Origin: an uncultured Verrucomicrobia subdivision 3 bacterium
Lineage (GTDB): Bacteria; Verrucomicrobiota; Verrucomicrobiia; Limisphaerales; UBA11358
Assembly (NCBI GenBank): GCA_903820285.1
Contig: CAIJGS010000162.1
Coordinates: 1 to 42,934 of the forward strand
Direction: 5' to 3'
Length of the DNA stretch: 42,934 nucleotides
Part shown: one piece after another, positions 1 to 42,934 of the stretch
Position numbering within the stretch: the first letter of the stretch is position 1
Layout of the letters: every line of letters starts with the position of its first letter
The notes under the pieces: model-generated
Seen by the model: the letters and a program-made list of their open reading frames with translations, nothing else
Told to the model about the DNA's origin: nothing
Database searches by the model: none
Program-made: the position numbers and the translations under genes

Positions 1-151
1 GCAGGTTTTTCAGGCTGCCGAGGATGTGCTGGTAGCCGAGCTCGCGTTCGGTGGGCACCCGTTTGCGAAAGATTTCGCGACCGGCCGCGTCCAGGACCAC
101 GCCCTCGATCTTGGTGCCACCCAGATCAACCCCGATTTTAAATTTGGACAT
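1..151 (-). CDS. ROK family protein (sugar kinase/regulator), N-terminal fragment truncated by window edge
   Basis: Reverse complement from ATG at 151 reads MSKFKIGVDLGGTKIEGVVLDAAGREIFRKRVPTERELGYQHILGSLKNL, with the ROK N-terminal phosphate-binding motif DLGGTKIEG. Confidence 0.9.
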   Translation of the reverse strand, partial: MSKFKIGVDLGGTKIEGVVLDAAGREIFRKRVPTERELGYQHILGSLKNL

Positions 152-358
152 AATGGAAAAATTCCGGTGCCGGCAAATCGTTGTTTCGTTTCAATCAATT
201 CCGATGCGATGCATTAGCAAAACCGTGCGGAAGGATGCCGGTGGGGATGGGGAAAAACAAGTCCGGGGGTGGGGAAAGTGGCGTTTCTGCTGCACGCCGT
301 TGCTGACAAATATGTTGGCAGCTGGTAGGATGGGAGCCGATTTTGATTCTCAGCAACC

Positions 359-395
359 ACGGGCGAGCCAAAGCGGTTCGCCCGTTTGCTTTTTT
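359..395 (+). promoter_or_regulatory. Terminator-like hairpin plus U-tract immediately upstream of the 398 start codon (possible attenuator)
   Basis: ACGGGCGAGCC (359-369) / GGTTCGCCCGT (375-385), 11 bp including one G-U, 5-nt loop, then TTGCTTTTTT; preceded by GTTGCTG (299-305) complementary to CAGCAAC (351-357). Confidence 0.5.
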
Positions 396-397
396 AA

Positions 398-1306
398 ATG
401 AGCTGGATTTTAGCCACATTGCTGTCCGCCCTTTTTCTGGGCCTGTATGATCTCTGCACCAAGTACGCGGTGCGGGGCAATGCGGTGACGCCGGTATTGA
501 TCCTGAGCACTATGACCGGGGCGGGGGTATGGGGCCTTTTATTGCTGGTGCAAGCGATCCATCCGGGACTGCTGCCGGCGGGGTTGGTGACGGATTCGCT
601 GACGCCACACCAACATTTTCTACTGTTCCTGAAATCACTGATCGTGGCGGCTTCGTGGATTGGCACTTACTATGGTTTAAAGCATTTGCCGCTGTCACTG
701 GGGGCGCCGATCCGGGCCACGAGTCCCCTATGGACGTTGTTTGGGGCCATCCTCATTCTCGGCGAGCGGCCGACCTGGCTGGAAACCCTTGGCGTGCTCA
801 CCACGCTGGCTTCGTTCATTGGGCTCTCCTTTATCGGGTCGCAGGAAGGGGTGCATTTTCATCGCAACAAGTGGGTATGGTTCCTGATCATGGGGACATT
901 ATTCGGGGCGGTGAGTTCGTTGTTTGACAAATATCTGCTGGGGACGCTGAAGTTTTCGGTGCCGACGGTGCAGTGCTGGTTTTCGATTTATCTGGTGGTG
1001 TGTTTTCTGCCGATGTCCATTGGCTGGAAATTGCGCTGGTGGCCGCGCAATGAATTTCAATGGCGCTGGACGGTGCCGTTTATTTCACTGGCGCTGCTGG
1101 TGGCGGATTATCTGTATTTCAGCGCATTGCGGCAGCCGGATGCGCTGGTCTCGCTGGTGATGAGTCTGCGGCGGGCCAGTACGCTGGTGGCCTTCGGCGG
1201 CGGGCTGCTGTTTTTTGGCGAGCTCAATGGGTGGAAGAAATTGCCGGCGGTGCTGGGCATTCTCGCGGGCATCATTCTGACCATTTGCGGACGCGCGGCG
1301 CATTGA
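398..1306 (+). CDS. EamA/DMT superfamily transporter
   Basis: 302 aa, about 10 hydrophobic segments, duplicated EamA-like halves (PIRATSPLWTLFGAILILGERPT; MSLRRASTLVAFGGGLLFFGE). Confidence 0.85.
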   Translation: MSWILATLLSALFLGLYDLCTKYAVRGNAVTPVLILSTMTGAGVWGLLLLVQAIHPGLLPAGLVTDSLTPHQHFLLFLKSLIVAASWIGTYYGLKHLPLSLGAPIRATSPLWTLFGAILILGERPTWLETLGVLTTLASFIGLSFIGSQEGVHFHRNKWVWFLIMGTLFGAVSSLFDKYLLGTLKFSVPTVQCWFSIYLVVCFLPMSIGWKLRWWPRNEFQWRWTVPFISLALLVADYLYFSALRQPDALVSLVMSLRRASTLVAFGGGLLFFGELNGWKKLPAVLGILAGIILTICGRAAH

Positions 1307-1356
1307 GGGCCGACAGCGGGGCGAAGATGGATGGCAGAGGGTGGAGGATGGAAAAA

Positions 1357-3288
1357 TTATTTTCCCGGGGTTTCGGTGATGGGCTGGATTTTTAAGGTGA
1401 CTTGGAAGGCCGTGGCTTTGGTGTCTAACACGATGCCGATGCGGGTGGGCTGGCGGTGGTTGGAGACGTCTTCGTCGATGCGCTCCTGTTGGATGTGAAA
1501 GGGTTGTCCTTGGGTAACAATATCCACGGCGACGCTATCGTTGCCGTCCTGGATGATGAGGCGGTTGCCGTTCAGGCGGGTGACGGTGCCCCAGGTGACC
1601 AGCGCGGATTCAAAGGTGTTCGGTTTGGCGTAGGCGGCGCTATCCATGACGGTGAGGGAAGGTGATTTTCCGCGTTGATAGACGAAGGTGCGCTCCAGCT
1701 TTTTCAGGCCAGCCACGGAATAGGCGGAGCGGAGGTCGAAGGTGAGGGAGTCGGCGGCGGCGGTGAAGTTGGTGGAGAGGATCACGGCTTTCGCATCGCT
1801 GCCATCGTGCTGCAATTGACCGCCGACGACGGGCACGGCGTGGCCGAAGGAGTTGAGCACCTTGCTGTCATAACGGTGAGGGCCGAAGGTGCGGGAGGTG
1901 TACACTTCGCCGCCGGGATCGCAGATGACCATGGTTCTGCCGGCTACGATACTGAAGCTGCCGGCGTCGTTGTGGCCGTGGCTGACGCCGTTGTTGCCGC
2001 CTTTGACGCACACAGCAAACGGCACGGGCGCGGCTGGGCCGGGCCGGAAAATAAAGACCCCACCTTGCGGGAAACCGGTGCGCCAGGGAATTTCACCGAG
2101 ATTGTTTTCGGCATGGATCAGCGGCAGATCGGACGGCAAGAACGCCATGGTAATCCGGCTGTGCAGTTCCCCCTTGAGTTCCGGAGAAGTCCAGGCGGGC
2201 AGTTGCCAGCCAAAGCGGCGGTTTAAAAAATACATCAGATCCGGTCCCGGCTGATTGCCCGGATGACAGTCGGCGATGGAGGGGTATACGCCATTGAGAA
2301 TTTCAGTGCGGGCACCGAAGAGCGCGGGTTGGGCGGCTTGCGGTTGGGCAAGCAAGTCCACATGTCCGTCGGTGGCCTGGCGGATGGTTTCGGCCAGCAG
2401 GGCATAGTTGCCGAAGCCGTATCCCCAATAGCCGAGGCCTTCCACGCAATAACCGTCCCGGGTGAAACCGGCGAAATAGTAATCGAGATTCTTTTCGGCC
2501 ACGGCAATGTACCAGGCGCGTTCGGCGGGCGAGTCCAGTTCGGTCAGCGCGGCGCTGGTGACGCCATCGAGGCAGACGGCATTCCAATTATTGATGCCAT
2601 GAATCCAGAAGAAGCCGCGGCTCTTGCCGTTGATGGCCGCCTCGTAAGGGGTGAAGATACGCCGGGCCAGATTTTCGTGGATAAGCCGGCGGGTGGCGGG
2701 CGACAGTTTTTCACCGAGCAAGTAATCGGTGGTGGCCAGCAGGCAGCCCACACTGGCGGCACCGAGGTCGATTTCGATGGTTTCGCCATGAAAATTTCTG
2801 AGTGAGCGGTCATGGGCGGAAAGGAGCCAGGTTTTTTCGGCGCAGACGGCGGCAATAGCCTGTTCCAGCGGGGCGAGAAAGCGTCCCTGATTTTCCAGAC
2901 ATTCGGCAAGGGCGAAGGTCTGGATGCGTTCGCGGCGGGGCATTTCGGCGGTTTGCCAGCGTTCGCGGTTGCCGTTTTGGGAAAATTCCAGAAACAGATC
3001 GTCGCGCTGCGGTTCCAGCGGTTTGGCCGCGACCTTGACCGCCTGGCTGATTATTTCCTTCAGTAGGGGGTAATCGGCGGCCACTTTTTCCCAGGCGGCC
3101 CGGTTGGCGATGGGCTGGCCGATGCCGGTGGCGTGGGCGGGCAGCCAGCCGGTGATTTCCCGGATGCGTTGCGGATCCGGCAATGCTGCCGCCGGAGCGG
3201 TCAAACGGGTGGAAAAAAGGATCGCAGGCAGAACCAAAAGGGAGGTGGCGCGCAAAAAAACAAACTTCATCGAAAAAACAGACGCCAC
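1357..3288 (-). CDS. Heparinase II/III family protein (putative polysaccharide lyase), secreted
   Basis: 643 aa with N-terminal signal-like segment; heparinase II/III-like GVSHGHNDAGSFSIVAGRTMVICDPGGEVYTSRTF region. Confidence 0.8.
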   Translation of the reverse strand: MASVFSMKFVFLRATSLLVLPAILFSTRLTAPAAALPDPQRIREITGWLPAHATGIGQPIANRAAWEKVAADYPLLKEIISQAVKVAAKPLEPQRDDLFLEFSQNGNRERWQTAEMPRRERIQTFALAECLENQGRFLAPLEQAIAAVCAEKTWLLSAHDRSLRNFHGETIEIDLGAASVGCLLATTDYLLGEKLSPATRRLIHENLARRIFTPYEAAINGKSRGFFWIHGINNWNAVCLDGVTSAALTELDSPAERAWYIAVAEKNLDYYFAGFTRDGYCVEGLGYWGYGFGNYALLAETIRQATDGHVDLLAQPQAAQPALFGARTEILNGVYPSIADCHPGNQPGPDLMYFLNRRFGWQLPAWTSPELKGELHSRITMAFLPSDLPLIHAENNLGEIPWRTGFPQGGVFIFRPGPAAPVPFAVCVKGGNNGVSHGHNDAGSFSIVAGRTMVICDPGGEVYTSRTFGPHRYDSKVLNSFGHAVPVVGGQLQHDGSDAKAVILSTNFTAAADSLTFDLRSAYSVAGLKKLERTFVYQRGKSPSLTVMDSAAYAKPNTFESALVTWGTVTRLNGNRLIIQDGNDSVAVDIVTQGQPFHIQQERIDEDVSNHRQPTRIGIVLDTKATAFQVTLKIQPITETPGK

Positions 3289-3308
3289 AAACCAGCCAAT
3301 GGTTGCGA

Positions 3309-3680
3309 TTAAGATGTGGTTCCGTTGTTTTTATCCGGCGGCTCGGCGGGCAACGGCTCGGCCAGGCGGAAGCAGACGAGGGCAACCAGAATGGAGCATA
3401 TGATGATAATAACGGCCAGCGCGCCAGGGCGTTCCAGATCCGCGAGCAAGTCGTGGGTTGCGGAGCCCATTTTGCCATACATGATGTTTAACTGACGGTC
3501 TGCCACTTTGGAATAGCCTGCCATCATGGGATCATCGGGGGCGGTTTGGGTGCGGCTGGCCAGCCAGTAAACCAGGCCGGCGCTGAGAATCCCGGCACCT
3601 AATATGATGCGGCCGGCCAGTTTCAGGCGGGCGGAACCTTTGGCAGAAGGTTCAGGAATGAGGCTGGCCGGATCGGTCAT
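3309..3680 (-). CDS. Hypothetical membrane protein
   Basis: 123 aa ORF with two hydrophobic segments (IILGAGILSAGLVYWLA; VIIIICSILVALVCF). Confidence 0.6.
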   Translation of the reverse strand: MTDPASLIPEPSAKGSARLKLAGRIILGAGILSAGLVYWLASRTQTAPDDPMMAGYSKVADRQLNIMYGKMGSATHDLLADLERPGALAVIIIICSILVALVCFRLAEPLPAEPPDKNNGTTS

Positions 3681-3927
3681 ACTGGCGGAGGGTAATGCAC
3701 CTGGCCTGGCGATTCAATCCGACACGAAAACTGTTCCAAACCGGTGGTGTGTCACCCGTTGGCAGCATAGTCAGTTGGCAGGGATGTAAACCGGCTATGC
3801 CTATGCAATTTTTGCGCGGTGAGAGGGTGGGGGAAGGGTTTTTTGGTGGCGGACATTTATTGGTTGTAAGTCGTTATAAATTAGCAAAATGCAGACAGTG
3901 TAACTTTAAAATAAATGCCTCGTCTGG

Positions 3928-3959
3928 GTTTTTATAAGGCAATGAAGCCTTATAAAAAC
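3928..3959 (+). promoter_or_regulatory. Perfect 13-bp inverted repeat/hairpin just upstream of a start codon
   Basis: GTTTTTATAAGGC (3928-3940) - AATGAA - GCCTTATAAAAAC (3947-3959); ATG at 3971. Confidence 0.6.
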
Positions 3960-3970
3960 AGAAAGACATT

Positions 3971-4279
3971 ATGAAAACGAAAATGATTCTTGCGGCGGCC
4001 CTCCTGGGCACGGCTGCTTTGTCGGCCAACGCTGGCGTCCGTTTTGGGGTTTCGTACAGTGTGCCGGTGGTGGTGACGGCGCCGGTGGTGGTGGTTCCGA
4101 CCTGCCCGGCGCCGGCGGTGCGGGTGGAGCGGGTGCCGGTGTGTCCGGGAGTGGATTATGTCTGGGCACCAGGCGGCTGGGCGTGGCAATCGGTGCGCTG
4201 GGTCTGGACACCGGGTGTCTGGCGGTATCATCCGGCGCACTATGACTGGAACCGGGCGCACGAGGGGCATCGCCGGTAA
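3971..4279 (+). CDS. Small secreted YXWXPGGW-type repeat protein
   Basis: 102 aa; signal peptide MKTKMILAAALLGTAALSANA; YVWAPGGWAWQSVRWVWTPGVWRYHPAHYDW. Confidence 0.75.
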   Translation: MKTKMILAAALLGTAALSANAGVRFGVSYSVPVVVTAPVVVVPTCPAPAVRVERVPVCPGVDYVWAPGGWAWQSVRWVWTPGVWRYHPAHYDWNRAHEGHRR

Positions 4280-4303
4280 GGCTGGGACCATGGTTGATAA
4301 CGG

Positions 4304-4340
4304 GAGGCTGCCGCGATCGCGGCAGCCTCTTCCTGCTTTT
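4304..4340 (+). terminator. Putative intrinsic terminator
   Basis: GAGGCTGCCGCG/CGCGGCAGCCTC 12-bp inverted repeat followed by TTCCTGCTTTT. Confidence 0.5.
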
Positions 4341-4426
4341 GGCGGTTAATTAAAATACTTGCCCAGACGACGCTTTTCGTCAAAATCCCCCAACCAAAAC
4401 GAGTTCTGCAACACTAATCAAATTTT

Positions 4427-5410
4427 ATGGGCCGCATTTATAATAATATCGTAGAAACCATCGGGCACACCCCGCTGGTGAAATTGAACAAGGTCACCGC
4501 CGGCGTGGATGCCACGATCCTGCTGAAGTGCGAATTTTTCAATCCGCTGGGCAGCGTGAAGGACCGCATTGGCATGGCGATGATTGATGATGCCGAAAAG
4601 CGCGGCGTGCTGAACAAGGATACGGTGATCATTGAGCCGACGAGCGGCAACACCGGGATTGCGCTGGCGTTTGTGGCGGCGGCGCGGGGTTATAAACTGA
4701 TTTTAACGATGCCGGAAACGATGTCGCTCGAGCGCCGCACGCTGCTCGCGATGCTCGGTGCCAAGCTGGTGCTCACACCCGGTGCCGAAGGCATGAAGGG
4801 GGCGATCGCCCGGGCGGAAGCGCTGGCGCGCGAAACTCCGAATGCGTGGATTCCCCAGCAGTTTGAAAATCCGGCCAATCCGGAAATTCACAAGAAAACG
4901 ACGGCGGTGGAAATCTGGGATGACACGGATGGTAAAGTGGACATTCTCGTGGCGGCGGTCGGCACGGGTGGCACCATCACCGGGATCACCGAGGTCATCA
5001 AACCGAAGAAACCGTCGTTCCAGGCCGTGGCGGTGGAACCGAAGGATTCGCCGGTGATTTCGCAGACGCTGGCCGGTCAGCCGGTGAAGCCGGGTCCGCA
5101 TAAGATCCAGGGCACGGGCGCGGGATTTGTGCCGAAGAATTTGCATCTGAAGGATAGCGCGGGCAATGCGCAGATTGTGGAGGCTTTCCAAGTGGCCAAT
5201 GACGATGCCTTTGCGATGGCGCGACGGCTGGCCAAGGAAGAGGGCCTGCTGGTGGGCATCTCGACCGGGGCGAATGTGTTTGCCGCCATTGAGATTGCGA
5301 AGCGCCCGGAAAACAAGGGCAAGATGATTGTGACGATCGCCTGTTCGACGGGCGAACGTTATCTGAGCACGGCGCTGGCGGCGGAAGCGCGCGCGGAAGT
5401 GGGCGGCTGA
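4427..5410 (+). CDS. cysK: Cysteine synthase A (O-acetylserine sulfhydrylase)
   Basis: 327 aa; N-terminal [13 protein letters not shown]-lysine motif [32 protein letters not shown]. Confidence 0.95.
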
Positions 5411-5443
5411 TCGAAATCAAAATACCAACTGCAGAATGCGTTC

Positions 5444-6301
5444 ATGGCAGATAAAGTGGCAGTTGGATTTGTGAAAATAATCCGATCAAGCGCAGTTGTG
5501 CTGCTGGCCGGAAACTCCGCCGCGCTGGCTGGCGAGGCGGTGGATGGCATCAATGGCAAAGCCGACATCACGGGTGGCAGCATGAATAGCCACTGGGGTG
5601 AAAATTTGAACGCCAGTCTCACCCTGCCGGTCGCTCCGCATCTCGGCTTGCAAACCGACGGGCTGTTCACCCGGGTGGGCGCCGAAAACTTTGGCGGCGG
5701 CGGATTGCACCTATTCTGGCGGGATTCGGACAAGGGGTTGATCGGTCTGACCGCCGGTGGCATCAAGGGCGAATTGCTCTACGGATTCCAGGGCGGGTTG
5801 GAGGCGGAATACTACCTAAAACAGTTTACCTTCGCTGTCAACCTGGGAGCCGCGACAATTCAATATAATAATACCGCGCCGTTCATAGATACACATCCCA
5901 CCGATGTGTATGCGACCGCGTCGTTGAGCTATTATCCAGTGGACAACCTGATGGTTCAAGGCGCTTACTCGCGATTGTTCGGTAATAATCTCGGCGAGTT
6001 GCTGCTGGAATATCAGACTCCCGTGCGGGGTTTGAGTCTTTTTAGCGAACTGGCCAAAGGGGACAACGGCTACGACCACGCGCTGTTTGGCTTGCGGTAT
6101 TATTTTGGAAAAGACAAAAGTCTGATTCAGCGTCATCGGGAGGATGATCCTCCCGGTCTATTGCAGCGCGCGCTTACTGGTATCGGACTATACGGCGCAA
6201 AATATAACCGGTTGATGCATGCATATACTCCGGGAGGCTCCGGCAACGGGTATGGTTTTTATGCCGGGTTTAGCGGCGCACCCAATCCAGTCAAACCTTG
6301 A
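5444..6301 (+). CDS. Putative outer-membrane beta-barrel-like protein
   Basis: 285 aa; signal-like N-terminus, alternating beta-strand-like segments, HALFGLRYYFGKDKSLIQRHREDDP. Confidence 0.55.
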   Translation: MADKVAVGFVKIIRSSAVVLLAGNSAALAGEAVDGINGKADITGGSMNSHWGENLNASLTLPVAPHLGLQTDGLFTRVGAENFGGGGLHLFWRDSDKGLIGLTAGGIKGELLYGFQGGLEAEYYLKQFTFAVNLGAATIQYNNTAPFIDTHPTDVYATASLSYYPVDNLMVQGAYSRLFGNNLGELLLEYQTPVRGLSLFSELAKGDNGYDHALFGLRYYFGKDKSLIQRHREDDPPGLLQRALTGIGLYGAKYNRLMHAYTPGGSGNGYGFYAGFSGAPNPVKP

Positions 6302-6572
6302 TTGGCGGCGGCATCAGGAATGCCGCACGGGCACTTCATTTTCGGCATGCCATGAGCAAAGAAAACGTCCTCGGGGCGGATTCATCCGATGGAGTCTGGA
6401 AAATAAACCGAAAAAACTTGTTGCCTTTTGCGGGAATTGGCCTTAAATAACCAATCGTCGAAGGTATAAGTCCGGTGCAGGCGGTGATAACAGCGGTTGA
6501 CCGGGCATTTTCCAACATTCACTTTTCCAACAATTTTCGGAAGGGTTTCAGCCTTCGGCCACAATTTTTTAT

Positions 6573-7706
6573 ATGAGCGATACGCAAGCTAACGGCGACA
6601 AGCCCAACTACGGATGCGGCTATCTCGAGATTTCCGAGAAGGGTTTTGGGTTTCTGCGCACGGCGCAAAATCATTTTCATCCCAAGCCGACGGACATCTT
6701 TGTCACGCCGGACACCATCCGCCGCAGTTTTCTGCGCGAAGGCAGTTTCATCGAAGGCCCCACCCAGCCGCCGCATCGCGGCACCAGTCCGCAGCTCCGT
6801 TCCGTGGATCGCGTGAACGAAATGCTGTTTCAGGATTACACCAAGGCCGTGCGCTTTGAGAACCTGACGACGATTGACCCGATTGAAAAATTCAAGCTCG
6901 AGACCACGCCCGACGTGCTCGAAACGCGGGTGATTGACCTGGTGACGCCGATTGGCCGCGGTACGCGCGGTTTGATCGTCGCGCCGCCGCGCACGGGCAA
7001 AACGACGATTCTCAAGCAGATTTGCAACGCCATTACGGTGAATCATCCGGACGTGCATGTGATGGTGCTGCTCATTGACGAGCGCCCGGAGGAAGTCACG
7101 GATTTCCAACGTTCCGTCAAGGCGGAGGTGGTTGCCTCCTCCAACGACATGGAACTGGAAACGCACGTGCGTCTCTCCCGCTTCATGATCGAACGTTGCC
7201 GCCGCATTGTGGAATCCGGCAAGGACGTGTTCGTGCTGATGGATTCGCTCACCCGTATCGCCCGCGCCTACAACAGCGTGCATGGCGGCAGCGGCCGGAC
7301 GATGACCGGTGGTGTGGATGCCCGCGCCCTGGAAATTCCGCGCAAGATGTTTGCCTCCGCGCGCAAGATTGAAAACGGCGGCTCGCTGACCATTCTGGCC
7401 ACGGCGCTGATTGACACCGGTTCGCGCATGGATGAACTGATTTTCCAGGAATTCAAAGGCACCGGCAACATGGAGCTGATTCTGGACCGCAAGCTTTCCG
7501 ACCGCCGCCTGTTCCCGGCCATTGACATTCCCAAGTCCGGCACGCGCAAAGAAGAAAAGCTGTTCCCGGCCAAACATCTCGAGGCGATCCGCAAGCTGCG
7601 CCGCACAATGGTGGACTTGAATCCCATCGAAGCGATGGAAACCCTCACCGCCGCGCTCAAGAAGCACAAGACGAACGACGAGCTGCTGGCCAAGCTGTCG
7701 GTTTAA
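6573..7706 (+). CDS. rho: Transcription termination factor Rho, short paralogue without the N-terminal helical Rho_N domain
   Basis: 377 aa; CSD motif GFGFLR, Walker [41 protein letters not shown]. Confidence 0.93.
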   Translation: MSDTQANGDKPNYGCGYLEISEKGFGFLRTAQNHFHPKPTDIFVTPDTIRRSFLREGSFIEGPTQPPHRGTSPQLRSVDRVNEMLFQDYTKAVRFENLTTIDPIEKFKLETTPDVLETRVIDLVTPIGRGTRGLIVAPPRTGKTTILKQICNAITVNHPDVHVMVLLIDERPEEVTDFQRSVKAEVVASSNDMELETHVRLSRFMIERCRRIVESGKDVFVLMDSLTRIARAYNSVHGGSGRTMTGGVDARALEIPRKMFASARKIENGGSLTILATALIDTGSRMDELIFQEFKGTGNMELILDRKLSDRRLFPAIDIPKSGTRKEEKLFPAKHLEAIRKLRRTMVDLNPIEAMETLTAALKKHKTNDELLAKLSV

Positions 7707-7746
7707 GCGGCGAGGTCGCGAACGTCCCATCGGATTACCTTGCACC

Positions 7747-8742
7747 ATGCAACGGTCGAACGATTCGGCGAAGAGCGAATACCCGCATGCCCGTCTGCCG
7801 CTGGAGCGGATGTTGCGCATCCATCAGGCCTTGCAGGCGGGGAAATATCCGAATGCTTCAACTTTGGGGCGCGCCATTGAGGTGGCCCCCAAGACCATTC
7901 ACCGGGACATTGAATTCATGCGCGACCGGCTGAACCTGCCGATCGAGTTTGACGGTTCCCGCAAGGGCTACTTTTACACAAGCGAGGTCAACGCGTTTCC
8001 CACCATGCAGATCACCGAGGGCGAACTGTTTGCCCTGGTGGTGGCGGAAAAAGCGTTGCAGCAATATCGCGGCACCAGTTTTGAGAAGCCGCTCCTTTCC
8101 GCCCTCCGCAAAATGGAGGAGTCCCTGCCGGATACCATTTCTTTGAACCTCGCGGAGATTGAGCAGACCATTTCTTTTCGCACCCGCGCGGAGCCCATTC
8201 TGGACCTGAAAATTTTCGACGTGCTGGCCCGGGCAGTCTCCGGCCGGCAGCAGTTGGAAATCCACTATCGCAAGCCGGGGCAGACCGCCACGGAGGCCCG
8301 GCAGGTGGATCCGTATCATCTGGCGAACATCAATGGCGAATGGTTTCTATTTGCCTTTGACCATGCGCGCAAGGACATCCGCACGTTTGCCCCGGGGCGG
8401 ATCAAGTCGGCCAAACCCACGGGCAAGAACTTTGAGCGCACGGAAAAATTTTCGCTGGAAAAACGGCTGCGCGACAGCTTTGGCGTGCATTCCGGCGAAG
8501 GTAAATACGAGGTGGTTTTGCATTTCAGTTCCCGGGCGGCGGATTATGTCCGGGAGAAAAAATGGCATGGCTCCCAGAAATTGTCGGAACTGAAAGAGGG
8601 CGGGGTGGAGTTGAAGCTGAGTCTCTCGAGCCTTTCGGAAATCGAGCGCTGGGTGCTGAGCTGGGGTGGTGAGGCGAAGGTGATCACGCCGCCGGAACTG
8701 GCGGAATCCGTACGCGCCGCCGCCCGGAAAATGTTGGAGTAA
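7747..8742 (+). CDS. WYL domain-containing HTH transcriptional regulator
   Basis: 331 aa; N-terminal HTH (LERMLRIHQALQAGKYPNASTLGRAIEVAPKTIHRDIEFMRDRL), WYL-like core LEIHYRKPGQTATEARQVDPYHLANINGEWFLFAFDHARKDIRTF. Confidence 0.9.
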   Translation: MQRSNDSAKSEYPHARLPLERMLRIHQALQAGKYPNASTLGRAIEVAPKTIHRDIEFMRDRLNLPIEFDGSRKGYFYTSEVNAFPTMQITEGELFALVVAEKALQQYRGTSFEKPLLSALRKMEESLPDTISLNLAEIEQTISFRTRAEPILDLKIFDVLARAVSGRQQLEIHYRKPGQTATEARQVDPYHLANINGEWFLFAFDHARKDIRTFAPGRIKSAKPTGKNFERTEKFSLEKRLRDSFGVHSGEGKYEVVLHFSSRAADYVREKKWHGSQKLSELKEGGVELKLSLSSLSEIERWVLSWGGEAKVITPPELAESVRAAARKMLE

Positions 8743-8881
8743 GGCGGATTGACCGCGCGGCATCCGGTTGTTCAAAATCACCCGATCAGGGTATGCCGTT
8801 TTTCCCGGCCACCTGCTATACTTGGCCGATGTTGCCTGCTCCCAAAGGTAAGCGAGGCATTTTTAAAAGAATCCATTTCAT

Positions 8882-11449
8882 ATGAATAAGTTTTCAACCA
8901 CCATCGCCAGAATGGCGTTCTTCGGCTCGTATTTAATGCTTGTTTGGGCGGTGGCCGTCCCGGCGTTGGCGGCGGCTCCAAGCCGGTCACGGGGACAAGT
9001 GGTGATTCATGGCGATAAGATAACGCCGCACTGGTTTGCGGGAACGGACGGGGTGACGAATCAATTCTGGTATGACGTGGATCAGGCCAATGACCGGCAT
9101 GAGTTCATGCTGGTGGATGCCGTGGCCGGGCGGCGGCAGCCGGCGTTTGATCAGGAACGCGTCGCCAAGGCGCTGGCGCGTCTGATGGGAACCAAAGTAG
9201 TTGCCGGTCAGTTGCCAGTGCAATCACTGGAATTCAGTCCGGACGAAAAGCACATTACGTTGGTGGGGCTAGATGCGAGTTGGGCGCTCAGCCTGCCCGA
9301 GTACACGGTGGCGGCACTGACGACGAATACGCCGGCCGACAATCTGCTGCCGGCGGAGAGCACGCCGCATCCGTCCCGGGCGTCGGAGGTGGATACCAAA
9401 ATCAAATTTCTGAACCGGCTGGGAAAAACGGTGAATCTGTTCTGGGTCAATGACGAGGGGAAACGAATTGCCTATGGCAGCATTCCGGCGGGCGGCAGTT
9501 TTTCGCAAAATACTTACGCGGGACATGTCTGGCTGGTGACCACGGATGCGGGAGAACCCATTGCCGCGTACACGGCCAGACGGCAGCCGGGCGTGGCGGT
9601 GGTGGACGGGCAGAAACCGGTGACGCATCGCCGCGGCCGCCGGCGGGAAGAGGCGCCGCCGTCCGCCGTGCCATCGCCCGATGGCAAGTGGGAGGTATTT
9701 GTGCGGAATGACAATTTGTTTCTGCGCGAACTGGCCACCACCAATGAAATGCAACTGACCGTCAATGCGGACCGGCATGATTCCTATGCCAAGAATGCCG
9801 AGGCGGACCGGGGCATGAACATGGACTATGAGGCCGCCGATCCGGTGACACCAATTCCCGAGGTTTTTTGGGCGCCGGATTCGCGGCATTTTGTGGCCAT
9901 GCGCCATCTGGCGGGCACGCACCGGCTGGTTTATCTGGTCGAATCCTCGCCGGCGGATCAGCTCCAGCCCAAGCTGGTTTCCTATCCTTATTTGAAAGCC
10001 GGTGACGACGTGCCGATCAACAAGCCGCATCTGTTCGACGTGGCGGCGAAGACAGAAATTCCCGTGAGCGACGCGCTGTTTGCCAATCCGTGGACCATTG
10101 ATGATGTGCGCTGGGACGCGGATTCCGCGCGGTTTACGTTTCAGTACAACCAGCGCGGACACCAGGCGCTGCGCATTTTGGCGGTGGACGCGGCGGCGGG
10201 AACGGTGAAGCCGATTGTGAATGAGGAAAACAAGACGTTCATTGATTACTCCGGCAAATATTTTTGTGATGTGTTGGATGCCACGGGGGAAATCATCTGG
10301 ATGTCCGAACGCGACGGCTGGAATCAGCTTTACCTCTACGACTTCAAAACCGGGGCGGTGAAAAATCAGATCACGAAGGGTGAATGGGTGGTGCGTTCGG
10401 TGGATTGGGTGGACGAGGCGAAACGGCAAATTTGGTTTCAAGCCGGTGGCATCATTCCGGGACAGGACCCGTATTATCTGCATTTCTGCCGGGTGAACTT
10501 TGATGGCACCGGTCTGACCGTGCTGACAGCGGGCAATGGCACCCACGAGGCGCAGTTCTCGCCGGATCACCAATATCTGATTGATACGTGGTCGCGGGTG
10601 GATGCGTTACCGGTCACGGAATTGCGTCGGTGCAGCGATGGCCAAGCGGTCTGCGCGTTGGAGACCGCCACGGCCACCGGCAAGCTGGCCCTGGCGGAGC
10701 CGTTTGTGGCCAAGGGTCGCGACGGGGTGACGGATATTTACGGGGCGATCTGGCGGCCGCGGGATTTTAATCCGCATAAAAAATATGCGGTGATTGAAGA
10801 CATCTATGCCGGGCCGCAGGATTCTTTCACACCCAAGGCGTTCCGGGCCGCCTCGGCGCACCAGAAACTGGCGGACCGGGGTTATATTGTGGTGGAGATG
10901 GATGGCATGGGCACGGCGAACCGGTCCAAGGCCTTTCATGATGTGTGCTGGAAAAATCTGAAGGATGCGGGTTTTCCGGACCGGATTCTCTGGATCAAGG
11001 CGGCGGCGAAGGCCTTTCCCGGATTTGACCTGTCGCGGGTTGGGATTTATGGTACCTCGGCCGGCGGGCAGGATGCCCTGCGCGGGATGCTCGATCATGG
11101 CGACTTTTACCAGGCGGGCATCGCGGATTCCGGCTGCTATGACAACCGGATGGACAAAATCTGGTGGAACGAGCAATGGATGGGCTGGCCGGTGGATGAC
11201 AGTTATGCGCGCAGCTCCTGCGCGGGGGATGCCGGCAAGCTGTCGGGCAAGCTGCTCCTGATGGCTGGCGAGATGGATAAAAACGTGGATCCGGCGAGCA
11301 CCATGCAGGTGGTCAATGCTTTGGTAAAGGCCAACAAGAATTTTGAACTGTTCATTATGCCCGGAATGGGGCACGGTGTACTGTCCACCGGTTACGGTTG
11401 GCAGCGGTTGGAAGATTTTTTTGCGCGCAACCTGGGCGCACCCCGATAA
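8882..11449 (+). CDS. S9 family peptidase (dipeptidyl peptidase IV-like)
   Basis: 855 aa; signal peptide, beta-propeller-like N-terminal region, nucleophile motif YGTSAGGQDALRGML, C-terminal GMGHGV. Confidence 0.88.
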   Translation: MNKFSTTIARMAFFGSYLMLVWAVAVPALAAAPSRSRGQVVIHGDKITPHWFAGTDGVTNQFWYDVDQANDRHEFMLVDAVAGRRQPAFDQERVAKALARLMGTKVVAGQLPVQSLEFSPDEKHITLVGLDASWALSLPEYTVAALTTNTPADNLLPAESTPHPSRASEVDTKIKFLNRLGKTVNLFWVNDEGKRIAYGSIPAGGSFSQNTYAGHVWLVTTDAGEPIAAYTARRQPGVAVVDGQKPVTHRRGRRREEAPPSAVPSPDGKWEVFVRNDNLFLRELATTNEMQLTVNADRHDSYAKNAEADRGMNMDYEAADPVTPIPEVFWAPDSRHFVAMRHLAGTHRLVYLVESSPADQLQPKLVSYPYLKAGDDVPINKPHLFDVAAKTEIPVSDALFANPWTIDDVRWDADSARFTFQYNQRGHQALRILAVDAAAGTVKPIVNEENKTFIDYSGKYFCDVLDATGEIIWMSERDGWNQLYLYDFKTGAVKNQITKGEWVVRSVDWVDEAKRQIWFQAGGIIPGQDPYYLHFCRVNFDGTGLTVLTAGNGTHEAQFSPDHQYLIDTWSRVDALPVTELRRCSDGQAVCALETATATGKLALAEPFVAKGRDGVTDIYGAIWRPRDFNPHKKYAVIEDIYAGPQDSFTPKAFRAASAHQKLADRGYIVVEMDGMGTANRSKAFHDVCWKNLKDAGFPDRILWIKAAAKAFPGFDLSRVGIYGTSAGGQDALRGMLDHGDFYQAGIADSGCYDNRMDKIWWNEQWMGWPVDDSYARSSCAGDAGKLSGKLLLMAGEMDKNVDPASTMQVVNALVKANKNFELFIMPGMGHGVLSTGYGWQRLEDFFARNLGAPR

Positions 11450-11463
11450 TTATTTTATAAGCT

Positions 11464-11772
11464 ATGTTTAGGGTTGGACAGAAAGTGGTTCTGGTGGATG
11501 ACGCCTGGCCGGAGTCGGTGAAACAGATTTACATTTCACTGCCGGTCAAGGATGGCGTTTATGTGGTGCGCGCCGTGCGCGTGGGCGTGAAGGTGGACGA
11601 ACTGGTCATGGACATGCGCCGGGTGCTGGAACCTTCGATTTTGCTGATTGGCCTCATCAATCCCTGCAATAATCTGGGGGTGGAAGCCGGTTTTGCGGCC
11701 CGCCGTTTCCGGGCGCTGGACGAATTGAAAGCCTCGGCGGCCGCCGAACAGGAAAAAGAAGTGGCCGTTTGA
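11464..11772 (+). CDS. Conserved hypothetical protein
   Basis: 102 aa ORF; VGQKVVLVDD N-terminus and GFAARRFRALDELK C-terminus resemble small conserved hypotheticals common in bacteria and prophages. Confidence 0.65.
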   Translation: MFRVGQKVVLVDDAWPESVKQIYISLPVKDGVYVVRAVRVGVKVDELVMDMRRVLEPSILLIGLINPCNNLGVEAGFAARRFRALDELKASAAAEQEKEVAV

Positions 11773-11962
11773 ACGGGGTGAAGAGGCCAATTTGGTGGGT
11801 TTATGCTTGAATAGCACCTGCTAAATGGCGAACAGAGCGGAAAAATGAGATTTGACAAGGAAGGCAAAGTGCGCGACTCTGGGGAAGTTGACTGCGAAAT
11901 TCCTCCTGCTGGTTTAAGGACCAAAGTCCCCCGCCAGTCAGTAAATTCAATTTGAACTTTTC

Positions 11963-12004
11963 CTGACGCAGTGCGTCCAATGAAGACGCATTTGCTTACG
12001 TCAG
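11963..12004 (+). promoter_or_regulatory. Structured leader upstream of full-length rho
   Basis: Outer pair CTGACG/CGTCAG (11963-11968/11999-12004), inner hairpin TGCGTC/GACGCA (11972-11977/11985-11990), alternative GACGC-AGT-GCGTC (11965-11977). Confidence 0.35.
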
Positions 12005-12049
12005 TTTGGATGCCAACGGAATCCCCGGTCAGCCAACAAAAATTTATAT

Positions 12050-13900
12050 ATGCCTAGAATTTCCACTAAGAAGGAAAAAGAAAAAGTCCCGCGCAAATCT
12101 GCCAAGGTCGTGGCTACTACCGCCCCGCCCGAAGTGGCCGAGTTGCCGCTTGCCGAAACTCCGGCTCCGGCGGTCGAAAAACCCGTTGAAGTCAAAACCA
12201 AGCCAGCCTCTGCCGCTGCCAGAGCCCAGGCCAGGACAGCGATACCGGTCAAAGAAGCTCCGGTTAAACCCTTGGTTCCCGCGTCGCAACCGGCTCCGGC
12301 TCCGGCTCCAGTTGCCACCCCCGCCCCGGTTGCGCCGGTCGCCCCGGTCAGAGTGCCGGCCAGCGCGCGCATCATTCCCCCCGTCCGTCCGCCCGCCCCG
12401 GTGGAACAACCGGAACTCGCGCCGGAACGCACGGTGGATAGCATCAACGCCTCTGCCAAGGCCGAAGCGCTCCGCGATGTTTCCAATTCAAATGCGCCCA
12501 AGACTTCGGCGGAATTGCGTCCGCCGTCCGCGCCGGTGGAAGCCACAGACGACGAAGGCCGCCCGCCGATTCGTCCGGGCGGGGTGGTGCCGCCGAATGG
12601 CGGGGTCGGTGGAGTCGGCTATCAGCGCGACAAGATCGCGGCTTCGCTGAACATCGCCAAATTGCAGGCGATGAGCATGACCGAGCTCACCACGATGGCC
12701 AAGGAATATGGCGTGGAGAACTACGGCACCATGCGCAAGCATGAGATCATTTTCCACATTCTGGAACGCAATGCCCAGCGCGCCGGGGTACTGTTCTCCG
12801 AAGGCGTCATTGAAGTGCTGCCGGAAGGCTTCGGCTTTCTCCGGTCGCAGAGTTTCAATTACCTGCCGTGCCCGGAAGACATTTACGTTTCGCCGTCGCA
12901 GATCCGCCGTTTTGATCTGCAAACCGGGAATCTGGTGGCCGGCCAGATCCGTCCGCCGAAGGAAAAGGAAAAGTTTTTCGCCCTGCTGAAGGTCGAGGCC
13001 GTGGACGGCGAGGATCCGGAAAAGGCGAAGGACAAGACCCATTTTGACAACCTCACTCCGCTGTTCCCGAACCGCCGGTTTCTCATGGAAACAGCCGCAG
13101 ACGAGCTGAGCACCCGGGTGCTGGACCTGGTCTGCCCGATCGGCAAAGGCACGCGCGGTTTGATCGTCGCGCCGCCCCGCACGGGCAAAACGGTATTGAT
13201 GCAGAAGATGGCCAACGCCATCCTGAAGAACAATCCCGAGACCTATCTGTTCATTCTGCTCATTGACGAACGGCCGGAAGAAGTGACGGACATGGAACGC
13301 ACCTGCAAAGGCGCGGAAGTGATTTCCTCCACCTTCGACGAACCGCCGGAGCGGCATGTGCAGGTGGCTGAAATGGTGATTGAGAAGGCCCGCCGCATGG
13401 TGGAGCACAAGCGCGATGTCGTCATCCTGCTGGACTCAATCACCCGTCTGGCCCGCGCCTACAACACGGTTCAGCCGCACTCCGGAAAAATCCTTTCCGG
13501 CGGTGTGGACGCCAATGCGTTGCACAAGCCCAAGCGCTTTTTCGGCGCGGCGCGTAACATTGAAGAGGGCGGGTCCCTGACGATCATGGCCACCGCGCTG
13601 GTGGATACCGGGTCGCGCATGGATGAAGTCATCTTTGAAGAGTTCAAGGGCACGGGCAACATGGAAGTGCACCTGGATCGCGCGCTCGTGGATCGCCGCA
13701 TTTTCCCCTCCATCAACATCGAACGCTCCGGTACGCGCAAGGAAGAATTGCTGTACCATCCGGACGAATACAGCCGTGTGGTGATCCTGCGCCGCGCCCT
13801 GACAGGTGTGCCGCCGGTCGAGTCCATGGAGCTGATGCTCGGCAAACTGAAAAAGACCGGGAGCAACATCGAATTCCTGCTAAATATGGCGGTGGGTTGA
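12050..13900 (+). CDS. rho: Transcription termination factor Rho, full-length with extended low-complexity N-terminus
   Basis: 616 aa; Rho_N helical region ([39 protein letters not shown]), [61 protein letters not shown]. Confidence 0.96.
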
Positions 13901-14017
13901 TCCGCCGTCTGGATTGGCCAACCGTCCGCCGGCGGCCGCTAGCGCATTTTTTGGCGTGTTAACGCCAAATTAAGGTTAGCTGTCCGCCGGCAAAACGGGT
14001 TTATTAGAGGCACAAAA

Positions 14018-15199
14018 ATGAAGATTCGAGCCAATCTCAAAGTAATGCCGCCCCTGGCGGCCCTGATGCTGTTAGCCACGGTTGGTTGTGGCCGCGACAC
14101 GGTCCGGGTTTACAACGTGGATACCAACGAAGCCGTGGCGGCCACTCCGCCGCCCGCGTCGGCTCCGGCCACGATGGGTTCCGGCATGCCGGCGACGATG
14201 CCGACCGGCTTGCCGATGCCGGACACCAGCAGCCTTCCCGCGCTCAAATATACCGTGCCGCCCGGCTGGCAGGAAAAGCCCCCCACTGAGATTCGCCTGG
14301 CCAGTTTTAGCATTGCCGAAAATGGCAAGCAGGCGGATGTCAGCGTGGTTCCCCTCGGCGGCATGGGCGGTGGCGATCTCGCCAACGTCAACCGCTGGCG
14401 CGGACAGGTGGGGCTGCAACAGATCACGGATGAGGCGCTCGCCAAACTGGCGGAGCCGGTTCAAGTAGCCGGACTGGCCGCCAATCTGTATGACGTGGCG
14501 GGCAATGATACCGGCGAAGCGGATGTGCAGCGCATATTGGGCGCCATTTTGCATCGCGACGACTCAGTTTGGTTTTTCAAAATTACCGGTGAAGCCGCCT
14601 TGGTGGAAAAGCAGAAGCCCGCGCTCATTCAATTTCTGAAGACCCTCCAGTTTAGCGGTCAGGCAGCGGCTCCGGCCATGGATTTGTCGCAGTTGCCGCC
14701 GTCGCATCCGCCGATTGGCGGGATGAGCCCGGCCAGTCAGGGCGGACTGGTGGCGCTGGAGGAAGTCGGTCCGCATCCGACCTGGACGGTGCCGGACGGC
14801 TGGCAGACCGGTCCGTTGACCCAATTTCTGGTCGCAAAATACCTCATAGCCGGTAGCGGTGATGCCAAAGCGGAGGTGAATGTGAGTTCGCTGGCCCTTG
14901 ACGGAGGCGGTTTGCAATCTAACGTGAATCGCTGGCGCCAGCAGCTCGGCGTGGTTCAGGCCTCGGAGGATGACCTGGCGAAATTGCCTTTCATTGAAGT
15001 GCCCGGCGGCAAGGCGACCCTCGTGGATATTGCCGGTACGAATCCGCGCACCGGCAAGCCGGGTCGGTTGGTGGGCCTGATATTGCCGCTGGGCGGCCAG
15101 ACTTGGTTTTATAAATTGATGGGGGATGCGGCCACGGTGGCGGCGCAAAAGGATGCCCTCATTAAATTTGTGCAATCCGCCAAGTATCCCGGGAACTGA
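14018..15199 (+). CDS. Lipoprotein with two tandem homologous domains, upstream of cytochrome c biogenesis genes
   Basis: 393 aa; lipobox-like LLATVGC; two copies of a P-GW ... NVNRWR-Q-G ... W(F)FK(I/L) module. Confidence 0.7.
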   Translation: MKIRANLKVMPPLAALMLLATVGCGRDTVRVYNVDTNEAVAATPPPASAPATMGSGMPATMPTGLPMPDTSSLPALKYTVPPGWQEKPPTEIRLASFSIAENGKQADVSVVPLGGMGGGDLANVNRWRGQVGLQQITDEALAKLAEPVQVAGLAANLYDVAGNDTGEADVQRILGAILHRDDSVWFFKITGEAALVEKQKPALIQFLKTLQFSGQAAAPAMDLSQLPPSHPPIGGMSPASQGGLVALEEVGPHPTWTVPDGWQTGPLTQFLVAKYLIAGSGDAKAEVNVSSLALDGGGLQSNVNRWRQQLGVVQASEDDLAKLPFIEVPGGKATLVDIAGTNPRTGKPGRLVGLILPLGGQTWFYKLMGDAATVAAQKDALIKFVQSAKYPGN

Positions 15200-15242
15200 T
15201 CCGTTTGCCGGCCCCTATTAACCGTCAAACCACCAGCATCCG

Positions 15243-16493
15243 ATGATCATCAAAAAAATTGTAGGTTTCCTGACCTCCCTGCGGCTCACGGTCGTGCTGC
15301 TGGCGTTTTCAATCATCCTGGTATTTGTCGGCACGCTGGCACAGGTGGATGAGGGGCTTTATGGCGCACAGGCGCATTATTTCAAACGCTGGTTTGTGAT
15401 CGGCGTGGATCTGTTCGGTCACAAGCTGCCGCTCATCCTGCCGGGCGGCTATCTCATTGGGACCAGCCTGCTGGTCAACCTGGTGGCGGCGCACGTTTAC
15501 CGGTTTCAACTCAAGACCAAGAAAATCGGCATTCAACTGGCGCACGCGGGAGTGATCCTCCTGCTGGTGGGCCAATTGGCGACCGACATCCTGGCGCGGG
15601 AAATGCAACTCCGGTTTGTGGAAGGGGAAAAGCGCAGCTATTCGGAGAGTGCCACGGATTATGAACTGATCTTCAAAAATGGCGGCCAGGAAACCGCCAT
15701 TCCGGCCACTTTGCTGAACCCCGGGGAAGCGTTGAAAATCAGCAGCCTGCCATTCACCATCAAGGTGAAGACGTTCTGGAAAAATTCCGGCGTGTCGTTC
15801 CGGGCGCCGATGATGAAGTCCAATCCGCTGGTGGCGAGCAACGGGCTGGCCCTGAATTTTGATTTCAGTTCATCGGACGAGGTCAAATCCATGGATCAAA
15901 AGAACATTCCCACGGCGATCATTGACCTGATCAGCCCGGCCGGGGTATTGCTGGGCGACTGGGTAGTTTCGGGTTGGACCGGAGATGCTGGCTCCATTGA
16001 AACGGTGACGGAATTTTACCAGAGCCAGGTGGGGGCGGAGATGGCCCGGAAAATTTCCGGTCAGCTCGCCGTGCCACAGTCCCTGGAGCTGGACAACAAG
16101 AGCTATGTCTTCGTGATGCGCCCGGCGCGCATCCAGCACAACTTTGCGCTGACGCTGCTCAAGGCCACGCACACGGTTTATCCCGGCACGGATATTCCCA
16201 AGGATTTCCGGAGCCGCGTGCTGGTGGAGAATTCCGCCACGGGCGAAAAACGCGAGGTGGAGATTTCCATGAACCATCCGCTGCGCTACGGCGGCTATAC
16301 TTTTTATCAATACCAGATGACCGCCGGTGAGATGGCCGAGAAACAGGGCATTACGCCCTCGTCGGTGCTGTCGGTGGTGCGCAACCCGAGCTGGTTGACA
16401 CCGTACATCGGCTGCGGGATGGTGGGCATCGGGCTGATCATCCAGTTCATGTACCATCTGGTCGGCTTTGTTTCCAAACGTAAAACCCCATGA
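15243..16493 (+). CDS. ResB-like cytochrome c biogenesis protein
   Basis: 416 aa; N-terminal FLTSLRLTVVLLAFSIILVFVGTLAQVDEGLYGAQ, C-terminal NHPLRYGGYTFYQYQM. Confidence 0.88.
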   Translation: MIIKKIVGFLTSLRLTVVLLAFSIILVFVGTLAQVDEGLYGAQAHYFKRWFVIGVDLFGHKLPLILPGGYLIGTSLLVNLVAAHVYRFQLKTKKIGIQLAHAGVILLLVGQLATDILAREMQLRFVEGEKRSYSESATDYELIFKNGGQETAIPATLLNPGEALKISSLPFTIKVKTFWKNSGVSFRAPMMKSNPLVASNGLALNFDFSSSDEVKSMDQKNIPTAIIDLISPAGVLLGDWVVSGWTGDAGSIETVTEFYQSQVGAEMARKISGQLAVPQSLELDNKSYVFVMRPARIQHNFALTLLKATHTVYPGTDIPKDFRSRVLVENSATGEKREVEISMNHPLRYGGYTFYQYQMTAGEMAEKQGITPSSVLSVVRNPSWLTPYIGCGMVGIGLIIQFMYHLVGFVSKRKTP

Positions 16494-18373
16494 AAAAATG
16501 GATTCCCGCCATTCTGACGCTGGTCATGGCCGCGTGGTTCCTCGGCAATCTTTCCGTGCCGGCGGACAAGGATTTTGCCTATAACGATTTCGGTTTGCTG
16601 CCCGTGACCGCCAACGGCCGCGTGTTGCCCATGGATTCGCTGGCGCGCAATTCCCTGCTCGCGATCCGCGAGAAGCAGACGCTGAATGCCGAGCCGTGGA
16701 AAGGCTGGAATGAAAAGCCCCGAATCATTCCGGCCACCGAATGGCTGGTGAATGTGATGATGAATCCGGACGTGGCCAATGACTGGCCGGTCTTTCGCGT
16801 GGACAATCCCGACCTGCTTTCGCTGCTCAAGCTGCCCGAGAAAGACATCGCAAAAAAATTGGATGGCAAACATTATTCCTGGAACCAGATCCAGCCCGGC
16901 CTGGCCGCTTTTGACAAGGAAAGTGAACGCGTCGAGAAAATCGATTCGGCCAACCGCACCGCCTATGAAAATGCCGTGGGCAAGATGCATGAACGGCTGA
17001 CACTTTATACGCAGTTGGAAAACGCCGTCCTGCCGACGGATGCCCAGGACTGGCCCGCTGAACTGGCGGCTTATGAAAAACTGATTCCCGAGGGAGTGGC
17101 GGCAGTCCAGGCCCAGCAGGCGGGCAGCGCATTTAATACGAATTATTTTAATGCCTTCGCCGGTTACATTCAGCGGTTTCAGTTTATGGCTGGCTGGGAG
17201 CCGCCGTTGATTCTGCCGCCCAATGGCAGTCACCAGCAGTGGCGGCGCATGGGGGATGCCTTGCTGGACGCTCCGCGTGGGACGCCGGTGGATGATGCCA
17301 TTCACGACTACGCAAAAATGGCCGGCGCGCTGGCGGGGAATAATCCGGAGGCCTTCAATGCGGCGCTGCGGGATTATCGCTCAACGCTGGTGCCCACGCA
17401 GACGCAGGCCCTCGCCAAGGCGCGGTCGGAGGTTTTCTTCAACCAGTTGGAGCCGTTTTATGGCGCCATGGTTATTTATATTCTGGCAGGATTGTTGGCG
17501 GTATTTTTCTGGTTCAATATGTCGGAGACGCTGCGACGTTCCGCCATGTGGCTGATCTGTCTGGCGTTTGTAATTCATACCTTTGGGCTCGTTTACCGCA
17601 TGGTGCTGGAAGGCCGGCCGCCGGTGACGAATCTGTATTCCTCCGCGATCTTCATCGGGTGGGGCGCGGTGTTGCTGGGCATGATTTTGGAACGCTTCTT
17701 TAAGAACGGCATTGGCGCGTGTGTCTCTTCGGTCATCGGTTTCATTACACTGATTATTGCGCACCATCTGGCCCGGGAAGGCGACACGATGGAAATGATG
17801 CGCGCGGTGCTGGATACCAATTTCTGGCTGGCCACCCACGTGGTGGCGGTGACGGTCGGTTATGCCAGCACGTACGTGGCGGGTTTTCTGGCGCTGATTT
17901 ATATCTTGCGCGGAGTTTTCACCAAAACGCTGGACGTGGACACCGGCCGGTCGCTGGCGCGGATGGTTTACGGCATTGTCTGTTTTGCCACGCTATTCAG
18001 TTTTGTGGGCACCGTATTGGGCGGCATCTGGGCGGATCAATCGTGGGGCCGGTTCTGGGGTTGGGACCCGAAGGAAAACGGCGCGTTGATCATCGTTCTC
18101 TGGAATGCACTTATCCTGCACCTGCGCTGGGGCGGCATCATCCGCGAACGCGGGCTGATGAACTGCGCGGTCTTTGGCAATATCGTGACCGCCTGGTCTT
18201 GGTTCGGGGTGAACATGCTGGGCATCGGCCTGCACAGTTATGGCTTTACGGATGCGGCGTTCAAGTGGCTGATTCTGTTTGTAGGCAGCCAGCTGGGGAT
18301 CATTGCCCTGGGCCTGCTGCCGGCCAGAATGTGGAAGAGTTTTCAGGCCAAGCCCGGGCAGACGCCGGCTTGA
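16490..18373 (+). CDS. CcsA/ResC-type cytochrome c biogenesis protein
   Basis: 627 aa; overlaps the previous gene (ATGA); tryptophan-rich GGIWADQSWGRFWGWDPKENGALIIVLWNALILHLRW. Confidence 0.92.
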   Translation: MKKWIPAILTLVMAAWFLGNLSVPADKDFAYNDFGLLPVTANGRVLPMDSLARNSLLAIREKQTLNAEPWKGWNEKPRIIPATEWLVNVMMNPDVANDWPVFRVDNPDLLSLLKLPEKDIAKKLDGKHYSWNQIQPGLAAFDKESERVEKIDSANRTAYENAVGKMHERLTLYTQLENAVLPTDAQDWPAELAAYEKLIPEGVAAVQAQQAGSAFNTNYFNAFAGYIQRFQFMAGWEPPLILPPNGSHQQWRRMGDALLDAPRGTPVDDAIHDYAKMAGALAGNNPEAFNAALRDYRSTLVPTQTQALAKARSEVFFNQLEPFYGAMVIYILAGLLAVFFWFNMSETLRRSAMWLICLAFVIHTFGLVYRMVLEGRPPVTNLYSSAIFIGWGAVLLGMILERFFKNGIGACVSSVIGFITLIIAHHLAREGDTMEMMRAVLDTNFWLATHVVAVTVGYASTYVAGFLALIYILRGVFTKTLDVDTGRSLARMVYGIVCFATLFSFVGTVLGGIWADQSWGRFWGWDPKENGALIIVLWNALILHLRWGGIIRERGLMNCAVFGNIVTAWSWFGVNMLGIGLHSYGFTDAAFKWLILFVGSQLGIIALGLLPARMWKSFQAKPGQTPA

Positions 18374-18474
18374 AGCGAGAGTGGAAGGTGGAGGTTTGAG
18401 GATGGTTCAAGAAGCTGGCGGAGGCGCGATACTTTTGCCATCCTCCAGCCGCTATCCGCTATGCTCGCTTTTGA

Positions 18475-18870
18475 CTATTTGGTCGTTGCCGCGAGTTGAA
18501 GCAATTCACTGATCCGCTTTTCCAGCCGGTTCAGATCAAGCGGTTTGGTGAAAAAATCCTCGGCGTGCATGGCGGCGCTGCGCTTGGTCACGTCGCCGGT
18601 AAGGGCGCTCATGAAAATGACCGGTATCTTTTTGGTGCCGGGCTGGCGGCGGAGAATTTCACAAACGGACAGGCCGTCCAGATCGGGCAGGAGGATGTCG
18701 AGCAGGATGAGACTGGGCTTGAACTGGCGGGCCTGACTCAAGGCATGCACGCCGTCGTTGGCCACCAGAAATTCGCAGCCAAGCTTCGCCAGGCGAAACT
18801 TCACAAGTTCGATAAAGTCGCTTTCGTCGTCTACTATGAGGATGCGTGGCATCACGTTGCAAGGTAGCAC
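18475..18870 (-). CDS. Stand-alone response regulator receiver domain protein
   Basis: 131 aa; RILIVDDESDF, phospho-acceptor region PSLILLDILLPDLDG, PVIFMSAL, FFTKPLD. Confidence 0.92.
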   Translation of the reverse strand: MLPCNVMPRILIVDDESDFIELVKFRLAKLGCEFLVANDGVHALSQARQFKPSLILLDILLPDLDGLSVCEILRRQPGTKKIPVIFMSALTGDVTKRSAAMHAEDFFTKPLDLNRLEKRISELLQLAATTK

Positions 18871-18944
18871 TACTTGCTCATTTCCCCAATGACGTGCGGG
18901 TTAAGGTCAGGTTACGATCAGGCACCGGCCAGCCAAAAATTCCA

Positions 18945-18977
18945 ACAAAAAAAGGGCGCGTTAGGCACGCGCCCTTG
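18945..18977 (-). terminator. Intrinsic terminator for the 19002-19478 peroxiredoxin gene
   Basis: On minus strand AAGGGCGCG-TGCCTAA-CGCGCCCTT followed by a T-run. Confidence 0.8.
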
Positions 18978-19001
18978 GAGGAATCTGGATGGATAGGCTG
19001 G

Positions 19002-19478
19002 TTACAGCTTGGCGAGCACGGCCTTGACCGCCTCGAAATTCGGGAGGTCCTTGGGTGTGGCGGTCTGTTCGCTGTACTGGACGATGCCGTTCTTGTCGAT
19101 GACGAACGCCGCACGGGCGGCCGTATCGCCGATGCCGGCGAGACCGGGGAATTCAACGCCGTAAGCTTTGATGGTGGTCTTGTTCAGGTCACTGGCCAGG
19201 GTGATGCCGATCTTTTCCTGCTTGGCCCAGGCTTCCTGCGCGAAGGGGCTGTCTACGCTCAGGCCGATGACTTCGGCACCGAGGCCGGCGTAGCTGGAGA
19301 GGCCGGCGGTGAGGTCGCACAGTTCCTTGGTGCAGACACTGGTGAAGGCGAGCGGGAAAAACAGCAGCACGGTGTTTTTCTTGCCGAAATTGGCGCTCAA
19401 CGTCACATCGGCCAGACCGGTGGCGTTTTTGGATTTGAGGGTGAAATCGGGAGCTTTGGATCCAACGGGAATGGGCAT
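19002..19478 (-). CDS. Peroxiredoxin, AhpC/TSA family
   Basis: 158 aa; thioredoxin fold start GSKAPDFTLKS, peroxidatic Cys motif FPLAFTSVCTKELCDL. Confidence 0.92.
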   Translation of the reverse strand: MPIPVGSKAPDFTLKSKNATGLADVTLSANFGKKNTVLLFFPLAFTSVCTKELCDLTAGLSSYAGLGAEVIGLSVDSPFAQEAWAKQEKIGITLASDLNKTTIKAYGVEFPGLAGIGDTAARAAFVIDKNGIVQYSEQTATPKDLPNFEAVKAVLAKL

Positions 19479-19586
19479 AGTCTTTTTTTGTCTAATGGTT
19501 AACTTTTTATGTCGCAGGGATATTTCAATATCCGCCGCGTTCTGTCAATTTTAATAGCCTTTTCAGGGTTGGCAAGGGGGAGGCGG

Positions 19587-20060
<474 letters not shown>

Positions 20061-20066
20061 GTTGAT

Positions 20067-20705
20067 TTAATGCTTGTTTGCTTTGGGTGAACTCGACGGG
20101 TGCAGGCTTAACTGCCGCACGCCGTCCCACACATATAGCATCCCGGAGACGCCAGTGCAAATCGCCGCCGTCACCGCGCAGATGGCAAACCAGTGGGCTC
20201 CCTGGCCCTGGCTCTTGTCCCAGCCGAGCAGCAGCCAGAGGACGGTGGCCATTTGAAAGACGGTGGCCACCTTGCCGCTCATCCGGGGTTTTACCTGGAC
20301 CTTGCCCACCATGAAATGAATCAGGCCGGTGCCGAGCAGCAGCACGGCGTCGCGGCCCAGGATGGTGCCGGTCAGCCAGAGGGGCATCTGTCCCAGCCAG
20401 GGCGAATGGTCTTTGCTCAGGAGAATGATGGCGGAGACCAGCAGCAGTTTATCGGCGAGGGGATCCAGAATGGTGCCCAGTTCGCTGATCTGGTGGAACC
20501 GCCGGGCCACGTAGCCATCCACCCCGTCCAGCAGCGCCGCCACCCCGAAGGAACCCAAGGCGAGCCCCCGGTGGAGGCTGTTACCGGTTTTGACAAAATA
20601 AAGCACCTCGACCACAAAGAACGGAATCAGCAGAATCCGGACGATGGTGATTTTGTTGGCCGTGGTCACGCGGGACAATATCGCATGTTTTTTCCGGTTC
20701 CGCAT
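20067..20705 (-). CDS. pgsA: CDP-diacylglycerol--glycerol-3-phosphate 3-phosphatidyltransferase
   Basis: 212 aa; CDP-alcohol phosphatidyltransferase motif [27 protein letters not shown], several TM segments. Confidence 0.88.
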
Positions 20706-20755
20706 CTCTCATTTGTGGAATGACTTTTGGGGCGGACTGGCTTAAAATTGCCGGG

Positions 20756-21259
20756 ATGAACACCAATGTTGACAAGCCATTAGTGGGAATATTGATGGGC
20801 AGTGATTCGGACTGGCCGGTGCTGAAGGCCGCCGCCGAGGCGCTGGCTGAATTTGGCGTGGCGAGTGAAGCCCGGGTAATCTCCGCCCATCGCGATCCGC
20901 ATGGTTTGGAAGAATATGTATCGACGGCAATTACGCGCGGTCTGCGCGTGATCATCGCCGGTGCCGGCGGCGCGGCGCATCTGCCGGGCGTGACGGCGGC
21001 GTTTACGACCCTGCCGGTGATTGGCGTGCCGATTCTGGGCAAGGCGTTTGACGGCTTGGACGCGCTGCTGGCCATTGTGCAGATGCCGCCGGGCGTGCCG
21101 GTGGCCACGGTGGCCGTGGGCGGCGGGCGCAACGCGGGCATTCTCGCGGCGCAAATCCTGGCGGTGGGCGACGAACGCCTCCAACAGGCGCTGGTGGAAT
21201 TCAAAGTCAAGCTGACCGCCGAATCCCGCGCCAAAAATAAAACCCTGCAAAATGGCTGA
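20756..21259 (+). CDS. purE: 5-(carboxyamino)imidazole ribonucleotide mutase
   Basis: [38 protein letters not shown]; start chosen at MNTNVDK rather than 20720. Confidence 0.95.
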
Positions 21260-21303
21260 CGGCGCGGACCGGTACCAAGCACCATTTTTTATAACCTAAT
21301 TCT

Positions 21304-21945
21304 ATGCAACGGATCATCGCTGGCGTTCACAAGTTTCGGAACGAGGAGTTCGGGAATTACCGGAAGCTTTTTCGCAAGCTGTCGCAGGAAGGGCAGAATC
21401 CGCACACGCTTTTCATAACGTGTTCGGATTCCCGCGTGCTCGCGGAGCTGATCACCCAGAGCAAGCCGGGTGATCTCTTTGTCGTTAAAAACGTGGGTAA
21501 TATTGTGCCGCCAGCCAATGTGCTGGGCGACACGAATTCCACGGCGGCGGCGATTGAATTTGCCGTGGAAACCCTGCGGGTGAGCGACATCGTCATCTGC
21601 GGCCATTCGCAGTGCGGCGCCATTTCCGCGCTGCTCGCGCCCAATCCCGTGAGCGACAGTACGCCGCACCTGCGCGACTGGTTGAAGCTCGCCGCGCCGG
21701 TGCGTGAAATTCTGCGCAAAGAATATGGCAATTTGCATGATACCGCGGCCCGGGAATATGCGGCGGCGGAGGAAAACGTGCTCTTCGGTCTGGAAAATCT
21801 GCACACCTATCCGTGTGTGCAGGCGCGGCTGGGGGATGGCACGCTCCAGTTGCACGGCTGGTTTTTCAAAATTGCCACGGCGGAGCTGTTTGCCTACGAC
21901 CCGGAGAAACGGCAGTTCCTGCCGCTGGTGGGCGGGAAGGCCTGA
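21304..21945 (+). CDS. Beta-class carbonic anhydrase
   Basis: 213 aa; zinc-ligand motifs CSDSRV and HSQCGA, VKNVGNIVPP. Confidence 0.95.
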   Translation: MQRIIAGVHKFRNEEFGNYRKLFRKLSQEGQNPHTLFITCSDSRVLAELITQSKPGDLFVVKNVGNIVPPANVLGDTNSTAAAIEFAVETLRVSDIVICGHSQCGAISALLAPNPVSDSTPHLRDWLKLAAPVREILRKEYGNLHDTAAREYAAAEENVLFGLENLHTYPCVQARLGDGTLQLHGWFFKIATAELFAYDPEKRQFLPLVGGKA

Positions 21946-22083
21946 CCGGGCATGGCCGTGGGGTAATGGTTTGATTCCAAAACGGGCCGGTTCTTGTAAT
22001 TGACGGCTGCGGCTTTCAGAGAGATGCTCAGGGGAATTCAAACATGAACACCCGGAATCGGCCCTCCTCAGAAAGGCAGCACG

Positions 22084-22461
22084 GTGAAACGGAGTAAACA
22101 AATCCGCCTGGTATTGCTCGGCGGCCTGTCCGCCGGCGTGCTTACTGGTTGCAGCCAGAAACCGGCCATCACCACGGCCGGGGTCTATACGAATAATTTT
22201 TATGTTCCCGGGGTGGGGTACTATCACGCCCCGTTCCGCAATTGGTATGCGCTGCCGTACAATCATTTTGATACCCAGCGGCAGCTATTTTACTACGGCG
22301 GGCAGTGGGGCGCACAGCCCTGCCTGAGCATTACCAACATTTCTTCGCCCACGCCGGATGCGGTGCAAGTGGCGGAAATGACGCGTACGGATATTTCCCG
22401 GGGCGGCTTCGGCAGCAGTTACGGCTATCATTCCTGGGGCGGCTGGGGATTCCATTCCTGA
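22084..22461 (+). CDS. Short lipoprotein with C-terminal SRGGFG motif, YgiB/YjfM-like tail
   Basis: GTG start; signal plus lipobox GVLTGC; 125 aa ending TDISRGGFGSSYGYHSWGGWGFHS; stop overlaps the next ATG. Confidence 0.7.
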   Translation: MKRSKQIRLVLLGGLSAGVLTGCSQKPAITTAGVYTNNFYVPGVGYYHAPFRNWYALPYNHFDTQRQLFYYGGQWGAQPCLSITNISSPTPDAVQVAEMTRTDISRGGFGSSYGYHSWGGWGFHS

Positions 22462-23582
22462 TGAAACGCCACGAGTGTCAACCCCGGCCGGACTGGCGCG
22501 ATAAGGTCGAAAGAGTCGGCCTGACGTATCATTCCCACGAGTCGGGTCCTTATTGGGATGAATCCGCCGCCTATGAACTGACGGCGGCCGAGGTGGATGA
22601 ACTGGAACTCGCCGCGAACACGTTGCACTTCCTCTGCATCGAGGCTACCGAAGCGGTCATCAACAAAAACTGGTGGTCGCGGATCGGCATACCGGAAGTG
22701 GCCGTGCCGTCCATTTTGAAATCGTGGGAGCGCGATGATTTCAGCCTGTACGGCCGGTTTGATCTGGCCTATGACGGCATCACGCCGCCGAAGATGCTGG
22801 AGTATAATGCCGACACGCCGACGGCACTGGTCGAGGCGGCGGTGGTGCAATGGTATTGGTTGCAGGAGTTGCGTCCACAGGCCGACCAGTTCAATTCCCT
22901 TCATGAGCGGCTGATCGAAGCCTGGAAACGCTGGCGCGGCCGGACGATTCATTTCAGCAGCATCAAAGAATTTGCGGAGGATGAAATGACCGTGCTTTAT
23001 CTGCGCGATACCTGCGAGCAGGCCGGGGTGAAGACCAAGTCCGTGTTCATTGATGACATCGGCTGGCACGAGCGGCAGAATCATTTTGTGGACATGGATG
23101 AGGAGCGCATTGAACTGGCGTTCAAGCTCTATCCTTGGGAATGGCTGTGGCGCGAGGAGTTTGGCGCGCATCTGGCGAAGGAGGCGGTGCAGTTCATTGA
23201 ACCGCTCTGGAAATTTCCACTGAACACGAAGGGGCTTTTGCCGATCCTGTGGGAGCTGTTTCCCGGTCATCCCAATCTGCTTCCCGCGTTTGAATCGCCC
23301 GAGTCGCTGGGCCGCAGTTACGTGCGCAAACCCAAGATGAGCCGCGAAGGCTGCAATGTCACGTGGGTGGAGGAGGGCGTGGCACTGGAGGATAACGGCG
23401 GCAATTACGGGGCGGAGGGTTTTATTTACCAGGCCACGGCCGTCGTACCTGAGTTCGACGGCAATCATCCGGTGTTTGGCGTGTGGGTGGTGGATCACGA
23501 GGCCGCGGGCTTGGGCATCCGCGAAGATACCCGTCGTATTACCGGCAATCTCAGCCGGTTTGTACCGCACTATTTCACATGA
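22461..23582 (+). CDS. Glutathionylspermidine synthase-like ATP-grasp ligase (YgiC/YjfC family)
   Basis: 374 aa from the ATG at 22461; MLEYNADTPTALVEAAVVQW, FPGHPNLLPA, YVRKPKMSREGCNV, GVWVVDHEAAGLGIRED. Confidence 0.88.
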   Translation: MKRHECQPRPDWRDKVERVGLTYHSHESGPYWDESAAYELTAAEVDELELAANTLHFLCIEATEAVINKNWWSRIGIPEVAVPSILKSWERDDFSLYGRFDLAYDGITPPKMLEYNADTPTALVEAAVVQWYWLQELRPQADQFNSLHERLIEAWKRWRGRTIHFSSIKEFAEDEMTVLYLRDTCEQAGVKTKSVFIDDIGWHERQNHFVDMDEERIELAFKLYPWEWLWREEFGAHLAKEAVQFIEPLWKFPLNTKGLLPILWELFPGHPNLLPAFESPESLGRSYVRKPKMSREGCNVTWVEEGVALEDNGGNYGAEGFIYQATAVVPEFDGNHPVFGVWVVDHEAAGLGIREDTRRITGNLSRFVPHYFT

Positions 23583-24778
23583 GCTACGAGAATCCCACCC
23601 GCCTGCGCATCGGTCAGCACGGAACGTTTTCCGGCAAGGATTACCGTCTCGTCGGCCGCGCCGTGATGGGCGTGGACGAGGATGGCCAGACGTATTATTG
23701 GAACGAGTTTTATCTGGCGGCCGGCGATGGCACCCGCGCCACCCTGGTGTATGAAGAAACGGAGGGGAGTGTGGAGTGGCGATTGTTCACCGAATTTACC
23801 CCGGAATTTCCCATGAACGCCGCCGATGCCGCCAGCAAACGCCAAGGCGATCATTTGAATCTGACTGGTCGGGACATGGTCATCAGCCGGGTGGATACGG
23901 CTCAGGTTTATCGCATAGAGGGCTCGGTGCCAGATGGGCTGGTGGTGGGCGAGGTTTCAAATTATTTCAATTTGGAATTCGGGAACGCCATGCAGGTGGT
24001 GAGTTGGATCGGCGACCGGATTGAATTTTACGATGGGGTGAATCTTTCCACCCGCCTCGTCAATGGAGCATTCCATTTACCCAATGAGTCGGTCGGCGGG
24101 TCCGGGACTGGTAGTTGGTTTTCCTCCGGCAGTTCCGGCGGGTATGACAGTTGGTTCATGTTTGCCCTGAAAGCGGGTGGTGTGTTCCTGTTGATCTTCC
24201 TGCTCTTTGGCCGGAATTTTTCGTGCGCATCCAGTCGGCCGGCGGGCACGGTCAGACACATTTCCGCGGGGGCGGCACCGTTGACCGTGGGGGCTGCCGG
24301 AACCTTGAAGGGGACACATTATCGCGTTGCGGCGCATGCCGTGGTGGAAATTGGCGAGGTGGGGGTTTTTTATGAACGGCATGAATATCAGCTTACCGCC
24401 GATGGTGGGCAGACCGCCCGGCTCGTTTGCGGAGTGAATTATGGTGATAACAACTGGACGCTGTTCACGCCCTTGCATCCGCTGCAGCCGCCTACGGCCA
24501 TGGAATGCGCGGCGAAAAAAATGGGCGAAGTGGTGAATGTGGATGGGGTGGAGGGACCGGTTTCCCATATTTTTCAGGCCACCGTAAAGCAGTCGGACAA
24601 TCCCGTGGATGTGGATTGGAACGGCTCCAGCCTGCATTATGGATATATGGCCAAGTCGCCCTACGTTACCTTGCTGGCGACCTGGAACAGCGTGGACACC
24701 AGTTTTTTCCAGGGCCAGGATTTGCCGGTCAAAACCGTGACGGCGGCGTTTGCCGGGTCGTCCACGAACGGAAACTGA
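23579..24778 (+). CDS. Membrane protein with two DUF4178-like domains flanking a TM helix
   Basis: ATGA overlap with the ligase gene; two related modules GTFSGKDYRLVGRAVMGV...YYWNEFYL and GTLKGTHYRVAAHAVVEI...FYERHEYQL, hydrophobic WFMFALKAGGVFLLIFLLF between them. Confidence 0.75.
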   Translation: MSYENPTRLRIGQHGTFSGKDYRLVGRAVMGVDEDGQTYYWNEFYLAAGDGTRATLVYEETEGSVEWRLFTEFTPEFPMNAADAASKRQGDHLNLTGRDMVISRVDTAQVYRIEGSVPDGLVVGEVSNYFNLEFGNAMQVVSWIGDRIEFYDGVNLSTRLVNGAFHLPNESVGGSGTGSWFSSGSSGGYDSWFMFALKAGGVFLLIFLLFGRNFSCASSRPAGTVRHISAGAAPLTVGAAGTLKGTHYRVAAHAVVEIGEVGVFYERHEYQLTADGGQTARLVCGVNYGDNNWTLFTPLHPLQPPTAMECAAKKMGEVVNVDGVEGPVSHIFQATVKQSDNPVDVDWNGSSLHYGYMAKSPYVTLLATWNSVDTSFFQGQDLPVKTVTAAFAGSSTNGN

Positions 24779-24784
24779 GCGGCT

Positions 24785-25897
24785 TTATTTACCTTCCACC
24801 TTCTGCGGCAACAGTAGCAGGGCGGTCACCGTCAGGAAGAGTCCGCACAAGACCGTCCAGGTAGCGGCGGCGCGGCTGTTGACCTCCAGCAGGGCGGTGG
24901 CGGCGAGCGCAGCCATGGTAAGATTCGGGCAGAAGAGCAGGTACGTCTGCCGGTCGCCGCCGGTTTTCAGCCAGCGCCGATGGAGAACTTCGCGCAGGCC
25001 CAGCAGAAAAATCGCGCCGAGCAGAGCGGTCAGCGCTGTGATGGATATCAGCCTGTGCACATCAATCAGCAGGCCGAGCGAGACGAAGAAGATGGGAATG
25101 AGAAACCGCCGGCTGATGGGCGCGATATATTCCTCCACACTTTGACCTTCAAACTGGGCGCGGCTCATGAACAGGCCCAGGAAGAATGCCGTCTTGGATG
25201 CCACCAGCCCCAGCCGTTCCCCGATGGCGCAGATGATGAGCACGAGCAGCACCAGAAAATGCACGCGCCAGTGCGTGGTTTTTTGGATGATGGTTTGAAA
25301 CAGCCGGGTCAGATGGTTGGCAAACCGGCTGATCAAAAAAATCGTCACGGCCATGCCGGCCAGCTTGAACAGAATACCCCAGCCGAATCCCTCCTTCACG
25401 GTGATGCTGCTGACGGTGAGCACCACGATCGCGATCATTTCCAAGGTGACCATGGTTTGCAAGGTGAACTCCCGAGCCGCGCCCGTCAGCCCTGGGTAAT
25501 GTTTCCAGCCATAGTAGGCCATGCTCATGGAGCAGCCGGTCATGGCCGCCGCCGCCAGAATCCCTTCGGCTAAGGACAGGTGTGATGCCATGGCTAGACC
25601 CAGGACGATCGGATATTGGATGACGGTCCACAAGGCGGCATAGCGCAGGGAGGGGAGCAATTCACGGAACTTGGGAAGTTCAATTTCCAGGCCCACTTCG
25701 AAGAGCACCAGCAGGAAGCCAACTTCGCCGGCCTGCTCGAGCATAGTGGTCACATCCTTTTCCAGCAATGGTCCCAAGCCGAGGCCAAAAATCACGAAAA
25801 GGGCATTGGCCAGCGCCGGCCGGCCCATTTTCAGGCACAGATCCGGCACGGCCATCAACAACAAAATCAGGCAGATGATGGTTTCAATACTGTTCAT
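24785..25897 (-). CDS. Cation:proton antiporter (CPA2/Kef-like membrane domain)
   Basis: 370 aa, polytopic; GFLLVLFEVGLEIELPKF, FFVSLGLLIDVHRL; no RCK/TrkA-N domain. Confidence 0.88.
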   Translation of the reverse strand: MNSIETIICLILLLMAVPDLCLKMGRPALANALFVIFGLGLGPLLEKDVTTMLEQAGEVGFLLVLFEVGLEIELPKFRELLPSLRYAALWTVIQYPIVLGLAMASHLSLAEGILAAAAMTGCSMSMAYYGWKHYPGLTGAAREFTLQTMVTLEMIAIVVLTVSSITVKEGFGWGILFKLAGMAVTIFLISRFANHLTRLFQTIIQKTTHWRVHFLVLLVLIICAIGERLGLVASKTAFFLGLFMSRAQFEGQSVEEYIAPISRRFLIPIFFVSLGLLIDVHRLISITALTALLGAIFLLGLREVLHRRWLKTGGDRQTYLLFCPNLTMAALAATALLEVNSRAAATWTVLCGLFLTVTALLLLPQKVEGK

Positions 25898-25986
25898 TTA
25901 CAAATAGTTATGGTTGCACCCCCGCTGCCAGTCTCGGCTAGTTCATGGACAGAAGCGAGACCATTTGTTAGGCTTGGCAACTGTCT

Positions 25987-27768
25987 ATGAGTCTGGAAAA
26001 TAAAGAAACGCCTGCGGCCGCACCCTCGGATTTCATCCGCGACATCGTCGCTGCCCATGTGGCGGAGAATAAATATTCGCGCATCCACACCCGCTTTCCG
26101 CCGGAGCCGAACGGTTATTTGCACATTGGCCATGCCAAGTCCATCTGCCTGAATTTCGGCATCGCCCGTGAATTTGGCGGCGTGTGCAACCTGCGCATGG
26201 ACGATACGAATCCCACCAAGGAGGATGTCGAATACGTCGAGTCCATCCAGGAAGATGTCAACTGGCTCATCAGCGCGTGGGCTGATGACAAGCTGGGTCT
26301 GAAACCGCACGGCAAAACGCCCGAAGCGGTGACCAGCAACGGCCAGCCGGATTTTTATCTGCCCGCAGTGACCGGTGCCGCCACCGGCTTGGAACCCTTT
26401 TACGCGAGCGATTATTTTGACCAGATTTACGAATACGCCGTAACCCTCATCAAAAAGGGCAAGGCGTTCGTGTGCGACCTGACGCCGGATGAAACCGACG
26501 AGTATCGCCGGCAGGGCAAGGCTTCGCCGTTCCGCGACCGCAGCGTGGAGGAGAATCTGGATCTGTTCGCGCGCATGAAGAACGGCGAGTTTCCGGACGG
26601 CACCCGCTCGCTCCGGGCGAAGATCGTGGTGGACGCGCCGAACATCTGGCTGCGCGACCCGCTGATCTATCGCATCCGCCACACGGCGCATCATCATACC
26701 GGCGACAAATGGTGCATCTATCCGATGTACGATTTCGCGCATTGCCTGAGCGATTACATTGAAGGCATCACGCACAGCATCTGCACGCTGGAATTCGAGG
26801 TGCACCGGCCGCTGTACGACTGGATTCTCGAAAGCCTCGGGCTGCCGCGTCCGCTGCCGCACCAGTACGAATTTGCGCGCCTCAGCCTTACTTACACGGT
26901 GATGAGCAAGCGCAAGCTGCTCCAGCTTGTGAATGAAAAGGTCGTCACCGGCTGGGATGATCCGCGCATGCCCACGATCAGCGGCATCCGCCGTCGTGGG
27001 GTGCCGGCCACGGCGCTCCGGGCCTTTGCCTACAACATTGGCATCACCAAATACAACGGTCTGACCGACGTCGCGGTGCTGGAGCATGCGATTCGCGAAG
27101 ATCTCAACAAGCGCGCCTTCCGCCGCCTCGCCGTGTTGCGGCCCATTAAGGTGGTCATCACCAATTATCCCGAGGGCCAGGTCGAGGAGTTGAATGCCGT
27201 GAACAATCCCGAACAGCCCGAGACCGGCACGCGCAGGCTGCCGTTCAGCCGCGAACTGTTCATTGAGCGCGACGATTTTGCCGAAGTGCCGCCGCCGAAA
27301 TTTTTCCGCCTCAAACCCGGCGGCGAAGTAAGGTTGAAATACGCCTATATCATCAAGTGCGAGGAAGTGGTGAAAGATGCCGCCGGCAATATTACCGAAC
27401 TGCGCTGCACGGCTGATCTTGATAGCAAGACCGGTGGCGCAACCTCCGGCCGCAAGGTCAAGGGCACCATCCATTGGGTGAGCGCCCCGCATGCCGTGGA
27501 CGCCGAGGTGCGTTTGTACGACCGACTCTTCACGGTGGCCGAGCCGGACACTGGCGCGGATTTCCAGGCCACGCTCAACCCGCATTCACTGGAAGTCATC
27601 ACTGTCAAATGCGAGCCCAGCCTGAAGGACGCTTCACCAGCGGAACGCTATCAGTTTGAGCGCCTGGCCTACTTTGCCTTGGACAAGGACAGCGCCCCCG
27701 GCAAGCTGGTATTTAATCGTACGATTACTTTGAAGGATAACTGGGGGAAGGAAACGCATAAGCCATAA
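25987..27768 (+). CDS. glnS: Glutamine--tRNA ligase
   Basis: 593 aa; class I motif [48 protein letters not shown]. Confidence 0.96.
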
Positions 27769-28331
27769 TGGCTGTCAGCCCGCCAACGATCTATGTAATT
27801 GCCGGTTGCAACGGCGCTGGGAAGACGACGTTTGCCCGGCAGTTTCTGCCGCATGAAGTGAAGTGTTTGAACTTTCTGAATGCGGATTTGATTGCCCAAG
27901 GATTATCGCCGTTGGATACCGGCGCGGCGGCTTTGAAAGCCGGGCGGATTCTCCTCGCTGAATTCCGTCTGTTTGTGGCCAAAAAACAGACTTTTGCCTT
28001 TGAAAGCACCCTCAGCGGGAGAACCTATATTGGTCTGTTGCAGCAGGCGAAACTGGCAGGGTTTCAGATTTACCTGCATTATCTTTGGCTGCCAAATCCT
28101 ACCATGGCGATTGCCCGGGTACGGGATCGTGTGAAAATTGGCGGCCATCATGTCCCGGCGGCTGATATCCGACGGCGTTATGGGCGCAGTCTGCTTCATT
28201 TTGTCAATGACTTCGCTCCGCTCGCCGACCGCTGGGCGGTCTGGGACAACCAAACCAGCCCACCGATACTGATGGCCAAATCCGAAGCTTGCCCGCTCGA
28301 CCAGCTAAAGGCTAAACTTGGGATGTCATGA
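27768..28331 (+). CDS. Zeta toxin family P-loop kinase
   Basis: 187 aa; Walker A IAGCNGAGKTTFARQFLP, FAFESTLSGRTY; start overlaps glnS stop (TAATG). Confidence 0.85.
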   Translation: MAVSPPTIYVIAGCNGAGKTTFARQFLPHEVKCLNFLNADLIAQGLSPLDTGAAALKAGRILLAEFRLFVAKKQTFAFESTLSGRTYIGLLQQAKLAGFQIYLHYLWLPNPTMAIARVRDRVKIGGHHVPAADIRRRYGRSLLHFVNDFAPLADRWAVWDNQTSPPILMAKSEACPLDQLKAKLGMS

Positions 28332-28489
28332 ATAAACGTAACGGGCATACTCAAAAGGACGATTTCATAGCGCCAGCTCGGCGGGCGTTTCGTCGCGTTG
28401 CCCGGCAAATACGTTCCGAGCATGCCAGACTTGGGCTGCCGCTCGTAGTGGGTGAAAACGGGAAAATACGCCTTGTTCGGGTCCGGTAA
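28328..28489 (+). CDS. Unlisted 53-aa ORF downstream of zeta kinase; candidate partner/antitoxin
   Basis: ATGA overlap with zeta stop; MNKRNGHTQKDDFIAPARRAFRRVARQIRSEHARLGLPLVVGENGKIRLVRVR. Confidence 0.6.
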   Translation: MNKRNGHTQKDDFIAPARRAFRRVARQIRSEHARLGLPLVVGENGKIRLVRVR

Positions 28490-28546
28490 GTAGTCAAAAG
28501 CATCAGGCGATTTGTTTCCGGAAGAATAATTCGAATTTATTAAAAA

Positions 28547-29260
28547 ATGATCCGCTTCAGTTCCAGTTTCCTCACCATTTTTTGTTTCCTGGCCACCGCC
28601 GTCGCGCGGGCGGACTTGATTCTGGAGCAGCAGTCCGATGATAGCACGGTCACCAACCATGTCATCGTGAAGGTGCATGGGGATAAAATGCGCATGGATC
28701 AGACGAATACCAAAGGGCGTGATTTCAGCGTGGTGGTGGACATGAATACGCGTGATTCGATCACCCTTTTGCCCAAGGTAAAAATGTTTCTAAAGCTGTC
28801 CGGTGCGGAAGTGCGGGCGCAGATCGAGGTGAAAAACAAGACGGCGACCAACAATGAGGCGAATTTGCTCCCGGCCCCTTGTATGGACACCGGCAAAGGG
28901 GACAAGGTGGACGGTTTTGACACTGAAATCTATACTTGGAGGGGCGCGTATGGCATCAGCAAGACCCTCTGGGTGGCCACCAACTTCCCGAACTTTGAAT
29001 CGATCCGGAAGGAAATTGCCAAGATTGACCAGTTCAACATTTCCGGTCCGCACCGGAATGTGCAGCCGGAAATGAGCCTGCTGCCGGGCATGGCGCTCAA
29101 GACCCAGTCCATTGGCGGCGGCCAGACCAACATCATTTACACAATTTCCGTAAAACAGGAGCCGGTGGAGCCGGCCTTGTTTGAACTGCCCCCGGATTAT
29201 ACGCCGTGGAAACAGCCGCCGGCGACGCCGGGCGGTGCCGTTGCGCCGGCGAGGAACTGA
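28547..29260 (+). CDS. Secreted DUF4412-like hypothetical protein
   Basis: 237 aa; signal peptide; VIVKVHGDKMRMDQ...FSVVVDMNTRDSITLLPKVKMFLKLSG. Confidence 0.6.
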   Translation: MIRFSSSFLTIFCFLATAVARADLILEQQSDDSTVTNHVIVKVHGDKMRMDQTNTKGRDFSVVVDMNTRDSITLLPKVKMFLKLSGAEVRAQIEVKNKTATNNEANLLPAPCMDTGKGDKVDGFDTEIYTWRGAYGISKTLWVATNFPNFESIRKEIAKIDQFNISGPHRNVQPEMSLLPGMALKTQSIGGGQTNIIYTISVKQEPVEPALFELPPDYTPWKQPPATPGGAVAPARN

Positions 29261-29350
29261 CCCGTTGCCGGCAGAAGTAGTAGATTACTGATGCGGGTGC
29301 CGGCTGCGCAGAAAGATTGACGTGCGGAATATATAGGTTATCAAGCAGAT

Positions 29351-29554
29351 ATGACAGCGGAAGTGGCCTTGCAAAGGCAAATCGAACATTATCGACGGAT
29401 GACTGGCGAGCAGCGTCTGGCGATCGCCTTGGATTTGCACACCATGGCGTGCGACATTGCCCGCGAGGGCATCCGGCGGCAACATCCAGCCGCTGATGCC
29501 GTCAAAGTTGAAGAACTCCTGCAATCCCGCCTTAAACTTGTGCGTGGCGTATGA
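29351..29554 (+). CDS. Small conserved hypothetical, partner of a nucleotidyltransferase gene
   Basis: 67 aa; YRRMTGEQRLAIALDLHTMACDIAREGIRRQHPAADAVKVEELLQSRL; ATGA overlap with next ORF. Confidence 0.65.
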   Translation: MTAEVALQRQIEHYRRMTGEQRLAIALDLHTMACDIAREGIRRQHPAADAVKVEELLQSRLKLVRGV

Positions 29555-29709
29555 ACGAGCGGGAACTGCTGGTTGATTGTCTTCGTCGCTTGAACCGGGC
29601 TGCGGTTAGTTATTATCTCACCGGTTCGATGGCCAGCAACTATTGGGGCATCCCGCGTACCACGCACGATTTGGATTTTGTCATTTATTTCCTTTTCGCC
29701 GCCGGTTGA
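29551..29709 (+). pseudogene. Truncated nucleotidyltransferase (MNT/AbiEii-like) remnant
   Basis: 52-aa reading frame MNERELLVDCLRRLNRAAVSYYLTGSMASNYWGIPRTTHDLDFVIYFLFAAG*; NTase motif TGSMAS...THDLDFVI then immediate stop. Confidence 0.65.
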
Positions 29710-29733
29710 ACGTATAATTTCCCCGCCAAGTTT

Positions 29734-30687
29734 ATGATGCAATCCCGTCGCGATTTTGTTCGCACCCTATTTGTTGCCACGCAGGCGACATTGGTTGGTA
29801 CTTTGCTGCCCGGCAACTTGTTCGCCGCCGATGCCAAGTCCGGAGGGCTGAATTTTCTCGTGTTCGGTGACTGGGGCCGGAACGGTGAAAAGGATCAGCA
29901 CGATGTGGCCGTCCAGATGGGAATCGCAGCCGAGGAAATCGGGGCGAAATTCGTCATCTCCGTCGGTGATAATTTTTACGAGAATGGCGTTGCGTCCGTG
30001 GACGATCATCAGTGGCAGACTTCATTTGAAAAAGTTTATACCGCGCCTTCGTTACAGGTTCCCTGGCAGGTGATTCTGGGCAACCACGATTATCACGGGA
30101 ATTGTGAAGCCCAGATTGCCTACAGCCACGTGAGCCACCGCTGGAACATGCCGGCGCGCTATTACACCCGCACGGAACGGATCGACGCCCAGAATGCGGT
30201 GGATTTCTTTTACCTGGATTCGACGCCCATGGCCAAGTGGCATGGCACCGAACGTATTTTCAGCAAAAATCTGGCAGCTCAAGATATTGACCACCAGCTC
30301 GCCTGGTTCAAGGCCGCCCTGGAAGCATCCACCGCGCCGTGGAAAATCGTGGTTGCCCACCATCCGGTTTACTCCGGGGGCGAACATGGGGATACGCCTT
30401 ATATCATCAAACGCATCCTGCCGCTCCTGCAGGAGCACAAGGTGCAGGCATATTTCAACGGTCACGATCACGACCTCCAACACTTGCAGGCCGGCACGGT
30501 AAACCTATTCTGTTGCGGTGCCGGTTCCAAGGTCCGGCCCACCAAAACGACCCCGCACTCGCACTTCGCCCAATCCTGTTCCGGCTTCGTTACTGTGGCT
30601 ATGCAGGCGGAACAGCTGGCTGTGCGCATGATTGATGACCATGGGAAACTGGTGTACACCGCCACGGTGCCGCGGGTTGCGGTGTAA
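29734..30687 (+). CDS. Secreted metallophosphoesterase (acid phosphatase-like)
   Basis: 317 aa; Tat-like SRRDFVRTLFVA leader; FGDWG, VGDNFYENG, GNHDYHGN, VAHHPVYSGGEHG, NGHDHDLQ. Confidence 0.9.
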   Translation: MMQSRRDFVRTLFVATQATLVGTLLPGNLFAADAKSGGLNFLVFGDWGRNGEKDQHDVAVQMGIAAEEIGAKFVISVGDNFYENGVASVDDHQWQTSFEKVYTAPSLQVPWQVILGNHDYHGNCEAQIAYSHVSHRWNMPARYYTRTERIDAQNAVDFFYLDSTPMAKWHGTERIFSKNLAAQDIDHQLAWFKAALEASTAPWKIVVAHHPVYSGGEHGDTPYIIKRILPLLQEHKVQAYFNGHDHDLQHLQAGTVNLFCCGAGSKVRPTKTTPHSHFAQSCSGFVTVAMQAEQLAVRMIDDHGKLVYTATVPRVAV

Positions 30688-30790
30688 ACGGAAGGCCACC
30701 CTTGCCGGCAGGGGGTAAAACAACCATTAACCGAAAACAGGGTTTCCTACTTTCCGTCCGCTCGCTTATGGTTATGGCAGTGTCACGCAC

Positions 30791-32107
30791 ATGAGCAAAC
30801 CATCCAAATCGCAGTGGAACTTCGGCGAACTGTTTCCGGTCGAAACGGCGCGCAAGGTGCTGTCCGTATGGGAACTCACTTCGGATATCAAACGCCTGCT
30901 GGAAAAACAGATTGGCCAGGTCTGGGTGAGCGGTGAAATCACCAATCTCCGCGCCCAAAGCTCCGGGCACATGTATTTCACGCTCAAGGATGTCGCGGCC
31001 CAATTGAGCTGTGTGCTGTTCCGGGGGACGGCTACGGCCAGCCGCCAGCTGCTCGCCGATGGCCAGAAGGTTTTATTGCAGGGGGATGTCACAGTATATG
31101 AGGCGCGCGGGCAATATCAGATGATTGTTCGCGCGGTGGAGTTGCAGGGCGTGGGCGCTTTGCAGGCGGCGTTTGAAAAGTTGAAACAGAAGCTCAATGC
31201 GGAGGGACTGTTCGCGCCGGAACGGAAACGTCCTTTGCCGACCTATCCCCTGCGCATTGGTTTGGTGACGTCGCCCACCGGGGCGGCCATTCGGGACGTG
31301 TTGCATGTCATTCAGCGGCGGCATCCTGGACTGGAGATATTTCTCGTGCCCAGCCGGGTACAGGGTGATGGCGCGGCCGGCGAAATCGCGGCGGGCATCC
31401 GGTTGCTGAATGAGGCCGACTTGGGGTTGGACTTGATTTTGATCACCCGGGGCGGCGGGTCATTGGAGGATTTATGGGCGTTCAACGAAGAGGTCGTGGC
31501 CCGGGCGATTTTTGAATCCGCGTTGCCGGTGGTGTCGGCGGTGGGGCATGAAATTGATTTTACCATCGCCGATTTTGTGGCGGACCTGCGGGCGGCCACG
31601 CCGAGCGCGGCGGCGGAACTCATCACCGAAGGCGTTTTTGCGAGCCGCGAATTTGTGGCGGCGACCCCGGCGCGGTTGCGGCAATTGGTCACCCGCCGGC
31701 TGGAACGGGAGGAGCAGAATCTGGATTCGCTTGCCGGCCGGATGGCCCGGCGCCATCCCCGGCGCGCGTTTAATGAATCCCTTCAGCGGCTGGATGACTG
31801 CCTGGCCGGTCTCTTGCGGGGGCTGAAAACCGGGGCGCGGTCCCAGGCGCTGCGGTTGGATAATCTTACCGGCCGATTTTTACGCGCCCAGCCGGCCCAC
31901 GCCATCAAGGCCCGGCGCGAAGCGTTGCATCAGCTGGGGCGGCGGCTCAACGCTTTAGGACCGCAACAGGTGCTGGCGCGGGGCTATTCGATCACCATGG
32001 AAGAAGCCACAGGCAGGGTGATCAGCGATGCGGCCACCGTGAAGCCTGGCCAAAAGCTCAGGACCCGCCTGAAAAACGGCGAGATTATCAGCCAGGCGGA
32101 AGGCTAA
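30791..32107 (+). CDS. xseA: Exodeoxyribonuclease VII large subunit
   Basis: 438 aa; OB-fold VWVSGEITNLRAQSSGHMYFTLKD; TSPTGAAIRDVL; ITRGGGSLEDLWAFNEE; SAVGHEIDFTIADFVADLRAATPSAAAE. Confidence 0.96.
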   Translation: MSKPSKSQWNFGELFPVETARKVLSVWELTSDIKRLLEKQIGQVWVSGEITNLRAQSSGHMYFTLKDVAAQLSCVLFRGTATASRQLLADGQKVLLQGDVTVYEARGQYQMIVRAVELQGVGALQAAFEKLKQKLNAEGLFAPERKRPLPTYPLRIGLVTSPTGAAIRDVLHVIQRRHPGLEIFLVPSRVQGDGAAGEIAAGIRLLNEADLGLDLILITRGGGSLEDLWAFNEEVVARAIFESALPVVSAVGHEIDFTIADFVADLRAATPSAAAELITEGVFASREFVAATPARLRQLVTRRLEREEQNLDSLAGRMARRHPRRAFNESLQRLDDCLAGLLRGLKTGARSQALRLDNLTGRFLRAQPAHAIKARREALHQLGRRLNALGPQQVLARGYSITMEEATGRVISDAATVKPGQKLRTRLKNGEIISQAEG

Positions 32108-32204
32108 TGACCCGCCTGGATGATTAGATTGTCGAATTTGGAGGTCAACGTTTCCCTACGTCTCCGCGCTGGACGTGGATGCGGGATTTTCTTATGCTAG
32201 CCGG

Positions 32205-32468
32205 ATGTCAAAACCAGCCAAGGCCGGTGACGCGGCCAAAGGTGCCCCGTTGTTTGAAGAGGCCTTGCAAAAACTAGAGGGCATTGTCGAGTCCATGGAG
32301 GCCGATGATTTGCCGCTGGAGACGCTGCTCGCCCGGTATGAAGAGGGCGCGCGGTTGGTAAAACTCTGCCAGGAAAAACTGGCCGAGGCGGAAGTGAAGA
32401 TCCAGCAGCTGGAGAAAAATGCGTCAGGCGAAATTAAACTTAAGCCGCTTGACCTGTCGGAAGAATAA
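32205..32468 (+). CDS. xseB: Exodeoxyribonuclease VII small subunit
   Basis: FEEALQKLEGIVESMEADDLPLETLLARYEEGARLVKLCQEKLAEAE; start placed at MSKPAKAG rather than 32175. Confidence 0.92.
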   Translation: MSKPAKAGDAAKGAPLFEEALQKLEGIVESMEADDLPLETLLARYEEGARLVKLCQEKLAEAEVKIQQLEKNASGEIKLKPLDLSEE

Positions 32469-32471
32469 AAT

Positions 32472-34457
32472 ATGAGTCGATACTTGGACATGGTGGACGG
32501 GCCGGAGCAGGTCAAAAAGCTCACGGTGCCGCAATTGCAAGAGCTCGCCGGCGAAATCCGGACCGAGTTGATTGATGGTCTCGCCAAAGGCGGCGGCCAT
32601 CTCGGACCCAATCTGGGCGTGGTGGAACTCACCATCGCCCTCCATCGCGTCTTCAATTCGCCCAAGGACAAATTTGTCTGGGACGTCAGCCATCAGATTT
32701 ACGTTCACAAGATTCTGACTGGACGCCGTGACCGGTTCCGCACCATCCGCCAGACGAACGGATTGAATGGCTTCGCCCTCCGGACGGAGAGCGAGCACGA
32801 CTGCTTTGGCGCCGGCCACGCCGGTACGGCCCTCTCCGCTGCCTTGGGGATGGCGGCCGCCCGCGACAAGCGCGGCAGTGATGAAAACGTGGTCTGCGTT
32901 TTCGGCGATGCGGCTTTGACCAACGGCATTTCCTTTGAGGCGCTGAACAACCTCAAGCCAACCACCAAGAAGTTCATTGGCATTCTGAATGACAATGAAT
33001 GGAGCATCGCGAAGAACGTCGGGGCCATCTCCGATTATCTCAACAAGCTCATCACGAATCCCAGCTACAACAAGCTGTCGCGCGATTTCGAGAATTTCGT
33101 CCGCAAACTACCCAAGGGTGACATCGCCCTGAAGCTGGCCCACAAAGCCGAAGAAGGCTTCAAGGGTGCGCTGACGGGCGTGAGCCTGAAGCAGAACGTT
33201 TCGACCTTGGAAGCCGATGGCCGGGGCGGTCATGGCAGCCCGGTGTTTTTTGAGGAAATGGGCCTGCGCTATCTCGGCCCGATTGACGGCCACAACCTGC
33301 CGTTGCTGATCAGCACGCTGGAATTTGCCAAGCAGTGCGATCACCCGATTGTCATCCACGTGCTGACGCAAAAGGGCAAGGGCTTTGAAGCCGCGCTCAA
33401 GCAGCCGGAAAAATTCCACGGCCTCGGACCGTACAACGCCCAGACCGGCGAAACGGCGTCCGCCAAGCCCGGCACCCCGCCGCAATATCAGGACGTCATG
33501 GGCCAGACCATGGTCCGCCTGTGCCAGTCGAATCCCAGCGTGGTCGGCATCACCGCCGCCATGCCCAGCGGCACCGGCATGAAGCACCTCGAAAAGGCCA
33601 TGCCCGACCGTTATATTGATGTGGGCATTGCCGAGGAACACGGTGTCATCTTTGCCGCCGGCATGGCCACGATGGGCTATCGTCCGGTGGTGGCGATTTA
33701 TTCCACCTTCCTGCAACGTGCCTACGACTGCATCCATCATGATGTCTGTCTCCAGGATCTGCCGGTGATTTTCTGCATGGACCGCGCCGGCCTTTCGGCC
33801 AACGACGGCCCCACGCATCACGGCCTGTTTGATATTTCGTACCTGCGCTGCCTGCCGAACGTCGTCGCCATGGCTCCGGCCAATGAAGATGAACTGGCTG
33901 ACATGATGTACACCGCCACCAAGCTGAATCATCCCTCCTTTATCCGTTATCCGCGCGGCGTCGCCGAAGGCGTGCCGATCAAGGCGGAACCGAAGCAGTT
34001 GGAAGTGGGGACCGCAGTTGTGAACCGGAATTTTGCCGGTAACGGCTCGCCCAAGGTGGCGTTGTTCGGTCTGGGACCGATGAACGCCATTGCCCGCAAC
34101 GCAGCCATCCAGTTGACGGCGGAAGGCTTTGATGTCGCGGTAATCAACCCGCGCTTCACCAAGCCGATTGACGCCGCCACGCATGAAACCTTCGGTCGCA
34201 CCGCCGAACTCGTGATCACGTTGGAAGACCACGTCCTCATGGGCGGGTACGGCTCCAGCGTGCTGGAATTGTACAACGAGAAGCGGGTCACGACCCCGGT
34301 CGTCCGGATCGGCTGGCCCGACCAGTTTATCGAACACGCCACCACCCAGGACGAGCTGCGCCATAAGTACGGTCTGTCGGTGGATAACACCGTGGCTCAG
34401 GTTCGGGCGTTTTTCGGCAAGACCGCCCCGGCGGCCCCGCAGCTGGCGGCGGTCTGA
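32472..34457 (+). CDS. dxs: 1-deoxy-D-xylulose-5-phosphate synthase
   Basis: 661 aa; GGGHLGPNLGVVELTIALH, VFGDAALTNGISFEALN, GIAEEHGVIFAAGMA, FCMDRAGLSANDGPTHHGLFD. Confidence 0.96.
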   Translation: MSRYLDMVDGPEQVKKLTVPQLQELAGEIRTELIDGLAKGGGHLGPNLGVVELTIALHRVFNSPKDKFVWDVSHQIYVHKILTGRRDRFRTIRQTNGLNGFALRTESEHDCFGAGHAGTALSAALGMAAARDKRGSDENVVCVFGDAALTNGISFEALNNLKPTTKKFIGILNDNEWSIAKNVGAISDYLNKLITNPSYNKLSRDFENFVRKLPKGDIALKLAHKAEEGFKGALTGVSLKQNVSTLEADGRGGHGSPVFFEEMGLRYLGPIDGHNLPLLISTLEFAKQCDHPIVIHVLTQKGKGFEAALKQPEKFHGLGPYNAQTGETASAKPGTPPQYQDVMGQTMVRLCQSNPSVVGITAAMPSGTGMKHLEKAMPDRYIDVGIAEEHGVIFAAGMATMGYRPVVAIYSTFLQRAYDCIHHDVCLQDLPVIFCMDRAGLSANDGPTHHGLFDISYLRCLPNVVAMAPANEDELADMMYTATKLNHPSFIRYPRGVAEGVPIKAEPKQLEVGTAVVNRNFAGNGSPKVALFGLGPMNAIARNAAIQLTAEGFDVAVINPRFTKPIDAATHETFGRTAELVITLEDHVLMGGYGSSVLELYNEKRVTTPVVRIGWPDQFIEHATTQDELRHKYGLSVDNTVAQVRAFFGKTAPAAPQLAAV

Positions 34458-34478
34458 TAACCTGATGCAATCTGACGG

Positions 34479-34516
34479 CAAAAGTTCAGCGGGCAATTCA
34501 GCCGGCTGAACTTTTG
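34479..34516 (+). terminator. Hairpin downstream of dxs, probable terminator
   Basis: CAAAAGTTCAGC (34479-34490) / GCTGAACTTTTG (34505-34516), perfect 12 bp, followed by TCATTTTTAG. Confidence 0.6.
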
Positions 34517-34531
34517 TCATTTTTAGCCAAC

Positions 34532-34759
34532 ATGAATAAGAAAGAAATCGCCGAGAAGTTACGGTTTGAAATCGGCCATCTGGAACTCGCCATCAAGAAG
34601 ACCCAGGAACGCTGCGAAAAGCTGAAGGTGTTCTGCCTGGATTTGGAGGAGGAAATCGCCGTGGCCGAGGGAACCATTCCGAAGCCGGAGGCCCCCAGCA
34701 AATTCCGGAAAGTGGTGGACAGCGTGTTTGGTGAGACGCCCAAGGCCCGCAAACGGTAA
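34532..34759 (+). CDS. Small coiled-coil-like hypothetical protein
   Basis: 75 aa from MNKKEIAEKLRFEIGHLELAIKKTQERCEKLK. Confidence 0.55.
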   Translation: MNKKEIAEKLRFEIGHLELAIKKTQERCEKLKVFCLDLEEEIAVAEGTIPKPEAPSKFRKVVDSVFGETPKARKR

Positions 34760-34936
34760 TTTCAGTCGCCCCAAACCCGGCTTGTCCTGCCGCTTGGCTG
34801 ACATTTTAGGGGGGATGTGCGCTCTTTCTTGTTGAGGTAATTCCAAGAAATGGTGCGTTTCTTTCCTTGATTTTCCCCGGGTAACGCCTTTTCCTATTGG
34901 ATAGCAGTTTACACAAATAATTAATCGTACCGAATC

Positions 34937-36202
34937 ATGGCCTATACCACTTGCACTGTTCCCGCTGGCGGGAAGATTTCCATTACAAACGGCAAGCTCA
35001 GCGTGCCGGAAAACCCGATCGTTCCGTTCATCCGTGGCGACGGCACCGGTCCGGATATCTGGGCTTCCAGCGTGCGCGTCTTTGATGCGGCGGTGGCCAA
35101 AGCTTACGGCGGCAAACGCAAGGTCTCCTGGTTCGAAGTCTTCGCCGGCGAGGAATCGTTCAAGAAGTTCAACAACTGGCTGCCGGATGACACAGTTGAC
35201 GCCTTCCGCGAATATCTCGTGGGCATCAAGGGACCGCTGACCACGCCCGTGGGCGGGGGCATCCGCTCGCTGAACGTGGCCCTGCGCCAGATGCTGGATC
35301 TCTACGTCTGCCTGCGCCCGGTGCAATATTTCACCGGCGTGCCCTCCCCGGTCAAACGCCCGGAGAAGGTGGACATGGTCATCTTCCGCGAAAACACCGA
35401 GGACATTTATGCGGGCATCGATTTTGAAGCCGGCAAGGAAGCCGCCCTCAAGACGGTTGAGTTTTTGAAGGCCAACTTTCCGAAGGATTTCAAGAAAATC
35501 CGTTTCGGCGACCAGCCGGAAACCGTTGGCATCGGCATCAAGCCGGTCTCCAAGCTTGGCACGGAACGCCTGTTCCGCTCGGCCGTCGAATACGCCATCA
35601 TCAACAAGCGCAAGAGCGTGACGATTGTCCACAAGGGCAACATCATGAAGTACACCGAAGGCGCCTTCCGCGACTGGAGTTACGGTCTGGCCAAGAGCGA
35701 ATTTGGTGCGGTGGAGATTGACGGCGGTCCGTGGTGCCAGATTCCCGAAGGCAAACCCGGCGCGGGCATCATCATCAAGGACGCCATCGCCGACATCGCC
35801 CTGCAACAGGTGCTCACGCGCCCGACGGATTTCGATGTGATTGCCACGCTGAACCTGAATGGTGATTACCTGAGCGACGCCCTCGCGGCCCAGGTCGGCG
35901 GCATTGGTATCGCCCCCGGCGGCAATATCAATTACCTCACCGGTCACGCCATCTTTGAAGCCACCCACGGCACCGCGCCCAAGTATGCCAACAAGGACAT
36001 GGTTAACCCCGGCTCCGTGGTGCTCTCGGGCGAAATGATGTTCCGCTACCTCGGCTGGACCGAAGTGGCCGACTTGATCATCAAGGGCCTGAATGGCGCC
36101 ATCGGGTCCAAGAAGGTCACCTATGATTTCGCCCGCCTCATGGAAGGCGCCACCGAGATCAAGTGCTCGGCGTTCGGCGAGAATATTATCGCCCATATGT
36201 AA
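34937..36202 (+). CDS. icd: NADP-type isocitrate dehydrogenase
   Basis: 421 aa; [68 protein letters not shown]. Confidence 0.95.
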
Positions 36203-36240
36203 TTAATGGCCACGGCTCCGGCCGGTGAATTAATCCTGCA

Positions 36241-36276
36241 AACGGCGGCTGTTTGACGACAGCCGCCGTTTTTATT
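36241..36276 (+). terminator. Intrinsic terminator of icd
   Basis: AACGGCGGCTGT-TTGACG-ACAGCCGCCGTT followed by TTTATTT. Confidence 0.85.
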
Positions 36277-36396
36277 TGTTGCCTGGCTGCCGTCGGGAGG
36301 ATCCCTGGTTTCCCTTATTTTAAAGGGGTTTTAAGCTGATTTGTGTGCAAAAAACTTGCGCTGAAGCCAAGGTCAAATATCCTGCCAAAACAGATA

Positions 36397-36606
36397 ATGG
36401 ATGTCTCAGAATTAAGATCCTTGTGGTTGAACGGCGTCCCGACGTTTTGGGATCGACTGGCTGCCCTAATCCGTGAGGATAACCGGGCTTTTGCCGAGCT
36501 GTTTCTGCTCTCCGCTTGGCGCAAAATGGCCCAAGCCCGCAAACTTACTTCTGCCGGCAAAGCCTCCAACCGGTCATTTGGCGTGGTTACCATGTCTATC
36601 CGGTGA
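36397..36606 (+). CDS. Small hypothetical ORF
   Basis: 69 aa MDVSELRSLWLNGVPTFWDRLAALIREDNRAFAELF...; no recognised family. Confidence 0.3.
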   Translation: MDVSELRSLWLNGVPTFWDRLAALIREDNRAFAELFLLSAWRKMAQARKLTSAGKASNRSFGVVTMSIR

Positions 36607-36610
36607 ACGC

Positions 36611-37780
36611 ATGATTATGCCGACGCCCAAACCGAATCTCTCCGGCGATAGCTGGCTGAATCCCTGGCATGTGGATCCGGCGGTGAACCGGAATTATGAT
36701 TTCATTGATGGGCTGCGGGGTATGGCCATTTTGATGGTCATTTGCTGCCATCATTTCTACGTGAATCCGCAGGCGGGACCGGGGGTGCAGTTCATGGGCA
36801 ATTTCTTTGGCGCATGCGGGCGCGGGGTGGTGCTGTTCTTTGCCCTTTCGGGCTTTCTGATTGCGTGGCCTTTTTGGAAGCGCAAGGTGGGGCAGGCACC
36901 ACTGGTGGTGCCGCCGGGCTATGCCCGCCGGCGGTTTTGGAAGATTTATCCGCCACTGGCGGTTTCGGTTCTGTTTTTTACTGTTTGGAACATTGCCAAA
37001 ACCGGCGACTGGTCCTTTGCCGGAATTGCGGCCCGGTGGTTGTCCGGGCTGGCGTTTCTGCTGCCGGTGGATGGGCGGTTGAACCCGGTGATGTGGTCGC
37101 TGGCAGTGGAGGTGCAGTTTTACCTGTTTCTCCCGCTGTTCTTTCTGGTGTGCCGGCGGCTCCGGCCGATGGCTTGTCTGGGGATGACTGGCCTGTTCTT
37201 CTTGGTGATTCCGGTGATGGCGCGGGTGTGGATGAAGTCCGGTCCCACATTTCACCCTTACATCGATCCGCATTTTCCAGCCGGGTTGGATGCCTTTTTT
37301 CTGGGAGTGCTAATGGCTGGGTTGCACAATCTGAATCTGCTCAAAAAAGGCTGGGCTAACATTGGCTGTCTTGGGTTGGGGCTTTGGCTGGTGGCCTTGC
37401 TGACTTCGGCGGCCATGACGGTCTGGTGGGGGCCGCAAACGTTCTGGCAGGATCAGGGGATTGATTTGATGGAGAAGATTGCCTCGGGATTGTTATTGCT
37501 GTTGGTCGCGGATCCGGAGCACCGGGTGGTGCGATGGCTCTGCCATCCGGTACTGCGCTGGTGTGGCATTATCAGCTACGAATGGTATCTGTTTCATCAG
37601 CCGATTTTCTATTGGTTCCGCTTCCAGCTGGGACCGGCGGGGGGCAATGTGTTGATTTACGCGGAGATCATGATCGGTTCACTGGTGACCGGGCTGCTGG
37701 TTTCCGCGTTAGTTTACCGGTTTTTCTCCCTGCCAATATTGAAACGGGGGCGCAAGCCGCCGTCACCTGCCAAAGTCTGA
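36611..37780 (+). CDS. Acyltransferase 3 family membrane protein
   Basis: About 389 aa from the 36611 ATG; YDFIDGLRGMAILMVICCHHFY, FFALSGFLIAWPFWKRK, polytopic; start placed inside the 36473 ORF. Confidence 0.88.
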   Translation: MIMPTPKPNLSGDSWLNPWHVDPAVNRNYDFIDGLRGMAILMVICCHHFYVNPQAGPGVQFMGNFFGACGRGVVLFFALSGFLIAWPFWKRKVGQAPLVVPPGYARRRFWKIYPPLAVSVLFFTVWNIAKTGDWSFAGIAARWLSGLAFLLPVDGRLNPVMWSLAVEVQFYLFLPLFFLVCRRLRPMACLGMTGLFFLVIPVMARVWMKSGPTFHPYIDPHFPAGLDAFFLGVLMAGLHNLNLLKKGWANIGCLGLGLWLVALLTSAAMTVWWGPQTFWQDQGIDLMEKIASGLLLLLVADPEHRVVRWLCHPVLRWCGIISYEWYLFHQPIFYWFRFQLGPAGGNVLIYAEIMIGSLVTGLLVSALVYRFFSLPILKRGRKPPSPAKV

Positions 37781-37829
37781 TTACATGCGAGCCTGGGGAT
37801 TAGTTTTGCCTGGCCCGCCAAGACTCTGC

Positions 37830-38834
37830 TTAACTTTTTATCACTTGCTCGTAGAGGGATTTTAACTGCGCGCCGATTTCCTTCCAGGCCAGCGGTTTGG
37901 GGGGCCGCGGCAGGGTGGGGGCGGCATCGTAAAAGGCGCGCAATGCCGTGGCAGTGAGGGCCGCATTTTTGGTTACGGGAGCATAGCTGGCCCGGGCTTC
38001 AAAAGTGGTGCGGGCCCAAGGCAAATCGCTCAGCAGCAACGGACATTCACAGGCACCGGCTTCCAAGGCAGACAGGCTCAGGCTTTCCATGTTGCTCAAC
38101 AGCACAAATCCTCGGGCGGCCCGGTAAATTTCCGCAAGCCGGCGGCGGTCGTTGATGGCGCCTTCAAAACGGACGAATTCCGGATGCTGTTTGGCCAAGG
38201 CGAGAAATTGGCGGGCGTAAGGCTCGGTTTCAGCGTAGGCACGACCGATGATCCAGACGGGGGTCTGGGCGATGACAGCGGCCTGGGCGAGCTCAAGAAC
38301 ACGTTTGCGTTCGTGGATGGTGGCGGTGCAAACCAGCCACGGTCCCCGGGGTTGCGGGCCTGAATTAAGGAAGACTTCTTCGACGCCGTTGGGAATGACG
38401 TGGATCCGTTCGCGCGGGGCGGCGAACAGGTAGTTCATCAGGTGGCCTTCCCACGGGGTCAGGGCGACGATGGCGTCAGCCTGACGGTAGGAATCCCAGT
38501 GGAAGGGGGTGATGAAACTGCGGGGGGCAATGCGTTCGATGGTGCGGCTGATGGTCTTTTGCAGGAGCAACTGGCGCGGAGTGCGGGAGCCGGTGGCGGT
38601 GAGCAATTCGGCCATGACGACCTTGATGCCTTTTTGCTGCGCGAGGCGGACGTGGTCGGCGGGCATGCGGCCAAAGTAGTGGATCAGGTCGGCCGACTGG
38701 GATTCGTCATACCAGCGCGTGTATTCAACCTCCACGCCGTTTTGTTTCAGGGCGGCCTCGGTCTGTTCGATTTGAATCTGCCAGCCGCCGTGGGCGAGGG
38801 CAAACGGCAGCGTGCTGTTGATGAGAACTTTCAT
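37830..38834 (-). CDS. Glycosyltransferase, group 1-like (GT-B)
   Basis: 334 aa; HVIPNGVEEVFLNSG, LLSNMESLSLSALEAGACECPLLLSDLPW. Confidence 0.85.
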   Translation of the reverse strand: MKVLINSTLPFALAHGGWQIQIEQTEAALKQNGVEVEYTRWYDESQSADLIHYFGRMPADHVRLAQQKGIKVVMAELLTATGSRTPRQLLLQKTISRTIERIAPRSFITPFHWDSYRQADAIVALTPWEGHLMNYLFAAPRERIHVIPNGVEEVFLNSGPQPRGPWLVCTATIHERKRVLELAQAAVIAQTPVWIIGRAYAETEPYARQFLALAKQHPEFVRFEGAINDRRRLAEIYRAARGFVLLSNMESLSLSALEAGACECPLLLSDLPWARTTFEARASYAPVTKNAALTATALRAFYDAAPTLPRPPKPLAWKEIGAQLKSLYEQVIKS

Positions 38835-38902
38835 TCCTGATTTCCGGGGGCAGTCTAGCGGGTGGCGGAAATCAAACCAATGCTAAATGCCAAATCTGGA
38901 AA

Positions 38903-39718
38903 TCAGTCCAATCCGTTTTTGGTCGCCGCTTGCAAGCGTTGCAGATCGGACAGATCACTCGCATTGTAAGCCGTTTCCCAGCGGGAGGTGAAGACCTTGG
39001 CGGCCTGCCAGCGCCAATGCTCCACGTGGCCGTCGGCAAAGGCCAGATTGGCCCCCTGCGCATGCCGGTCTGCCGGCAGATCCAGCCAGTCATTGGCATA
39101 GGAGCTGTCCGTTGAGAAAATCCCGAACGTCGCATCCCAGATGTCCTGTTCCTGTGTATCAATCAGCACAAACAGATTGGATGGCGCCGGGGCAATGATC
39201 TGCGTAGCCTTGCGGTAGGAGCCCACGGCGTCATCGCAGTTCAGGCTGATGTTCATGCAGTAACTGCGCGTGCGCAGCAGGGCGGAATTGCCGGTAACCG
39301 TGGACTGGTCCGCCGGGCAATGGTAAATGCCATGCGAACGGTTATACGGAAACAACACGCCGCTCTCGAGGTTGGCAAAGGTGGCGTCGGTAGGAGCCAC
39401 GCCCGGACACCACGACGACCCCGTCTCACTTAAAAATGGTGTGTCGGTACTGCCGGGCGAGGAAAGACTGTAAAAGGAATTATTCGGCGCGGTCGCGTCA
39501 TCATTGTCGCCCGCATACAGATGCCAACTCACCTGCTGCTGTTTCAGGTTGTTCAGGCAGACCACGGAGTTTACCCGGGATTTGGCCCGCGCCAGCGCCG
39601 GCAACAGCAAGGCTGCCAGGATTCCAATGATCGCAATAACCACCAGCAGTTCCACCAGGGTGAAGCCGTTCATCGCACCGGAGGGCGCCGTCCGACTATT
39701 GTCAGGCATGGTGTTCAT
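38903..39718 (-). CDS. Type II secretion/pilin-like protein with prepilin N-terminus and H-X9-DG-type C-terminus
   Basis: 271 aa; GFTLVELLVVIAIIGILAALLLPALARAK; HAQGANLAFADGHVEHWRW. Confidence 0.9.
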   Translation of the reverse strand: MNTMPDNSRTAPSGAMNGFTLVELLVVIAIIGILAALLLPALARAKSRVNSVVCLNNLKQQQVSWHLYAGDNDDATAPNNSFYSLSSPGSTDTPFLSETGSSWCPGVAPTDATFANLESGVLFPYNRSHGIYHCPADQSTVTGNSALLRTRSYCMNISLNCDDAVGSYRKATQIIAPAPSNLFVLIDTQEQDIWDATFGIFSTDSSYANDWLDLPADRHAQGANLAFADGHVEHWRWQAAKVFTSRWETAYNASDLSDLQRLQAATKNGLD

Positions 39719-39807
39719 GAGGTTTTCGGGGTTAAGTGGTTCTGCCGGGTGCCCGGGGCAGGCACCCGGCAGGGTTGAGCGCAGGCGAATCCAACTAACT
39801 CAACTCG

Positions 39808-40239
39808 TCATTTTTTCGTGCCTGAGGGTGCATTCGTGCCCGTGCCGGGCGGTGGATTGTTGGTGCCACCCTTCGGCGGCAGCGGCGGCAAATTCGTGCC
39901 GATGATGGGCGGCGGACTGTTGGTCCAGACCGGCGGCAAATTCGTGCCCGTGATCGGCGGGGGCGTATTGGTGCAGACCGGGGGCGGTGTGTTCGTACCG
40001 ATAATCGGCGGTGGATTGTTCGTGCCTCCCGGGGGTGGAAAGGGAGGTGGGTTATTGGTGCCACCCTGTGGAGGAGCGGGCGGCAGATTGGTGATGGTGA
40101 TGGGGGGCGGTGTGTTGGTGCCGGGTTTCGCAGGCGGACCACCTGAACCAGAACTGGGTCGCGGGGTGATGGCGAGCACCGAGGCGCATACAGCAATGCC
40201 TGCCATGATGGCCACGGAGAACTTGGTTTCGGTATTCAT
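39808..40239 (-). CDS. Secreted or anchored proline-rich repeat protein
   Basis: Starts MNTETKFSVAIMAGIAVCASVLA; repeats of GTN-x-PPP(I)-x-GTN-x-PP. Confidence 0.6.
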   Translation of the reverse strand: MNTETKFSVAIMAGIAVCASVLAITPRPSSGSGGPPAKPGTNTPPPITITNLPPAPPQGGTNNPPPFPPPGGTNNPPPIIGTNTPPPVCTNTPPPITGTNLPPVWTNSPPPIIGTNLPPLPPKGGTNNPPPGTGTNAPSGTKK

Positions 40240-40408
40240 ACGTCTTTTATGTTTTGGGAACTGCCTGGTCGGTCGCTTTGAGTTTTGACCGGCCGGTATG
40301 GATGGAACAACGACATTCTGCCACACCGCACCTTAAGACAACATGAAGGCCAACAACATCTGTCAGCCCCGTGTATAAAATGATTTCAACCCGCCTGATT
40401 AAACAAAA

Positions 40409-40438
40409 CCGCCAGCGACATCCATCTGTCGCTGGCGG
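40409..40438 (-). terminator. Intrinsic terminator on minus strand
   Basis: CCGCCAGCGACA-TCCATC-TGTCGCTGGCGG perfect 12 bp; minus strand continues TTTTGTTT. Confidence 0.75.
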
Positions 40439-40471
40439 AAGCGGGGCAGGGGAGTGGTGGTGAAAAAGAGA

Positions 40472-40515
40472 ACGGCGGACTGGCGTTCACATCCATTATT
40501 AAGCCAGCCCGCCGT
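40472..40515 (-). terminator. Second hairpin between the EF-hand gene and the terminator
   Basis: ACGGCGGACTGGC / GCCAGCCCGCCGT (one mismatch); minus strand continues TCTCTTTTTC. Confidence 0.5.
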
Positions 40516-40546
40516 CTTGCCGTTCACTCGAACGGAAGTCCGAAAA

Positions 40547-40924
40547 TCAGTTATCAACCGGTGGAGGTCCTGATGGCGGGTTTCCGCCATCCCCGCCACC
40601 CTGGGTGTCACCGCCACTGCCGCTGTCGAAGCGGGGCGGCGGAGGTGGTTGGATTTCATCCAAACTAATCCGGCCATCGCCATTCTTATCCAGTTGCTTC
40701 AGCGTGGTTGGGGCATTCGCCAGTTCATCGGCATCAATGACGCCGTCGTGATTGGCATCCAGCGCCTTAAAAATCAGATTGGGTGGAGGGCGATGGTGGA
40801 AGTCTTGACCGTCTTCCGAACTGCAGATTGGACCAGCAGAGGGGCTTTTTTCCTGGGCGAGGGCGAGGGCAAAGGTCCCGCCCAAGGCAAGGCTGACGGC
40901 GGCAAGCATGAGTTTTGTATTCAT
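40547..40924 (-). CDS. Secreted EF-hand domain protein with Pro/Gly-rich tail
   Basis: Signal MNTKLMLAAVSLALGGTFALALA; LDANHDGVIDADEL and LDKNGDGRISLDEI EF-hand loops. Confidence 0.85.
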   Translation of the reverse strand: MNTKLMLAAVSLALGGTFALALAQEKSPSAGPICSSEDGQDFHHRPPPNLIFKALDANHDGVIDADELANAPTTLKQLDKNGDGRISLDEIQPPPPPRFDSGSGGDTQGGGDGGNPPSGPPPVDN

Positions 40925-41030
40925 TGCTTCGTGGCTGTGTCTGGTTGTGAATTCACTGTTCACAGCAACACCATAACCCAGGCCACCTTAAGAAAACGTG
41001 AAGGGAGCGGAACCCGCCCGAAAATAAAAA

Positions 41031-41055
41031 TTCCGGCCGGGAAGCCCGGCCGGAA
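41031..41055 (-). terminator. Intrinsic terminator for the 41088-41990 gene
   Basis: TTCCGGCCGGG-AAG-CCCGGCCGGAA perfect 11 bp; minus strand continues TTTTTATTTT. Confidence 0.75.
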
Positions 41056-41087
41056 TATGCTGATATGATATTTTCTTTGGTGCCCGC

Positions 41088-41990
41088 TCAGGTCCAGAGC
41101 TTTTCCGGATATTCGCCGGCGGCGATCAACTTGCGGATATTTTCCACCACAAACGGACGGTCTTCGCGGTACGTCACGCCAAACCAGGAGGAGGTGGTGC
41201 GCAACACTTTGACATTGGCCTTGCCGGCCTGCACGAGATCATTGACCGTGCTCGGAATATAGCATTCGCTCTTTTCCGCCTTGCCGCTCTTTTCCAGGAA
41301 CGCCACAAAACTGCTGTTGAGCTGCGGAAAGAGGGCCGGGTTAAACGCCCACATGTTCATGGAAACCGATTCATTGCCGGTGAGCGGCGTCACTTTGCCC
41401 GCTGCATCCGTGTTCTTGGCGGCACCGCCGTCGGGCGTGATGGCCGTCAATTCCACCACCGTCTTGAGGCTGCCGGTTTCGTCCACCTGGCAGATCCCGC
41501 GTGCCACGCTGCCGAATTCGGACAGGGTATTGCGCAGGATGAACCCGACCATCGCGTAATCGCTGGTGCCACTGGTCAGGTGCTTGGCCAGCAGGCGGTA
41601 CGATTCTGCTCCGTAAAAGTCATCCGCATTGATCGCCGCAAACGGTTCGCGGATGGTGTCCGCCGCCATGAGAATGGCATGGCTGGTGCCCCAGGGCTTG
41701 GTGCGGCCGGGAGGCACGGTGAAGCCAGCCGGCAGCTTGTCCAGTTCCTGAAATACGTATTCCACGGCAATGCGCTTTTCAAAGCGGGTGCCGATCACTT
41801 CGCGGAAGGACTGCTCGATGTCCTTGCGGATCACAAACACCAGCTTGCCAAAACCGGCGCGGATGGCGTCATAGATGGAATAATCAATGATGGTCTCGCC
41901 GTTGGGGCCGACCGGGTCAATCTGTTTCAACCCGCCATAGCGGCTGCCCATGCCGGCGGCGAGAACGAGTAAAGTGGGTTTCATTTGCAA
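41088..41990 (-). CDS. Sugar-phosphate nucleotidyltransferase family protein
   Basis: 300 aa; LLVLAAGMGSRYGGLKQIDPVGPNGETIIDYSIYDA, FAAINADDFYG. Confidence 0.85.
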   Translation of the reverse strand: MQMKPTLLVLAAGMGSRYGGLKQIDPVGPNGETIIDYSIYDAIRAGFGKLVFVIRKDIEQSFREVIGTRFEKRIAVEYVFQELDKLPAGFTVPPGRTKPWGTSHAILMAADTIREPFAAINADDFYGAESYRLLAKHLTSGTSDYAMVGFILRNTLSEFGSVARGICQVDETGSLKTVVELTAITPDGGAAKNTDAAGKVTPLTGNESVSMNMWAFNPALFPQLNSSFVAFLEKSGKAEKSECYIPSTVNDLVQAGKANVKVLRTTSSWFGVTYREDRPFVVENIRKLIAAGEYPEKLWT

Positions 41991-42345
41991 TTAGTTATTT
42001 GGTTATTTTCAACGGCGGTCGATTATCAACCGCACGCAAAGCAGGCTAGGCTGACCGCCGGAAATTGTCCAGCCGTCCCACCGTTACCGCCCTATTTTCA
42101 CGTCCCCAACGTACCGGTGCGAATGCTAGCCGTAGATACCACAAATGGGTGAGTCTGATCGCTTTATGGTCTTTTAATAATCCTTAAGCGGCACATAGAC
42201 AGTATGTTGAGGTGAAGTTGGTGGTCGGGTTCGGGGTATGCGGATGGGGTTTCCCGGCTGGCCGTTTAAAGTTGATTTTCACCCCCTTTGCCCTTAGGCT
42301 CCCTCTATCTCGATCGGCGCATGGTGCGTTGGCGAAACTTTTTTT

Positions 42346-42540
42346 ATGGCTGAAGGATACTGCGTTAAATGCAAGGCCAAGAAGGAAATCGTGGATGGCG
42401 TTGAAGAAACGATGAAGAACGGCCGCAAAGCCATCAAGGGCAAATGCCCCACCTGCGGCACCGTCATGTTCAAGATCCTCGGCAAGGCGGCTCCCGCCGC
42501 GCCCACCGCGCCCACCACGCCGCCACCGCCCACGGTTTGA
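42346..42540 (+). CDS. Small DUF5679-like zinc-ribbon protein
   Basis: 64 aa; YCVKCKAKKEIVDGVEETMKNGRKAIKGKCPTCGTVMFKIL. Confidence 0.8.
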   Translation: MAEGYCVKCKAKKEIVDGVEETMKNGRKAIKGKCPTCGTVMFKILGKAAPAAPTAPTTPPPPTV

Positions 42541-42546
42541 TTTTTT

Positions 42547-42934
42547 ATGTCATCACAGCTCGCTTACGTCATTGTAACCCCCTATTCACTGTACAAATCC
42601 AGGACCGGCGGCATTCTCAGCCGCCTCATCACCCGGACCGGTCTCGATCTGGCCGACTTGCGGATGTTCGCTCCCAGTGCCGAACTGGTGAAAGAATACG
42701 CGGATACCATCGTTTCCGCCCATGATACGCAGGATCGCAAGATTCAGGAACTGCTCCGGGACTATGTCCTCGAACACCTGTCCCCCGATCCCAAGACCGG
42801 CCGCCGCCGCCGCGTTATGGTGCTGCTCTTCCGCGGGGAAGACGCCGTCCGCAAGGTCCGCAACGTGGTTGGCAATCTGAGCCCGTCCCGCCGCGGTGGC
42901 GAAACCATCCGTGATACCTATAGCGACCTCATCA
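42547..42934 (+). CDS. Divergent nucleoside-diphosphate kinase-like protein, C-terminus beyond window
   Basis: MSSQLAYVIVTPYSLYKSRTGGILSRLITRTGLDLADLRMFAPS...VMVLLFRGEDAVRKVRNVVGNLSPSRRGGETIRDTYSDLI. Confidence 0.7.
   Translation, partial: MSSQLAYVIVTPYSLYKSRTGGILSRLITRTGLDLADLRMFAPSAELVKEYADTIVSAHDTQDRKIQELLRDYVLEHLSPDPKTGRRRRVMVLLFRGEDAVRKVRNVVGNLSPSRRGGETIRDTYSDLI

Follow-up and report, generated by a model that had tools for sequence, protein, structure and literature searches.

It is proposed that a small lipoprotein and a YgiC/YjfC-type ATP-grasp ligase, encoded by overlapping genes of an uncultured Verrucomicrobia subdivision 3 bacterium, are substrate and enzyme, with the RGGFG-containing tail of the lipoprotein recognised by the ligase and its C-terminal carboxylate amidated with a polyamine; we regard this reading as probable. 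Recognition of the tail by the neighbouring ligase is strongly supported by comparison of sequences and gene neighbourhoods, and we infer the amidation of the C-terminus, by analogy with glutathionylspermidine synthetase, as well as which amine is used and a role at the cell envelope. The comparisons also suggest that the tail is the natural substrate of YgiC-type ligases; we know of no established physiological peptide for YgiC or YjfC. Already known are the ligase family itself, the peptide-spermidine ligase activity and the link to DUF1190 and DUF350 proteins. The literature that we searched makes no mention of the tail; Iyer 2009 (amidoligases) and Pederick 2023 lay outside that search, so an earlier proposal of YgiB or YjfM as the substrate is possible.

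The three-gene locus

The window, a stretch of 42,934 nucleotides (contig CAIJGS010000162.1), contains three genes at 22084-24778 on the plus strand that encode the lipoprotein, a GSP_synth ligase and a protein whose two halves are DUF4178-like. The lipoprotein and ligase genes overlap in TGATG (22459-22463) and the ligase and third genes in ATGA (23579-23582); the coordinates and stop/start overlaps that the earlier note had given for all three are correct. A carbonic anhydrase gene (PF00484) lies 138 bp upstream of the locus and a Na/H-exchanger-type transporter gene (PF00999) lies downstream in the opposite direction. A scan for promoters and terminators returned only chance-level signals.

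The lipoprotein gene (22084-22461, plus strand) has a GTG start and encodes 125 aa comprising the signal peptide MKRSKQIRLVLLGGLSAGVLTGC with the lipobox LTGC, a GYYHA/PYN/GG.W core and the RGGFG tail. The motif (22399-22413, plus strand; SRGGFG codons 22396-22413) is invariant across the 10-member profile family A3 to which the protein belongs, and it is placed 15 residues before the C-terminus; the protein had been described as stopping at RGGFGSS, whereas it actually runs on as SSYGYHSWGGWGFHS (22414-22458, plus strand), which has a small last residue and is the putative acceptor end. The lipoprotein has no match in Pfam or NCBIfam (none to DUF1190, PF06693, at E<=1), in a PDB profile search or in a tblastn search of plasmids, and a single-sequence scan of genome contigs found one near-identical MAG only. 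A six-frame search of the window genome found 37 RGGFG strings in 5.25 Mb, of which, besides the window's own, only three lie within 40 residues of an ORF end. In none of the other cases does the string sit in the C-terminal tail of a protein that is plausibly anchored; one near-end ORF passes a crude anchor test, yet its sequence resembles a UvrD-type helicase.

The ligase (22461-23582, plus strand) is a protein of 373 aa whose residues 12-372 match positions 1-371 of the GSP_synth profile PF03738 (E=1.9e-145), with no amidase domain. Its closest PDB entries are YgiC (7uk8, E=3.8e-93) and YjfC (7uk6), in line with its earlier assignment as a YgiC/YjfC-type synthetase lacking the amidase, and it is a putative peptide-polyamine ligase. 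Residues R99, D101, E114 and N116 align with R316, D318, E330 and N332 of GspS, which we take to be active-site residues, and are invariant in 18/18 ligases aligned. The sole PF03738 ligase of the window genome is the one that adjoins the tail protein. NCBI names both YgiC and YjfC peptide--spermidine ligase, an activity credited to Pederick 2023 in PMC12568646.

The third gene (23579-24778, plus strand) encodes a putative accessory protein in which a hydrophobic segment separates the two DUF4178-like halves. Pfam finds DUF4178 (PF13785) once, at residues 10-156 (41.7 bits against a cut-off of 25), and profile comparison of the halves reveals the second as a divergent, homologous copy of the first (E=4.6e-22), which upholds the dual-DUF4178 description. 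Neither a PDB profile search with one DUF4178 half nor tblastn of the protein against plasmids gave a match. The gene is confined to the window clade, in whose sister loci it lies 3' of the ligase; it has the same place in L018 and is absent from family f3. In one close relative (L032, the same sequence as L010) it is frameshifted between the halves, by real decay or assembly error. DUF4178 had been thought to take the place of DUF350 here; such an exchange is ruled out by sister loci that carry both genes, DUF350 being directly 5' of the carrier in 8/11 sister loci, most of which also have the DUF4178 gene. This makes the window operon a derivative that lacks DUF350; no DUF350 gene was detected anywhere in the window genome, which is incomplete. 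DUF350 is also present in about 20 phage loci with ligase and carrier. A tblastn search for PspA (YjfJ), YjfI and YjfK found none around the window locus.

Distribution of the tail and the ligase

The pairing was followed in 49 genomes from the genus-level group to which the window genome belongs (the sister set) and in 388 genomes of the phylum. PF03738 occurs in 12/49 sister genomes; the lipoprotein profile A3 matches 11 of these 12 and 0/37 of the ligase-negative genomes, and the twelfth ligase, for which no lipoprotein was found, is cut off at a contig start. A YgiC-type ligase is present in 12/388 genomes of the phylum, and profile A4, which represents the carriers of family f3, matches exactly these 12 (window protein E=2e-11) and has no match in three genomes that possess only a remote GSP_synth. 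In all complete verrucomicrobial loci RGGFG is found near the carrier C-terminus.

The same tail adjoins the ligase in Actinomycetota, Deinococcota, Pseudomonadota, phages and jumbo-phage contigs. In the loci that were read it was found in Nonomuraea (IQRGGFGRSWTGGS), Tsukamurella (IDRGGLG...SSGS), Deinococcus (VSRGGLTSTARGALSSGG), Rhizobium (VARQGFGGRSSFSFGG), Sulfitobacter (ASRGGFGRSGGSRGFGG, with the gene order reversed), Acinetobacter and Pseudomonas, and in phages Motura (...IVRGGFGSTGSSFSAGG), Phosso and 44RR; ligase matches number 167 in plasmid records and 137 in phage records. An alignment of 18 ligases, used to scan viral contigs (IMG/VR), picked up 80 loci (L049-L128), many of them on contigs of 200-530 kb. 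An anchored tailed protein lies within 2 kb of 61/70 distinct viral-contig ligases, all on the same strand and 48 by the strict motif, compared with 0/886 more distant ORFs; the nine misses are mostly contig ends, one broken ORF, or tails just beyond the pattern. This control, together with the number and position of the strings in the window genome, leads us to reject the idea that RGGFG is merely a common string. On large and jumbo-phage contigs (L049-L128; phage records L041-L044) the ligase and the tail lipoprotein form an auxiliary module.

The conservation of the tail in lipoproteins next to homologous ligases, which the earlier note had predicted, is thus seen both in the near-perfect co-occurrence within Verrucomicrobiota and in the same tail in other phyla and phages, a much wider spread than that note had supposed. 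The prediction of a small lipoprotein as its bearer stands in part: the tail is kept, but the lipid anchor is not essential to the pattern, as carriers with a transmembrane anchor only (L017, L019, L027, L033 and L034) indicate. A counterexample is the Azospirillum ligase L039 (29% identity), which has no tail neighbour.

The tails found beside remote ligases are looser (KSGIG, RAGGY, AYGKGS), and the carriers of the remote ligase clade have no evident signal peptide. The remote ligases of Vibrio, Pseudomonas FeN3W, Leptolyngbya and Virgibacillus (L212, L213, L214 and L216) have anchored neighbours with the looser Gly/Ser tails AYGKGS, RAGGYSSGG, SRSGGASS and GIGSSVKPSGRGASS, suggesting that the type of tail varies with that of the ligase. 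At L016 (2552-3337), L028 (662-1450), L029 (582-1469) and L030 (585-1526), no anchored lipoprotein accompanies the remote verrucomicrobial GSP_synth ligases. Downstream of them is a protein of ~260-310 aa in which neither a signal peptide nor a Pfam family is evident; it ends in ...AGGFG-LIPEPSSSGG and AGGFG...SSGG-like sequences, and upstream is a membrane protein, with a weak DUF350 match in L028.

In E. coli the tail is present as TRGGFG in YgiB (...TVTRGGFGESVAK...), as the earlier note had stated, and as SRGGYG in YjfM (...TVSRGGYGRSSS...). The window lipoprotein is otherwise unlike YgiB, again as in that note: besides the missing PF06693 match, hhalign places no more than residues 1-37 on the DUF1190 alignment. 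Profile comparison aligns the window family with DUF1190 in the signal peptide only and family A4 with DUF1190 in the tail only, and it rules out the window carrier as a divergent DUF1190 core. The two verrucomicrobial carrier families have a common GYYHA...PYN...G.W core, and the window core has homologues in other Verrucomicrobiota. Leader and tail are common to the carriers and the middle differs, the cores being largely unrelated by profile; the common leader and tail may reflect very distant descent from one ancestor, the middle having diverged since.

The tail as a candidate substrate

In a set of 88 non-redundant tails the distance from motif to C-terminus has a median of 11 residues and a range of 7-25. 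The last residue is S in 39, G in 36, A in 8, E in 4 and T in 1, and the penultimate residue is G in 72%. Among the 45 representatives used for a permutation test, the last residue is small in 42, where the tails' own composition predicts 34.5 (p=0.0026). Of the 532 residues that follow the motif only 5 are Asp or Glu, and 3 of these are terminal. Since Asp and Glu are nearly absent, the C-terminus is the only dependable tail carboxylate, and we infer that the ligase acts there, like glutathionylspermidine synthetase on the C-terminal glycine of glutathione. Against amidation, the last residue is not always Gly, S being as common and E occurring in 4.

In the proposed mechanism the ligase would recognise a Gly/Ser-rich carrier tail consisting of RGGFG, about 7-25 further residues and a small C-terminal residue, and would phosphorylate the C-terminal carboxylate in the manner of the related glutathionylspermidine synthetase. 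The activated carboxylate would be joined to an amine of spermidine, homospermidine or a similar polyamine in the cytosol before export, and the polycation-capped carrier would be displayed on the cell envelope, with the DUF4178 protein and, in relatives, DUF350 as presumed membrane accessories. Because most carriers have export signals and the ligase is expected to be cytosolic, modification of the tail would have to precede or accompany export; a cytosolic carrier of the remote-clade kind would ease this objection. When a read-through of carrier and ligase from a phage (A9, from L077) was modelled with AlphaFold, the ligase was confident and the tail was disordered, with a pLDDT of about 30-57 and no defined placement, in a construct whose carrier C-terminus is fused and does not mimic the free end; the model thus speaks neither for nor against the proposal. 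Taken beyond the window, the mechanism would define an unrecognised widespread modification, in which encoded RGGFG...G/S/A/E tails on varied envelope and possibly cytosolic proteins are polyamine-capped by dedicated ATP-grasp ligases in bacteria and phages; we see the chances of this wider reading as evenly balanced.

The tail could instead serve for docking only, recruiting the ligase to the membrane, the true substrates being peptides of another kind or small molecules, for instance glutathione-like thiols. The pairing and the conservation of the tail fit docking equally well, YgiC and YjfC are named for activity on peptides, and the hss-gss cluster of phage Motura has been read as a glutathionylhomospermidine route (PMC9992855). 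Docking nevertheless appears unlikely, as it leaves the small last residue, the short motif-to-end distance and the near-absence of Asp/Glu unexplained, and E. coli gss already serves glutathione without a carrier.

It is quite unlikely, in our view, that the carriers are simply a homologous, fast-evolving family of envelope lipoproteins whose leader and tail are kept for uses of their own (sorting, export or surface binding) and which merely have an operon in common with the ligase. Besides the tail, the carriers have in common an N-terminal M(x)[KR]xS signature (54/88 tail carriers against 4/39 control lipoprotein-like ORFs, the carrier sequences being related to one another) and, by profile comparison, a signal-peptide region. 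However, the carrier is missing wherever the ligase is missing in both the 49- and the 388-genome sets, the pair is kept in phages without the other operon members, and remote ligases adjoin a carrier that has no evident signal peptide and ends in ...AGGFG...SSGG. The M(x)[KR]xS start (for example 22084-22110 in the window) may be a second recognition element or may reflect common descent.

A homospermidine synthase gene adjoins carrier and ligase in phage Motura and in contig L049. The window genome has no match to AdoMet decarboxylase (PF02675) and encodes a DS-family (homospermidine/deoxyhypusine synthase) protein (L175; G000:C79:9712-10629), so the amine used there may be homospermidine rather than spermidine. 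The missing decarboxylase could also be taken to favour a different acceptor altogether, for example an amino acid or the amine of a phospholipid or, in the way of ubiquitin-like tagging, of a protein; the Gly-Gly and Gly-Ser ends are like those of tagging tails, and remote clades may differ. We hold such an acceptor to be improbable, because the nearest characterised relatives are known to use polyamines and hss is clustered with the pair in those two phage loci. ATP-grasp enzymes also form side-chain lactams and lactones in graspetides, and the tail resembles a precursor with a conserved recognition element, but a ligase that crosslinks side chains of the tail in this way, or prepares a peptide for later release, is very improbable, because side-chain carboxylates are so few that the tails have nothing like the Asp/Glu-rich core of graspetides, and the ligase belongs to the C-terminal amine-ligating GspS/YgiC family and not to a graspetide family.

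Comparison with known systems

The bifunctional glutathionylspermidine synthetase-amidase (GspSA/Gss) has the same synthetase fold as the window ligase, with the four residues aligned above. The window ligase differs in lacking the amidase domain and in having DTPT after the E.N motif where GspS has DSAS. Gss, unlike the window ligase, is without a tail-protein neighbour, none having been found at the locus of the bifunctional gss of E. coli. The hss-gss clusters of phage Motura and betaproteobacteria were described by Li et al. 2023 (PMC9992855), who read the Motura cluster as leading to glutathionylhomospermidine. The hypothetical protein between hss and gss in Motura is a tail carrier, which was not recognised there. 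If the proposed modification is real, the phage hss-gss clusters would have to be read anew, and there would be a clue to why jumbo phages have the pair.

The article of Ravi et al. 2024 (PMC11237479) describes PspA/CesT-Tir operons with a GspS-like ligase, DUF350, DUF1190 and DUF2491, and another operon type in which DUF4178, DUF350 and a lipoprotein accompany a spermidine-synthase-like gene; term searches of the article returned no mention of the tail. The window resembles the former in the association of ligase, lipoprotein and, in its relatives, DUF350, and DUF4178 occurs in the latter, polyamine-linked type. It differs in having no PspA, DUF2491 or channel and in the loss of DUF350, and its DUF4178 gene has the ligase as partner in place of a SpeE-like synthase. 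The latter operon type supports a common polyamine theme.

The closest parallel is with ygiBC and yjfMC of E. coli, which, like the window locus, have the carrier followed by the ligase, a lipobox in the carrier, [ST]RGG[FY]G near its C-terminus and a ligase of the same family over its whole length. Unlike them, the window has a carrier that is not DUF1190 and that aligns with it in the signal peptide only, no tolC or PspA/YjfI/YjfK neighbours, and a DUF4178 gene after the ligase. The window thus contributes a carrier type unrelated to DUF1190, against which the tail stands out as the common element. The tail is a specific substrate candidate for the two E. coli enzymes as well as for ligases of various phyla and of phages, and it would, if the proposal is true, define a dedicated C-terminal polyamination of proteins.
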